Below are positions 1 through 54,711 of a stretch of 54,711 nt of DNA, piece after piece. Source of the DNA: Trueperaceae bacterium (GTDB taxonomy: Bacteria; Deinococcota; Deinococci; Deinococcales; Trueperaceae); NCBI GenBank assembly GCA_023954415.1, contig JAMLIB010000013.1, positions 1 through 54,711 of the forward strand. The letters are read 5' to 3'. Numbering within the stretch: position 1 is the stretch's first letter; every line of letters starts with the position of its first letter. Position numbers and translations under genes: made by a program. The notes beneath the pieces were generated by a model. That model worked only from the letters and a program-made list of their open reading frames with translations. It was not told where the DNA came from and searched no databases.

Positions 1-255
1 ATCCTCACGTTCATCTGGGACTTCAACGCCTTCGAGCTCGTGTTCGTCATGCAGGGCGCGTCCGGCTCGCCGGCGTACGCGACCGACCTCCTCGCCACGT
101 TCTTCTACCGGACGGCTTTCGGGGACCCGACCACCGGCGGCGAGCCGGGGCAGATCGGGCTCGCGGCCGCCATCGGCGTGTTCATGCTCGTGATCATCGG
201 TGCCGTCTCGGTGCTCGGCGTGCGCTTCATGGGCCGCAGGCAGGCGGAGCTCTGA
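1..255 (+). CDS. Sugar ABC transporter permease, MalF type (3' end only)
   Basis: The window opens inside this gene; about 84 C-terminal residues remain, ending at the TGA at 253-255. The fragment starts with ILTFIWDFNAFELVFVMQGA and ends with a hydrophobic helix (AAAIGVFMLVIIGAVSVLG) and a short basic tail. The 'FELVFVMQGASGSPAYATDLLATFFYR' type of loop followed by a last membrane helix is how MalF/UgpA-type sugar permeases end. The next gene, a MalG-type permease, begins one base after the stop, so the two form a heterodimeric inner-membrane channel. The binding protein is presumably to the left of the window. Substrate cannot be read from the fragment; the downstream muramidase suggests an amino-sugar or cell-wall sugar. 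Confidence 0.8.
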   Translation: MLTFIWDFNAFELVFVMQGASGSPAYATDLLATFFYRTAFGDPTTGGEPGQIGLAAAIGVFMLVIIGAVSVLGVRFMGRRQAEL

Positions 256-256
256 C

Positions 257-1084
257 ATGCGGAGCCGCGCCGTTCCCACCACGTTCATCTACCTGTTCCT
301 CGCTCTGCTCGCGCTCGTCTTCCTCTACCCGGTGATCCTGATGGTCCTCACGGCCTTCAAGACGACGCCCGAGATCTTCCGCAACCCGTTCGGCCTACCG
401 GAGGCGTTCTCCTGGAAGGGCTTCCAGAACGTCTGGGAGCGGGCGCGCTTCGGCCTTTACTTGCGCAACAGCGTCATCATCACCGGCGCCTCCGCCCTGC
501 TGCTCCTCGCCACGGCCGCGCCCGCCGCGTACGCGCTCGCGCGTTACACCTTCAGGCTCAAGACCGTCCTGTTCGTGTTCTTCCTGGCCGGCATCATGAT
601 CCCCATCCGCCTCGGCATCCTGCCCCTCTACCTGCTCATGCGCGACCTCGGCCTCCTCGACTCGCCCTTCGCGCTGATCCTCACGTACACGGCCTCGGGC
701 ATGCCCATGAGCGTGTTCCTGCTGTCCGTGTTCTTCCGCAACCTGCCCCGCGAGCTGGAGGACGCCGCCCGCATCGACGGCTGCACGGAGGGGCAGACGT
801 TCTACCGGATCATGCTCCCCCTCGTGCGGCCGGGCCTCGCCACCGTCGTCATCGTCAACGTCGTGCCGTGGTGGAACGACTTCTTCTTCCCGCTCCTCTT
901 CCTCACGACGGACAGGTGGAAGACCATCCCGTTGGGCATGCAGGTCTTCTTCGGCCAGCACCTCATCGACTGGAGCCTCGTCTTCAGCGGCATGGTGCTC
1001 GCGAGCCTCCCACTCCTCGTCGTCTACCTGATCATGTCCAGGCAGTTCATCGCCGGCCTCACGGCGGGGGCCGTGAAGGGGTGA
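257..1084 (+). CDS. Sugar ABC transporter permease, MalG type
   Basis: A 275-residue inner-membrane permease of the binding-protein-dependent sugar importers. It has an N-terminal helix (FIYLFLALLALVFLYPVILM), about six membrane segments, and the cytoplasmic EAA loop (EDAARIDGC then LPLVRPG) that docks on the ATPase. The end, QFIAGLTAGAVKG, is the classic MalG-family C terminus. I chose the ATG at 257, one base after the preceding stop; an upstream in-frame ATG at 200 would overlap the partner gene heavily. The stop overlaps the GTG of the next gene by four bases (GTGA), indicating translational coupling. No ATPase is encoded nearby. Confidence 0.93.
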   Translation: MRSRAVPTTFIYLFLALLALVFLYPVILMVLTAFKTTPEIFRNPFGLPEAFSWKGFQNVWERARFGLYLRNSVIITGASALLLLATAAPAAYALARYTFRLKTVLFVFFLAGIMIPIRLGILPLYLLMRDLGLLDSPFALILTYTASGMPMSVFLLSVFFRNLPRELEDAARIDGCTEGQTFYRIMLPLVRPGLATVVIVNVVPWWNDFFFPLLFLTTDRWKTIPLGMQVFFGQHLIDWSLVFSGMVLASLPLLVVYLIMSRQFIAGLTAGAVKG

Positions 1085-2331
1085 GCGGCGGCGCGACGGC
1101 GCGTGGCCTGGCCCGGAGCGCTCGCGAGGAGGGTGGCGCGCGGGCGAGCCTCGGTATCGACGCGTTCCTGGCCGCGCCGGAGCGCTACTTGGCGGCGGGT
1201 CGGCGGGTAGCGCTCCTCACGAACCAGGCCGCGCTGACGAGCGCCGGCGTGCCGACGCTCGAGGCCGTGCGGCGCGCGCCCGGCGTGGAACTCGTCTCGC
1301 TCCTCACCCCGGAGCACGGCTTCAGCGGCTACGAGGACGACGCGACCCCTATCGGCGACCGGCGCGACCCTCGAACAGGACTGGCGTTGCAGAGCCTGTA
1401 CGGGCCGCGCCGCCGACCGACGCCCGCGGCCCTCGCCGCCGTGGACGCGGTGATCGTCGACCTACAGGACGTCGGCGTGCGCTGCTACACCTACCCGACC
1501 ACGGCCGCGCTCGTGTGCGAGGCCGCCGCCGAGGCCGGCAGGAGGGTGGTGCTGTGCGACCGCCCGAACCCCCTCGGCCCGCGGGTGGACGGCCCTATGT
1601 TGGAGCCCGCCAGGCGTTCGTTCATCGGCTACCTCGACGTGCCGTTCCAGCACGGGCTGAGCATGGGGGCCGCCGTGGCGCGGGGCACGCTGGGCGGCGG
1701 CGGTCTCGTCGTGGCCCCGGCCGCCGGTTGGGAGCCAGGGTCGTCCGACCCCGTCCTGCCCGGCGCCGTGCCGCTGCCGTTCGTGCCGCCCTCGCCCGGG
1801 CTCCCGACGCCGGCAGCGGTCGCGCTCTACCCGGGCCTCGTACTCCTGGAGGGCACGAACCTGAACGAGGGCCGCGGCACCACGCTTCCGTTCCAGCTCC
1901 TCGGGGCGCCGTGGCTCGACGGCTACGAGCTGGCCGGCGCCCTGACCGAGCTGGGCGTGCCCGGCCTGCGCTTCCGCCCCGTTAGCTACGTGCCGCGCTC
2001 CGATACGCACGCCGGCGAGACGTGCCACGGCGTGCACCTGCTCGTCGAGGACGGCGCGGCCCTGCGCCCGCTCCCGGCGCTCGTGCGGATCCTGCGGCAC
2101 GTGCGCGAGACGCACCCGGAGGAGTTCAGCTGGGTGCTGGCCGCCGACAAGCCGTGGAGCAAGTTGCCGGGCGCCGGCGAGCCGTGGCACGAGCCCGTCA
2201 CCGGCCACCTGGTCGACGCCTTGACGGGCGACGACAGCGTGCGGCGCGTGGTGGAAGGCGAGGTGCCGCTCGAGCAGGCGCAGGCCGCCTGGTCCGCGGC
2301 GGCCGAGGGCTGGCGGCGAACGCTCGGTTAG
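1081..2331 (+). CDS. DUF1343 family exo-beta-N-acetylmuramidase (NamZ-like)
   Basis: A 416-residue protein of the DUF1343 family, whose characterised members (NamZ) release N-acetylmuramic acid from the non-reducing end of peptidoglycan chains. Family landmarks appear in order: LLTNQAAL near residue 45, LLTPEHGFSGYEDD near 80, LQSLYGPRR near 105, DLQDVGVRCYTYPTT near 130, DRPNPLGPRVDGPM near 160, then LYPGLVLLEGTNLNEGRGTT near 250 and GAPWLDGYELA. No obvious signal peptide is visible, so it may act in the cytoplasm on imported muropeptide sugars, although many NamZ are secreted. The GTG at 1081 overlaps the permease stop by four bases, so it belongs to the sugar importer operon. This context suggests uptake and hydrolysis of MurNAc-containing disaccharides. 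Confidence 0.88.
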   Translation: MSGGATARGLARSAREEGGARASLGIDAFLAAPERYLAAGRRVALLTNQAALTSAGVPTLEAVRRAPGVELVSLLTPEHGFSGYEDDATPIGDRRDPRTGLALQSLYGPRRRPTPAALAAVDAVIVDLQDVGVRCYTYPTTAALVCEAAAEAGRRVVLCDRPNPLGPRVDGPMLEPARRSFIGYLDVPFQHGLSMGAAVARGTLGGGGLVVAPAAGWEPGSSDPVLPGAVPLPFVPPSPGLPTPAAVALYPGLVLLEGTNLNEGRGTTLPFQLLGAPWLDGYELAGALTELGVPGLRFRPVSYVPRSDTHAGETCHGVHLLVEDGAALRPLPALVRILRHVRETHPEEFSWVLAADKPWSKLPGAGEPWHEPVTGHLVDALTGDDSVRRVVEGEVPLEQAQAAWSAAAEGWRRTLG

Positions 2332-2434
2332 GCGCCGGGTCGGTGTCCGAACCCGGGCGACCAGGACGCGGACCGGCACGGGCTTCGGCTCGGGGTATGC
2401 GCCGCCGACCGTCCCGGTAGGCCGGTACCGCTCC

Positions 2435-3097
2435 TCAGGCTCTGCCCGCCAACCACACGACGTGCCGTTCGCCCCTGTTACCGCGTGAGCGCACGGACTT
2501 CTCCGTCACCTGGAACCCGGCGCGCGCGAGGCGTTTCGCGAAGGCGGGGCTCTGGAAGGACGACCACACTGCGAGGACGCCCCGCGGCGCGAGGGCCGCC
2601 CGGGCGGCCGCCAGCCCGGCCGCCGAGTAGAGCCACTCGTTGCCGTCCTGGGTCGTGCCCTCCGGGCCGTTGTCCGTGTCGAGGAGGATCAGGTCGTGGC
2701 GGCCCGGCGCGCCTTGCAACAGTTCGGCCACGTCCGTCACCGCGACCCGCACGCGCGGGTCCGCCAGGGGCGCGCCTGCCAGGTGCGAGAGGACCGTGCG
2801 GTTCCACTCCACGACCGCGGGCACGAGCTCCGCGACCGTCACGCGCGCGTCCGGCCCCAGCGCGCCGAGCACGGCCCTGAGCGTGAAGCCCATGCCGAGA
2901 CCGCCGACGAGCACCGAGCGCGGCGCCCCGTGGGCGCGTGCTGCGAGGGTGGCGAGCGCCTCCTCCGACCCGTGCCGGCGGCTGTTCATGAGCTCGACGT
3001 TGGCGACGCGCAACGCGTACTCCTCGCCGCGGCGGTGGAGCGACATGCGCTCGCCGGTCGGGAGGACGGTCTCGCCGAGGAGTTCCCACGGGATCAC
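2435..3097 (-). CDS. Spermidine-synthase-like SAM-dependent methyltransferase
   Basis: A 220-residue Rossmann-fold protein resembling the catalytic domain of spermine/spermidine synthases. Visible motifs: SVLVGGLGMGFTLRAVLGA (SAM/dcSAM-binding glycine loop, residues about 60-78), VTVAELVPAVVEWNR (acidic residue closing strand 2), and HDLILLDTDNGPEG (strand 4). It is short for a true aminopropyltransferase and lacks the usual N-terminal beta domain, so the substrate is uncertain and plain methyl transfer is possible. The start is a GTG at 3097 preceded by a good GGAGGA Shine-Dalgarno with 6-base spacing. It faces the muramidase gene end-to-end and is divergent from nifJ. Confidence 0.85.
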   Translation of the reverse strand: MIPWELLGETVLPTGERMSLHRRGEEYALRVANVELMNSRRHGSEEALATLAARAHGAPRSVLVGGLGMGFTLRAVLGALGPDARVTVAELVPAVVEWNRTVLSHLAGAPLADPRVRVAVTDVAELLQGAPGRHDLILLDTDNGPEGTTQDGNEWLYSAAGLAAARAALAPRGVLAVWSSFQSPAFAKRLARAGFQVTEKSVRSRGNRGERHVVWLAGRA

Positions 3098-3117
3098 TGT
3101 CGTTCCTCCAGGGCAAC

Positions 3118-3140
3118 AAAAAAACGCGCTCTCGCGCGTT
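3118..3140 (-). terminator. Intrinsic-terminator-like hairpin in the methyltransferase leader
   Basis: Read on the minus strand: a perfect 7-bp stem (AACGCGC / GCGCGTT, 3140-3134 with 3129-3123), a GAGA (GNRA) tetraloop, then a run of Ts ending at 3118. This is a textbook intrinsic terminator, yet it sits between the predicted promoter (-10 at 3156-3151) and the GTG start at 3097. Its distance from the predicted transcription start is only a few bases, so it may serve as a 5' stabilising hairpin or attenuator. Confidence 0.6.
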
Positions 3141-3143
3141 CGA

Positions 3144-3179
3144 TATCTTCAAGATACACCCGTATGCAGTATTCGTCAA
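3144..3179 (-). promoter_or_regulatory. Promoter of the methyltransferase gene with overlapping palindromic operator
   Basis: On the minus strand TTGACG (3179-3174), a 17-base spacer and TATCTT (3156-3151) form a good sigma70-type promoter. The -10 is the left arm of a perfect 13-base palindrome, TATCTT-C-AAGATA in plus orientation at 3144-3156. A repressor bound there would cover the -10 and the start site. The remaining gap up to nifJ (3180-3428) shows nothing except the nifJ Shine-Dalgarno. Confidence 0.6.
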
Positions 3180-3428
3180 GGGGTTGCAGCGGAGCGACGG
3201 CTCTCGCGCCCCTCGCCACTGGAATCGCGCGTCAAACCGCAGGCGTGGGCGTGAAACCCGGCGCGGTTCGAAGCGTCTCGAGACAAGGCGAGGCCGGCTG
3301 GCGGAGCCCTCACGGGCCTCCGGGGCCATATGCCCCTGCCGCTTGCCGCTAGCCTCGAGGTGAGGCCCGGACGGTAGCGCGGTCTCGTTGCCTTACCCGG
3401 GCACGGTCTTCACGAGGAAGGAGCCGCC

Positions 3429-6400
3429 ATGCCCGGGACGCGCAGCGTAGTCGACGGGAACGAGGCCGCCGCCCTGGTGGCGCACAAGGTCAACGAGGTC
3501 ATCGCCATCTACCCGATCACCCCCGCCTCGCCCATGGGCGAGCTCGCAGACGCCTGGTCGGCGGCCGGCAGGCGCAACCTGTGGGGCCAGGTGCCCCAGG
3601 TCGTGCAGCTCCAGAGCGAGGGCGGCGCGGCCGGCACCGTCCACGGCGCGCTGCAGGCCGGCGCGCTCACGACGACCTTCACGTCGTCGCAAGGCCTGCT
3701 CCTCATGCTGCCGAACATGTTCAAGATCGCGGGCGAGCTGACGCCGGCCGTCATCCACGTGGCCGCGCGCTCCGTCGCCGCGCACGCGCTCTCGATCTTC
3801 GGCGACCACTCCGACGTCATGGCCGCCCGCCCCACCGGCTGGGCCATGCTCTTCGCGACCTCCGTGCAGGAGGCGCACGACCTGGCGCTCATCGCCCAGG
3901 CCGCCACCCTGCGCTCGCGCGTGCCGTTCCTGCACGTCCAGGACGGCTTCCGCACCAGCCACGAGGTGGCGCGGATCCTCACGCTGACGGACGAGGACCT
4001 CAGGGCGTTCCTGCCCGACGAGCTCGTGGCCGCCCACCGGGCGCGCTCCCTCGACCCGGACCGGCCCGTCCTGCGCGGCACGGCCCAGAACCCCGACGTC
4101 TTCTTCCAGTCAAGGGAAGCCGCCAACTCCTACTACGCGGCCGTGCCGGACATCGTGGCGGAGCTCTTCGCCGCGTTCGCCGAGCGCACTGGCCGCGCGT
4201 ACCGCGCGTTCGACTACTGGGGCGCTCCCGACGCCGAGCGGGTCCTCGTGGTCATGGGCTCGGGGGTCGTGACCGCCCGCGAGACCGTCGCCAAGCTCGT
4301 GGCGGCGGGGGAGAAGGTCGGCCTCGTCGCCGTGCGCCTCTACCGTCCGTTCGACTCCGAGGCCTTCGCCGCCGCGCTCCCTCCGAGCACGCGCGGCATC
4401 GTGGTCCTCGACCGCACGAAGGAGCCGGGCGCGGCCGGCGAGCCCCTCTACCAGGACGTCGTCACGGCCCTCGCCGAGCGGTGGCCCGACGCGCTCGCGC
4501 GCCCGCGGGTCCTGAACGGCCGCTACGGCCTCGGCAGCAAGGAGTTCACGCCGCGCATGGCGAAGGCGGCGCTCGACGCCCTGGAGGACGGGAACGCGCC
4601 GCGCTCGTTCACCGTCGGCATCGCCGACGACGTCACGCGCCTCTCGTTGGCGGTCGACCCGCTGTTCGCAACGGAGCGGCCGGAGGTCACGCGCGCCGTG
4701 TTCTACGGCCTCGGCAGCGACGGCACGGTGGGCGCCACCAAGAACAGCGTCAAGATCATCGGCGAGCATACGGACCTGGACGCCCAGGGTTACTTCGTGT
4801 ACGACTCGAAGAAGTCGGGCGCCGTCACGGTCTCGCACCTGCGCTTCGGCCCCGAGCCCGTGGCGAGCCCGTACCTCATCGAGGCTGCCGGCTTCATCGG
4901 CGTCCACTGGTTCGAGCTCATGTACTCGCGCGACGTGCTCGGCCTGGCCGCGCCGGGCGCCACCGTCCTCTTCAACGCGCCCTTCGGGCCGGACGAGCTC
5001 TGGGACCGCCTCCCCGTGGAGGCCCAGCGCCTCGTGCGCGAGCGCGGGCTCGAGCTCTACATGGTCGACGGCGACAAGGTGGCCTTCGACGCCGGCCTCG
5101 GCTCGCGCGTCAACACCGTCATGCAGACCTGCTTCTTCGCCCTGTCGGGCGTGCTCCCGCGGGAGGACGCGGTCGCGGCCATCAAGGCGGCCATCGACCG
5201 CACCTACGGCAAGCGCGGCGGCACGGTCCTCGCGCGCAACCACGCCGCCGTCGACGCGGCGCTCGCGAACCTCCACCCCGTCGCGGTCCCGGCCGAGGGC
5301 GAGAGCCGCTACCGCCGCCTCGCGCTCGTGCCAGACCACGCGCCGGACTTCGTGCAGCGCGTGACGGCCAGGCTCATGGCGGGCGAGGGCGACCTCCTGC
5401 CCGTCTCGGCCTTCCCCGTGGACGGCACGTACCCGACCGACACGGCCAGGTGGGAGAAGCGCTCCATCGCCTCCGAGGTGCCGATCTGGCGCAAGGACAT
5501 CTGCACGCAGTGCAACCTGTGCGCGCTCGCCTGCCCGCACTCGGCCATCCGCGTCAACGCGGTGCCGCGCGCGCTCCTCGACGGGGCCCCCGACGGCTTC
5601 GAGTGGACGCCGTGGACGGGCAAGGACGAGAGCCTGGCCGGCTACGCCTACGTCGTGCAGCTCGCGCCCGACGACTGCACGGGCTGCGGCGTGTGCGTCG
5701 ACGTCTGCCCGGCGCGCGACAGGACCGACCTCAAGCGCAAGGCCATCAACCTCGAGCCGAAGCGCGACCACCTGGAGCGCGAGCGCGCCAACTGGGCGTT
5801 CTTCGAGCGGCTGCCGTACCCGCGCCCGGGCTTCGACGCGCTCGACCCGATCAAGGCCTCGCAGCTCCGCGAGCCCCTCTTCGAGTTCTCCGGCGCCTGC
5901 GCCGGCTGCGGGGAGACGCCCTACCTCAAGCTCCTCAGCCAGCTCTTCGGCGACCACCTCATCGTCGCCAACGCCACCGGCTGCTCCTCGATCTACGGCG
6001 CGAACCTCCCCACCACGCCGTGGGCCAAGGGGGCCGACGGGCGCGGCCCGGCCTGGAACAACTCCCTCTTCGAGGATGCCGCCGAGTTCGGTCTCGGCAT
6101 GCGCCTCGCCGTCGACGCGAAGGCGGAGCAGGCGCTCGACCTGGTGGCGCGGCTCAGGGGCAGGCTCGGCGACGGGCTCGCCGACGCCCTCGCCCGGGGG
6201 GTCGGTGCCCGGGACGACGCGGGGATCGAGGCGCAGCGCGAGCGCGTGGCGGAGCTGCTGGCGCGGCTCGCCGAGCTCGAGCGCCACGGCTCCCTGACGG
6301 AGTCCGAGCTCCGCGACGCCGCGCGCCTGCGCACGGTGGCGGAGACGCTCGTCTACCGCCAGCTCTGGATCGTGGGTGGTGACGGTTGGGCGTACGACAT

Positions 6401-7115
6401 CGGCTTCGGCGGCCTCGACCACGTGCTCGCGAGCGGGCGCGACGTCAACGTGCTCGTCCTCGACACGGAGGTGTACAGCAACACGGGCGGGCAGGCCTCG
6501 AAGGCGACGCCGCGCGCCGCCGTCGCCAAGTTCGCGGCGAGCGGCAAGGCCGTCGGGAAGAAGGACCTCGGGCAGATCGCGATGGCTTACGGCGACGTCT
6601 ACGTCGCCCAGATCGCCCTTGGCGCGAGCCCGCGACAGGCGATCGAGGTCTTGCGCGCCGCCGCCGAGTGGCCGGGTCCGAGCCTGGTCGTCGCGTACAG
6701 CCCCTGCATCGCCCACGGCATCGAGATGAGCACGATGATGACCCACCAGCGCGACGCCGTGCGCGCCGGCTACCTCACCCTCTACCACTACGACCCCCGC
6801 GAGGCGCTCAAGGAGGGCGGCGGCCAGCCGCTCGTGCTCGATTCGCGCCCGCCCAAGGGCTCGCTCGCCGAGTGGGCGGCGACGGAAGGGCGGTTCTCCG
6901 TCCTGGCGCGCACGCAGCCGGAGCGGGCGGCCGCCCTCATGGAGCTCGCGGAGGCCGACGCCAAGGCGCGGCGGGCGCTGTACGAGCAGCTCGCGGCCGT
7001 GCACCACGTGGTGCGGGGCGGGGCCGGCGGGTCGTCGGCCGGCGGCCCGACCGCGTCGGCTCCGGCCGGCGCCGGCAAGGCAGTGGCGACGAACGACACG
7101 GAAGCGGAGGTGTGA
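3429..7115 (+). CDS. nifJ: Pyruvate:ferredoxin (flavodoxin) oxidoreductase
   Basis: A 1228-residue single-chain PFOR, which interconverts pyruvate + CoA with acetyl-CoA + CO2 and reduced ferredoxin or flavodoxin. Domains in order: pyruvate-binding domain I (AIYPITPASPMGELAD at residues 25-40), domain II, the gamma-like domain (GSDGTVGATKNSVKIIGEHT near 432), two 4Fe-4S motifs (CTQCNLCALACP near 694 and CTGCGVCVDVCP near 751), a further cluster/TPP region (GACAGCGETPY near 822, ATGCSSIYGANLPTT) and the TPP domain (GGDGWAYDIGFGGLDH, DTEVYSNTGGQASKATP). The last ~45 residues are Gly/Ala/Ser-rich and look unstructured. The ATG has an AAGGAG ribosome site. It is followed by a DHOD-like gene and ppdK, pointing to anaerobic pyruvate-PEP metabolism. 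Confidence 0.97.
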   Translation: MPGTRSVVDGNEAAALVAHKVNEVIAIYPITPASPMGELADAWSAAGRRNLWGQVPQVVQLQSEGGAAGTVHGALQAGALTTTFTSSQGLLLMLPNMFKIAGELTPAVIHVAARSVAAHALSIFGDHSDVMAARPTGWAMLFATSVQEAHDLALIAQAATLRSRVPFLHVQDGFRTSHEVARILTLTDEDLRAFLPDELVAAHRARSLDPDRPVLRGTAQNPDVFFQSREAANSYYAAVPDIVAELFAAFAERTGRAYRAFDYWGAPDAERVLVVMGSGVVTARETVAKLVAAGEKVGLVAVRLYRPFDSEAFAAALPPSTRGIVVLDRTKEPGAAGEPLYQDVVTALAERWPDALARPRVLNGRYGLGSKEFTPRMAKAALDALEDGNAPRSFTVGIADDVTRLSLAVDPLFATERPEVTRAVFYGLGSDGTVGATKNSVKIIGEHTDLDAQGYFVYDSKKSGAVTVSHLRFGPEPVASPYLIEAAGFIGVHWFELMYSRDVLGLAAPGATVLFNAPFGPDELWDRLPVEAQRLVRERGLELYMVDGDKVAFDAGLGSRVNTVMQTCFFALSGVLPREDAVAAIKAAIDRTYGKRGGTVLARNHAAVDAALANLHPVAVPAEGESRYRRLALVPDHAPDFVQRVTARLMAGEGDLLPVSAFPVDGTYPTDTARWEKRSIASEVPIWRKDICTQCNLCALACPHSAIRVNAVPRALLDGAPDGFEWTPWTGKDESLAGYAYVVQLAPDDCTGCGVCVDVCPARDRTDLKRKAINLEPKRDHLERERANWAFFERLPYPRPGFDALDPIKASQLREPLFEFSGACAGCGETPYLKLLSQLFGDHLIVANATGCSSIYGANLPTTPWAKGADGRGPAWNNSLFEDAAEFGLGMRLAVDAKAEQALDLVARLRGRLGDGLADALARGVGARDDAGIEAQRERVAELLARLAELERHGSLTESELRDAARLRTVAETLVYRQLWIVGGDGWAYDIGFGGLDHVLASGRDVNVLVLDTEVYSNTGGQASKATPRAAVAKFAASGKAVGKKDLGQIAMAYGDVYVAQIALGASPRQAIEVLRAAAEWPGPSLVVAYSPCIAHGIEMSTMMTHQRDAVRAGYLTLYHYDPREALKEGGGQPLVLDSRPPKGSLAEWAATEGRFSVLARTQPERAAALMELAEADAKARRALYEQLAAVHHVVRGGAGGSSAGGPTASAPAGAGKAVATNDTEAEV

Positions 7116-7118
7116 AGC

Positions 7119-8135
7119 ATGAACCCCGGCTTGGAGACCGTCTACCTAGGCATGCGGTTGCGTAGCCCCGTCGTCGCGTCCTCGTCCCCGCTCACGGGTC
7201 GCCTGGAGACGCTGCGGCGCCTCGACGACGCCGGCGTCGGCGCCGTGGTGCTCCCGTCCCTGTTCGAGGAGCAGATCGAGCGCGAGGAGCTGCTCCTCGC
7301 GGGGTTGCACGCCATCGGACGCGAGATCTCGCCCGAGGCGACCGGCTATCTCGACCAGTTCACGGGCGAGCCGCTGACGGTCGACGACTACCTCCGCCAC
7401 CTCGCCGAAGCCAAGATGGCCGTCTCGGTGCCCATCATCGCCAGCCTCAACGGCCACCGCCCGGGCGGCTGGACGCGCTACGCGCGGGAGCTGCAGGACG
7501 CGGGCGCCGACGCCATCGAGTTGAACGTCTACTTCCTTCCCACCGACCCGGGCGTGAGCGCCGAGGAGATCGAGCGGCGCACGTGCGAGATCGTGCACGA
7601 GGTCACGAGCCGGGTCGGCGTGCCCGTGTCCGTCAAGCTCGGCCCCTGGTTCTCGTCGCTCCCGCACTTCGTCGGCCGCCTCGCCGGGGCCGGCGCCAGC
7701 GGCGTGGTCCTCTTCAACCGCTTCTACCAGCCCGACATCGACCTGGAGGAGCTCGACGTCGTGCCGAGCCTGGCGCTCTCGACGAGCGCTGAGGCGCGCC
7801 TCGCCCTGCGCTGGATCGCCATCCTGCAAGGGCGCGCGCACCTCGACCTCGCGGGCGCGGGTGGCGTCCACGACGCCGCCGACGTGGCGAAGCTGCTGCT
7901 GGTCGGCGCCGACGTCGTGACCATGACCTCGGCGCTGCTCCTGCACGGACCGGAGCACGTGACGACCGTCCTGCGCGGGCTGCAGGCGTGGATGCGCGAG
8001 CGGGGCTACGACAACGTCTCCGAGCTGCGCGGCGCGCTCTCGCAACGCTCTGCGCCCGACCCGGAGGCGTTCGAGCGGGCGAACTACCTGAAGGCGCTCT
8101 CCGGCTTCGCGTTCGGGTACCGGGTGGGCGGGTGA
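7119..8135 (+). CDS. Dihydroorotate dehydrogenase-like FMN flavoprotein
   Basis: A 338-residue TIM-barrel protein of the class 1 dihydroorotate dehydrogenase superfamily, related to a 'DHOD-like' subgroup that is not clearly pyrimidine biosynthetic. It starts with YLGMRLRSPVVASSSPLTG; FMN-type elements include PIIASLNGHRPGGW (near 106), AIELNVYFLP (near 132), PVSVKLGPWFSS (near 168) and LAGAGGVHDAADVAKLLLVGADVVTMTSAL (near 243; quoted in part from established family pattern). It begins three bases after nifJ with GGAGG eight bases upstream, so the two genes are co-transcribed. Its role beside PFOR is unknown; an electron-transfer or reductase partner is an inference only. Confidence 0.82.
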   Translation: MNPGLETVYLGMRLRSPVVASSSPLTGRLETLRRLDDAGVGAVVLPSLFEEQIEREELLLAGLHAIGREISPEATGYLDQFTGEPLTVDDYLRHLAEAKMAVSVPIIASLNGHRPGGWTRYARELQDAGADAIELNVYFLPTDPGVSAEEIERRTCEIVHEVTSRVGVPVSVKLGPWFSSLPHFVGRLAGAGASGVVLFNRFYQPDIDLEELDVVPSLALSTSAEARLALRWIAILQGRAHLDLAGAGGVHDAADVAKLLLVGADVVTMTSALLLHGPEHVTTVLRGLQAWMRERGYDNVSELRGALSQRSAPDPEAFERANYLKALSGFAFGYRVGG

Positions 8136-8260
8136 GGCCTGCCGCGCCGGGAGAGGACGTCCGCCTCTGACGGCGGCCCGGCCGCCGACCTTAGGCTCGT
8201 CTTGGATACGGGCGACCGCGAGAACGCAGCGAAGGGCGGCACGTCCGGGAAGGAGTCGCG

Positions 8261-11038
<2,778 letters not shown>

Positions 11039-11183
11039 GGGGGCGGTCACGGTTCACCCGCGCGCTCACAAGGCGCGGTTCGGGACGTGAGTGCAAGGAG
11101 GGCTCGGTGGCCTCGGGGGGCGCCGGGCCCTCAGCCTGCTGCTTCACGGGTTCACCTGCCGCCCACTGCGAGCGTCAGCTCCG

Positions 11184-11212
11184 TGGACGAATATCCGAAT
11201 TGCGGATATGCT
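11184..11212 (+). promoter_or_regulatory. Promoter and operator of the AbrB/PIN module (leaderless)
   Basis: TGGACG (11184-11189), a 17-base spacer and TATGCT (11207-11212) precede the antitoxin ATG by only 6 bases, which would put the transcription start at or next to the A of the ATG. The spacer contains a 19-base dyad, ATATCCG-N5-CGGATAT (11191-11209), positioned to block polymerase, as expected for autoregulation by an AbrB-type antitoxin. No Shine-Dalgarno is present, consistent with a leaderless mRNA. Confidence 0.5.
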
Positions 11213-11218
11213 GTGAGA

Positions 11219-11473
11219 ATGAGTAACGAGGCGCCGCTGGTTCAGCTCTCGGGGCGAGGCCAAGTCACCCTTCCCGCGGACGTGCGTCGGGTGCTCGGTC
11301 TGCATGCGGGCGACGCTTTCCGGGTCGGCATCGAGGAAGGGCGGATCGTCCTTCAACCCGTCGAGGTCATGCCGGTCGAGCTGTACTCGGATGAGCGGAT
11401 CGCGGAGTTCCTGGCTGCCAGCGAGCTCACCGAAGAAGAACTCGCCGAGGCCCGCGGCCGATGGGGCCTGTAA
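11219..11473 (+). CDS. AbrB/MazE-family antitoxin
   Basis: An 84-residue protein with an N-terminal swapped-hairpin AbrB domain: VQLSGRGQVTLPADVRRVLG at residues 8-27, followed by LHAGDAFRVGIEEGRIVLQPVE. The C-terminal half is acidic and helical (DERIAEFLAASELTEEELAEARGRWGL), the part expected to wrap the toxin. The ATG at 11219 is chosen because the AbrB domain begins right after it and a promoter ends 6 bases upstream; the frame stays open further upstream but that stretch looks non-coding. It overlaps the downstream PIN toxin gene by 13 bases. Expected role: neutralise the toxin and repress the shared promoter. Confidence 0.85.
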   Translation: MSNEAPLVQLSGRGQVTLPADVRRVLGLHAGDAFRVGIEEGRIVLQPVEVMPVELYSDERIAEFLAASELTEEELAEARGRWGL

Positions 11474-11871
11474 GGGCCTTCCTCGACGCCAACGTCTTGT
11501 TCAGCGCGGCGCTCGGCGGCCCGACGTTCGCTCTGCTGTGGGAGCTGGCTGGTGTCGGCAAGGTTCGCCTCGTCACGAGCGTCTACTGCCACCTCGAAGC
11601 CGAGCGCAACCTCGCGCGCAAGTATCCCGGGCGCTCGAGCGCCCTCGCGGCCCGGATGGAACACGTCCTGGTCGTTCCGGGCGTTCGCGATCGAGTCGTT
11701 CCCCCGGTTCCGCTCGCGCAGAAGGACTTGCCCGTCTACTCGGTAGCGGTGGCCGTGCTGGCCGACGTGCTCCTCACGGGAGATACGAAGCACTTCTCTC
11801 CCCTCATGGAGCGGACCGACCTACCGCTCAGGGTGATGACCGTCGCGCGCTTCCTCAAGGCGGGCTACTGA
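11461..11871 (+). CDS. PIN-domain ribonuclease toxin (VapC-like)
   Basis: A 136-residue PIN-domain protein. It opens with VRAFLDANVLFSAALGG, giving the first catalytic Asp at residue 9. Other acidic positions follow in the middle (SVYCHLEAERNL) and in VLLTGDTKHFSPLM near the C terminus, the usual place of the third PIN acidic residue. It is the toxin half of a type II toxin-antitoxin pair, presumably cutting structured RNA when free. The ATG lies inside the antitoxin's last codons, so translation is coupled. It closely resembles the AbrB-linked PIN toxins more than VapBC of mycobacteria. Target RNA unknown. Confidence 0.83.
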   Translation: MGPVRAFLDANVLFSAALGGPTFALLWELAGVGKVRLVTSVYCHLEAERNLARKYPGRSSALAARMEHVLVVPGVRDRVVPPVPLAQKDLPVYSVAVAVLADVLLTGDTKHFSPLMERTDLPLRVMTVARFLKAGY

Positions 11872-11968
11872 GCCCGTAGAGCCGCTCGCTGGACGCCACC
11901 TTCGTCTTGCTCGGGCGCGCCGCTCTTGCTGTTCGCCGATCGCGCCGACCGCTGGTCACCCAGTGGCC

Positions 11969-12015
11969 TTGACAACTCGCGACGCCCGGTTCAATACTTG
12001 CTACACCAAATGAAC
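11969..12015 (+). promoter_or_regulatory. Promoter of the ROK regulator gene with possible dyad operator
   Basis: A consensus -35 TTGACA (11969-11974) and AATACT (11993-11998) are separated by 18 bases. A short dyad GTTCA ... TGAAC (11989-11993 and 12011-12015) spans the -10 and start-site region and could be an autoregulatory operator of the ROK protein. The operator part is weakly supported. Confidence 0.45.
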
Positions 12016-12029
12016 TAAAGGGCGTGTCC

Positions 12030-13256
12030 ATGCGGAACGGCTCAACCAGCGCACTCGGTCGCGAGAAGATCCGGTTACTCAACCAGAGCGCGATCATCAA
12101 CGCGATCCACCGGTCGAGGAAGATCTCGCGGACGGACCTGGCCGTCCAACTCCGCTTGAGCCCCGCCGCCGTCACGAACCTCACCGCCTCCCTGATAGAC
12201 ACGGGGCTCGTCGTCGAGGTCGAGGTGGGCGAGTCGCAGTCGGTCGGGCGCAAGCCCATCCTGCTCGGCATCAACTACGACCACTCCTACGTCGTGGGGG
12301 CCAAGGTCATGCCCGACGCCATCGTGGCGTCGCTCACCAACCTCAACGCCGACGTGCTCGGCACGGTGCGCGTCCCGCTCGCCGACTCCGCCGTCGGCAC
12401 GGTCGCCGCCGCGGTGGTGGCGTCCAAGGCCGAGCTCTGCGACAAGCTCGGCGTCCCCGGTCACCGCGTGGCCGGGCTGGGCGTGAGCCTGCCCGGCGTC
12501 GTCGACTACCTCACGGGCATCGTCAAGCACTCCGACCTGCTCGGCTGGCACGACGTTCGCCTCGCCGAGGAGCTGCGCGACGTGGCCGGGCTCTCCGCCG
12601 TCGTCGAGAACGACGTGAACGCCCTCGCCGCCGCCCAGAGCTGGTTCGGCCTCGGGCGCGCGCACGACTCCTTCCTGACCGTGACCATGGGGCGCGGTGT
12701 CGGCCTTGGCATCGTGATAGGCGGCGCCATCTACCGCGGTCCCCGCGGCGGCGCCGGCGAGGTCGGGCATACCCGCTGCACGCCGATCGGACCGCGCGTC
12801 ATGCGGCCCGGCACCACGACCCTCGAGGAGCGGCTGGGCGACGCCGCCCTGTTGGCCGAGGCGCACCGCGCCGTCGCCGGCTTCCCACGAGACGCGCGTC
12901 CGGAGGCGCTCACCGCTCTGGCGGCGCGGGGCGACGAGACGGCCCTCGGCCTGCTCGCCGACGCTGGCGAGTGCCTGGGCGTCGCCCTGAGCGACCTCGT
13001 GAACCTTTTCGCGCCCACCCTCGTCATCCTCGGCGGGGAAGGGCTGCGGAACTCCAAGTACTTCCTGCCCCACGTTCGACCGGCGCTCGAGAGGCACGCC
13101 TTCGGCGGCCTGGCCGACGGCCTCGAGCTGATCGTCGACTCGTGGGGCGACGACGCGTGGGCGCGCGGGGCCGCCGGCCTCGCCGCCGCACGCTTCCTCG
13201 AGGCCGCGACCGAGCCGTTGTCGGCGCTGCAGACCGGGCCCGGTCTGACGCGATGA
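12030..13256 (+). CDS. ROK-family transcriptional regulator (NagC/XylR type), zinc motif missing
   Basis: A 408-residue protein with an N-terminal winged helix-turn-helix (IINAIHRSRKISRTDLAVQL, then SPAAVTNLTASLIDTGLV) and a C-terminal ROK sugar-sensing domain (GLGVSLPGVVDY, VVENDVNALAAAQSWFG, GVGLGIVIGGAIYRG, GGAGEVGHT). The family's zinc site, normally CxCGxxGCxE just after the GExGH motif, is absent: the sequence runs HTRCTPIGPRVMRPGTTT and keeps only one Cys. The ATG at 12030 has AAAGGG seven bases upstream; a GTG at 12024 is too close to that site. It leads the alpha-glucoside operon and probably represses it in response to a glucoside or its phosphate. Confidence 0.88.
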   Translation: MRNGSTSALGREKIRLLNQSAIINAIHRSRKISRTDLAVQLRLSPAAVTNLTASLIDTGLVVEVEVGESQSVGRKPILLGINYDHSYVVGAKVMPDAIVASLTNLNADVLGTVRVPLADSAVGTVAAAVVASKAELCDKLGVPGHRVAGLGVSLPGVVDYLTGIVKHSDLLGWHDVRLAEELRDVAGLSAVVENDVNALAAAQSWFGLGRAHDSFLTVTMGRGVGLGIVIGGAIYRGPRGGAGEVGHTRCTPIGPRVMRPGTTTLEERLGDAALLAEAHRAVAGFPRDARPEALTALAARGDETALGLLADAGECLGVALSDLVNLFAPTLVILGGEGLRNSKYFLPHVRPALERHAFGGLADGLELIVDSWGDDAWARGAAGLAAARFLEAATEPLSALQTGPGLTR

Positions 13257-13312
13257 CGGCTCGTCGGCGACGACTTTGCAGCAAGAAGCCCAGCGAGGCG
13301 AAGGAGGAAGTC

Positions 13313-14563
13313 ATGAAGAGGCACAAGGCAAGCGGTTGGCTGACGAGGTTGGCGTTCGCGCTGGCGCTCGGCCTGGCCGCGTTCGGTACGGCGCAGACGG
13401 TCAACTACTTCTCGTTCACGACGGGCTCGGACAAGCTGGACGTGCTCGAGCACCTCATCGACGTGTTCGAGGCGGAGAACCCCGGCATCAAGATCAACTA
13501 CACGACCGCCGACTTCGGCTCGTACTTCACGAAGCTCCAGACCGACTTCGCGGCCGGGACGTCACCCGACGTCTTCGAGCTCAACTACGAGAACTTCGTG
13601 ACCTTCGCCTCGCGCGGGACGTTGCGCGACCTGCGCGACGAGATGGCCGGTAGCAGCCTGGTGAAGGACGACACGTTCTACCCGGCGGCCCTCGACGCCT
13701 TCAGTTACGACGGCGCCCAGCTCGGCCTGCCGATCACGTTCTCGACCGTGCTCCTCATCTACAACAAGGACCTGTTCGACGCCGCCGGCGTGGCCTACCC
13801 GACGGACGACTGGACGTGGGACGACGTCATCGCGGCCGGCAAGGCCATCAGCGATCCGGCGAAGCGCGTCTGGGGCATCTCCCAGCCCGTGCAGTTCTGG
13901 GAGTTCTACAAGGTGGCCGAGCAGGCCGGCGGCGGCCTGACCGTCACGCCGACCGTCCAGATCGACACGCACGAGAACCGCGCCGCCGCGCACTACCTCG
14001 TCGACAAGGTGCAGCTCCACCACATCATGCCGACCGACGCGGAGATGAGCGGCGTCGGCGACATCGACCTCTTCCTCAACCAGCAGCTCGGCATGATCGT
14101 CACGGGCATCTGGATGTTCGACAACTTCGTCACGAACGCCACCTTCGACTGGGACGTCGCGGTCGAGCCGGGCGGCGCGCGCAAGGCCACGCACTTCTTC
14201 TCCAACGCCGCCGTCGTGTCGAGCCAGAGCAAGGTGCAAGGCGCCGCCTACAAGTGGGTGGAGTTCCTCGCCGCCCACCCGGCCGTCGTCGAGGCGCGCA
14301 TCGAGTCGAACTGGGAGCTCTCGGCGCTCTCGCTCGACCAGGCCGACGCGCTCGAGCCGTACCTCGCCAAGCCCGTGCCCGCGAACCGCGAGGCCGTGTT
14401 CGAGTCGCTCGCGTACGCCGTCAACCCGCCCGTCGTCGAGAACCAGCCCGAGCTCCAGGACATCGTCAACCAGGAGCTCGAGGCCGCGCGCCTCGGCACC
14501 AAGACGGTCGAGCAGGCGCTGCAGGACGCGCAGAAGCGCGTCGAGGCGCTCGTAGGGCGGTAG
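13313..14563 (+). CDS. Sugar ABC transporter substrate-binding protein (family 1)
   Basis: A 416-residue secreted binding protein. A basic start plus hydrophobic stretch (LTRLAFALALGLAAFGTAQ) is a Sec signal peptide with cleavage likely after the AQ/TAQ region; no lipobox Cys is visible. The mature part has the MalE/UgpB pattern: LDVLEHLIDVFEAENPGI, AGTSPDVFELNYENF, LPITFSTVLLIYNKDLFDAAG and WTWDDVIAAGKAI. AAGGAGG lies four bases from the ATG. With the permeases at 17565 and 18431 it forms the importer of this operon. The GH31 and GH15 genes inside the same operon suggest an alpha-glucoside or isomalto-oligosaccharide ligand (inference). Confidence 0.92.
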   Translation: MKRHKASGWLTRLAFALALGLAAFGTAQTVNYFSFTTGSDKLDVLEHLIDVFEAENPGIKINYTTADFGSYFTKLQTDFAAGTSPDVFELNYENFVTFASRGTLRDLRDEMAGSSLVKDDTFYPAALDAFSYDGAQLGLPITFSTVLLIYNKDLFDAAGVAYPTDDWTWDDVIAAGKAISDPAKRVWGISQPVQFWEFYKVAEQAGGGLTVTPTVQIDTHENRAAAHYLVDKVQLHHIMPTDAEMSGVGDIDLFLNQQLGMIVTGIWMFDNFVTNATFDWDVAVEPGGARKATHFFSNAAVVSSQSKVQGAAYKWVEFLAAHPAVVEARIESNWELSALSLDQADALEPYLAKPVPANREAVFESLAYAVNPPVVENQPELQDIVNQELEAARLGTKTVEQALQDAQKRVEALVGR

Positions 14564-14578
14564 GCGCGCCGCAGCGTT

Positions 14579-14610
14579 GTGGGGCGCCGCGCGACTTCGC
14601 GGCGTCCCAC
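14579..14610 (+). other. Stable stem-loop after the binding-protein gene
   Basis: A 13-bp stem (one G-U pair) with a six-base loop CGACTT starts 15 bases after the binding-protein stop. No T-run follows, so it is more likely an mRNA 3'-stabiliser or partial attenuator that keeps the binding protein more abundant than the downstream enzymes and permeases. Confidence 0.5.
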
Positions 14611-14613
14611 ACA

Positions 14614-14680
14614 CGACCAGCGCATTCGCGCCGCCGAGTCGCGCGGCGCCACCACGCGCGACCAGCGCATGCACGCCGCC
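14614..14680. repeat. Imperfect direct repeat (22 bp, offset 45)
   Basis: Positions 14614-14635 and 14659-14680 match at 20 of 22 bases, both starting CGACCAGCGCAT. They lie in the non-coding spacer between the binding-protein stop and the GH31 start at 14815; the rest of that spacer holds only the GH31 ribosome site (AGGAGG). Confidence 0.6.
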
Positions 14681-14814
14681 ACGCGTACGCGTCGCCCGTC
14701 GATGTCGACCCGGCGATGTTCGGCACGACCCCGCGCCTACCACTCCCCGTCCCCGGCGCGCGGGCCGATCGCGCCACCGCTGCCACGACCGCGCTCCAGG
14801 AGGCTGAACGCCCG

Positions 14815-17559
14815 ATGATCGTGCACGACCCGTTCGGTATCGACGACCCCTACAAGAGCAGCCCCACCGAGCGCTTCCCGCGCGACCCGGCGCCCGGCGA
14901 CGCCGTGCAGGTCGGCTTCCGCGTGCCGGCGGGCGCGCGGGAGGCCTGGGCGGAGGTGACGCATACCAGGCACGGCGGCGCGCCGGAATCGCGGCGCGTC
15001 GCCGCCATGAAGCTTGCGGGCGACGCGTGGGCCGTCGACCTCGGCTCTTTCCCCGACGGCGGCGTGGAGTACGTGCTGCGCGCGCTGCCGGACGGGTTGC
15101 CGGGCGCCGCGTCGGATGGCGTGTCGGACGGCACCTCTGACGCCGTGTCTGACGCCGTGTCTGACGCCGCGTCTGGCGTAGCCACGGGCGGGCGACCTCT
15201 CAGCGCTGGGCCGTACCGGTTCGACGTCGGCGCCTGGACGACCGTGACCGGCGTGGGTGAAGCCTTCCTCGTGGGCGACGCATCCGGCGACGAGGTGCGG
15301 GTCGAGCTCACCGCCGATCGCGGGACGGCGTGGCTTGCGTTCGCGTTCCCGACGGCTGGGGCGTGCCGGTTGGTTCTGAGGCGAGCGGAGCCGACGGGGG
15401 CGGGAGCGGCGCCGCGAGGTACGGCAGGGGAGAACGTCGCCGGAGCGAACGTGGCCCGAGGGAACGCGGTCGAAGAGAACCTCGCCGCAGGCAACGCTGC
15501 CGGCGAGAGCGCCGCCGCGAAGGGTGCGGCCGCCCTCCGAGGCGCCCGGCCCGGCTCCCCCGCCGAGCTGCGCGAGACCCTCTGGGGCTTCACGATCGAG
15601 GCGCCGGGCATCGTCGTGCGCGTCGAGCGCGCCGACCTCACGGTGAGCGCCGCCACGCCTGGGGCGCCCCACACGCCGCTCTTCTCCGGCAGCCTGCGCT
15701 TCGCGTGGCTCGAGCGGGCGGGCGTGATGAGCACGACCGTCGTCGCCAACTTCCTCACGGGCGAGGGCGAGGCCATTTACGGCCTCGGCGAGCGCTTCGT
15801 CGACGCCGACCGCAACGGTCAGCGCTGGGACCTGCGCGTCTACGAGGAGTACAAGGAGCAACGCAAACGAACCTATATCCCTGTCCCGCTACTCGTATCG
15901 GAGCGGAGCTACGGCGTGTGGCTCGACGTTCCGGAACCGAGCTATCTAGACCTGACCGAACGCGAGGCGGCCTGGACCGTCGAGCGGCTCCATGGCGAGC
16001 CCGACGGCTCGGAGCGCAGCCTGCTCGACCTCGTGGTGTTCGTGGCCGACGAGCCATACGCGGTCACCGCCGCCTTCACGCGCCTGACCGGCCGCCCGGC
16101 CGTGCCGCCCGCCTGGGCGTTCGGGCCGTGGATGTCCGCCAACACCTGGAACTCGCAGGCGTTGGTCGAGGAGGTCGTGGGGCGCACGCTCGCCGAGGAC
16201 GTGCCCGCCTCCGTGATCGTCATCGAGGCGTGGAGCGACGAGTCGACCTTCTATATCTTCAACGACGCCGAGTACGAGCCGAAGGCGGAAGGGGCCGCGC
16301 ATAGGCTCGGAGACTTCCGGTTCAAGGGCAGGTGGCCCGACCCGAAGGCCATGGTGGACTGGTGCCACGCGAACGGCGTGCGCGTCGTGCTCTGGCAGAT
16401 CCCCGTGCACAAGCGGCTCGGCGAGCCCCACGCCCAGCACGACCTCGACGGCGAGTACATGCTCGAGCACGGCCTCGCCGTCCTGAACCCCGACGGCAGC
16501 GCTTACCGGAATAAGGGCTGGTGGTTCACGGACGCGCTCGTGGCCGACTTCTCGAACCCGGCCACGAGCGAGTTCTGGTTCGGCAAGCGCCGCTACCTGT
16601 TCGATGAGCTGGGCATAGACGGCATGAAGACCGACGGGGGCGAGCACCTGTGGGGCCGCGGGCTCAGGGCGCACGACGGACGGCGCGGCCTCGAGCTCTT
16701 CAACACGTACGCGAACGACTACGTCGGCGCCTATCACACGTTCATCCAGGACGCGACGGACGGCGACGGGGTAACGTTCTCGCGCTCCGGCTACACGGGC
16801 GCGCAGTGCTTCCCCATCCACTGGGCCGGGGACGAGGACAGCACGTGGAACGCCTACCGGGCGTCGGTGAAAGCCGGCCTCTCGGCCGGCGTGAGCGGGA
16901 TCGGCATGTGGGCGTGGGACCTCGGTGGGTTCAGCGGGGAGATCCCGCCCGCGGACCTGTACATGCGCTCCGCCGCCATGGCCGCGTTCTGCCCGGTCAT
17001 GCAGTACCACTCGGAGCCCCACGGGGCGAGCGAGCGCCGCGACCGGACGCCGTGGAACATCGCCGAGCGCCACGGCGACCCGAACGCGCTGAGGGTCTAC
17101 CGGCGCTACGCGCACCTGCGTATGCGCCTGCGCGACTACCTACACGGCGAGGCGGAGGCGGCCGCCGCGGCCGGTCTCCCGCTCATGCGCTACCCGGCGC
17201 TCGCCTACCCGGGCAGGCACGACTTCCTGGCCGCCGACGAGTACGCCTACCTCCTGGGCAGGGACCTGCTCGTGGCGCCCGTCGTTGAGCGCGGCGTGGA
17301 GACGCGCGAGGTGCGGCTCCCGCCCGGCGCCTGGGTCGACCTCTGGTCGGGCGGCGAACTGGCGGGCGACCGCGTGTTCCACGCCCCCGCCACGCTGGAC
17401 ACCATCCCCGTCTTCGTGCGCGCGGACAGCGAACGGTTGGCGTTCCTGCTGAGCGCCGCGGCCGGGCTGCCAGGAGGCGCGCGCGCGGCGGTTGCGGAAG
17501 GCGCGGGCGCGGCGCCGTCCGCGAGCGCCGGCGCGCCGCAACAGGGAAGCGAAGCGTAG
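14815..17559 (+). CDS. GH31 family alpha-glucosidase/xylosidase
   Basis: A 914-residue glycoside hydrolase family 31 enzyme, hydrolysing terminal alpha-glucosidic (or alpha-xylosidic) bonds with retention. The catalytic nucleophile is Asp607 in DGMKTDGGEHLW and the acid/base is Asp673 in HWAGDEDSTW; the barrel also shows PPAWAFGPWMSANTWN. No signal peptide, so it acts on imported sugar. The N-terminal beta domain carries two unusual low-complexity insertions: a run of SDxV/A tetrapeptides (residues about 100-119) and an Ala/Gly/Asn-rich stretch near 203-240. The ATG at 14815 has AGGAGG eleven bases upstream; earlier in-frame starts would extend into non-coding sequence. It lies between the binding protein and the permeases. 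Confidence 0.92.
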   Translation: MIVHDPFGIDDPYKSSPTERFPRDPAPGDAVQVGFRVPAGAREAWAEVTHTRHGGAPESRRVAAMKLAGDAWAVDLGSFPDGGVEYVLRALPDGLPGAASDGVSDGTSDAVSDAVSDAASGVATGGRPLSAGPYRFDVGAWTTVTGVGEAFLVGDASGDEVRVELTADRGTAWLAFAFPTAGACRLVLRRAEPTGAGAAPRGTAGENVAGANVARGNAVEENLAAGNAAGESAAAKGAAALRGARPGSPAELRETLWGFTIEAPGIVVRVERADLTVSAATPGAPHTPLFSGSLRFAWLERAGVMSTTVVANFLTGEGEAIYGLGERFVDADRNGQRWDLRVYEEYKEQRKRTYIPVPLLVSERSYGVWLDVPEPSYLDLTEREAAWTVERLHGEPDGSERSLLDLVVFVADEPYAVTAAFTRLTGRPAVPPAWAFGPWMSANTWNSQALVEEVVGRTLAEDVPASVIVIEAWSDESTFYIFNDAEYEPKAEGAAHRLGDFRFKGRWPDPKAMVDWCHANGVRVVLWQIPVHKRLGEPHAQHDLDGEYMLEHGLAVLNPDGSAYRNKGWWFTDALVADFSNPATSEFWFGKRRYLFDELGIDGMKTDGGEHLWGRGLRAHDGRRGLELFNTYANDYVGAYHTFIQDATDGDGVTFSRSGYTGAQCFPIHWAGDEDSTWNAYRASVKAGLSAGVSGIGMWAWDLGGFSGEIPPADLYMRSAAMAAFCPVMQYHSEPHGASERRDRTPWNIAERHGDPNALRVYRRYAHLRMRLRDYLHGEAEAAAAAGLPLMRYPALAYPGRHDFLAADEYAYLLGRDLLVAPVVERGVETREVRLPPGAWVDLWSGGELAGDRVFHAPATLDTIPVFVRADSERLAFLLSAAAGLPGGARAAVAEGAGAAPSASAGAPQQGSEA
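15112..15171 (+). repeat. 12-bp in-frame minisatellite inside the GH31 gene
   Basis: Five tandem 12-bp units, the last three nearly identical (TCTGACGCCGTG, TCTGACGCCGTG, TCTGACGCCGCG), encode repeated Ser-Asp-x-x tetrapeptides. The unit length keeps the frame, so copy number can vary without disrupting the enzyme. Confidence 0.85.
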
Positions 17560-17564
17560 CGCGC

Positions 17565-18434
17565 ATGTACGAGCGCGGTTGGCGACGCTTCGGGGTCCTG
17601 GCGCTCTTCCTGGGGCCGAGCCTCATCGGCCTGCTCGCGTTCACGGTCGGGCCCATGCTGACCTCGCTCGGGCTCTCGTTCACGAACTGGGACCTGCTCA
17701 CGCCGGCCAAGTTCGTCGGCGGCGCGAACTACCAGCGCCTCGTCACCGACGCCGAGTTCTGGCACACGCTCAAGAACACCCTCACGTTCCTCCTCGGTTA
17801 CGTGCCCCTCGTGCTCTGCGCCGGGCTGCTCATCGCCGTGCTCCTCAACAGCGCCATCCCGTTCAGCCAGGCGTTCCGCGTCATGTACTTCGTGCCCGTC
17901 GTCACCTCGTGGGTGGCCGTCGCCCTCGTGTGGAAGTGGCTCTACAACCCCGTGTACGGCCTGATCAACAACGCGCTCTCGGCCATCGGCATCGCCGGCC
18001 CGGCGTGGCTGTTCGACCCTAACTGGGCGATGCCCGCCGTGATCCTGACGAGCGTATGGAAGGACACGGGCTTCGTGATGATCATCATTCTCGCCGGCCT
18101 GCAAGGCATACCGCGCGAGTACTACGAGGCCGCGAGCATCGACGGCGCCACGCGCGCCCAGTCGCTCTGGGCGATCACCATCCCGCTCCTCGCGCCGACC
18201 CTCGTGTTCTGCCTCAGCATCAGCCTGATCGGCTCGTTCCAGGTGTTCGACCAGGTGTACGTGATGACGGACGGCGGACCGGCCGGCGCCACCATGGTCC
18301 TCGTCGAGAGGATCGTCTCGCACGCGTTCTCCTACAGCCGGATGGGCTACGCGTCCGCGCTCTCGTGGGTGCTGTTCCTGATCATCTTCGTCGTGACCGT
18401 GTTCTTCTACCAACTGCGGCGGTGGCGCTCGTGA
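17565..18434 (+). CDS. Sugar ABC transporter permease, MalF type
   Basis: A 289-residue inner-membrane permease with about six helices, beginning FGVLALFLGPSLIGLLAFTV. The EAA loop is EYYEAASIDGATRAQ, followed by ITIPLLAPTLVF. The periplasmic loop FVGGANYQRLVTDAEFWHTL and the 'VMTDGGPAGATMVLVERI' region are typical of MalF/UgpA-type proteins. It starts five bases after the GH31 stop and its TGA overlaps the next gene's GTG by four bases. It pairs with the MalG-type protein that follows to form the channel for the binding protein at 13313. Confidence 0.94.
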   Translation: MYERGWRRFGVLALFLGPSLIGLLAFTVGPMLTSLGLSFTNWDLLTPAKFVGGANYQRLVTDAEFWHTLKNTLTFLLGYVPLVLCAGLLIAVLLNSAIPFSQAFRVMYFVPVVTSWVAVALVWKWLYNPVYGLINNALSAIGIAGPAWLFDPNWAMPAVILTSVWKDTGFVMIIILAGLQGIPREYYEAASIDGATRAQSLWAITIPLLAPTLVFCLSISLIGSFQVFDQVYVMTDGGPAGATMVLVERIVSHAFSYSRMGYASALSWVLFLIIFVVTVFFYQLRRWRS

Positions 18435-19378
18435 GGCGGGGTCCGTCCGTGGCCAGGCTGACAGGCGCCGTCGTTCCGCAGGGCCCGCGCGCCGGGTTCG
18501 CCACCGCCGGCGGGCCCGCGTCCGGCCGTGCCGGGGCGCGGTCAGGTCGCCGCCGCGTCCGGGCGCGCACCGTCGTCCTGACGCTCCTCGCCCTGGCCGG
18601 CGGCCTCCTCATGATCACGCCGTTCCTGTGGGCGATAGGCACCTCGCTGAAGCCAAGCGGCGCGCTCCTGAGCCTTCCGCCGCAGTTGCTACCCGCCGAA
18701 CCGACCACCTCCGCCTACACGGCCGTGCTCACGCGCTTCCCGTTCCTGCGAGTGTTCGGCAACTCGCTCCTGGTGGCCGCGGCGACGACGCTGGGGCAGC
18801 TGGTCGTGTGCTCGATGTCGGGCTACGCGTTCGCACGCTTCCGGTTCCCCGGCCGCGACGCGCTCTTCACCGTCTACCTCGCCACCCTGATGGTGCCGTT
18901 CGCCGTGGTCATCACGCCGCTCTTCATCTTCGTCACGCGCCTCGGCTGGGCGAACAGCTACGCCGGGCTCATCATCCCCGGCATGTTCAGCGCGTTCGGC
19001 ACGTTCTTCATGCGCCAGTTCTTCCTCTCGATCCCGCGCGAGCTCGAGGAGGCCGCCACCATCGACGGCGCCTCGACCCTCGCCACCTTCTTCCGGGTCG
19101 TGCTGCCCATGACGGGCCCGGCGCTCGCGACCCTCACGGTGCTCTCGTTCATGGGCTCGTGGAACAGCTTCCTGTGGCCGCTGCTCATCATCAACGACCG
19201 CACGCTCATGACCCTGCCCATCGCGCTCTCCACGCTGCAGGGCCTCTACCCGGGGCAGACGCAGTGGAACGTCGTCATGGCCGGCACGGTGCTGGCGACC
19301 ATCCCGACGATCGCGGTCTTCCTCTTCGCCCAACGGTGGGTCATCGAGGGCGTGGCGGGGTCCGGGGTGAAGGGGTGA
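18431..19378 (+). CDS. Sugar ABC transporter permease, MalG type
   Basis: A 315-residue permease. A basic, Gly/Pro-rich cytoplasmic N terminus of about 45 residues precedes the first helix (VVLTLLALAGGLLMITPFLWAI). The EAA loop reads ELEEAATIDGAS and then LPMTGPALATL; the C terminus QRWVIEGVAGSGVKG is the standard MalG ending. I take the GTG at 18431 (four-base overlap with the MalF stop); a GTG at 18449 would shorten the tail by six residues. The stop again overlaps the next gene's GTG, so three genes here are translationally chained. No ATPase gene is linked. Confidence 0.93.
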   Translation: MRRGPSVARLTGAVVPQGPRAGFATAGGPASGRAGARSGRRRVRARTVVLTLLALAGGLLMITPFLWAIGTSLKPSGALLSLPPQLLPAEPTTSAYTAVLTRFPFLRVFGNSLLVAAATTLGQLVVCSMSGYAFARFRFPGRDALFTVYLATLMVPFAVVITPLFIFVTRLGWANSYAGLIIPGMFSAFGTFFMRQFFLSIPRELEEAATIDGASTLATFFRVVLPMTGPALATLTVLSFMGSWNSFLWPLLIINDRTLMTLPIALSTLQGLYPGQTQWNVVMAGTVLATIPTIAVFLFAQRWVIEGVAGSGVKG

Positions 19379-20517
19379 GCGGCGGCGGCGGCGAGGCAGT
19401 TGGCGGTCCCGCGGGCGCGGCGAACGACGGCCGCGCCGGCGCTCCGGATGGGGGTAGCGGCGTCGGCGTCGACGTGGCGCTCATCCTCGGGGCGCAGGAC
19501 CCCGGTGGCGCGTACCCGGCCGGCCCGTCCTTCTCGCAGTACCAGCAGTGCTGGTTGCGCGACGGCGCCTTCATCGCCCACGCCCTCGACCGCGTCGGCG
19601 AGCACGGCAGCGTCGCCCGCTTCCACGCCTGGGTGGCGCGCTGCCTGGAGCCGTTGGCGCCGTACGTGCGGGAGCTGCGGGCCCGGCGCGAGGCGGGCGA
19701 CCCCATCACCGAGTTCGAGTTCCTGCCCGCGCGCTTCACGCTAGCGGGCGCTTGGCTCAAGGACGGCTGGCCTAACTTCCAGCTCGACGGTTACGGGCAG
19801 TGGCTCTGGAGCCTCGCCGGTCACCTGCGCGCCACCGGCTCCTCGCGGATGCCCGCCGCTCTGGTTCCGGCCGTGGCGGTGGCGGTCGACTACCTGGAGG
19901 CGTTCTGGAACGAGCCGTGCTACGACTCGTGGGAGGAGCACAGGAGCCAGCTGCATACCGCCACCCTGGCGTCGATCGCCGCGGGGCTGCGCGACATAGC
20001 GGTGTTTGTGCCGGCGTCCGGACTGGCGACGCGGGCTCTGCGCGTCCACGCCGCCGTCCTCGCGTTCATCGAGGCCGAGTGCGTTCAGGACGGCGCCTTC
20101 GTCAAGTACGTCAGGAACCCGGCCGTGGATGCGTCCTTGTTGTGGTTGGCCACGCCGTTCGACCTCGTGAGCCCCTCCGACGCGCGCATGGCGCGCACCG
20201 TCGCGAGGATCGAGCGCGAGCTGCTGGGCGGCGGGCTGCGGCGTTACGCCGCCGACACCTACTACGGCGGCGGCGAGTGGGTGCTCCTCACGGCCTGGCT
20301 CGCCTGGCACAGGCGTCGGCTCGGCGACGAGGCCGGCGCCGCCCGCCTCCTCGCCTGGGTGGAGGCGCACCGAGGGGCGGACGGCGCGCTCCCCGAGCAG
20401 GTGCCGGGCGCGGACTGTCACCCGTACTTCTTCGAGTACTGGACGAGGAACTGGGGCGAGTCGGCCGGGCCGCTCCTGTGGTCGCACGCCATGGCGGTGG
20501 TGGCGCGGTTGGGGTGA
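19375..20517 (+). CDS. GH15-like glucoamylase / isomaltose glucohydrolase
   Basis: A 380-residue (alpha/alpha)6-barrel enzyme of the GH15 type. Landmarks: FSQYQQCWLRDGAFIAHALD near residue 45, WNEPCYDSWEEHRSQLHT near 180 (general acid Glu187/188), LPEQVPG (Glu341, the usual general base position) and GPLLWSHAMAVV at the end. It has only the catalytic barrel, without the N-terminal beta domain or starch-binding module of large glucoamylases, like the compact isomaltose-type glucohydrolases. The first ~35 residues are Gly/Ala-rich and probably disordered. It ends the ROK/GH31 operon by four-base overlap. Likely task: cleave alpha-1,6 or short alpha-glucosides in the cytoplasm. Confidence 0.82.
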   Translation: MSGGGGEAVGGPAGAANDGRAGAPDGGSGVGVDVALILGAQDPGGAYPAGPSFSQYQQCWLRDGAFIAHALDRVGEHGSVARFHAWVARCLEPLAPYVRELRARREAGDPITEFEFLPARFTLAGAWLKDGWPNFQLDGYGQWLWSLAGHLRATGSSRMPAALVPAVAVAVDYLEAFWNEPCYDSWEEHRSQLHTATLASIAAGLRDIAVFVPASGLATRALRVHAAVLAFIEAECVQDGAFVKYVRNPAVDASLLWLATPFDLVSPSDARMARTVARIERELLGGGLRRYAADTYYGGGEWVLLTAWLAWHRRRLGDEAGAARLLAWVEAHRGADGALPEQVPGADCHPYFFEYWTRNWGESAGPLLWSHAMAVVARLG

Positions 20518-20529
20518 CAAGCCCCGCGA

Positions 20530-20553
20530 CGTGACGTGGCCCCGCTCGTCACG
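20530..20553. terminator. Possible bidirectional terminator between convergent genes
   Basis: CGTGACG (20530-20536) and CGTCACG (20547-20553) form a 7-bp stem with a 10-base loop midway between the GH15 stop and the stop of the minus-strand secreted protein. No clear T-run follows on either strand, so the call is tentative. Confidence 0.35.
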
Positions 20554-20591
20554 CCATGCCGCGCCCGGCAAGCGCCTGCCGCGCGGCGCGC

Positions 20592-21275
20592 TCAAGGCGC
20601 CGTGATCGTTACGTCCTCCCCGATCGCGCTGTAGGTCACGCGGCTCACCTTGCCGTCGGGGTCCGTGCTCTGGAAGACGACGAACGCCGGGGCTGCCGGG
20701 TCGCCCGCCACCCAGGCCTCGTACACGGCAGTGCCGAGCATCTCGATCTCCCTGGTCGCGAAGCGGTAGTGGGCGGCTTGCGCGCCGTCCACCTCGTCGG
20801 TGCCCACCAGCTCGAGCAGGTCGAGGTTGCCGTCCTCCGGCGAGCCGAGCATCTTGGCGAACGGGTAGCTCTCGAACGGGGCGATCAGCGTCGTGACGCT
20901 CATGTACGTGAGGTCCATGCCGCCCGGCTGCCAACCGGCGCCCGCGTCGTGGTACATGACGCCTTCGACCAGGATCCACTCGCCGTCGTTGGCGTGGTCG
21001 ATCGACTCGTCCTTAGGGTCCGTCACCACCGTGTAACGGAAGCTCTGGGAGCCGCGGTCGAAGTCGCCATCGCCGGTCACGGGCGAGCTCGCGTCTTGCA
21101 CGGGCCAGATGCTGTACTCGAAGTGGAAGCTCGCGCCGTTCAGGGCGCTCACCGCTTGGGCGAGGGCCTCCTCGGCGGGGTCTTCTTGGGGGGCTTCTTG
21201 CGCCAGCGCCAGCGTTGGCAGCGCGACCACCAGCGCTAGCACTATGGCGGCTGCTATGCGAGGCATACGTGACAT
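20592..21275 (-). CDS. Secreted protein of unknown function
   Basis: A 227-residue protein with a clear Sec signal peptide (MPRIAAAIVLALVVALPTLALAQ after MSR) and likely cleavage after ALA-Q; no lipobox Cys. The mature part is beta-rich and acidic, with features such as GASFHFEYSIWPVQD, GEWILVEGVMYHDAGAGW and AHYRFATREIEMLG. That pattern resembles periplasmic LppX/LolA-like folds that test for a bound lipid, but I do not recognise the family with certainty. The ATG at 21275 is chosen over the GTG at 21284 because AGGAAGG lies just upstream. It is transcribed convergently to GH15 and divergently from the S10 peptidase. Confidence 0.75.
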   Translation of the reverse strand: MSRMPRIAAAIVLALVVALPTLALAQEAPQEDPAEEALAQAVSALNGASFHFEYSIWPVQDASSPVTGDGDFDRGSQSFRYTVVTDPKDESIDHANDGEWILVEGVMYHDAGAGWQPGGMDLTYMSVTTLIAPFESYPFAKMLGSPEDGNLDLLELVGTDEVDGAQAAHYRFATREIEMLGTAVYEAWVAGDPAAPAFVVFQSTDPDGKVSRVTYSAIGEDVTITAP

Positions 21276-21290
21276 GGGATCCACCTTCCT

Positions 21291-21336
21291 ACTCGCAGTT
21301 GCGCGAGTGCTGCCAAGATGGCAGGCCGCAATATAG
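21291..21336 (-). promoter_or_regulatory. Control region of the secreted protein: TATATT box and two dyads
   Basis: On the minus strand TATATT (21336-21331) resembles a -10, though no good -35 is visible. Between it and the gene are two small dyads: CTGCCA-AGA-TGGCAG (21310-21324) and ACTCGC-N6-GCGAGT (21291-21308). The first lies at the expected start site and could be an operator; the second would be a 5'-UTR hairpin. The gap 21337-21498 toward the S10 gene shows nothing else clear. Confidence 0.35.
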
Positions 21337-21498
21337 CTGAGTTGGATGAAGTACCAGTGTGGCGCGGACCTCGCCCGCTACACCCCCGGCCGTCGCGGTA
21401 TCGTTCGGCCAAAGTCGAATTGCGCGCCGCTGGCGAGCCTGCCGCAAGGCGTCTCCGTCCGAGGCGGCCCGTCCAGGAGGCGCGCGCAAGGAGAGACC

Positions 21499-23010
21499 GT
21501 GACCAACGGGTCAGACACCGCTCCCACCACCGGCGCGCCCGCGGAGGTCGGCGCCCAGCGCACTCCGAAGGACAACCTGGTCGTCACGCGCCACGAGACG
21601 ACGATCCTCGGCAAGAAGATCGCCTACACCGCCACCGCCGGCACGATCGTGATGAGCGAGGAGGCGGTGGGGGAGGGCGAGAAGGCGGGCAAGTTCGAGG
21701 GCGTGAAGCCGCGCGCCGAGGTCTTCTTCGTGGCGTACGAGCTCGACGGCGTGAGCGACAAGAGCAAGCGGCCCGTGACGTTCAGCTTCAACGGCGGCCC
21801 CGGCTCCTCCTCCGTGTGGATGCACCTCGGCCTCTTCGGCCCCAAGCGCGTCGAGCTCGACGACGACGGCTACCCGTCCGCGCCGCCCTACCGTCTCGTG
21901 CCGAACGACGTCTCGCTCCTGGATGTCACGGACCTCGTGTTCATCGACCCCGTGAGCACCGGCTACAGCCGGCCCGTCGAGGGCGTGAAGGCGAAGGACT
22001 TCCATAGCGTCGACGCCGACGTGGAGAGCGTCGGCGCGTTCATCCGCCTGTACACGGGCCGCTACGGGCGGTGGGGGAGCCCCAAGTACCTGGCGGGCGA
22101 GAGCTACGGCACGACGCGCGCCGCCGGCCTGGCCGGGCACCTCCAGGAGCGGCACGGCCTCTACCTGAACGGCCTCATCCTCGTGTCGGCCATCCTCGAC
22201 TTCGGCACGGCCCGCTTCGGCCCGGGCAACGACCTGCCGCCGCTCCTCTTCCTGCCGACGTACACCGCGACCGCCCACTACCACGGCAAGCTCGACGCGG
22301 AGCTGCAGGCGCTCCCGCTGTCCGTGCTGCTAGGGCGCGTCGAGGAGTTCGTCCACGAGCGCTACGCGCCCGCCCTCTTCCTCGGCGACCGGTTGCCCGC
22401 GGAGGAGCGCCTGGAGGTCGCCGGGTCGCTCGCGCGTTACACGGGCCTGAGCCGGGAGTACGTCGAGTCCTCGGACCTGCGCATCGACATCTTCCGCTTC
22501 ACCAAGGAGCTGCTCCGCTCCGAGGGCCGCACGGTCGGCCGCATCGACAGCCGCTACACGGGCGTCGACCGCGACTCGGCCGGCGAGCACTTCGAGTTCG
22601 ACCCCAGCATGTCCGCCACGCAAGGCCCGTACACCGCTACCCTCAACGACTACGTGCGCGGCGAGCTCGGCTTCCAGACGGACCTGCCCTACGAGATCCT
22701 CGCCAACCTCTACAAGAGCTGGAGCTACAAGGACGTCGAGAACCGCTACCTCAACGTGGCCGAGACGCTCAGGAAGGCGATGAGCATCAACCCGTACTTG
22801 CGCGTGCACGTGGCCAACGGCTACTACGACCTCGCCACGCCCTACTACGCCACGCTGCATACTTTCGCGCACATGGGGCTCACGGCGGAGCAGCGGGCGA
22901 ACGTGTCTATGTCGTTCTATGAGGCGGGGCACATGATGTATGTGCAGAGGGAGGCGTTGGTGGGGTTGAGGGGGGAGATCGAGCGGTTCGTCGACGATCG
23001 CGCGATCTAG
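21499..23010 (+). CDS. Serine carboxypeptidase-like peptidase, family S10
   Basis: A 503-residue alpha/beta-hydrolase of peptidase family S10. Oxyanion-region motif FNGGPGSSS near residue 96; catalytic Ser202 in AGESYGT, Asp444 in GYYDLATPY and His478 in EAGHMMY, all in canonical order. Members cleave single residues from peptide C termini at acid pH. No signal peptide is visible, so a cytoplasmic role is likely. I chose GTG at 21499 with AAGGAG five bases upstream over the ATG at 21346, whose extra residues look non-coding. The last ~35 codons switch from C-ending to G/T-ending codons. Two decayed copies of this gene's 3' end flank the CRISPR island (34163-34370 and 47548-47601). Confidence 0.92.
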   Translation: MTNGSDTAPTTGAPAEVGAQRTPKDNLVVTRHETTILGKKIAYTATAGTIVMSEEAVGEGEKAGKFEGVKPRAEVFFVAYELDGVSDKSKRPVTFSFNGGPGSSSVWMHLGLFGPKRVELDDDGYPSAPPYRLVPNDVSLLDVTDLVFIDPVSTGYSRPVEGVKAKDFHSVDADVESVGAFIRLYTGRYGRWGSPKYLAGESYGTTRAAGLAGHLQERHGLYLNGLILVSAILDFGTARFGPGNDLPPLLFLPTYTATAHYHGKLDAELQALPLSVLLGRVEEFVHERYAPALFLGDRLPAEERLEVAGSLARYTGLSREYVESSDLRIDIFRFTKELLRSEGRTVGRIDSRYTGVDRDSAGEHFEFDPSMSATQGPYTATLNDYVRGELGFQTDLPYEILANLYKSWSYKDVENRYLNVAETLRKAMSINPYLRVHVANGYYDLATPYYATLHTFAHMGLTAEQRANVSMSFYEAGHMMYVQREALVGLRGEIERFVDDRAI

Positions 23011-23043
23011 CCTAGCCAGGCATCGGTGGGGCGATGGCCATCC

Positions 23044-23634
23044 CTATCGACGCGAACGCTCCTCGTCGAGGCATGCATCCGCAAGCGCTTGCAGTAGTCC
23101 GACCGCCGCCTCCGAAAGGATGTCGTTAGGCACGAAGGCCCTCTCCGTGTCCACGAACTCGCTCACGAAGGGTATATGGAGGGCGGGCTGTAGCGCTCGC
23201 ATCTGCAGTGAGTAGAGGACCGGTTGCAGGGCTGCGACGGCTCGGCTCCCGGCGGACACCCCTCCGTAGGAGACGAAACCGACGGGCTTGCCGGCCCACT
23301 CCTTGAACAGGTAGTCGAGCGCGTTCTTCAGGGGCGCGCTGAAGGAGTGGTTGTATTCGGGCATCACGAAGGCGAAGGCGTCCGCAGCGGCTACGCGTCG
23401 GCTCCAAGCCTTCGTGGGTTCTTGCGTGTAGCGTTGCAGGCTCGGATGGAACGGCTCCGTCATGAGGGGGAGGCCGAGTTCTGCAAGGTCTACGAGGTCG
23501 ACGGCGAAGGTGCCGTGATCCTTCGCTACCCCCTCGAACCAGCGGCCGACTGGTAGTCCGACCCTTCCCTCGCGGATGCTCGCGATGACGATCATCAAAG
23601 TTGGACGGTCATTGAACCGATTGCCCGATGCCAT
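23044..23634 (-). CDS. NADPH-dependent FMN reductase-like flavoprotein
   Basis: A 196-residue flavodoxin-fold protein of the NADPH-dependent FMN reductase family (chromate/azo/quinone reductase relatives). It starts LMIVIASIREGRVGLPVGRW, the FMN phosphate loop (normally G-S-x-R-xx-S, here A-S-I-R-E-G-R), has FVMPEYNHSFSAPLKNALDYL (PEYN flavin-contact motif, residues about 90-110) and KPVGFVSYGGVSAGSRA near 117. It reduces free flavins or quinones with NAD(P)H in the cytoplasm. It is convergent with the S10 gene and stands alone, without operon partners. Length is usual for the family. Confidence 0.9.
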   Translation of the reverse strand: MASGNRFNDRPTLMIVIASIREGRVGLPVGRWFEGVAKDHGTFAVDLVDLAELGLPLMTEPFHPSLQRYTQEPTKAWSRRVAAADAFAFVMPEYNHSFSAPLKNALDYLFKEWAGKPVGFVSYGGVSAGSRAVAALQPVLYSLQMRALQPALHIPFVSEFVDTERAFVPNDILSEAAVGLLQALADACLDEERSRR

Positions 23635-23792
23635 AGCAGGTGCCCCATCTAGGTCTGGGTGTCACGAGGTTGGCTCGCGACCCTCTCGCTCGAAGCGGTG
23701 AGCGGTAGACGGCCAGTTATGTTCTCGAAGCTCTACAGATAGCTTCCCGGTGTCCTGGAAACGGCGCTGCCTCACCTCCTCCCCGGGGCTGC

Positions 23793-23851
23793 GGCTCATG
23801 GGCCGACCTGCGAGATCCCTGTGCCAGCCGAGCTACTCTCGGCCATGAGCC
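23793..23851. repeat. Inverted repeat upstream of the DeoR promoter
   Basis: GGCTCATGG (23793-23801) pairs with CCATGAGCC (23843-23851); after a one-base bulge CCGA pairs with TCGG, giving 13 bp with a 32-base loop. It ends 9 bases before the -35 of the DeoR promoter. The rest of the gap 23635-23792 holds no recognised element. Confidence 0.45.
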
Positions 23852-23860
23852 TGCGCGCAG

Positions 23861-23908
23861 TTTACACGAGACAAAACGCCAGTTATAATCAAATAAGAAC
23901 AACATTCA
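23861..23908 (+). promoter_or_regulatory. Strong promoter of the DeoR-led operon with candidate operator
   Basis: TTTACA (23861-23866), a 17-base spacer and a perfect TATAAT (23884-23889): the best promoter in the window. Immediately downstream AATAAGA (23892-23898) and CATTCA (23903-23908) overlap the expected start site. The same two words occur, inverted, in the promoter region of the SDR gene (27923-27936), so they may be DeoR-regulator sites. Confidence 0.65.
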
Positions 23909-23963
23909 TCGGCCAGTCGGGTCATCGGACCCCGGGCCAGATGCATGCGGGAGGCTGAGCAGG

Positions 23964-24758
23964 TTGGCCAGAACGCTCAAGAGCATTGAGGGGCTCCTGC
24001 CCGCGGTACGCCAGTTGCGCGTCCTGCGCGAGGTCGAGGAGCGCGGCAGCGTCCAGGTGCGAGAGCTGATGGACCATTTCGCCGTCTCCGGTGCCACTAT
24101 CCGGCGCGACCTCGACTGTTTGGCGGAGCGCGATCTCGTCCTCAGGACTCACGGCGGGGCCATGGCCCGTAGGACCAGCACGTCGTTCGAGACGAACTAC
24201 GAGGAGAAGCGGAAAGCGTTCACGGCCGAGAAGCGTCGCATCGCCGGTGCCGCTGAGAAGTTCGTGCTCGACGGCGAGACGGTGATACTCGACTCCGGCT
24301 CCACGACTTTCGAGGTCGCTCGGCTCCTCGCCGAACGCAAGAACCTGACCTTGATAACGAACGACCTGTTCATCGCCGTCCAGATAGCTTTCGATCCGAG
24401 CATCACGGTCATCGTGACGGGAGGCACGCTCCGGGAAGGCTTCAATACCTTGGTCGGCCCCCTCACGGAGACGTTCCTGCGTAACGTCCGCGTGGATCAC
24501 ACGATCCTGTCGGCCGACGCGGTCGATCCCGTCTTCGGTATCTCGAACGCCACGTTCGCGGAGTCATCCATCAAACAGCTGATGGTCGAGGCGGCCGGCC
24601 ACGTGACCCTCGTGGCGGACGCCTCGAAGTTCGGCAAACGGGCGCTAGCGAGAGTCTGCGCCCTGGACGAGGTGGACGTGGTGGTCTCGGACGACACGCT
24701 TAGCGACGCGAACCAGAAGGCGCTTCTGCAGGCAGCGACCAAGCTGGTCCTGACATGA
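23964..24758 (+). CDS. DeoR-family sugar-operon regulator
   Basis: A 264-residue DeoR-type regulator. The N-terminal helix-turn-helix is RQLRVLREVEERGSVQVREL then FAVSGATIRRDLDCLAERDLVLRTHGGAM, the family signature at residues about 38-72. The C-terminal DeoRC sensor domain follows (AGAAEKFVLDGETVILDSGST, LTLITNDLFIAVQ, VTGGTLREGFNTLVGP), which normally binds a sugar phosphate. The start is a TTG at 23964 with a GGAGG-like site about ten bases upstream; no ATG or GTG fits better. It leads the catabolic operon to 34139 and probably represses it. Confidence 0.9.
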   Translation: MARTLKSIEGLLPAVRQLRVLREVEERGSVQVRELMDHFAVSGATIRRDLDCLAERDLVLRTHGGAMARRTSTSFETNYEEKRKAFTAEKRRIAGAAEKFVLDGETVILDSGSTTFEVARLLAERKNLTLITNDLFIAVQIAFDPSITVIVTGGTLREGFNTLVGPLTETFLRNVRVDHTILSADAVDPVFGISNATFAESSIKQLMVEAAGHVTLVADASKFGKRALARVCALDEVDVVVSDDTLSDANQKALLQAATKLVLT

Positions 24759-24804
24759 GGCACGTAAGACCAGCGAGCCCAGCGGCGCGCGAAGGAGGAG
24801 TCGG

Positions 24805-25641
24805 ATGAGTTGGCTCGAGCCCTTGTTCGGGGTCGGAAGACCGATTATCGGCATGTGTCACTTGCCGGCCTTGCCAGGCGACCCCGGCTTCGATGCCGAG
24901 AAGGGCATGCGAGGCGTCATGGCGAGGGCCGAGAGGGATCTTGCCGCCTTGCAGGAGGGGGGCGTGGACGCCGTCCTGTTCTCCAACGAGTTCAGCCTCC
25001 CTTACCTCACCAAGGTTCACCCCGTCACCACCGCGTCCATGGCGCGCGTGGTGGGCGAGCTCCTGCACGGAGTGCGCGTGCCATTCGGCGTCAACGTACT
25101 GTGGGACGCGAGAGCCTCGCTCGATTTGGCGGTCGCCACGGGGGCCTCGTTCGTGAGGGAGATCTTCTCGGGCGTCTACGCCAGCGACTTCGGGCTCTGG
25201 AACACGAACGTCGGGGAGTTCGTCAGGCACCAGCACGCTATCGGCGGCGCCCACGTGCGCTTGCTCTTCAACATCGTCCCCGAGGCGGCCCAGTACCTGG
25301 CCGAGCGCGACTTCGCGCAGATCGTCCGCACGACCGTCTTCAACTGCCATCCGGACGCGCTCTGCGTCTCCGGGCTGACCGCCGGCTCCGCCACTTCGAC
25401 GGCCGCTCTACGGGTCGTGAAGGAAGTGGCGCCCGCCACGCCCGTGTTCGCGAACACGGGCGTGCGACTGGAGACCGTCGCCGAGCAGCTGTCGGTTGCG
25501 GACGGAGCAGTGGTCGGCACCGCCTTCAAGTCCGGCGGAGTGTTCGAGAACCCAGTCGATGTCTCCAGGGTACGCGCGTTCATGGACCGAGTGAACGAGG
25601 TCCGCGGCCCGGTCACCAGCAAGGGAGCCCAGCGTGCCTGA
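24805..25641 (+). CDS. BtpA/SgcQ-family TIM-barrel protein
   Basis: A 278-residue member of the BtpA family, TIM-barrel proteins of uncertain reaction that include E. coli SgcQ and the photosystem I factor BtpA. Family features: IIGMCHLPALPGDPGF at residues 14-29, AALQEGGVDAVLFSNEFSLP near 47, GVNVLWDARASLDLA near 93, REIFSGVYASDFG near 117, and VSGLTAGSATSTAALRVVKE near 190 with VFANTGVRLETVAEQLSVADG near 213 (phosphate-binding style loops). AAGGAGGAG precedes the ATG. In sugar operons such proteins are suspected nucleoside- or sugar-phosphate-processing enzymes. Its last codons overlap the amidohydrolase start by eight bases. Confidence 0.87.
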   Translation: MSWLEPLFGVGRPIIGMCHLPALPGDPGFDAEKGMRGVMARAERDLAALQEGGVDAVLFSNEFSLPYLTKVHPVTTASMARVVGELLHGVRVPFGVNVLWDARASLDLAVATGASFVREIFSGVYASDFGLWNTNVGEFVRHQHAIGGAHVRLLFNIVPEAAQYLAERDFAQIVRTTVFNCHPDALCVSGLTAGSATSTAALRVVKEVAPATPVFANTGVRLETVAEQLSVADGAVVGTAFKSGGVFENPVDVSRVRAFMDRVNEVRGPVTSKGAQRA

Positions 25642-26935
25642 CGACCTGATTGTTCGCAACGCTCAACTTAGGCAGCGTGCCGGCCTCGTGGACATCGGCG
25701 TCGCGGACGGTGTCATCACGGCCATCGAGCCGCGGATAACCGGCGCCGGGAGGCGCGAGATCGACGCAGCCGGCCGCCTCGTCACGGAGCCGCTGGTGGA
25801 CTGCCACTTCCACATCGACAAGTCGTTCTTCGGTGAGGTCACGGGGCGCTACGACTACCCCCTGAAGGAGCGCGAAGCCAAGGCCGCCGCGAGCTTCGAG
25901 GGCGAACCGCGCTCCGGCATGCTCGACTACGAGATGAGCCACGAGAACGTCGTGCCTATCGAGGAGACGTGGGCGTTCAAGCGCACGTACACGGTGGATG
26001 ACGTGGCTCAGCGTATAGGGCGCGCCCTCGACCTGGCCATAAGTTACGGCACCCTGGCCATGCGCATGTTCGTCGACGTCGACTCCTTCGCCGGCCTCAC
26101 GGCACTGGAAGGGGCCGTGAAGGCCCGCGAACGCTACGGCGCCACCATGGACCTCCAGATCTGCGCGTTCCCGCAGGAGGGCCTAAGGACGAACGAGGAG
26201 AGCTTCGAACTCATGGAGCGCGCCCTGGTTTCCGGCGCCGACGTGGTGGGCGGGCTCCCATGGGTCGAGTGGACGGACGCCGCGGCGAGCGCGCACATCG
26301 ACTTCTGCTTCGAACTCGCCAAGCGCTTCGACAAGGACGTCCACTTCCTCTGCGACGATGCCCCAGACCCCATGTCGCGCACGCTGGAGATGGTGGCGGC
26401 CAAGACGATCGCCACCGGCTTCAACGGCCGCGTGTCCTCGAGCCACAACGGCGCGCTCCGGCACTATCCGGACGCACATGCCGTGCGGGTCATCAACATG
26501 CTCAAGCAGGCCGGGGTCAACATGGTCGCCAACGCGAACGTCAACTCGCTCGGCACCTACACGCGCGTCCCGGAGCTACTGGCGGCGGGTGTGAACGTTA
26601 GCTTCGGCCAGGACGATCTGGACAACTTCTACTACCCCCTGGGCCGCGCCGACATGCTCGACGTCATGAACTTCACCGTCCACATGGCGCATCTGGCGAC
26701 GCCGCGCGGCTTCGAGACCGCCTTCGACATCGGCACGTTCAACGGCGCACGCACCCTGAGACTCGACCGCTACGGCATCGCGGTAGGCAACCCGGCGAAC
26801 ATGCTCGTCTTCGCAGGCCACAACGCCCACCAGGTCCTGCAGATGCAGTCGGACAGGAACTACGTGATCTCCAAAGGTCATGTCGTGTGCGAGACGAACC
26901 GCACCAGCGCGCTGCAGCTCATCGGGGCGCGGTGA
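25634..26935 (+). CDS. Amidohydrolase, cytosine-deaminase-like
   Basis: A 433-residue metal-dependent hydrolase of the amidohydrolase superfamily, nearest in layout to cytosine deaminase and related enzymes. Metal-site elements: VDCHFHIDKSFFGE at residues about 56-69, DKDVHFLCDDAPDP near 235, VSSSHNGALRHYP near 265 and FGQDDLDNFYYPLGRADM near 325, the last carrying the conserved active-site Asp. The first ~50 residues and last ~60 make the small beta sandwich. GTG start, overlapping the BtpA-like gene by eight bases. It likely opens or deaminates a ring C-N bond; the actual substrate is unknown. Confidence 0.87.
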   Translation: MPDDLIVRNAQLRQRAGLVDIGVADGVITAIEPRITGAGRREIDAAGRLVTEPLVDCHFHIDKSFFGEVTGRYDYPLKEREAKAAASFEGEPRSGMLDYEMSHENVVPIEETWAFKRTYTVDDVAQRIGRALDLAISYGTLAMRMFVDVDSFAGLTALEGAVKARERYGATMDLQICAFPQEGLRTNEESFELMERALVSGADVVGGLPWVEWTDAAASAHIDFCFELAKRFDKDVHFLCDDAPDPMSRTLEMVAAKTIATGFNGRVSSSHNGALRHYPDAHAVRVINMLKQAGVNMVANANVNSLGTYTRVPELLAAGVNVSFGQDDLDNFYYPLGRADMLDVMNFTVHMAHLATPRGFETAFDIGTFNGARTLRLDRYGIAVGNPANMLVFAGHNAHQVLQMQSDRNYVISKGHVVCETNRTSALQLIGAR

Positions 26936-26989
26936 TGCGGGCGGTCATTGGCCACACCAGGCCCGACCCGGTGCTGGTCGCCGGCGCGT

Positions 26990-27775
26990 ATGCCGCCTAG
27001 GCGGAACCTGGCCGAACTCACTTACACCGAGGTCGCGGCCCTGGAGAAGGCGGGTGGCCTGGTCGTCCTGCCCCTAGGCTCCACGGAGCAGCACGGGCCG
27101 CACCTCCCGCTCGCGACGGACACCATCCTGGCCGATCGGCTCCTGGACGCGGCTTTGGCGCTCCTGCCCCGGGAGGCCCGCGTCTGGCGTCTCCCGGTGC
27201 TCCCTTACGGCAAGAGCAACGAGCATGCCGGCTTCGCCGGAACGTTGACGTTGTCGCACGAGACGCTCGCAGGCGTTCTGCACGACGTGGCACGCGGGGT
27301 GGCGGAAGCGGGCTTCACCCGCCTTGCGTTCTTCAGCGGCCACGGCGGCAACACTCCGACGCTCGACGTCGTGGCGCGCGACGTACGCGCCGGTACGGGC
27401 CTTCACTGCTTCGTAGTCGACCCCGGCATCCAGTTCAGCGCCGTCACCGGGCTCTCGGAACGCGAGCGCGACCTCGGCTACCACGCCGGTCAGGTGGAGA
27501 CGTCGCTCATGCTCGCTTTGGAGCCCGGGCTCGTCCACATGGAGCGGGCCGTGGCCGAGTTCCCTCCGCCGAGGCCCGGCAGCGTCGGTCTCGCGGGACC
27601 GGCGCGCAAGGCGTGGTTGACCTCGGACGTCAGCAGGAGCGGCGTTCTCGGCGACGCAACGGTTGCGGACGCGGCGCAAGGCGGGCGGATGCTCGACGAG
27701 ATCGCCGGCGCCGTTGCGGCGGTCCTGGCCGCAATGACGGAAGAGGCACCGCCGCCGGGAGGCGAGACGAGATGA
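26990..27775 (+). CDS. Creatininase-family amidohydrolase
   Basis: A 261-residue creatininase-family enzyme. The defining motif PLGSTEQHGPHLPLATD (residues about 26-42) supplies Glu, His and Asp metal ligands, followed by FFSGHGGNTPTLD near 110 and GYHAGQVETSLMLAL near 163 with the conserved Glu. The family cleaves cyclic amides (creatinine), FAPy formamides or, in inositol pathways, a diketo-inositol ring. ATG at 26990 is preferred because the N terminus MPPRRNLAELTYTEVAAL fits the family; a TTG at 26948 exists and the ribosome site is weak for both. It follows the other amidohydrolase by 54 bases, so two hydrolytic steps probably act in sequence. Confidence 0.88.
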   Translation: MPPRRNLAELTYTEVAALEKAGGLVVLPLGSTEQHGPHLPLATDTILADRLLDAALALLPREARVWRLPVLPYGKSNEHAGFAGTLTLSHETLAGVLHDVARGVAEAGFTRLAFFSGHGGNTPTLDVVARDVRAGTGLHCFVVDPGIQFSAVTGLSERERDLGYHAGQVETSLMLALEPGLVHMERAVAEFPPPRPGSVGLAGPARKAWLTSDVSRSGVLGDATVADAAQGGRMLDEIAGAVAAVLAAMTEEAPPPGGETR

Positions 27776-27907
27776 CGGCAGCCGCGCCTGGGCGCGCCGG
27801 ACGACGAGCGGGGGTAAACCTTCATGATCGCTCGTCTCCAAGACGCCGGCGGCTGCATGCGGAGCCGCCGAGCGGAGCCTTGACGCCTGGTGCGGGCCTG
27901 AGTAACC

Positions 27908-27941
27908 TTGCACAAACGCTCGTGAATGCTCTTATTCGTTC
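27908..27941 (+). promoter_or_regulatory. Internal promoter region with DeoR-type motif before the SDR gene
   Basis: In the 292-base gap between the creatininase-like gene and the SDR gene, TTGCAC (27908-27913), 17 bases and CTTATT (27931-27936) form a modest promoter. It overlaps TGAATG (27923-27928) and TCTTATT (27930-27936), the reverse complement of the words next to the DeoR promoter. The rest of the gap shows nothing clear. Confidence 0.35.
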
Positions 27942-28067
27942 ATCAGGTCCTAGGGCCGATGGCATGGGGGCGATGGACCTGCAGCCATTTCGTATGGAAC
28001 CCGGGCGGCTTCGGAGTGTTCCAGCATCTGCGGCACCGCATTCAGCTCTTCGCTTAGGAAGGTAGAT

Positions 28068-28868
28068 GTGAACCAGCTAGAAGGCAGGAGGATCCTCGTC
28101 ACCGGAGCGGGCTCCGGCATAGGCAAGGCCATCTCGCTCATGCTCGCGGCACGCGGCGCCGAGGTTTGGCTTGCCGACCTCAACGCCGATGCCGCGCGCA
28201 CTGCCGCGGCGGAGGCAGCGGCCGCGGGCGGCAAGGCTCACGGCCTCGAGGTCGATGTCACCCGGGCCGCCAGCCTGGCTGCGGCCGCCGACGAGGTCTT
28301 CGCGGCCGCGGGCAGGCTCGACGTGCTCGTCGCGAACGCGGGCGTGTCCACCATGAACCACTTCCTGGACGTCACGGAGGAGGAGTGGGACTTCAACTTC
28401 TCAGTCAACGCCCGCGGCACCTTCCTTACCGTACAGACCTTCGCCAAACGCATGATCGCGCAGGGCCCGATAGCCGGCAGCGAGGTGCGCGGAAAGATCG
28501 TGACCACCGCTTCCATGGCCTCTCGCCAGGCCGCTCCCTTGCTCGTTCCCTATTCGGCATCGAAGTTCGCCGTAGTCGGCTTGGCACAGGCCGCCGCGAA
28601 GGAACTGGCTGAGCACAAGGTGACCGTCAACGCCGTCAACCCAGGGTTCGTGAAGACCTCCATGCAGGAGAGGGAGATCGTCTGGGAAGCGAAGCTCAGG
28701 GGCATCAGCGCCGACGAGGTCGTGGCTGATTACCTGCGCCTGACGCCCCTGGGGCGCATCCAGACCCCCGAGGACGTGGCCAAGATCGTGGCGTTCCTAG
28801 CCGGGCCGGATTCCGACTTCATGACAGGTGAGGTCGTCGAAGTCAACGGGGGTGCCTGGATCTCGTGA
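28068..28868 (+). CDS. Short-chain dehydrogenase/reductase (SDR)
   Basis: A 266-residue classical SDR, an NAD(P)-dependent alcohol/ketone oxidoreductase. Cofactor loop TGAGSGIG at residues 10-17, an acidic residue after strand 2 (VWLADLNADAA) favouring NAD, NAG motif in VLVANAGVSTMNHF near 87, catalytic Ser in TTASMAS, and Tyr/Lys in YSASKFAVVGLAQAAAKEL near 160. The C terminus FMTGEVVEVNGGAWIS is standard. GTG start with AGGAAGG five bases upstream. It would oxidise a polyol or sugar in the pathway fed by the downstream importer and kinase. Confidence 0.93.
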   Translation: MNQLEGRRILVTGAGSGIGKAISLMLAARGAEVWLADLNADAARTAAAEAAAAGGKAHGLEVDVTRAASLAAAADEVFAAAGRLDVLVANAGVSTMNHFLDVTEEEWDFNFSVNARGTFLTVQTFAKRMIAQGPIAGSEVRGKIVTTASMASRQAAPLLVPYSASKFAVVGLAQAAAKELAEHKVTVNAVNPGFVKTSMQEREIVWEAKLRGISADEVVADYLRLTPLGRIQTPEDVAKIVAFLAGPDSDFMTGEVVEVNGGAWIS

Positions 28869-28900
28869 ACCGCAGCCTTCAAGCGTCGAACCGGCGCACC

Positions 28901-28929
28901 TTAAGAGCGGAGGTGAGTCAGCCTATTCT
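28901..28929 (+). promoter_or_regulatory. Possible promoter before the binding-protein gene
   Basis: TTAAGA (28901-28906), 17-base spacer and TATTCT (28924-28929) lie 55 bases before the binding-protein start, in the 115-base gap after the SDR gene. It could give extra expression of the importer. Confidence 0.4.
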
Positions 28930-28983
28930 GTCGTCCACGCTTAACCGAGCCGCATTCAAGCTAGACCTTAGGAGGATCACAGC

Positions 28984-30243
28984 ATGAATGGAATCAGGCG
29001 AGCCGCAACCTACATGGTCTTGGCGCTATGCGCCATGGTCCTGAGCGTAGCCCCCGCGCAGAAGAGCCAGTACGCAGGCACGAACCTCAACTTCATCGTC
29101 GTCTCCGATCAGTTCTCGGCGGCGCTCGAGGCGCTGGCGCCGGTCTTCCAAGAGGAGACGGGCATCAACCTTCGCGTCACCGTCCTCGGGTACGGTGAGC
29201 TCTACCAGCGCGCCATCGCGGACTTCATCGGTCATACGGCCCAAGCGGACCTCTACTCGACGGACATCGTGTGGAGCTGCCAGTTCGCGGAGAACGGCTA
29301 CCTGACCGACCTGGCGTCGCTCATCAAGCAAGACGCGGCCGAGCTCGACCTCGATGACATCCCGACCGTCATGTGGACGACCGGCAGCTGCGGCGAGCAG
29401 CAGATCGCCTTCCCGCTCGTCGGCTACGCCGGAGTGCTCGCTTACAACAAGGCCGCCTTCGACGCCGCCGGCATCGCGGTTCCCAAGACGGTGGCCGAAC
29501 TCGCCGCGGCGGCGCAAGCCCTCACCAAGGACGGCAAGGCCGGCATCGTCATGAACGGTCAGCGCGGCACGCCCGCTGCGCAGGACTGGATGTTCTACAT
29601 GCTGATGAACGGTGGGAGCATCCTCGGCCCGGATGGCAAGCCCGCCCTCAACAGCCCCATCAACGTCGAGACGCTCGAGCTCTACGCCGACCTCTTCAAG
29701 TACGCGCCCGACGGCGCCGTCTCGTACGCCTGGGGCGAACGCGTCACCTCGTTCAGTGAGGGCAGCTCGATGATGATGGTCGACTGGTCCGCCGGGCTCG
29801 ACTACCTCAGGGAAGGCGCCGTGCCCGTCTCCGGTAGCGCCGCCATCACGACCACCCCTGTCAGAGAAGGCCTGGACCCTGTCTACCCGTTCGGTGGCTG
29901 GGGCGTCGGCATAAACGCGGATTCGCCGAGCCAGGGCGCTGCCTGGGAGTTCATCAAGTGGCTCTCCAGCCCAGAGGTCCAGAAGCAGTACGTGGAACTC
30001 GGTGGTAAGCCCATCCGGCACAGCACGCTCACGGACCCCGACCTGGTTGCCAAGTACCCGTTCCTGAGCACGATCCTCGAGGTCGTCGAGCACGGTGACG
30101 GTGACTTCCGGCCGCGCATCACGCAATACAGCCAGATCGAGGACGCCGTCGGCCTCGCCGTCAACCTCGTGGTCACGGGTCAGGAGAGCGCGCAAGCTGC
30201 GCTCGACGCGGCCCAAGCGACCGTAGCCCCCCTGTTCCAGTGA
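28984..30243 (+). CDS. Sugar ABC transporter substrate-binding protein (family 1)
   Basis: A 419-residue binding protein with a Sec signal peptide (ATYMVLALCAMVLSVAPAQ; cleavage near APA-Q). The Cys in LALCAMV does not form a convincing lipobox. The mature part shows EALAPVFQEETGINLRVTVL, QADLYSTDIVWSCQFAENGYL, FPLVGYAGVLAYNKAAFDAAG and YPFGGWGVGINADSP, the family-1 extracellular sugar-binding pattern. AGGAGG lies six bases upstream of the ATG. It is followed by a very stable hairpin and then two permease genes. Ligand unknown; the operon enzymes argue for a nitrogen-containing sugar or polyol. Confidence 0.92.
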   Translation: MNGIRRAATYMVLALCAMVLSVAPAQKSQYAGTNLNFIVVSDQFSAALEALAPVFQEETGINLRVTVLGYGELYQRAIADFIGHTAQADLYSTDIVWSCQFAENGYLTDLASLIKQDAAELDLDDIPTVMWTTGSCGEQQIAFPLVGYAGVLAYNKAAFDAAGIAVPKTVAELAAAAQALTKDGKAGIVMNGQRGTPAAQDWMFYMLMNGGSILGPDGKPALNSPINVETLELYADLFKYAPDGAVSYAWGERVTSFSEGSSMMMVDWSAGLDYLREGAVPVSGSAAITTTPVREGLDPVYPFGGWGVGINADSPSQGAAWEFIKWLSSPEVQKQYVELGGKPIRHSTLTDPDLVAKYPFLSTILEVVEHGDGDFRPRITQYSQIEDAVGLAVNLVVTGQESAQAALDAAQATVAPLFQ

Positions 30244-30272
30244 CGACAACCCCCTCGTAGACGCAGTTCATA

Positions 30273-30308
30273 GCGCTTTGCGGCCGGCGCTGGCCGGTCG
30301 CAAAGCGC
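30273..30308 (+). other. 16-bp stem-loop between binding-protein and permease genes
   Basis: GCGCTTTGCG (30273-30282) pairs with CGCAAAGCGC (30299-30308); inside, a G-U pair and five more base pairs close a GCTG loop, 16 bp in all. No T-run follows (ACTAGAGGG). This is the place where sugar importer operons often carry a processing/stabilising hairpin that lowers permease expression relative to the binding protein. Confidence 0.65.
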
Positions 30309-30334
30309 ACTAGAGGGAACGAGGCGATCAAAGC

Positions 30335-31282
30335 GTGATCTCGAGAAGCACCACAGACCTGGTTTCCCCTAGGGGCGGCGCACCGGAGCGCAGGCGGCGC
30401 TTCCGGCTCGGCCGCCGCGCGGGCCTCGCTTTCTGGGTCGCACCCGCCCTGCTACTCGTCGGCGTCTTCGCCATCTACCCGGTCGCTTATTCGGTTTATA
30501 TCTCGTTCTTCAAGTACAAGCTGACGGACCCGACGAAGTCGCAAACCTTCGTCGGCTTCGGCAACTACCTCTCTGCCCTGGCCGACCCGTCCTTCGTCGT
30601 TGCGGTACGCAACTCGCTTGCCTTCGTGGTTGGCGCCGTCGGTGTCGAACTCCTCTTCGGGTTGGCACTCGCCGTGCTGTTGAACCGGGAACTCCCCGGC
30701 ATGGCGCTCGTCAGGTCCATCCTGATAGCGCCGCTTACCCTAACGCCCCTTGTGGTCGCGCTCGTATGGGGCGCCCTATATAACGCCGACTTCGGGCCGG
30801 TCTCTTATTACCTGAAGCAACTCGGCTTCCAGCTTGGCCGCGGGCCGGTCGGCGAGCCGTCACTCGCTCTCGCCTCGCTGGTCGTCATCGATGTCTGGCA
30901 ATGGACGCCGCTGATGGCGCTGCTCCTGTTCACGGGCCTGCGAAGTCAGCCTCTCGAGCTTCACGATGCCGCGCAGATCGATGGCGCTTCGAACTGGCAA
31001 CGTTTCCTTCACGTCTCCCTCCCTCTCCTGAGGCCGACCATCCTCGTGGCGCTCGTCATCAGGACGATGGACGCCCTCAAGCTCTTCGACTCGGTCTTCG
31101 CCATAACCGGGGGCGGTCCGGGCCGGGCGACCGAGGTCGTCAACTACTACATCTTCAAGGTGGGGTTGACGTACTTCGACATCGGCTACGCCGCCGCGAT
31201 GTCCAACCTGCTCCTGATAATCATCGTGGTCCTCAGCGCCCTATACCTGCGCGTCCTGCGCACTCCGGGGAGCGCATCGTGA
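30335..31282 (+). CDS. Sugar ABC transporter permease, MalF type
   Basis: A 315-residue inner-membrane permease. A basic N terminus (GGAPERRRRFRLGRRAG) precedes the first helix LAFWVAPALLLVGVFAIYPV. The EAA loop is ELHDAAQIDGASNWQ followed by VSLPLLRPTILVAL; FAITGGGPGRATEVVNYYIF is the typical late periplasmic/cytoplasmic turn. GTG start at 30335. Its TGA overlaps the GTG of the next permease by four bases. It forms the channel with that partner for the binding protein at 28984. Confidence 0.94.
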   Translation: MISRSTTDLVSPRGGAPERRRRFRLGRRAGLAFWVAPALLLVGVFAIYPVAYSVYISFFKYKLTDPTKSQTFVGFGNYLSALADPSFVVAVRNSLAFVVGAVGVELLFGLALAVLLNRELPGMALVRSILIAPLTLTPLVVALVWGALYNADFGPVSYYLKQLGFQLGRGPVGEPSLALASLVVIDVWQWTPLMALLLFTGLRSQPLELHDAAQIDGASNWQRFLHVSLPLLRPTILVALVIRTMDALKLFDSVFAITGGGPGRATEVVNYYIFKVGLTYFDIGYAAAMSNLLLIIIVVLSALYLRVLRTPGSAS

Positions 31283-32115
31283 CGACTACGGCGAAAAGGC
31301 GCTGGTTCGGCAACACCGTGTCGTACTTGCTGCTGTTCCTGACGGTCGCCTTCTTCCTCCTACCGCTCATCTGGCTCATCGGGACGGCGTTCAAGCCGCG
31401 CCTGCTGTCGTTCTCCGTGCCGCCTACCTGGTTCTTTCAACCGGTGCTCGACAACTTCCTCACGATCTTCCGCCAGATGCCCGTGCTGCAGTACTTGCGC
31501 AATAGCGTCGTCGTAGCGGTAGGCTCCACGATCCTGGCTGTCGTGCTCGGCGTTCCGGCCGGTTACGGACTTGCCCGCCACTCCGGGCGGACGTCCAACG
31601 CGCTCGCGTTCGCGCTGCTCGTGATCCGCATGGTTCCGCCGGTTGCCATGCTCATCCCCTTCTATCTACTCATGCGTGACTTCCACCTGCTAGGTACCTA
31701 TTGGAGCTTGATCTTGCTCGACGCGGTGCTGAACGTGAGCTTCGTCGCCTGGTTCATGCGCGGCTACTACGCGGGTGTCCCTCGGGACATGGAGGAGGCG
31801 GCCTGCTGCGACGGTTGCACGCGCTTCGGCGCCTTCGCCAGGGTCTCGCTGCCGCTGGCCCTACCCGGGGTCGTCACGATCGCCCTCTTCTCTTTCATCG
31901 CTTCCTGGAACGACTTCCTTTTCGCCATGCTCCTGACCGGACGCAACACCCGCACCTTGCCGCTCGGCATCTTGGAGTCGTACCGGGCTTACGAGGTGAG
32001 CTGGAACCTGATGGCAGCCGTGAGCCTCTTCGCCGTCGTGCCGGTCATCCTGTTGGGCTTCGCCCTCCAGCGTTACTACGTGAGCGGTCTCACGATGGGG
32101 GCGGTGCGGGAATGA
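31279..32115 (+). CDS. Sugar ABC transporter permease, MalG type
   Basis: A 278-residue permease with first helix TVSYLLLFLTVAFFLLPLIW and five further helices. The EAA loop reads DMEEAACCDGCTRFG then VSLPLALPGVVTIA; two adjacent Cys in this loop are unusual but not known to matter. The C terminus RYYVSGLTMGAVRE matches MalG endings. GTG start overlapping the upstream stop by four bases. The ATPase that energises this pair is not encoded in the operon. Confidence 0.94.
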   Translation: MTTTAKRRWFGNTVSYLLLFLTVAFFLLPLIWLIGTAFKPRLLSFSVPPTWFFQPVLDNFLTIFRQMPVLQYLRNSVVVAVGSTILAVVLGVPAGYGLARHSGRTSNALAFALLVIRMVPPVAMLIPFYLLMRDFHLLGTYWSLILLDAVLNVSFVAWFMRGYYAGVPRDMEEAACCDGCTRFGAFARVSLPLALPGVVTIALFSFIASWNDFLFAMLLTGRNTRTLPLGILESYRAYEVSWNLMAAVSLFAVVPVILLGFALQRYYVSGLTMGAVRE

Positions 32116-32137
32116 CCGCCAAGCGAACGGAGCTCTC

Positions 32138-32566
32138 ATGCTAGTAGCCATCCTTGCCGTCATCGGTGGATCGTTCTCCGGGCTTCAGGCTGCTCTCAAC
32201 GGGCGACTCGGCCACCTCACGGGCACTGTGCAGGCTGTACTCATATCCATAGTCACGAGCTTCGGGGCCATCCTGCTCATCACCACATTGACGCGCACCT
32301 GGGGCGCGTTGCCGCGCCTCGCCACCATCCCGGCCGTGCTCTTCACCGGGGGCCTCGCCGGCCTCGCGTTCGTGTTCACCATCACGTGGATAACGCCCCT
32401 GCTGGGAGTGACGGCTACTCTGGTACTGACCATCCTTGGTCAGCTGACCATGGGGCTCGTCCTGGATCACTTCGGCATACTCCGCGACGCGGCCGTCCCC
32501 GTGACCCCCCTGCGCGTGGTGGCGATCCTACTGGTGGTCGTGGCTGCCTACCTCAGCAGGCGCTGA
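32138..32566 (+). CDS. YdcZ (DUF606)-type small DMT-superfamily membrane protein
   Basis: A 142-residue, very hydrophobic protein with four or five membrane helices, starting LVAILAVIGGSFSGLQAALNGRLG. The opening 'GxxxxxQaalNgrLg' and later ATLVLTILGQLTMGLVLDHFG match the YdcZ/DUF606 family of half-size DMT-like transporters, which work as pairs. Function in the family is not established; export of a metabolite or side product of the pathway is an inference. It starts 22 bases after the permease stop inside the same operon. Confidence 0.85.
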   Translation: MLVAILAVIGGSFSGLQAALNGRLGHLTGTVQAVLISIVTSFGAILLITTLTRTWGALPRLATIPAVLFTGGLAGLAFVFTITWITPLLGVTATLVLTILGQLTMGLVLDHFGILRDAAVPVTPLRVVAILLVVVAAYLSRR

Positions 32567-32597
32567 GCGGCGCAAGGTCTTTCAAGAACGGAGCTCG

Positions 32598-34139
32598 ATG
32601 AAAGACGCGATCATCGGCATCGACATCGGAACCACCAACACGAAGGGCGTGCTGGCTTCTACGACCGGCGAGCTCATAGCGGTAGCCAGCCGGGAGGCTA
32701 CGCTCTATTCTCCGGAGCCGACGTGGGCGGAAGGCGACGCGCTGCAGTGGTGGGCTAACACGAAGTCCATCCTCGCCGAGCTGATGGCCGGCGCGGGCGC
32801 CGATCACCGCGTGAGAGCCCTGGGCGTCAGCGGCATGGTTCCGACGCTCATCCCATTGAGCGCGTCCGGAACGCCCCTTAGGAGGAGCATCCAGCAGAAC
32901 GACGCGCGTGCGTCCGTGCAGATCGCCGAACTGGAACGCCGGTACGGGCAGGACCGGTTCTTCGAGCGCACGGGCGGATCCATCAACCAACAGGTCTTGG
33001 CGCCGAAGCTCATGTGGCTCGCCGAGCGCGAACCCGACGTCTTCGAGCGCGCCGAGGTCTTCTGCGGCTCGTACGACTACATCGCCTACCGCCTCACGGG
33101 CGAGCTCTTCGCGGAACACAACTGGGCGCTGGAATCCGGGCTGCTCGACATCACGACGGGCGCGTGGTCGGATGAACTCCTTGCCCTCGGGGGCATCGAC
33201 GCGGCCCGCCTGCCAGGAGTGCGGGCCTCACACGAGATCGTCGGAGAGGTCAGCCTAGCGGCGGCGGCCGAGACGGGGCTGCCGGTCGGCACGCCCGTGA
33301 TAGCCGGCGTAGCCGATCACGTCGCCTCGGCGTTCGCGGCGGGCGCATCCGGCGCCGGGGACCTCCTCCTGAAGTACGGTGGCGCCGGCGACGTTCTCTA
33401 CAGCCTGGCGAGCCTCAAGACCGATCCGCGGCTCTTCATCGACCACCACGTGGTCCCAGGTCTCTACTACCTGAACGGCTGCATGGCGACGAGCGGCAGC
33501 CTCGTGAAATGGTTCGCCGCCAACTTCTGCTCCGCCGACGAGGCGGCTGCCCGGCAAGCCGAACTCTCGCTGTACGCGTACCTGGACGAGCAGGCCGCCG
33601 CGCTCCCGCCTGGTAGCGATGGGCTCGTACTGCTGCCGTACTTCCTGGGAGAGAAGACGCCGCTGCACGACACGTTCGCGCGGGGCACCATAGTCGGACT
33701 GGGGCTCAATCACGGCCGGCACCATCTGTTCCGGGCCGTGCTCGAAGGCGTGGCTTACGGCTTCCGGCACCATGTCGACGTGCTGCAGGAGCTCTCCCTG
33801 ACGCCGGCGAGGATCCTCGCGTCCGATGGCGGTGCCGCGAGCGACCTCTGGTTGCAGATCACGGCCGATGTCATCGGCAGGCCCGTTCAGCGGGTGATAG
33901 GCCACCCAGGATCCAGCCTGGGAGCTGCCTTCGTGGCCGGCAAGGCCGTCGGCCTCTTCGACGACTGGTCCGAGGTCGGGAGGTTCGTCAGTCTGTCCGA
34001 ACCGTTCGAGCCTCGGCGTGCGGCGCGGGCTGCTTATGACGAGTATTACGCGCTTTATCGGGAGACATATCAGCGGCTCGTGGATATGTATCCGCGGTTG
34101 GTTGGGGTGCGGGGGAGGGTGGATCGCGGCGCTGCTTGA
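32598..34139 (+). CDS. FGGY-family carbohydrate kinase (xylulokinase-like)
   Basis: A 513-residue sugar kinase of the FGGY family, phosphorylating a pentulose, hexulose or polyol with ATP. N-terminal domain: AIIGIDIGTTNTKGVLAST (phosphate-1 loop, residues 3-21), TWAEGDALQWW near 42, ALGVSGMVPTLIPL near 73, QNDARA near 97. C-terminal domain: LLLKYGGAGDVLYSL near 257, LPYFLGEKTPLHDTFARG near 352, ILASDGGAASDLWLQITADV near 400 (FGGY signature 2) and GSSLGAAFVAG. The ~30 last codons use G/T-ending codons unlike the rest. It is the last gene of the operon; a decayed S10 fragment and the CRISPR island follow. Confidence 0.92.
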   Translation: MKDAIIGIDIGTTNTKGVLASTTGELIAVASREATLYSPEPTWAEGDALQWWANTKSILAELMAGAGADHRVRALGVSGMVPTLIPLSASGTPLRRSIQQNDARASVQIAELERRYGQDRFFERTGGSINQQVLAPKLMWLAEREPDVFERAEVFCGSYDYIAYRLTGELFAEHNWALESGLLDITTGAWSDELLALGGIDAARLPGVRASHEIVGEVSLAAAAETGLPVGTPVIAGVADHVASAFAAGASGAGDLLLKYGGAGDVLYSLASLKTDPRLFIDHHVVPGLYYLNGCMATSGSLVKWFAANFCSADEAAARQAELSLYAYLDEQAAALPPGSDGLVLLPYFLGEKTPLHDTFARGTIVGLGLNHGRHHLFRAVLEGVAYGFRHHVDVLQELSLTPARILASDGGAASDLWLQITADVIGRPVQRVIGHPGSSLGAAFVAGKAVGLFDDWSEVGRFVSLSEPFEPRRAARAAYDEYYALYRETYQRLVDMYPRLVGVRGRVDRGAA

Positions 34140-34162
34140 CTTGTGGGTCAAGAGCCGCGTTG

Positions 34163-34370
34163 TGGTAGGACGGAGACGCTCAGGAAGGCGAGGAGGATCA
34201 ACCCGTCCCGGAGGGTGAGCGGGTATTACGGCATCGCTACCACGTACTACGCCGCGTTGCCTACGTTCGCGCATACAGGTCTAACGGTGGGGTAGCGGAT
34301 GAACGTTTCCGTGTCGTTTTGTGGGGCGGGGCGCATGATGTGAGTGCCGAGGGGCGTTGGTAAGGGTATG
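34163..34370 (+). pseudogene. Decayed 3' fragment of an S10 carboxypeptidase gene (left island boundary)
   Basis: This stretch aligns with 22757-22970 inside the intact S10 gene: GAGACGCTCAGGAAGGCGA at the left, then TACTACGCC, TTCGCGCA, ACGG.GG.G.AGCGG..GAACG, TGTCGTT, GCGGGGC.CATGATGT and GGCGTTGGT in the same order. It carries small indels, and the codon for Gln in TAEQRANV has become TAG, so it is dead. It corresponds to the catalytic Asp and His region. The rest of the gap to cas3 (34371-34592) holds the cas3 promoter region. Confidence 0.85.
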
Positions 34371-34403
34371 AAGTGTTTCCTCGCTCGCGTGCCGAGCTAG
34401 GTT

Positions 34404-34440
34404 CTTCCATCTCCTGAGGTTGCGCATAGAATCGTTTCTA
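34404..34440 (+). promoter_or_regulatory. Candidate cas3 promoter with palindrome over the -10
   Basis: CTTCCA (34404-34409), 17 bases and TAGAAT (34427-34432). The -10 is part of a palindrome TAGAA-TCGT-TTCTA (34427-34440). A related word GAATCGTTCT recurs at 34522-34531, so a regulator may bind both. The cas3 ribosome site is GAGAGGAG before the ATG. Confidence 0.45.
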
Positions 34441-34592
34441 GTTTCGTCACGATGAAGCGAGCCGGCGTGGGGTTTGTTCGCCGACTCCGCGTCATTACCT
34501 GTCGCGGCTGGCAGGTAGCTTGAATCGTTCTGTTGGGTCTGCGCCGCAGGCGGGAATCCGTAGGACGCTAACAGCAAGAGAGGAGTAATCCG

Positions 34593-36881
34593 ATGAGGGA
34601 AGGCAAGCCGCAGTTCTGGGCCCATTCGCCGGATCCTGATAAGGGCATCCCCCCGCATCTTCTCAGGGACCACCTCCTGGCCGTGGCAAAGCTGGCGAAG
34701 CACTTCGGGAGGTACATTCAAGTCCAAGGCATAGCCATCGTGCTCTTCGTGGAAGGGATCCTCCACGACCTAGGCAAGTACCAGGACGAGTTCCAGCGGG
34801 ATCGTCTTGGGCGCGATCCACATACGGGGGAGGAAGGCCTTCCACGCCGGTCGGGTGTGGATCACTCGAGCTTGGGGGCCGTGGCAGTGTATCCGAAGAT
34901 CCCGCCTGCTCGCGAAGGAAGTTTGAGGTACGCGTTGGCTAGGGTCATCGCGGGCCACCATGCTGGTCTGGTGGATGTGGCCGACTTCCATGGTCGCATG
35001 GAGATCGCCAGTGCGGCGAAGAGTCGACAGGCGGCTCTGAAGCACGCTCGTGAGGACTTCCCAGACTTGCAGCAGCTTGTTCAACCGCTAGACGAGGTCG
35101 CCATCGATCTGTCCGGAAAGAGCTTCGACGTACTCACACGCATGCTGCTCAGCTGTCTGGTCGACGCTGACCGCACCGATACCGAGGCTCATGCTGATCC
35201 AGCGACGCGCTCCGTTCGGACTCGTCAGGTCCAGTCGTTGGCCGTCCTCGACGAGCGCCTAGATGCCAAGATCGCGTCGCTTATGAGCGATGAGACCCTG
35301 GTGAAGCGTCTGAGGCGGGAGATGTATGAACGGGTCGTCGCTGCCGCTCCTTTGGAGCCAGGGTTCTTCCGGCTGACGATGCCGACTGGGGGTGGAAAGA
35401 CATTCGCGTCGCTGAGCTTCGCGCTCAAACACGCTATGCAGCATGGGCTTCGTCGAATCATCTACGGTATCCCGTACACGAGCATCATCGACCAGACGGC
35501 GAAGGTCTTTCGAGGCAGCTTGAACGCGCCTGGTGAGGAGAACGTCCTCGAACATCACTCGGCGCTCGAATCGAAGACCGACGACACCGCCGAACCCCAG
35601 GCGTGGACTTCTCTGCTGTCCGAGACCTGGGATGCGCCGCTGGTTGTCACCACCACGGTCCAGCTCTTCGAGAGTCTGTTCGCCAACAAGACCGGTCGGC
35701 TTCGCAAGCTCCACAACATCACGGGCTCCGTCATTGTCTTGGACGAGGTCCAGACGCTGCCGGCGACGCTCTTGGGACCGATCCTAGACATGCTCAGTGA
35801 GTTGGTGGCGAGATACCGGGTGTCAGTAGTGTTTTGCACCGCTACGCAACCGACGTTCCAGGCCATCGACGGCTTCTCCGCTTCAGGCATCGCTCAAGCG
35901 CGCGACCTCATCCCTGACGTCAAGGGCTACTTCGAGGCGCTACAGCGAGTCGATTACGAGATCGCCGTCGCCGAGCCCACGCCATGGTCGGTAGTAGCTC
36001 GGAAGATGCTAGCTACGTCCAGCGTTCTCACGATCGTGAACCTGCGTCGGCATGCGCGCGAGCTCTACGAGTCGCTTCGGACCGACGACAGCGAGGCCTT
36101 GCACCTCTCGACCTACATGTACCCGGAACACAGGAAGGAAGTGCTGGACCTCATCGCGGACCGGCTGCAGGGGCGCCGGCCGTGCCGTGTCGTTTCCACT
36201 CAGTTGATCGAATGTGGCGTCGACGTGGACTTCCCTGCGGTCTTCCGGGCGGTAGGCCCGCTCGATTCGATGGTGCAGGCGGCCGGGAGATGCAACCGGG
36301 AGGGCAACCTTAAGGACGCCGATGGTAGTCCGGTACGTGGCCGAGTCTGGGTGTTCAAACCAGAGGGTCGGTACGCCCCAGAGGGCGACTACATGGTGAA
36401 GGTCGCTGCTGCAGAGGAGTTGCTCGATGTCGATTGCGATCTCAGCGATCCGAGCGTGTTCGAACAGTACTTCAGGCGCGTCTTCAACGACATAGACACG
36501 CCGAACCTCGACCTTCAAAGAGCTAGAGAGGAGCAACAGTTCGCTTCGGTGGCTCGGGACTTCAAGTTCATCGATGCCGACACGGTGCCGGTCGTGATCA
36601 CCTGTCGCTTCGTGAATGGCGAGCGCGTGGCTCTGAGTGAACCTCAGCGCTTGCTGGAGATCCTCACGTCCGCCGACACCAAACCGGAACTCGAAGTCTG
36701 GCGCCGGTTGCAGGCCTACTCGGTGGGTGTCTACAGAAGTAGCTTGCCAAGGCTGGCCGGCCTGATGCGCCAAGTCGTTGTAGCCGGCAACGTAGAGCTG
36801 GAACTCTATGAATGGACCGGCGTTTACGATGACCGTGTAGGCCTAATAGAGGAGGAGGATGCCGCTAGGTATGTGGCGTAG
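34593..36881 (+). CDS. cas3: CRISPR-associated helicase/nuclease Cas3 (type I-C)
   Basis: A 762-residue fusion of an HD nuclease and an SF2 helicase, recruited by target-bound Cascade to unwind and degrade DNA. HD residues: His27, His58-Asp59 (GILHDLGKY), His91 (VDHSSLG) and His122-His123 (IAGHHAG). Helicase: Walker A MPTGGGKTFASL near 265, motif II VLDEVQTLPA near 383 (DEVQ, not DEVH), motif III FCTATQPTFQ, and motifs V/VI VVSTQLIECGVDVDFPAVFR and QAAGRCNREG near 545-570. Length is usual for I-C. Base composition is lower in GC than the metabolic genes around. It is separated from the rest of the cas operon by a 305-base gap that holds a crRNA-like element. Confidence 0.97.
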   Translation: MREGKPQFWAHSPDPDKGIPPHLLRDHLLAVAKLAKHFGRYIQVQGIAIVLFVEGILHDLGKYQDEFQRDRLGRDPHTGEEGLPRRSGVDHSSLGAVAVYPKIPPAREGSLRYALARVIAGHHAGLVDVADFHGRMEIASAAKSRQAALKHAREDFPDLQQLVQPLDEVAIDLSGKSFDVLTRMLLSCLVDADRTDTEAHADPATRSVRTRQVQSLAVLDERLDAKIASLMSDETLVKRLRREMYERVVAAAPLEPGFFRLTMPTGGGKTFASLSFALKHAMQHGLRRIIYGIPYTSIIDQTAKVFRGSLNAPGEENVLEHHSALESKTDDTAEPQAWTSLLSETWDAPLVVTTTVQLFESLFANKTGRLRKLHNITGSVIVLDEVQTLPATLLGPILDMLSELVARYRVSVVFCTATQPTFQAIDGFSASGIAQARDLIPDVKGYFEALQRVDYEIAVAEPTPWSVVARKMLATSSVLTIVNLRRHARELYESLRTDDSEALHLSTYMYPEHRKEVLDLIADRLQGRRPCRVVSTQLIECGVDVDFPAVFRAVGPLDSMVQAAGRCNREGNLKDADGSPVRGRVWVFKPEGRYAPEGDYMVKVAAAEELLDVDCDLSDPSVFEQYFRRVFNDIDTPNLDLQRAREEQQFASVARDFKFIDADTVPVVITCRFVNGERVALSEPQRLLEILTSADTKPELEVWRRLQAYSVGVYRSSLPRLAGLMRQVVVAGNVELELYEWTGVYDDRVGLIEEEDAARYVA

Positions 36882-36889
36882 GGAATGTT

Positions 36890-36970
36890 GGGCCACCCAG
36901 GCTTCCCCGGGTGGCCCGATGCGCATGTCCGACATGTCAACCGTTTCAATCCACGGCGCCAGGGCACCGG
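36890..36970 (-). ncRNA. crRNA-like RNA between cas3 and cas5c (putative CreR/CreTA-like guide)
   Basis: Read on the minus strand from the predicted start at about 36970: a 6-bp hairpin CGGTGC-CCTG-GCGCCG (36969-36954), the tail TGGATTGAAAC (36953-36943), a guide GGTTGACATGTCGGACATGC... of 25 nt (36942-36918), and a 9-bp hairpin GGGCCACCC / GGGTGGCCC (36917-36890). The tail differs from the array's repeat tail (AGGATTGAAAC) only in its first base and is the size of the 11-nt Cas5c 5' handle. So the RNA would be bound by Cas5c and loaded into Cascade as a single short crRNA. The upstream extended -10 lies at 36986-36977. Function is inferred; the structure is seen directly. Confidence 0.7.
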
Positions 36971-36976
36971 ACGTGA

Positions 36977-36986
36977 ATCGTAGCAC
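36977..36986 (-). promoter_or_regulatory. Leftward extended -10 promoter of the crRNA-like RNA
   Basis: Minus-strand GTGCTACGAT contains TG-n-TACGAT, an extended -10. The start site predicted 6-8 bases downstream (about 36970) coincides with the first base of the pseudo-repeat hairpin. With 17-base spacing the -35 region (37000-37005, GCGACT) is weak and lies inside the guide-matching target. Confidence 0.5.
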
Positions 36987-37002
36987 TATCGAGGCGCGAA
37001 GT

Positions 37003-37024
37003 CGCGTCCTACAGAGCAACCGAA
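37003..37024 (-). promoter_or_regulatory. Protospacer-like target of the crRNA-like RNA, with TTC PAM
   Basis: On the minus strand TTC (37024-37022) is followed by GGTTGCTCTGTAGGACGCG (37021-37003). Compared with the guide, positions 1-5, 9-11, 13-16 and 19 are identical (13 of 19). Mismatches at 6, 12 and 18 are at bases flipped out in type I Cascade duplexes; 7, 8 and 17 are true mismatches. TTC is the canonical type I-C PAM. The site lies between the two divergent extended -10 promoters. Confidence 0.6.
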
Positions 37025-37034
37025 CGACTCATTT

Positions 37035-37044
37035 GTGCTACGGT
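37035..37044 (+). promoter_or_regulatory. Rightward extended -10 promoter of the cas5c operon
   Basis: GTGCTACGGT contains TG-n-TACGGT, an extended -10, and is an inverted copy (9 of 10 bases) of the leftward promoter at 36977-36986. Its -35 position (37016-37021) falls on the PAM-proximal part of the guide target. The predicted leader to the cas5c ATG is about 135 bases and includes a small hairpin GGTTC-GAA-GAACC (37094-37106). Confidence 0.45.
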
Positions 37045-37186
37045 GAAGCCGGGCACGCTTTGAGTCGAGCGCCCAGCTCCGGCTCAGAAGGGAGGTTCGA
37101 AGAACCGCGCGGAAAGGGAGCGCAGAAGAGGGCCGGGCTTGATCTGGCTGGCCCTCAATTCAGTTCCGGTTAGAGGAGCCTGGGAT

Positions 37187-37894
37187 ATGAAGGAGAAAGA
37201 GTTGGTCGAGGTCAAGGTCTGGGGTCCCTACGCACTGTTCACGCGGCCAGAATCCAAAGTGGAGCGTGTGACATACGACGTCATGACGCCTAGTGCGGCT
37301 CGCGGCGTGTTGGAAGGCATCTTGTGGCGGCCGGCCTTCTCTTGGCAGGTTAGAGAGATAGCCGTCCTCCGGCCCATCAAGCGGCTCTCCATGCTCCGTA
37401 ACGAGGTCAATTCGGTGGCATCTGTGAGAAGCGCGCGAGCGTGGCAGGCTGCGGGCGGCGGGTTTTACGCCGAGGGGGACCGGGCCCAGCGGCACTCCCT
37501 GTTCCTGAAGGATGTCTCCTACATCATCAAAGCGGATGTCGTCCTCAAGCCTCATGCCGCCGACCCCGTAGCCAAGTACGTCGAGATGTTCAATAGGCGT
37601 GTCCGGAAGGGGCAGTGCCATAACCAGCCGTACCTGGGCACCCGAGAATGCAGTGCTTTCTTCGAGCCCCCTCACGGGACGGAGGCGCCGATCGAACTTA
37701 ACCTCGACTTGGGCCGGATGCTGTTCGATCTGGAGATTCGGCCTGCGAAGAAGGGTCGCCTCAAGTACGTTTCACACGACGAGAACGGGGTTGGTCGGGT
37801 TGTGAGCGGCACCGCCGTACCTCGGTACTTTCACGGAGCGCTTCGGGGCGGCGTGCTGACGGTTCCACCTGAACTTTACGCAGGGAGCAGCTGA
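37187..37894 (+). CDS. cas5c: CRISPR-associated protein Cas5c (Cas5d), crRNA-processing nuclease
   Basis: A 235-residue RAMP protein. In type I-C, which lacks Cas6, this subunit cuts the repeat RNA and keeps the 5' handle at the foot of Cascade. It starts ELVEVKVWGPYALFTRPESK, has YDVMTPSAARGVLEGILWRP (family signature, residues about 28-47), the Lys/Tyr/His-rich RNA face and a Gly-rich C terminus FHGALRGGVLTVPP. The ATG at 37187 has AGAGGAG eight bases upstream; an in-frame ATG at 37139 lacks a ribosome site. Its TGA overlaps the cas8c ATG by one base. Confidence 0.96.
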   Translation: MKEKELVEVKVWGPYALFTRPESKVERVTYDVMTPSAARGVLEGILWRPAFSWQVREIAVLRPIKRLSMLRNEVNSVASVRSARAWQAAGGGFYAEGDRAQRHSLFLKDVSYIIKADVVLKPHAADPVAKYVEMFNRRVRKGQCHNQPYLGTRECSAFFEPPHGTEAPIELNLDLGRMLFDLEIRPAKKGRLKYVSHDENGVGRVVSGTAVPRYFHGALRGGVLTVPPELYAGSS

Positions 37895-39702
37895 TGCTAC
37901 TGCCCGCCTTGATCGCGTATGAGCAGAGAAAGGTTCGCGAGGACGAGAGTTTTGAGGTGCAACTGGGCGTTGTTCCCTCAGGGTACCAGCGCCAACCTGT
38001 TAAAGGGTTCGTCGAGCTGGATGCGCAGGGTGAGTTCGTCCGTTTTCGGCCCACTGCGGGCAGCGACCCGAAGAAGGACCGAGGGCGTGTCTACATAGTT
38101 CCTCACATCATGCGGTCGTCGGCGATAAGGCCTAAGCTCCTTGCCGACAACGCGGAGTACGTGTTCGGCATCGGAAGGAAGACTGACGAGCACGATCCGA
38201 AAGTGGCGCAGCGCCATGCTGCTTTCATCGAAGCAGTGCAAGAGTGTTTCGAGGCCACAGGCAACGCGAGTGTGGGCGCGGTGTTGCGGTACCTCAAGGA
38301 TGCACGATCCGCGCCGGCGTTCGGGGATTCGTTCGATCCGACCTTGAACTACAGCTTCATGGTCGGCGAGCGAAGGCCGTTCGAGGACGAAGACGTCCAG
38401 GCTTACTGGGCGTCCAAGACCATCGGCTCAGGGGAGGTCACCGACGACGGTGACATGGCCGAGTCGATGATCTCCGGCGACGTCGGGCAGCTGATGTCTG
38501 CGGAGCCGGTCAAGATCAAGGGTATCCCGGGTGGTCAAGTGTCGGGTATGAACCTCGTGTCGGCGAACGCGCCGGCGTTCTTGTCATACGGCCTAGGCTC
38601 TTCGGCGCAAGCACCGATCTTGGCCGTCGAGGCCGAGACGTACGCCAACGGCCTGAACCGCCTTCTGAGCGACGACTCCACGCGCTACTCTATCGGTCCA
38701 GTCGTATATGTGTTCTGGACGGGGCATGGGGATGTGCCGCCCGTGGCAGATGCCCTTGCCGGCGGTCCTGCGGTCGATCTCTTCGGGCTGGACGACGACA
38801 CCTCTCCACGTTCCGGCCGACCGGAACAGATTCGCACAAGGCTGAAGAGCATCTGGACTGGGGAAGGCCACTCGCTGGTCCTGGACTCAGAGTTCTTCGC
38901 CGTCGCCCTCTCGGCTAGCGGCTCACGAGTCGTCATCCGAAGCTTCGTGCAGTCGACGGTTCAAGAACTGATGGGCCGGCTGGCATACTTCTTCGCTGCT
39001 CAGATGCTGGTGCAGTGGGACGGTTCGGCGCCCAAGCCGCAAGGCATCTACTCGCTGGCCGCGAGCCTAGTGCGGAACTTCAAGAAGGAGGCCTCCCCCC
39101 AAGGGATCGAGAGCCTGGTCGCTTTCGCCCTATCGGGAGCAAGGCTACCCTATGACTTCCTAGCACGTTTGGCGGGCCGTAACCGTGCAGAGCGGCGTGT
39201 GACGTACCCGCGTGCCGTCCTTACGAAGATGACGCTCACAAGTCTTGGAGTGATTCCCATGGGAGAACTAGAACAGGTTGACGCATCGAACCCGGACGTA
39301 GGTTACCAACTCGGTCGGCTTCTTGCCGTGCTGGATGGGATTCAGCGGTCTGCCTTGGGCAAAGGCGTCAACGCTACTCTGTCAGATCGTTTCTATGGCT
39401 CCATGAGTACGGCGCCATTAAGCGTCTTTGGACGAATCATGCAGGGCGCTCAGCCGCATCTTGCTCGGCTAAGGAAGGAGCGTCCGGGGGCCTACAATCG
39501 AGTGACCGCTACCCTCGAGGAAGTTATGGGTCGTATCGACGCAGGCTCCGTGCCGCGAGTGCTGACGCTAGAACAGCAAGCGCTTTTCGCGCTCGGCTAT
39601 TACCACCAGAGGGCAGAGGTCGGACGCAACATTGCGGCGCACAAGCTCGCGAAGCTCGGCGAGGGAACCGAGAACGCACTTGAGGAGGAAGATGATGGCT
39701 AG
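37894..39702 (+). CDS. cas8c: CRISPR-associated protein Cas8c (Csd1), Cascade large subunit
   Basis: A 602-residue Csd1-family protein, the large subunit that reads the PAM and starts R-loop formation. Features: LLPALIAYEQRKVREDESFE at the N terminus, GFVELDAQGEFVRFRP, the long middle domain with LTYGLG-like SFLSYGLGSSAQAPI (near 228), and VVYVFWTGHG. The C-terminal ~150 residues are helical (VGYQLGRLLAVLDGIQRSAL, RFYGSMSTAPLSVF, LEQQALFALGYYHQRAEV) and correspond to the small subunit Cas11c. It overlaps cas5c by one base and the cas7c start by eight to eleven bases. Length matches the family. Confidence 0.95.
   Translation: MLLPALIAYEQRKVREDESFEVQLGVVPSGYQRQPVKGFVELDAQGEFVRFRPTAGSDPKKDRGRVYIVPHIMRSSAIRPKLLADNAEYVFGIGRKTDEHDPKVAQRHAAFIEAVQECFEATGNASVGAVLRYLKDARSAPAFGDSFDPTLNYSFMVGERRPFEDEDVQAYWASKTIGSGEVTDDGDMAESMISGDVGQLMSAEPVKIKGIPGGQVSGMNLVSANAPAFLSYGLGSSAQAPILAVEAETYANGLNRLLSDDSTRYSIGPVVYVFWTGHGDVPPVADALAGGPAVDLFGLDDDTSPRSGRPEQIRTRLKSIWTGEGHSLVLDSEFFAVALSASGSRVVIRSFVQSTVQELMGRLAYFFAAQMLVQWDGSAPKPQGIYSLAASLVRNFKKEASPQGIESLVAFALSGARLPYDFLARLAGRNRAERRVTYPRAVLTKMTLTSLGVIPMGELEQVDASNPDVGYQLGRLLAVLDGIQRSALGKGVNATLSDRFYGSMSTAPLSVFGRIMQGAQPHLARLRKERPGAYNRVTATLEEVMGRIDAGSVPRVLTLEQQALFALGYYHQRAEVGRNIAAHKLAKLGEGTENALEEEDDG
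39259..39702 (+). CDS. cas11c: Probable Cas11c small subunit from an internal start in cas8c
   Basis: In other type I-C systems the small Cascade subunit is translated from an in-frame internal start in cas8c. Here an in-frame ATG at 39259 (residue 456, MGELEQVDASNPDVGYQ) is preceded by GGAG with eight-base spacing. The product would be 147 residues, all-helical, with the same C terminus as Cas8c. Size and position agree with known Cas11c; the start is inferred from the sequence alone. Confidence 0.6.
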   Translation: MGELEQVDASNPDVGYQLGRLLAVLDGIQRSALGKGVNATLSDRFYGSMSTAPLSVFGRIMQGAQPHLARLRKERPGAYNRVTATLEEVMGRIDAGSVPRVLTLEQQALFALGYYHQRAEVGRNIAAHKLAKLGEGTENALEEEDDG

Positions 39703-40585
39703 AGTCGATGACGTTTCGGTGCGGCACGATTTTGTCCTGTTGTTCGATGTTGAGAACGGTAACCCGAACGGGGATCCGGACGCCGGCAACTTACCGCGCA
39801 TAGATCCCGAGACGGGTCGAGGCCTCGTGACGGACGTGGCGCTCAAGCGGAAAGTGCGGAACTACGTTGACGCTTTGCGCGGCAACGAAGGACGCTACAA
39901 AATCTACGTTCAGCAAGGAGCAATCCTCAACGATCAGAACAAGCGTGCTTATACCGATCTGAACATCAAGCCTCAATCCAAGATCGAGTCGCCCGGCGTT
40001 CGTAAGTGGATGTGCGAAAACTTCTTCGACGTTCGGACCTTCGGTGCCGTCATGAGCACGGATGTCAATGCGGGTCAGGTCCGTGGCCCCGTCCAGCTCA
40101 CCATGGGACGATCTGTCGACAGCATCTTGGGCCTGGACATCTCCATAACGCGGGTTGCCTTGACCAAGGCTAGCGATAAGTCGACGAAAAGCGATACTGG
40201 TGAGGATCAAGCGACTCACGGAACGATGGGTCGCAAGGCCTTCATCCCGTACGGCCTATATGTTGCCAACGGCTTCATAATCCCTGCGTTCGCAGAGGAT
40301 ACGGGTTTCAGCGATGAGGACCTGGCACTCCTCTGGCAGGCTCTCGTGAGCATGTGGGACCTGGATCGCTCGGCTTCAAGAGGCCTTACGTCCTGCAGGG
40401 GGCTCTACGTGTTCACACATTCGTCGAAACTCGGCGAGGCGCCTGCCCACAAGCTCTTGGAGCGCATCAAGCCTAGCAGGCGACCCGACGTTCAAGTGGC
40501 GAGGAGCTTTGCTGATTATGAGGTCTCGGTCGAGAGGGACGGACTCCCAACTGGTGTGGAACTCCATGTGATAACGGAGGGGTAA
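39695..40585 (+). CDS. cas7c: CRISPR-associated protein Cas7c (Csd2), Cascade backbone
   Basis: A 296-residue RAMP-fold backbone subunit that polymerises along the crRNA. It shows VRHDFVLLFDVENGNPNGDPD (residues 6-26, family signature quoted in part), RGLVTDVALKRKVRNYVD, FFDVRTFGAVMSTDVNAGQV, GPVQLTMGRSVDSILGLDI and GTMGRKAFIPYGLYV (Csd2 landmarks). GAGGAGG gives six-base spacing to the ATG at 39695; an ATG at 39692 is possible. It overlaps the end of cas8c, so translation is coupled. Confidence 0.96.
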   Translation: MARVDDVSVRHDFVLLFDVENGNPNGDPDAGNLPRIDPETGRGLVTDVALKRKVRNYVDALRGNEGRYKIYVQQGAILNDQNKRAYTDLNIKPQSKIESPGVRKWMCENFFDVRTFGAVMSTDVNAGQVRGPVQLTMGRSVDSILGLDISITRVALTKASDKSTKSDTGEDQATHGTMGRKAFIPYGLYVANGFIIPAFAEDTGFSDEDLALLWQALVSMWDLDRSASRGLTSCRGLYVFTHSSKLGEAPAHKLLERIKPSRRPDVQVARSFADYEVSVERDGLPTGVELHVITEG

Positions 40586-40588
40586 TCG

Positions 40589-41200
40589 ATGGATGACCCG
40601 ATCCCGATCTCTGCACTGCAGCACTTCCTTTACTGTCCTCGTCAGTGCGCTCTCATTCACCTCGAGCAGTCGTACTCGGAGAACATCTACACGCTGCGTG
40701 GCAACCGGGTGCACGAGAAGGTTCACGAGTCGGGTTCCGAAGCCCTTGCTGGCGTCAGAGTAGAGCGCGCTTTGCCGCTCTACTCTGACGCGCTCGGTTT
40801 GACTGGGGTAGCAGACGTTGTCGAGTTCCTAGAGGATGGCACGCCGTATCCAGTTGAGTACAAGGCCGGGGCGCGCAAGGCACGGGTCGCTGACGAGGTT
40901 CAGCTCTGTGCTCAGGCCATGTGTCTTGAAGAGATGCTAAGGATCCCTGTGCCTGAAGGCAGCATCTACTACGATCGCTCGCGCCGGCGGCGCATCGTCG
41001 CGTTCACCGATGAACTCCGCACTAGAGTCGTTTCCACGAGCCAGGAAGTCAGGAAGCTACTCGACTCAGACGCGGTGCCGCCACCTCTGGCCGACGAGCG
41101 GTGTGAGTCGTGCTCGCTCTCCGAGACCTGCATGCCAACCGAGATCGTCGATTGGAGGAATCGGTTCACGGATCCCTTCAAGGTAGTCGATCCGTCATGA
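40589..41200 (+). CDS. cas4: CRISPR-associated exonuclease Cas4
   Basis: A 203-residue RecB-like nuclease that trims prespacers and selects PAM during adaptation. N-terminal ISALQHFLYCPRQCALIH with the first cluster Cys, then ALGLTGVADVVEF (motif with Asp), PYPVEYKAGARKARVADEVQ (Glu-x-Lys and Gln of the RecB core, residues about 88-107) and CESCSLSETCMP near 170 with three more Cys for a 4Fe-4S cluster. Starts three bases after cas7c; its TGA overlaps the cas1 ATG by four bases. Confidence 0.96.
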   Translation: MDDPIPISALQHFLYCPRQCALIHLEQSYSENIYTLRGNRVHEKVHESGSEALAGVRVERALPLYSDALGLTGVADVVEFLEDGTPYPVEYKAGARKARVADEVQLCAQAMCLEEMLRIPVPEGSIYYDRSRRRRIVAFTDELRTRVVSTSQEVRKLLDSDAVPPPLADERCESCSLSETCMPTEIVDWRNRFTDPFKVVDPS

Positions 41201-42228
41201 CGCAATTGCTGAACACCATGTTCGTGCAGACCCAGGGCAGCTACCTTCGACTCGATCACGACACGGTCAAGATCGAGGTGGGTGGTGAGCATCGGCTTCA
41301 GGTGCCATTGCATCATTTGAGCGGGTTAGTTGTGTTTGGCAACGTGTTACTGAGCCCGTTCTTGATTCATAGGTTCGCTGCAGACGGTCGATCGATCGTT
41401 TGGCTCACGGAGAGTGGTCGGTTCAAGGGGCGCCTCACGCCACCGACCACGGGTAATGTCCTGCTCCGTAGGGCCCAGCATGCTGCCCTTGACGACGTGC
41501 AGACATCACTTTCGATCGCCAGGAACACCGTGGCAGGCAAGATCCAGAACGCGCGCACGACGCTACTTCGAAGCGCGAGGGACCTGAAGGGTACTGCAGA
41601 GGAGGGGGGCTTGCGTGGTGCCGCTGAGGTCCATGCGGACGCAATTCGACGCTTGTCGGGCGCTAGATACACCGATGAACTTCTTGGGCTCGAGGGCGAC
41701 GCTGCTCGAGCATACTTCGCGGTGTTCCACTCGATGATCAGGAATTCAGATGAGACTTTCGAGTTCCGGGGAAGGAGCCGGCGCCCGCCTCTCGATGCGA
41801 CCAATGCTCTTCTCTCGTTCCTGTACGGCGTGCTCCGTAACGACTGCGTCTCCGCGCTTGAAAGCGTGGGGTTAGACCCGCAGATCGGCTTCCTACACGC
41901 TTTGCGGCCCGGGCGGCCGGCGCTCGCGCTGGACCTGATGGAGGAGCTACGAGCACCACTCGTAGACCGGCTGGTCCTCACGCTTATAAACCTGAGACAG
42001 GTCGGCCCAGGAGGCTTCAAACAACGTCCAGGTGGTGCAGTGGAGCTTGACGAGGCCACGCGAAAGAAGGTGATCGTTGCCTACCAGGAGCGCAAACGGG
42101 TGGAAGTGAGTCATCCAGTCCTGAAGAAGGCGATTCCAATGGGACTAGTTCCGCATATTCAGGCACGTCTGCTGGCACGGCATTTGCGTGGTGACATCCC
42201 GGAGTATCCTCCCTACCTATTCAGGTAG
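41197..42228 (+). CDS. cas1: CRISPR-associated integrase Cas1
   Basis: A 343-residue type I-C Cas1, which with Cas2 integrates new spacers at the leader end. N-terminal beta domain (LLNTMFVQTQGSYLRLDHDT, LHHLSGLVVFGNVLLSP, LTESGRFKGRL), C-terminal helical catalytic domain with Glu in ELLGLEGDAARAYF (near 167), His in IGFLHALRPGRPALALDLME (near 233) and Asp in the same segment: the Glu-His-Asp triad is intact. ATG at 41197 overlaps the cas4 stop. Length is usual, so adaptation should be functional, in line with the long array. Confidence 0.97.
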   Translation: MTQLLNTMFVQTQGSYLRLDHDTVKIEVGGEHRLQVPLHHLSGLVVFGNVLLSPFLIHRFAADGRSIVWLTESGRFKGRLTPPTTGNVLLRRAQHAALDDVQTSLSIARNTVAGKIQNARTTLLRSARDLKGTAEEGGLRGAAEVHADAIRRLSGARYTDELLGLEGDAARAYFAVFHSMIRNSDETFEFRGRSRRPPLDATNALLSFLYGVLRNDCVSALESVGLDPQIGFLHALRPGRPALALDLMEELRAPLVDRLVLTLINLRQVGPGGFKQRPGGAVELDEATRKKVIVAYQERKRVEVSHPVLKKAIPMGLVPHIQARLLARHLRGDIPEYPPYLFR

Positions 42229-42236
42229 TGTTCCCA

Positions 42237-42527
42237 ATGAACGTTCTTGTTGCTTACGACGTCAATACTGAATCGAAGGCGGGACGGCGACGGCTCGCTA
42301 AGGTGGCTCAGACTTGCAAAGCCTTCGGTCAGCGGGTTCAGTTCTCAGTGTTTGAGTGTCGAGTCGACGAATCGCTCTACGAGGACCTCATAGCGAAGTT
42401 GTCGAAGATCATCAATCCAGCCAGCGATAGCCTGCGTGTTTACAAGCTTCGAGGCGATCGCGAAGACTACCTCGAGCATTTCGGGTTGGATCGTTACGTC
42501 GACTTCGACGACCCGTTGGTAGTTTAG
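42237..42527 (+). CDS. cas2: CRISPR-associated protein Cas2
   Basis: A 96-residue ferredoxin-fold protein, the dimeric centre of the Cas1-Cas2 integrase. It begins MNVLVAYDVNTESKAGRRRL with the conserved Asp at the end of strand 1, then GQRVQFSVFECRVDESLYEDL and the C-terminal strand DYLEHFGLDRYVDFDDPLVV. The ATG at 42237 matches known I-C Cas2 starts; a GTG at 42228 overlapping the cas1 stop would add MFP. The array leader follows directly. Confidence 0.96.
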   Translation: MNVLVAYDVNTESKAGRRRLAKVAQTCKAFGQRVQFSVFECRVDESLYEDLIAKLSKIINPASDSLRVYKLRGDREDYLEHFGLDRYVDFDDPLVV

Positions 42528-42723
42528 GGGACGGTATCGGTGTCCTGCGCGAACCCATAGTGCTAGTCAAACGGCGGTGGGTTCGCGCTTGCCATATGTG
42601 GCCAGTGTGGCGGGAACCTTGAAAATCTAGATTACTCTTGGTCGGGTTTTTGGGGCTCCATGATAGGGCTTCGCGAAAAGGGTCTGGGATGTAGCGTTCT
42701 GAACGGCGTGTTCTAATGGGGCT
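42528..42723 (+). promoter_or_regulatory. CRISPR leader
   Basis: The 196 bases between cas2 and the first repeat are richer in A/T than the surroundings and include an 11-bp inverted repeat GCGCGAACCCA / TGGGTTCGCGC (42547-42557 and 42578-42588, 20-base loop). The repeat orientation (ending GGATTGAAAC) and the decay at the far end show that transcription and insertion occur from this side. No confident -35/-10 pair was found. Confidence 0.75.
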
Positions 42724-45700
42724 GTTGCAGCCCCTCTTCGGAGGGGCTGAGGATTGAAACACCGTAACGAGCCCGGGCACGTCGGGTGCTTGCACGTTGC
42801 AGCCCCTCTTCGGAGGGGCTGAGGATTGAAACACGCTCGCAATGCGCGGCACCGACCAGCACGGGCGTTGCAGCCCCTCTTCGGAGGGGCTGAGGATTGA
42901 AAAACATCAAGGACTTATCGGCTGCAAAGCCCAAAACCGCATTATTTCTCGAGCGGCTGAGGATTGAAACGGCAACGACGTGCGGTCCTACACGCTCGCC
43001 AAGGCGTTGCAGCCCCTCTTCGGAGGGGCTGAGGATTGAAACGGTCTGCTCCTCGAGCCCCTTCGGCACGTAACCACGTTGCAGCCCCTCTTCGGAGGGG
43101 CTGAGGATTGAAACTGGGCCGCAGAGGCCGCTGCTAGGGCCGCCTGGGGTTGCAGCCCCTCTTCGGAGGGGCTGAGGATTGAAACTGAGGGGCCCAGTGG
43201 CCGCCGTAAAGGTGCCTCCAGTTGCAGCCCCTCTTCGGAGGGGCTGAGGATTGAAACAGCGAGGTGCTAGTGCCGGGCGAGGACGCGGGCTGTTGCAGCC
43301 CCTCTTCGGAGGGGCTGAGGATTGAAACAGAAGAAGGCCTGACCGTGGCCGGGGTTCCCCAGGTGTTGCAGCCCCTCTTCGGAGGGGCTGAGGATTGAAA
43401 CAGATACAAGCAGCGCGGGCCCCCGGTTCATCGCAGTTGCAGCCCCTCTTCGGAGGGGCTGAGGATTGAAACGGCGGCAGACTTGCGAACCTGCGGCCCT
43501 CATCGGTCGTTGCAGCCCCTCTTCGGAGGGGCTGAGGATTGAAACATCGAGTTCATCAAGGCCATCTTCCGCGGCGACTGGTTGCAGCCCCTCTTCGGAG
43601 GGGCTGAGGATTGAAACACCCTCAGTCCTCCGTCGGCGTTCACGGACCTTGAGTTGCAGCCCCTCTTCGGAGGGGCTGAGGATTGAAACACGAGCACAAC
43701 AAGGTGCGTCGCAAGGACGACGGCAGTTGCAGCCCCTCTTCGGAGGGGCTGAGGATTGAAACAGGCACGCGGCGGCCAACTTGTCGAGGTTCAGGCGGGT
43801 TGCAGCCCCTCTTCGGAGGGGCTGAGGATTGAAACCTTCCCGACGACGGCCCGCGGCACGTTCACGCCGGTTGCAGCCCCTCTTCGGAGGGGCTGAGGAT
43901 TGAAACGGGTTTGTGACTTGGTGCACTAGTGTGGCGCTTGCGTTGCAGCCCCTCTTCGGAGGGGCTGAGGATTGAAACCTGGAGGTCACCGCCCTAGACC
44001 CGCGCGACGCGCGTTGCAGCCCCTCTTCGGAGGGGCTGAGGATTGAAACACCTACGCTACCTGTCGATGGGACACCTAGACTTCGTTGCAGCCCCTCTTC
44101 GGAGGGGCTGAGGATTGAAACTTGGAGAGTGTGGGACACCCGGAGTTGGCAGAACAGGTTGCAGCCCCTCTTCGGAGGGGCTGAGGATTGAAACTGCGGC
44201 ATGCGCCTGAAGCGCGGGTGGCCGATGAGTTGCAGCCCCTCTTCGGAGGGGCTGAGGATTGAAACGATCTTGCCCTCGATGCGCGCATACTGCGCGGTCG
44301 CGTTGCAGCCCCTCTTCGGAGGGGCTGAGGATTGAAACCCAGCGAGGCTGAAAGGGCACCGAGGCTGAAAGGGCGTTGCAGCCCCTCTTCGGAGGGGCTG
44401 AGGATTGAAACTTACTGTTGCTGCCCGTGTGGGGCGTGATCTTCCTGTTGCAGCCCCTCTTCGGAGGGGCTGAGGATTGAAACACCGGCCGCATCGTCGA
44501 GCTGGAGCGCGGCAGCGTTGCAGCCCCTCTTCGGAGGGGCTGAGGATTGAAACATGGTCCATAGCGAGCTTGACGACCTCGACCTCGATCGTTGCAGCCC
44601 CTCTTCGGAGGGGCTGAGGATTGAAACGCCGGCCCCGATCGACGGCGCAGCCGGCAACCAGGCGTTGCAGCCCCTCTTCGGAGGGGCTGAGGATTGAAAC
44701 CTCTCTCTGCAGCTCGACGCGGAGCTGCTTGTCCTTGTTGCAGCCCCTCTTCGGAGGGGCTGAGGATTGAAACATCACTTGCCGGGCTACCCTTTCCCGG
44801 CTACCCTGGTTGCAGCCCCTCTTCGGAGGGGCTGAGGATTGAAACACCACTTACCTGCCTTCTGCCTACACGGCCAGGTCGTTGCAGCCCCTCTTCGGAG
44901 GGGCTGAGGATTGAAACCGCGACTGTTGCAGCCACTCAAGGGCGACAGGGGGAGTTGCAGCCCCTCTTCGGAGGGGCTGAGGATTGAAACGTCGGCGGCG
45001 TGGTGCTTGGGTTGGGTCTGTCGGCACGTTGCAGCCCCTCTTCGGAGGGGCTGAGGATTGAAACATCGCGGAGTGGAGGGCGACCTGATGCCTGACGACT
45101 GTTGCAGCCCCTCTTCGGAGGGGCTGAGGATTGAAACGACCAGGCGGCTAGGGCCGTGACCGCGTACGAGGACGTTGCAGCCCCTCTTCGGAGGGGCTGA
45201 GGATTGAAACGACCAGGCACCCGCCCACGACAACTCGGCGTGCGGCGCGTTGCAGCCCCTCTTCGGAGGGGCTGAGGATTGAAACAACGGTTACCGCGCG
45301 AACATCCTGGGTGACCGCACCGTTGCAGCCCCTCTTCGGAGGGGCTGAGGATTGAAACACGGCCAGGTCAGGATAGGGGCACGCCGCGGAGTAGTTGCAG
45401 CCCCTCTTCGGAGGGGCTGAGGATTGAAACACAACGCCTCAGCTACCCGCCGGCCAACGGCGTACAGTTGCAGCCCCTCTTCGGAGGGGCTGAGGATTGA
45501 AACTCGAACTCACGCGTCAGGCGATTCCTGCGCAGTGAGTTGCAGCCCCTCTTCGGAGGGGCTGAGGATTGAAACGACTGGCCTGGACGTGCGCGTGAGG
45601 TGCTGAGGGTTGCAGCCCCTCTTCGGAGGGGCTGAGGATTGAAACCTATAAGTCAGGCCGATAGTAGCCTCTCATCCACGTTGCAGCCCCTCTTCGGAGG

Positions 45701-47457
45701 GGCTGAGGATTGAAACGGCACGGAGTGCGATGTCGAGTTCGGCGCGCGTCTGTTGCAGCCCCTCTTCGGAGGGGCTGAGGATTGAAACGAGCAGGCCGCC
45801 ACCGACGAGGCGCGCACCGCTGGTTGCAGCCCCTCTTCGGAGGGGCTGAGGATTGAAACACCTCCTCTCTCAGGGGTTCTGCGGGCTGCCGAGGGTTGCA
45901 GCCCCTCTTCGGAGGGGCTGAGGATTGAAACGTGGAGTACGCGGCGGCGTTCCATGGCCGGCGGCACCGTTGCAGCCCCTCTTCGGAGGGGCTGAGGATT
46001 GAAACATCGACCAGTTCACGAAGCTCCTCAAGAACCAAGGTGTTGCAGCCCCTCTTCGGAGGGGCTGAGGATTGAAACGAGACGGCCAAGGACAGCAACT
46101 TCGAGGCGCCCGGTTGCAGCCCCTCTTCGGAGGGGCTGAGGATTGAAACTGGTCAATCAAGAGCGACTGCTGGGTGCTGGCGGGTTGCAGCCCCTCTTCG
46201 GAGGGGCTGAGGATTGAAACATCGACGCCGCGCAGGGCGGCAGCGGTAAGGAGCGTTGCAGCCCCTCTTCGGAGGGGCTGAGGATTGAAACAACACGGTC
46301 GTGTGCGGCCGACGATTCGGCAAGACGTTGCAGCCCCTCTTCGGAGGGGCTGAGGATTGAAACCACCTGCTCGCTTGAAGCCGCTGACGGAATCCCGAGT
46401 TGCAGCCCCTCTTCGGAGGGGCTGAGGATTGAAACACGGGCCTTGGTGACGCGCACGACGACATCATCGAGTTGCAGCCCCTCTTCGGAGGGGCTGAGGA
46501 TTGAAACGTCGGCATGCTCCTCGGCACGTGGATGGGAGAGCGCGTTGCAGCCCCTCTTCGGAGGGGCTGAGGATTGAAACCTCGCGTGGCTCGCCGCCGC
46601 CGAGAGCGTCCTAACGCGTTGCAGCCCCTCTTCGGAGGGGCTGAGGATTGAAACGCGCTGCGCGTCAGTTGCTCGTGCGCGGCCTTGAGGGTTGCAGCCC
46701 CTCTTCGGAGGGGCTGAGGATTGAAACTCGAACACCCTGTCTGGGGCGCGACCGATGGCGTACGTGTTGCAGCCCCTCTTCGGAGGGGCTGAGGATTGAA
46801 ACCCGTGGCTCGGCGCGAGCGTGATGGCGTCAGCGAGTTGCAGCCCCTCTTCGGAGGGGCTGAGGATTGAAACCTGGGGATCCTCGGGGCCGGCGTGATC
46901 GGCCTCGGCCGTTGCAGCCCCTCTTCGGAGGGGCTGAGGATTGAAACGGCAAGGAGGGCAGCCGCCTCCTGCCCCTCCTCAGCGTTGCAGCCCCTCTTCG
47001 GAGGGGCTGAGGATTGAAACACGAGGCGCGCCTCGCGCATGAAGATGCGCTCGTTGTTGCAGCCCCTCTTCGGAGGGGCTGAGGATTGAAACCTTTGGTT
47101 GCCGTGATACTAGCCTCTCATGTCGTGTTGCAGCCCCCCTTCGGAGGGGCTGAGGATTGAAACGTCTCCCCGGCCAGGACCTCCACGATATCGATGGTGT
47201 TGCAGCCCCTATTCGGAAGGTTTGAGGATTGAAACAAGCCCGGTGGCGGCTTCCGGGTACTTGATGTCGGGCGTTGTAGCCCCCCCTTCGGAGAGGCTGA
47301 GGATTGAAACAGGGAGATCGGCGACCAGGAGATGGGCGACCGGTTGTTCCAGCCCCCCTTTTCGAAGGGGCCGAGAATAGAAACGCCGTAGCCGCGCCTT
47401 GCCAGACCCGGGAGAACATGACGAGTCCTTCTTCTGCAGGGGTTTGAGAGTTGAAAT
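42724..47457 (+). CRISPR. Type I-C CRISPR array, about 66 repeats and 65 spacers
   Basis: A 37-bp repeat begins GTTGCAGCCCC and ends GAGGATTGAAAC; its centre is an 8-bp stem AGCCCCTC / GAGGGGCT closed by a TTCG loop. I count about 66 units, first at 42724-42760 and last, strongly decayed, at about 47421-47457; spacers are mostly 34-38 bp. Units 1, 2 and 5-61 look intact. Unit 3 (42867-42903) ends in A instead of C. Unit 4 (about 42934-42970) has lost its 5' half. Units 62-66 (from 47127) decay progressively, marking the leader-distal end. Spacers are GC-rich. The array is downstream of cas2 in the same orientation. Confidence 0.98.
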
Positions 47458-47547
47458 CAGAGGCTTACGGTAATGATCAACCGTGCCCTATGATCGTTAA
47501 GACCCGTTCGGGGTGCGCTCGATCGCGGTCTGGCCAGCCGGGGCTGC

Positions 47548-47601
47548 GCTGCGTTGCGTATGTTGGTGCATAGGGGCTGACGGTGGGGTAGCGGCTGGAC
47601 G
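47548..47601 (+). pseudogene. Second decayed S10 carboxypeptidase fragment (right island boundary)
   Basis: A 54-base stretch matching the left relic at 34254-34308 at about 44 of 55 positions, including the shared run ACGGTGGGGTAGCGG where the intact gene has ACGGCGGAGCAGCGG. It therefore shares the dead TAG codon with the left relic. It lies between the last CRISPR unit and the end of the IclR gene, in the same orientation as the left copy. The bases 47458-47547 before it show nothing recognisable. Confidence 0.65.
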
Positions 47602-47615
47602 GCGGGTAGCCCCTA
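47571..47615 (-). terminator. Inverted repeat at the end of the IclR gene
   Basis: TAGGGGCT (47571-47578) and AGCCCCTA (47608-47615) can pair over a 29-base loop that itself is G-rich; the right arm overlaps the IclR stop codon. No T-run is present. Weak as a terminator. Confidence 0.25.
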
Positions 47616-48392
47616 CCTCACCACCTTCACCGCCTCCCGAGCCGCCTCCAGCAACGCCGGCAGGTACCGCCGGTAGATGTCGTCGCTGGTGAAATGCTGC
47701 CCGGGCCCGGCGATGGAGAACGCCCCGACGACCTCGCCGGCGGCGTCCCTGGCCGGCACTGCCACGGCGGCCACGCTGGCGCCCAGTTGGCCGCGGTTGA
47801 CCGCGTAGCCCTGCTCGCGGACGGCGGCGAGCGAGGCCAGCAGCTCGGTGCGGCTGCGGACGGTCTGGTCCGTGAAGCCCATGAGCTCCTCGTCGGGGAA
47901 GAGCTCGAGGAGCTTGTCGTGGGGCACGTGCGCCAGGAGGACGTGGCCGGAGGACGTGGCGTACGCCGGCAGGGTCTTGCCGATCTCGACCTGGTACATG
48001 AGCGCGCGGTTGGCGACCACGCGCGCCACGTAGAGGACGAAGCGCCCGGCCAGCACGCTGAAGCTCGTCGTCTGTTCGACCTTGCGGTTGATGGTCCTGA
48101 GCCGTGCCTCGACGTCGGGGAGGCCGGAGCTCGTGTGGGACTTGCTCGCGAGGCGCAGGAGGCCGACGCCGGCGTGGTAGCGCTTCGTGGTCGAGTCGTA
48201 GTCCAGGTAGCCCGCGCTCGCCCACGTCTTCAGGAGGCGGTAGGCGGTCGTAGTGTCTAGCTCCAGGCTCGTGGCCACCTGCTTGAGGGTCAGGTGGTCG
48301 TTGTCGGCCAGTAGGTCGAGGACCGCGGCGCCGCGCATCAACGTCTGTAGTTGGTACTGGCTGCCGTTTTCGCTCTGCGTAGTTTCCGTCAA
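47613..48392 (-). CDS. IclR-family transcriptional regulator
   Basis: A 259-residue IclR-type regulator. N-terminal winged helix: LMRGAAVLDLLADNDHLTLK, then VATSLELDTTTAYRLLKTWASAGYLDYD (recognition helix). C-terminal effector domain: PDVEARLRTINRKVEQTTSF, YQVEIGKTLPAYATSSGHVL, QGYAVNRGQLGASVAAVAVP and FSIAGPGQHFTSDDIYRRYL. The predicted promoter (-10 at 48473-48468) leaves only a TTG at 48392 as an in-frame start, giving normal family length; the frame is open upstream but that part reads as non-coding. Divergent from the peptide importer operon, which it probably controls. Confidence 0.9.
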   Translation of the reverse strand: MTETTQSENGSQYQLQTLMRGAAVLDLLADNDHLTLKQVATSLELDTTTAYRLLKTWASAGYLDYDSTTKRYHAGVGLLRLASKSHTSSGLPDVEARLRTINRKVEQTTSFSVLAGRFVLYVARVVANRALMYQVEIGKTLPAYATSSGHVLLAHVPHDKLLELFPDEELMGFTDQTVRSRTELLASLAAVREQGYAVNRGQLGASVAAVAVPARDAAGEVVGAFSIAGPGQHFTSDDIYRRYLPALLEAAREAVKVVR

Positions 48393-48467
48393 GGCAAGGC
48401 CGCCCTCTCGCCGCTCCAGGCGCGCTGACGCGGCGCGCGTGGAGGCATCGGGTTCGTAGGTCCTGCC

Positions 48468-48473
48468 AATATA
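48468..48473 (-). promoter_or_regulatory. Candidate -10 of the IclR gene
   Basis: Minus-strand TATATT at 48473-48468, with TTGCGG 18 bases upstream. It is about 75 bases before the chosen TTG start. Confidence 0.35.
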
Positions 48474-48604
48474 GGTGCTCCCGCGTGGGCGCCGCAAGGT
48501 CAACCGTACGTGCGCGACGCGGGGCTCGTTGCGTCGGTCACGAGCCGCGTGCGGACGACCGCTCGGGCCCCGGCGTCGAAGCGGAATCGTAAGGATTGCG
48601 GAAT

Positions 48605-48655
48605 GTGAAACTATCACTTCACTAATTGACAATGACGGTTGGCCGCTGCTAGCAT
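48605..48655 (+). promoter_or_regulatory. Promoter of the peptide importer operon with candidate IclR operator
   Basis: TTGACA (48626-48631), 18-base spacer, TAGCAT (48650-48655). Directly upstream is an inverted repeat GTGAA-N8-TTCAC (48605-48609 and 48618-48622), a plausible site for the divergent IclR protein. The remainder of the 398-base gap (48393-48790) contains only the IclR promoter and the GGAGG site of the binding-protein gene. Confidence 0.55.
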
Positions 48656-48790
48656 CTCCACCATTCACACTGACCGGCACACGTGGTCGTGGATGGAGGG
48701 AGTCCGTAAGAGCCGCGTCGGCGATCGACGCGGGACGCTTCAGCCGTAACTCCTGGTCGCTACTCGTCGCTCTACCCATGGAGGTGGGTC

Positions 48791-50320
48791 GTGAACAACC
48801 GCTCGCTCGGCGCATTCCGCCGCTTCGCCCTCGCCGTCCTCGTCTCGCTGCTCGCGGCGGGGAGCCTGGCGCAGGCGCAGGACTCCATCCGCATCGCCCT
48901 GCCGGGCGAAGGCGACACGCTCGACCCGGCGTACATGTCGTACGTCAACAGCTTCTCGGTAGCGAGCAACATCTACAGCGGCCTCGTGCGCTACCAGCCG
49001 GGCACCATCGACCTCGTGCCCGACCTCGCCACGAGCTGGGACATCTCCGAGGATGGCCTCACCTACACGTTCCACCTCCGCGACGACGTCGTATGGCAGA
49101 AGGGCTACGGCAAGTTCGTTGCCCAGGACGTCGTCACGTCGTTCGAGCGGGTCATGGACCCGGCCACGGGCTCCAGGTGGCAGGGCGAGCTCAAGAACAT
49201 CGACAGCATCGTTGCCCCCGACGACGTCACGGTCGTGTTCACCCTCAAGGCCCCGAACGCTGCGTTCCTCCACTCCGTGTCGGCGTTCCGCCAAGGCCTG
49301 ATCACCAACGCCAAGGCCGTCGCGGACGGGGGAGAGGACTACGGCCGCAACCCCGTCGGTACCGGCGCCTACGAGTTCGTCGAATGGACCCCGGGCGTCC
49401 AGATCGTATTGAAGGCCAACCCGGACTTCTACCTTGGCAAGCCGGCGATCGACACCGCCACCTTCGTGGTGATCGCCGACGAGAGCGTCCGCATGCTGGC
49501 GCTGCAGCGCGGCGAGGTCGACATCGCCATGAACCTCACGAACCCTGAGATCTACAAGACGCTCGCCGCGAACGCCAACATCTCGACGGGCGAGGTCACG
49601 ACGTCCTCGTCGCACGGCATCGACATCAACACCCGTATGACGCCCTTCGACGACGTGCGCGTGCGGCAGGCGCTCTACTACGCCCTCGACCGCGACCTGA
49701 TCGCGGAAGTCATCTGGGGCGGCCTGGCCACGCCCGCCTACTCCGACCTGGCGCCCGCGTACCTCGGTCACACCACCGATGTGCCGCGCTATCCGTACGA
49801 CCCCGAGAAGGCCAAGGAGCTCCTCGCGGAGGCCGGCTACCCCAACGGCTTCAAGACCACCCTGTACTGGCTGAACACCCTGTCCAACGAGCTTCTCGGC
49901 GCCATCCGCGCCATGTGGAAGGACATCGGCGTCGACGCGGAGGCGCGGGTCGTCGACTCCGGCACCTGGGTGGCGACGCTCGGCTCCGGCGAGGCGCCCC
50001 TCATCGTCTCCCTGGCCACTCGGGCCGACCCCGACGTCTGGTACAGCAGCTTCTTCCACAGCAGCGCCTTCCCGCCGGGGCTCAACGCCACGTTCTACGA
50101 CCAGGTCGACGACCTGATCGACGCCGGCCGCGTAGAGAGCGACCCCGCCAAGCGCGCCGAGATCTACGCGCAGATCCAGCGCCAGGTCATGAGCGACCTG
50201 CCGTACCTCCCGCTCTACTGGCCGAAGCACGCCCACCCGTACTGGAACTACGTGAAGGGCTGGGACGGTCGGCAGCAGTACGACGCCTGGCTCTTCCCGG
50301 TGTCCGTCGAGCAGCACTGA
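48791..50320 (+). CDS. Peptide/nickel-type ABC transporter substrate-binding protein (family 5)
   Basis: A 509-residue binding protein of the DppA/OppA family. Sec signal peptide FALAVLVSLLAAGSLAQAQ with likely cleavage at AQA-Q. Mature features: IALPGEGDTLDPAYMSY, LVPDLATSWDISEDGLTYTF, LRDDVVWQKGYGKFVAQDVV, PVGTGAYEFVEWTPG, VRVRQALYYALDRDLI and YDPEKAKELLAEAGYPNG, all standard for solute-binding family 5. GTG start with GGAGGTGG seven bases upstream. The DppB/DppC permeases follow. An M20 amidohydrolase in the same run suggests small peptides or N-acyl amino acids as cargo. Confidence 0.94.
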   Translation: MNNRSLGAFRRFALAVLVSLLAAGSLAQAQDSIRIALPGEGDTLDPAYMSYVNSFSVASNIYSGLVRYQPGTIDLVPDLATSWDISEDGLTYTFHLRDDVVWQKGYGKFVAQDVVTSFERVMDPATGSRWQGELKNIDSIVAPDDVTVVFTLKAPNAAFLHSVSAFRQGLITNAKAVADGGEDYGRNPVGTGAYEFVEWTPGVQIVLKANPDFYLGKPAIDTATFVVIADESVRMLALQRGEVDIAMNLTNPEIYKTLAANANISTGEVTTSSSHGIDINTRMTPFDDVRVRQALYYALDRDLIAEVIWGGLATPAYSDLAPAYLGHTTDVPRYPYDPEKAKELLAEAGYPNGFKTTLYWLNTLSNELLGAIRAMWKDIGVDAEARVVDSGTWVATLGSGEAPLIVSLATRADPDVWYSSFFHSSAFPPGLNATFYDQVDDLIDAGRVESDPAKRAEIYAQIQRQVMSDLPYLPLYWPKHAHPYWNYVKGWDGRQQYDAWLFPVSVEQH

Positions 50321-50332
50321 GGTAAGCGGAAG

Positions 50333-51277
50333 GTGTGGTGGAGCTTCGTCGCCAGGCGTCTGGTGTCCGCGGTGCCCACGCTGCTGGGCGTGCTGACGGT
50401 CGTGTTCCTGTTCGTCAGGCTGGTCCCTGGCGACCCCGCCCAGGCCATCCTCGGCGAGTACGCCACGCCGGCGAACCTCGCGAACATGCGCCAATCGCTC
50501 GGGCTCGACAAGCCCTTGGGCGAGCAGTACCTCACGTTCATGGGCAAGGCGCTGCGCCTCGACTTCGGCCGCTCCTACCAGACGCGCCAGTCCGTTGCCC
50601 AGCGCATCTCGGACGCGCTCCCGTACACCGTCTCGCTCGGCCTGGCCGCCCTCTTCGTGGCGCTCATAGTCGGGATCCCGGCCGGGGTGATCGCGTCGGC
50701 GCGGCGCAACAGCGCGCTCGACTACGGCGTGACGACCGCCGCCCTCCTGGGTATCAGCATGCCGAACTTCTGGTTCGGCATGCTGCTCATCATCGTCTTC
50801 TCCGTCCAGCTCGGCTGGTTCCCCATCACCGGCGCCGGCGTGACGGAGGGCCTGGCGGGCACGCTCTACTACCTCACGCTGCCGGCCATAGCGCTGGGCG
50901 CGGCCGAGGGCGGCGTGATCATGCGCATGACGCGCTCCGCCATGCTCGAGACCCTGAGCCAGGACTACGTGCGCACGGCGCGCGCGAAGGGCCTGACGCC
51001 CATCGTCGTCGTCCTGCGCCACGCCCTGCGCAACTCGCTCATCCCCGTCGTCACGATCGTCGGGCTCAACCTCGGCCGCCTGATCGGCGGCACGGTGATC
51101 ATCGAGTCGCTCTTCGTCCGCCCAGGCATCGGCCGGGTGATGGTCGACGCCATGGTGGCGCGCGACTACCCGCAGATCCAGGGCACCGTCGCGTTCTTCG
51201 CGCTCCTGGTGGTCATGATCAACCTGCTCGTAGACGTCAGTTACGGCCTCCTCGACCCGCGGATCAGGTACTCCTGA
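50333..51277 (+). CDS. Peptide-type ABC transporter permease, DppB type
   Basis: A 314-residue inner-membrane permease. It starts VARRLVSAVPTLLGVLTVVF and shows RLVPGDPAQAILGEYATP (classic DppB motif, near residue 27) and the EAA-like loop RTARAKGLTPIVVVLRHALRN near 215, then SLFVRPGIGRVMVDA and LLDPRIRYS at the end. GTG start 12 bases after the binding-protein stop. The stop is directly followed by the DppC ATG. Confidence 0.95.
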   Translation: MWWSFVARRLVSAVPTLLGVLTVVFLFVRLVPGDPAQAILGEYATPANLANMRQSLGLDKPLGEQYLTFMGKALRLDFGRSYQTRQSVAQRISDALPYTVSLGLAALFVALIVGIPAGVIASARRNSALDYGVTTAALLGISMPNFWFGMLLIIVFSVQLGWFPITGAGVTEGLAGTLYYLTLPAIALGAAEGGVIMRMTRSAMLETLSQDYVRTARAKGLTPIVVVLRHALRNSLIPVVTIVGLNLGRLIGGTVIIESLFVRPGIGRVMVDAMVARDYPQIQGTVAFFALLVVMINLLVDVSYGLLDPRIRYS

Positions 51278-52129
51278 ATGGCGCGCAAGCGTAGCCTCCT
51301 CAAGGCGTTCAAGGGCAACCGCGCGGCGGTCGTCGGCGCCGTCGTGGTCTCGCTCATCGTCCTGGTGGCGGTCTTCGCGCCCTTCATCGCGCCGTTCGAC
51401 CCCGAGGCCATCAACCTGCGGGCGCGCATGAAGCCGCCGAGCGCCGAGCACTGGTTCGGCACCGACGAGCTCGGCCGCGACATCGTCAGCCGCGTCGTGT
51501 GGGGCGCGCGCCCTTCGCTCATGGTCGGCTTCGTCTCCGTGGCCATAGCCACGGTCGTCGGCACGCTCTTCGGGCTCCTGTCCGGGTACCTGGGCGAGGC
51601 CGTCGACTCCCTGATCATGCGAGTCATGGACATCGTCCTCTCGTTCCCGCTCCTCCTGCTGGCGCTCGTGGTGCTCAGCCTCTTCGGGCAGAGCCTGTGG
51701 AACATCATGCTCGCCGTCGCCGTCGCCTCGGTGCCGCAGTACGCGCGCGTCGTCAGGGCCTCCGTGCTCTCGGTGAAACGGCTCGAGTACGTGGAGGCCG
51801 TCAGCGGCCTCGGCGCCGGGCACGGCCGCATCCTCTTCAAGCACATCCTCGGCAACGTCCTCGCCCCGCTCATCGTCCTCGCCACCGTCAGGGTGGCGGC
51901 GGCCATCACCATCGAGGCGGCGCTGAGCTTCCTCGGCTTCGGCGATCCAAGCGCGGCCACGTGGGGCAACATCGTGGCCACCGGCAGGCCTTACCTGACC
52001 AACGCCCCGTGGATCGCCACGCTCGGTGGCCTGGCCATCAGCGTCACCGTCCTGGGGCTCAACCTGTTGGGCGACGGCCTGCGCGACGCCATGGACCCCC
52101 GCCTCAAAGGGGCGGCGACGCCCGGATGA
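51278..52129 (+). CDS. Peptide-type ABC transporter permease, DppC type
   Basis: A 283-residue permease partner of DppB. Typical points: KAFKGNRAAVVGAVVVSLIV, EHWFGTDELGRDIVSRVVWG (DppC signature, near 53), EAVSGLGAGHGRILFKHIL (EAA loop near 170), EAALSFLGFGDPSAATWGN and the ending LGDGLRDAMDPRLKG. It begins immediately after the DppB stop. The two ATPases (DppD/DppF) that normally follow are absent; instead an MFS gene follows after 121 bases with nothing notable in between. Confidence 0.95.
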   Translation: MARKRSLLKAFKGNRAAVVGAVVVSLIVLVAVFAPFIAPFDPEAINLRARMKPPSAEHWFGTDELGRDIVSRVVWGARPSLMVGFVSVAIATVVGTLFGLLSGYLGEAVDSLIMRVMDIVLSFPLLLLALVVLSLFGQSLWNIMLAVAVASVPQYARVVRASVLSVKRLEYVEAVSGLGAGHGRILFKHILGNVLAPLIVLATVRVAAAITIEAALSFLGFGDPSAATWGNIVATGRPYLTNAPWIATLGGLAISVTVLGLNLLGDGLRDAMDPRLKGAATPG

Positions 52130-52250
52130 CGGCGGCGACTGCCTACCTCGCCGACCGGCGCTCGCCCGTCCCCCACCCGCTACGCACGCGCCCTCACGAC
52201 CTCCCGCCACTGCCCGAGGCCGTCGCCCCCGCACAAGGAACCCCGCTCCC

Positions 52251-53468
52251 ATGACCACGCTGCGGACGCCGTGGCGCGTCCAGATCCTCATCTACCTCCT
52301 CGCCTTCGGCAGCTTCTACCAACAGAGCGTCCTGCTGCCCGTGCTGCCGCGCTACGCAGGCGACCTGGGCATCTCCGTCGGCCTCATCGGCCTCCTGCTC
52401 GCCGCCCGGTTCATCGTTCCGGCCCTCTTCGCGGCCCAGCTCGGGGAGTGGACCGCGCGCTTCGGCCTCACGCGCAGCCTCATCTGGGTGAGCGTCGGCA
52501 CCATCCTCACGACGCCCCTCTACCTCATCGCAGACAACGTCCCGCTGCTGTTCCTCGCGCAGGTCGTGAACGGCAGCCTCTACATGGCGACGTGGATCTG
52601 CGCCCAGACCTACGCGACGCGCGTGCCCGACAGGGACTGGGTCGTGGGCGTGTTCGCGACGATCACGGCCGTCGGCATGACGGTCGGCCCGCTCGTCGGC
52701 GGCTACCTCCTGGACGTCAGCGGCTACACCGCGGCCTTCGGCGCCTACGCGGCCGGCGCCCTGCTCATGCTCGTGGTCGCCTGGCAGCTGGGCAACCACC
52801 CGGCCGGAGCACCGACCAAGCCTCGCCCGCGCGCACGCGGGCAGGCGCTCGTCCTGCTCCGCCGCCCCGCCATCCAGGCCGCCTTCCTCTTCTCGTTCAT
52901 CTGCCTCTTCACCATCAGCATGCGCGGCAACTTCCTGCCGATCTTCCTCGAGGAGGGGGCGATGAGCGCGAGCGCCATCGGCCTGATCCTCGCCGCCGGC
53001 TCGCTCGGCCAGGCGGCCATCCGCCCGTTCACCAACATCCTCCTCAGGCGCACCGGGCTCGTGGTGACCATGGTCGTCGCGGCGCTGATCGCCGTCGTCG
53101 GCCTCACCGTCATGCCGCTGACGTCGCTCGTCTGGCTCCTGATGGCGCTCGCGTTCGCCCACGGCGTCGGCGCCGGGCTCCACCAGTCGCTCGGCCTCGT
53201 GCTGCTCGCGGAGGCGACCTCCGACGACGAGCGGGGTTACGCCGTAGGCCTGAGGGCCACCGTCAACCAGGTGTCGAGCGCGGGCGCGCCCCTGCTCGCC
53301 GGCGGCCTCGCCGACGTCTCCGGCACCAAGAGCGCCTTCTACGTCATCGGCGGCCTGCTCCTCCTCAGCACGTTCAGCCTACGGAGCGTCCTGCAGCGGG
53401 CCGAGCGCCACCGCAAGGCCGGTTCGTCCACCCAAGCCGTCAACATCGCACCGAAGGAGGCGACCTAG
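52251..53468 (+). CDS. Major facilitator superfamily transporter
   Basis: A 405-residue MFS protein with about 12 helices. The N-terminal half begins ILIYLLAFGSFYQQSVLLPV; the loop 2-3 motif region is GEWTARFGLTRSLIWVS, a variant of G-x-x-x-D-R-x-G-R. A central basic loop (KPRPRARGQ) separates the two six-helix halves. ATG at 52251 with AAGGAA upstream. The family moves small solutes by proton coupling; with a neighbouring hydrolase it might export a cleavage product or import an alternative substrate. Substrate not predictable. Confidence 0.88.
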   Translation: MTTLRTPWRVQILIYLLAFGSFYQQSVLLPVLPRYAGDLGISVGLIGLLLAARFIVPALFAAQLGEWTARFGLTRSLIWVSVGTILTTPLYLIADNVPLLFLAQVVNGSLYMATWICAQTYATRVPDRDWVVGVFATITAVGMTVGPLVGGYLLDVSGYTAAFGAYAAGALLMLVVAWQLGNHPAGAPTKPRPRARGQALVLLRRPAIQAAFLFSFICLFTISMRGNFLPIFLEEGAMSASAIGLILAAGSLGQAAIRPFTNILLRRTGLVVTMVVAALIAVVGLTVMPLTSLVWLLMALAFAHGVGAGLHQSLGLVLLAEATSDDERGYAVGLRATVNQVSSAGAPLLAGGLADVSGTKSAFYVIGGLLLLSTFSLRSVLQRAERHRKAGSSTQAVNIAPKEAT

Positions 53469-54674
53469 ATGACCAAGCCCAACGCCAGCGAGCTCAAGAG
53501 CCGCGCATTCGCCGAGGTCGACGCCCTGAGAGGTGAGGCCGTCGCGATCGCGAAGGACCTCCACGCCCACCCGGAGGTGGGTTGGCGCACGCAGCGCTCC
53601 GCCGACCTGCTCACGGACTACCTGGAGAAGCACGGCATGTTCGTCGAGAAGGCGGTCGCCGAGCTGGGCGAGGTCTCCGACGTCGACTGCTCGTTCAGGG
53701 CGAGCATCCCGGGCCACATGGGCGGCGGGGTCGGGGTCGCGCTCCTCGCCGAGTACGACGCCCTGCCGGGGCTGGGCCACGGCTGCAGCCACAACCTCAT
53801 CGGCACCATCGCGGCTACCGCGGGCATCGCCGTCCGGCGCGCCCTCGGCGACGTCCCCGGCAACGTCTACGTGATGGGCTGCCCGTTCGAGGAGGGCGGC
53901 GGCGGCAAGATCTACATGATCGACGCCGGCGTGTTCGACGTCGCCGACGTCTCGATCATGTGGCACGGCAGCAGCGACGTGAGGGTGGGCAGCCCGAACA
54001 TCGCCGCGAGCGGCATGACCTACACGTTCACCGGCAAGTCCGCGCACTCCGGCGCCAACCCGCACCAGGGCATCAACGCCGCCGACGCCGCCATGCTGAC
54101 GTTCGCGGGCGTGAACGCGCTCAGGCAGCACGTCACGTCGGACGTGCGCATCCACGGCATCATCGAGGACGGCGGCGTGGCGGCGAACAGCGTGCCGGAC
54201 AAGGCGGTCGTGAGGATGATGACGCGCGCCGCGTCGTACAAGAACATCGAGCGCGTGCGCGAACGCGTGCACGACTGCGCGCGCGGCGCGGCGCTCATGA
54301 CGGGCGCCAAGCTGGAGATCGCCGAGGACCCGGTCTATGCCGAGCGCCTCGTCGTCCCCGGCCTGCGCGAGGTCGTCATCGGCAACCTCGGCCTGGTCGG
54401 CCTCGAGCGGCCGGACGGCGACCCGCAGACGTTCGCCTCCGCCGACAGCGGCAACGTGAGCCAGTACATCCCGCACGTCACGTTCAACCTCCCGCTCGAC
54501 ACGAAGGGCTCCGTGCCCCACACGGTCGCGTTCGCGGAGGCGTGCAACACGGACATGGCTTGGGACGCCCTCGTGACGGCCGCCAAGATCATGGCCGCCA
54601 GCGCCATCGACCTCATCCTCGACCCCGAGCGGGTGAGCGCCATCAAGGCGGAGCACGCGGCGTTGAAGGGGTAG
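53469..54674 (+). CDS. M20-family amidohydrolase/peptidase (AbgB-like)
   Basis: A 401-residue M20 metallopeptidase. Metal-site features: LHAHPEVGWRTQRSADLL near residue 30, LLAEYDALPGLGHGCSHNLIG near 95-115 (Asp and His ligands, quoted in part), GCPFEEGGGGKIYMI near 137 (catalytic Glu pair), MWHGSSD near 160 and HVTFNLPLDTKGSVPHTVAF near the C terminus. The layout is nearest to p-aminobenzoyl-glutamate and N-acyl amino acid hydrolases. AAGGAGG precedes the ATG, which follows the MFS stop directly. It likely cleaves an amide bond of the imported substrate. After the stop, an AAAAAGGAG at the window edge points to a further gene. Confidence 0.92.
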   Translation: MTKPNASELKSRAFAEVDALRGEAVAIAKDLHAHPEVGWRTQRSADLLTDYLEKHGMFVEKAVAELGEVSDVDCSFRASIPGHMGGGVGVALLAEYDALPGLGHGCSHNLIGTIAATAGIAVRRALGDVPGNVYVMGCPFEEGGGGKIYMIDAGVFDVADVSIMWHGSSDVRVGSPNIAASGMTYTFTGKSAHSGANPHQGINAADAAMLTFAGVNALRQHVTSDVRIHGIIEDGGVAANSVPDKAVVRMMTRAASYKNIERVRERVHDCARGAALMTGAKLEIAEDPVYAERLVVPGLREVVIGNLGLVGLERPDGDPQTFASADSGNVSQYIPHVTFNLPLDTKGSVPHTVAFAEACNTDMAWDALVTAAKIMAASAIDLILDPERVSAIKAEHAALKG

Positions 54675-54711
54675 CACCCGAAGCGAGCCGAACGTCGTGG
54701 AGAAAAAGGAG

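Follow-up and report, generated by a model that had tools for sequence, protein, structure and literature searches.

CreR (Cas-regulating RNA), shown for CRISPR subtypes I-B, I-E and V-A, is a crRNA-like RNA that derives from a degenerate repeat, is encoded in the cas locus and is complementary, to a limited extent and beside a PAM, to a cas promoter; its release by competing crRNAs or anti-CRISPRs has been reported (PMC13131331, PMC12737573). For CreA, mutation has established a need for positions 1-5 and 7-11 next to a TTC PAM, positions 6 and 12 being dispensable; in haloarchaeal CreA (Haloarcula), any change at 1-5 or 7-11 costs ~10^4-fold, and in a one-repeat form a terminator replaces the second repeat (PMC8501985). 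The Racr phage RNA anti-CRISPRs include RacrIC1, a mimic of a solitary I-C repeat (PMC10651486). Self-regulation of this kind is already known (I-B, I-E, V-A), and I-C is absent among the subtypes named as experimentally shown in the literature we found. A 2023 computational survey by Shmakov and colleagues reportedly described standalone type I repeats whose spacers match cas promoters in part, and I-C units may already be tabulated there.

Here we analysed a 54,711-nt stretch of DNA from a Trueperaceae bacterium of the phylum Deinococcota (the window, meaning the whole of this stretch) together with type I-C loci from other genomes. Judging from its sequence, the window probably encodes an I-C autorepressor of the CreR type that acts on the Cascade operon, an RNA-guided unit by which the system would most likely restrain production of its own CRISPR proteins.

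A solitary repeat, guide and hairpin between cas3 and cas5c

The window contains a complete type I-C system of cas genes and array, complete Cascade included (Table 1). In its 305-nt cas3-cas5c gap, a preliminary description had placed a pseudo-repeat, a 25-nt guide and a terminal hairpin on the minus strand, and we confirmed these coordinates.

Table 1 Coordinates of the type I-C locus and of the gap features in the window
Feature	Position	Strand	Details
cas3 (I-C helicase-nuclease)	34593..36881	+	TIGR01587, TIGR01596; upstream of gap
Terminal hairpin GGGCCACCCGGGGAAGCCTGGGTGGCCC	36890..36917	-	occupies second-repeat position
Guide GGTTGACATGTCGGACATGCGCATC	36918..36942	-	25 nt; read from sequence
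Degenerate I-C repeat	36943..36969	-	6-bp hairpin and 11-nt handle; single copy
Possible extended -10 TGCTACGAT, guide-RNA promoter	36977..36985	-	read from sequence; inferred
Target	37003..37021	-	paired with guide positions 1-5, 9-11, 13-16, 19
PAM TTC	37022..37024	-	read 37024-37022
Possible extended -10 TGCTACGGT, cas5c operon promoter	37036..37044	+	read from sequence; inferred
cas5c-cas8c-cas7-cas4-cas1c-cas2	37187..42527	+	TIGR01876, TIGR01863, TIGR02589, TIGR00372, TIGR03640, TIGR01573
I-C CRISPR array	42724..47235	+	62 repeats of 37 nt; spacers mostly 34-36 nt

The stem of the solitary repeat (CGGTGC-CCTG-GCGCCG, 36969-36954, minus strand) has 6 bp, one of them G-U, and folds at -9.0 kcal/mol. 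Its handle TGGATTGAAAC (36953-36943) differs by one base from AGGATTGAAAC, the end of the array repeat GTTGCAGCCCCTCTTCGGAGGGGCTGAGGATTGAAAC. Handle and adjacent hairpin are, as in CreR, derived from a repeat and cognate to the local CRISPR system. Within the array itself, a degenerate repeat at 42904-42970 retains only its 3' part (CGGCTGAGGATTGAAAC) intact.

The terminal hairpin is strong (12 bp, -29.3 kcal/mol, z -4.9) and likely forms the 3' end of the RNA; a terminator scan of the gap found no T-run terminator. Two Deinococcota relatives (G102 and G050) both have a similar hairpin 26-31 nt past the handle. We rejected an ordinary CRISPR array, as there is one repeat only and viral contigs held no exact match to the first 20 nt of the guide.

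A limited, PAM-flanked match to the same gap

Aligned with 37021-37003, guide positions 1-19 match at 13 of 19, including all of 1-5, beside the TTC PAM, just as the preliminary description had stated. The mismatches are at 6, 7, 8, 12, 17 and 18. That description had recognized 6, 12 and 18 as the flipped-out positions, which holds, and had omitted 7 and 8, which lie in the seed, and 17; these three are true mismatches. As in CreR, the complementarity is limited, flanked by a PAM and next to cas genes.

A lone repeat-like stretch with a coincidental partial match could produce the same picture, and the ungapped match alone leaves some room for it: 11 of 3,000 dinucleotide shuffles of the gap matched as well or better with an NTC PAM. 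We also used a flip-out-aware score, in which flipped positions are ignored and 15 positions counted. The window target scored 12/15. Among 1,477 TTC sites in the window this target alone reached 12, the 61 native array spacers scored at most 8 against the gap, and 5 of 12,000 window 17-mers attained 12. The paired pattern TTCGGTTGNNNTGTNGGAC occurs a single time in the 3.2-Mb genome, at this target. We judge the window match by itself to be good, not overwhelming; the relatives decide.

Unrelated guides fit their own targets across type I-C loci

We gathered I-C loci from ~690 genomes by Cas5c and Cas5d-model searches and compared the DNA around cas5, counting 105 loci with a readable cas3 end at a gap cut-off of 150 nt. 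Where the cas3-cas5 gap measured 150 nt or more, 13 of 22 loci held a solitary repeat with a fitting PAM-flanked target nearby; among loci with a smaller gap, 0 of 83 did. This count is biased, because gaps under 150 nt leave little room for a unit. One additional fitting unit, beyond the 13 of 22, lies on a truncated contig (L139). Scanning the entire 2-7 kb around each locus revealed almost no units outside gaps.

When the repeat-tailed gap units were scored (n=17), 14 reached at least 11/15, compared with 3/272 for swapped guides. The summed score of guides with their own targets was 206, against a mean of 137 (sd 5.9, maximum 173) in 200,000 guide-swap permutations. For 10 loci fetched after earlier ones had suggested this statistic, own pairs summed to 114 and swapped pairs to 82 (sd 4.7). 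Mean pairwise guide identity was 27%; the guides are therefore unrelated, each fitting its own site. Guide-target covariation across related I-C loci, a check proposed in the preliminary description, was positive: unrelated guides match their own PAM-flanked site at the same locus position. This fit across loci supports the proposal made there that the window unit may be an I-C autoregulator. With own-fitting guides confined to split loci (13/22 versus 0/83) and the observed sum never attained in 200,000 permutations, chance is refuted for the family of gap units, and for the window unit coincidence has a near-negligible probability.

In both Deinococcota relatives the cas3-cas5 gap carries the unit on its minus strand: G102 with guide ACTGGGTAGGAAGAAAC, target ACTGGTAGTGAAGAAAC and a TTC PAM, and G050 with an 11-nt perfect seed and a GTC PAM. 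Another 11 fitting units occupy the same locus position in other phyla. Units occur in at least six phyla, namely Deinococcota, the phylum of G262, the separate small phyla of G200, G342 and G345, and Pseudomonadota; the phyla of G200, G345, G342, G239 and G272 hold too few genomes for a wider survey.

No close relative of the window's exact locus was found among the surveyed genomes, and a Cas5c scan of genome contigs returned three remote loci, none with a gap unit. In the nearest cultured Cas5c relatives (plasmids of Deinococcus aetherius and D. radiophilus), cas3 and cas5c are adjacent, with no unit. The gaps of Streptomyces californicus and Treponema saccharophilum held no convincing unit. 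A fitting target was absent beside the repeat-like tails of L157 and L181, L147 had a weak target only, the tail of L129 had none, and five other large gaps lacked a repeat tail. On D. radiophilus pRadio2 (L183 2538-3605), which has no guide unit, a WYL-domain gene directly precedes cas3; perhaps it provides protein-based regulation in place of a guide unit.

The pairing profile mirrors Cascade base flipping

Across 15 elements, positions 1-5 were matched in 14-15, 7-11 in 11-15 and 13-16 in 11-12, high values that are partly an artefact of selection by score. Position 6 was matched in 3 and position 12 in 4, which is background, as is everything from 18 on; this drop at 6 and 12 is no selection artefact, because both positions were excluded from the score. 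Genome sequence alone, in more than 12 guide-target pairs of unrelated sequence, thus recovers the pattern of Cascade base flipping. We rejected plain local duplication in decay, which would not lose 6 and 12 while sparing their neighbours.

The set obeys the CreA pairing rule; the window pair (1-5, 9-11, 13-16) does not. The G102 element, mismatched at 6-9, is similar to the window. Mismatches 7 and 8 count against the CreR reading of the window unit, because such changes would abolish CreA function in Haloarcula (PMC8501985). Together with weak promoters and a degenerate repeat stem, they would suit a decaying mini-array remnant, that is, a formerly working guide unit with a damaged seed that is now functionless here. 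The handle and the TTC PAM are nevertheless intact, the terminal hairpin is strong, and positions 1-5, 9-11 and 13-16 are still paired; a drifting relic would not hold its mismatches mainly at 6-8 and 12. We consider such a remnant highly unlikely. If the window unit is a CreR-type autorepressor, the mismatches at 7 and 8, with pairing resuming at 9-11 and 13-16, may make it a milder brake, or I-C Cascade may be more tolerant.

Promoter geometry and a proposed mechanism

The window, G102 and G050 share one geometry, with a minus-strand unit and a target that starts 75-95 nt upstream of the guide start. In G102 and G050, the PAM lies beside or inside the -35 of cas5-facing promoters (TTGACT-17-TATCTT and TTGACT-17-TAGATT). 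A target within the cas promoter is clear in several relatives, these two among them; the window shows possible extended -10 boxes only. A sigma-70 consensus scan of the window gap found no promoter. The possible extended -10 box assigned to the cas5c operon is supported by its position, at which relatives have strong promoters. Outside Deinococcota, units mostly occupy the plus strand. The majority of their targets overlap or border the -35, -10 or start site of a promoter directed at cas5, and transcription from it often runs through the unit itself; L144 and L149 showed no clear promoter. On Tistrella mobilis pTM3, the order is target, TTGACG box, repeat, guide, hairpin and cas5c, which makes this species a named host where the unit can be tested.

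From the anatomy, PAM, match, cross-locus guide-target fit and locus position that we observed, we propose the following mechanism. A crRNA-like RNA would be transcribed from repeat and guide, with a possible start near 36970, at the repeat hairpin. Cas5c would cut below this hairpin, leaving UGGAUUGAAAC, and the ~64-nt product would comprise the 11-nt handle, the 25-nt guide and the terminal hairpin. Cascade loaded with this guide RNA would bind 37003-37024, its R-loop reaching toward 36990. It would sit between the presumed starts of the guide RNA and of the cas5c operon, and between back-to-back extended -10 boxes, TGCTACGAT pointing toward the guide unit and TGCTACGGT toward cas5c. It could hinder transcription of the cas5c operon and, probably, of the guide RNA. 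Since pairing is confined to about the first 16 positions, Cascade would occupy the site and obstruct RNA polymerase, yet would not recruit Cas3 for cleavage.

Cascade would in this way cap its own synthesis (cas5c-cas8c-cas7) plus that of cas4-cas1-cas2, the six-gene operon from cas5c to cas2 being the presumed target of repression; cas3, upstream of the gap, would lie outside the feedback loop. Array crRNAs would compete for Cascade, and the proposed brake would therefore lift when crRNA is plentiful or when Cascade is inhibited, as by anti-CRISPRs.

A CreA-type antitoxin would work from the same site: at the target promoter the guide would repress a toxin (an RNA or small protein), with cas genes affected, if at all, as a by-product. 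Small ORFs separate the target promoter from cas5 in several relatives (among them L122, L123, L135 and L156), and in L084 a second promoter, ~525 nt further on, is nearer to cas5 than the targeted one. In the window, by contrast, the stretch from the putative operon start near 37051 to cas5c at 37187 contains no credible ORF or mini-ORF; on the minus strand, transcription would start right at the repeat hairpin, which leaves no room for creT. The ORF search thus found no CreTA toxin in the window; a toxic RNA without an ORF would be possible. We regard an antitoxin as unlikely here and retain the CreR-type autorepressor.

Several gaps carry further genes. In L122 and L123, the first ORFs after the targeted promoter encode acidic products of 58 and 70 aa with no Pfam match, and appear leaderless, with an ATG no more than a few bases from the expected transcription start. 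An HNH endonuclease (PF01844) in L135 and an HTH_3 protein (PF01381) in L156 lie between guide unit and cas5 and are possible toxin-like cargo or extra regulators. L084, read as its reverse complement, has two strong promoters in one gap (~4309-4338 and ~4834-4863); its guide is directed at the first, not at the one closest to cas5. The guide unit and a 75-aa ORF are driven from that first promoter, and the unit may be CreTA-like rather than CreR-like. Directly before cas5 in L133, L144 and L149 are ~75-aa proteins that look alike by eye (PG-V-V ... D-T-N ... HPAL) and possibly represent an unnamed I-C accessory protein; one of them gave no Pfam match.

Comparison with known systems

In aggregate, these results would extend RNA-guided CRISPR self-regulation to subtype I-C, and they provide a simple rule for finding such units: inspect split cas3-cas5 gaps. 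We lean towards a broader view, in which I-C autorepression is widespread and positionally fixed. Where a gap separates cas3 from cas5c, a guide unit would usually be found there, uncoupling the Cascade and adaptation genes from cas3 and placing these genes under feedback; the divergent form would also act on the guide RNA itself.

Racr RNAs share a solitary I-C repeat with the window unit; they are found on phages and plasmids away from cas genes, and need no guide matching a host cas promoter. The window unit lies within a complete cas locus, and we rejected a Racr identity for it. CreA of CreTA (haloarchaeal I-B, Acinetobacter I-F) resembles the I-C set in its pairing rule, TTC PAM and one-repeat form. 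The window unit differs from CreA in showing no toxin ORF, in a target that faces the cas5c operon and in breaking the rule at 7 and 8. CreR is the closest counterpart, sharing with the window unit a crRNA-like design built on a degenerate repeat in the cas locus, and a limited, PAM-flanked match to DNA beside cas genes, which for CreR is a cas promoter (PMC13131331, PMC12737573). The putative I-C form departs from it in subtype, in having Cas5c in place of Cas6 as the processor, in its single repeat followed by a terminal hairpin, and in its place in the cas3-cas5 gap, which is followed by Cascade and adaptation genes only.
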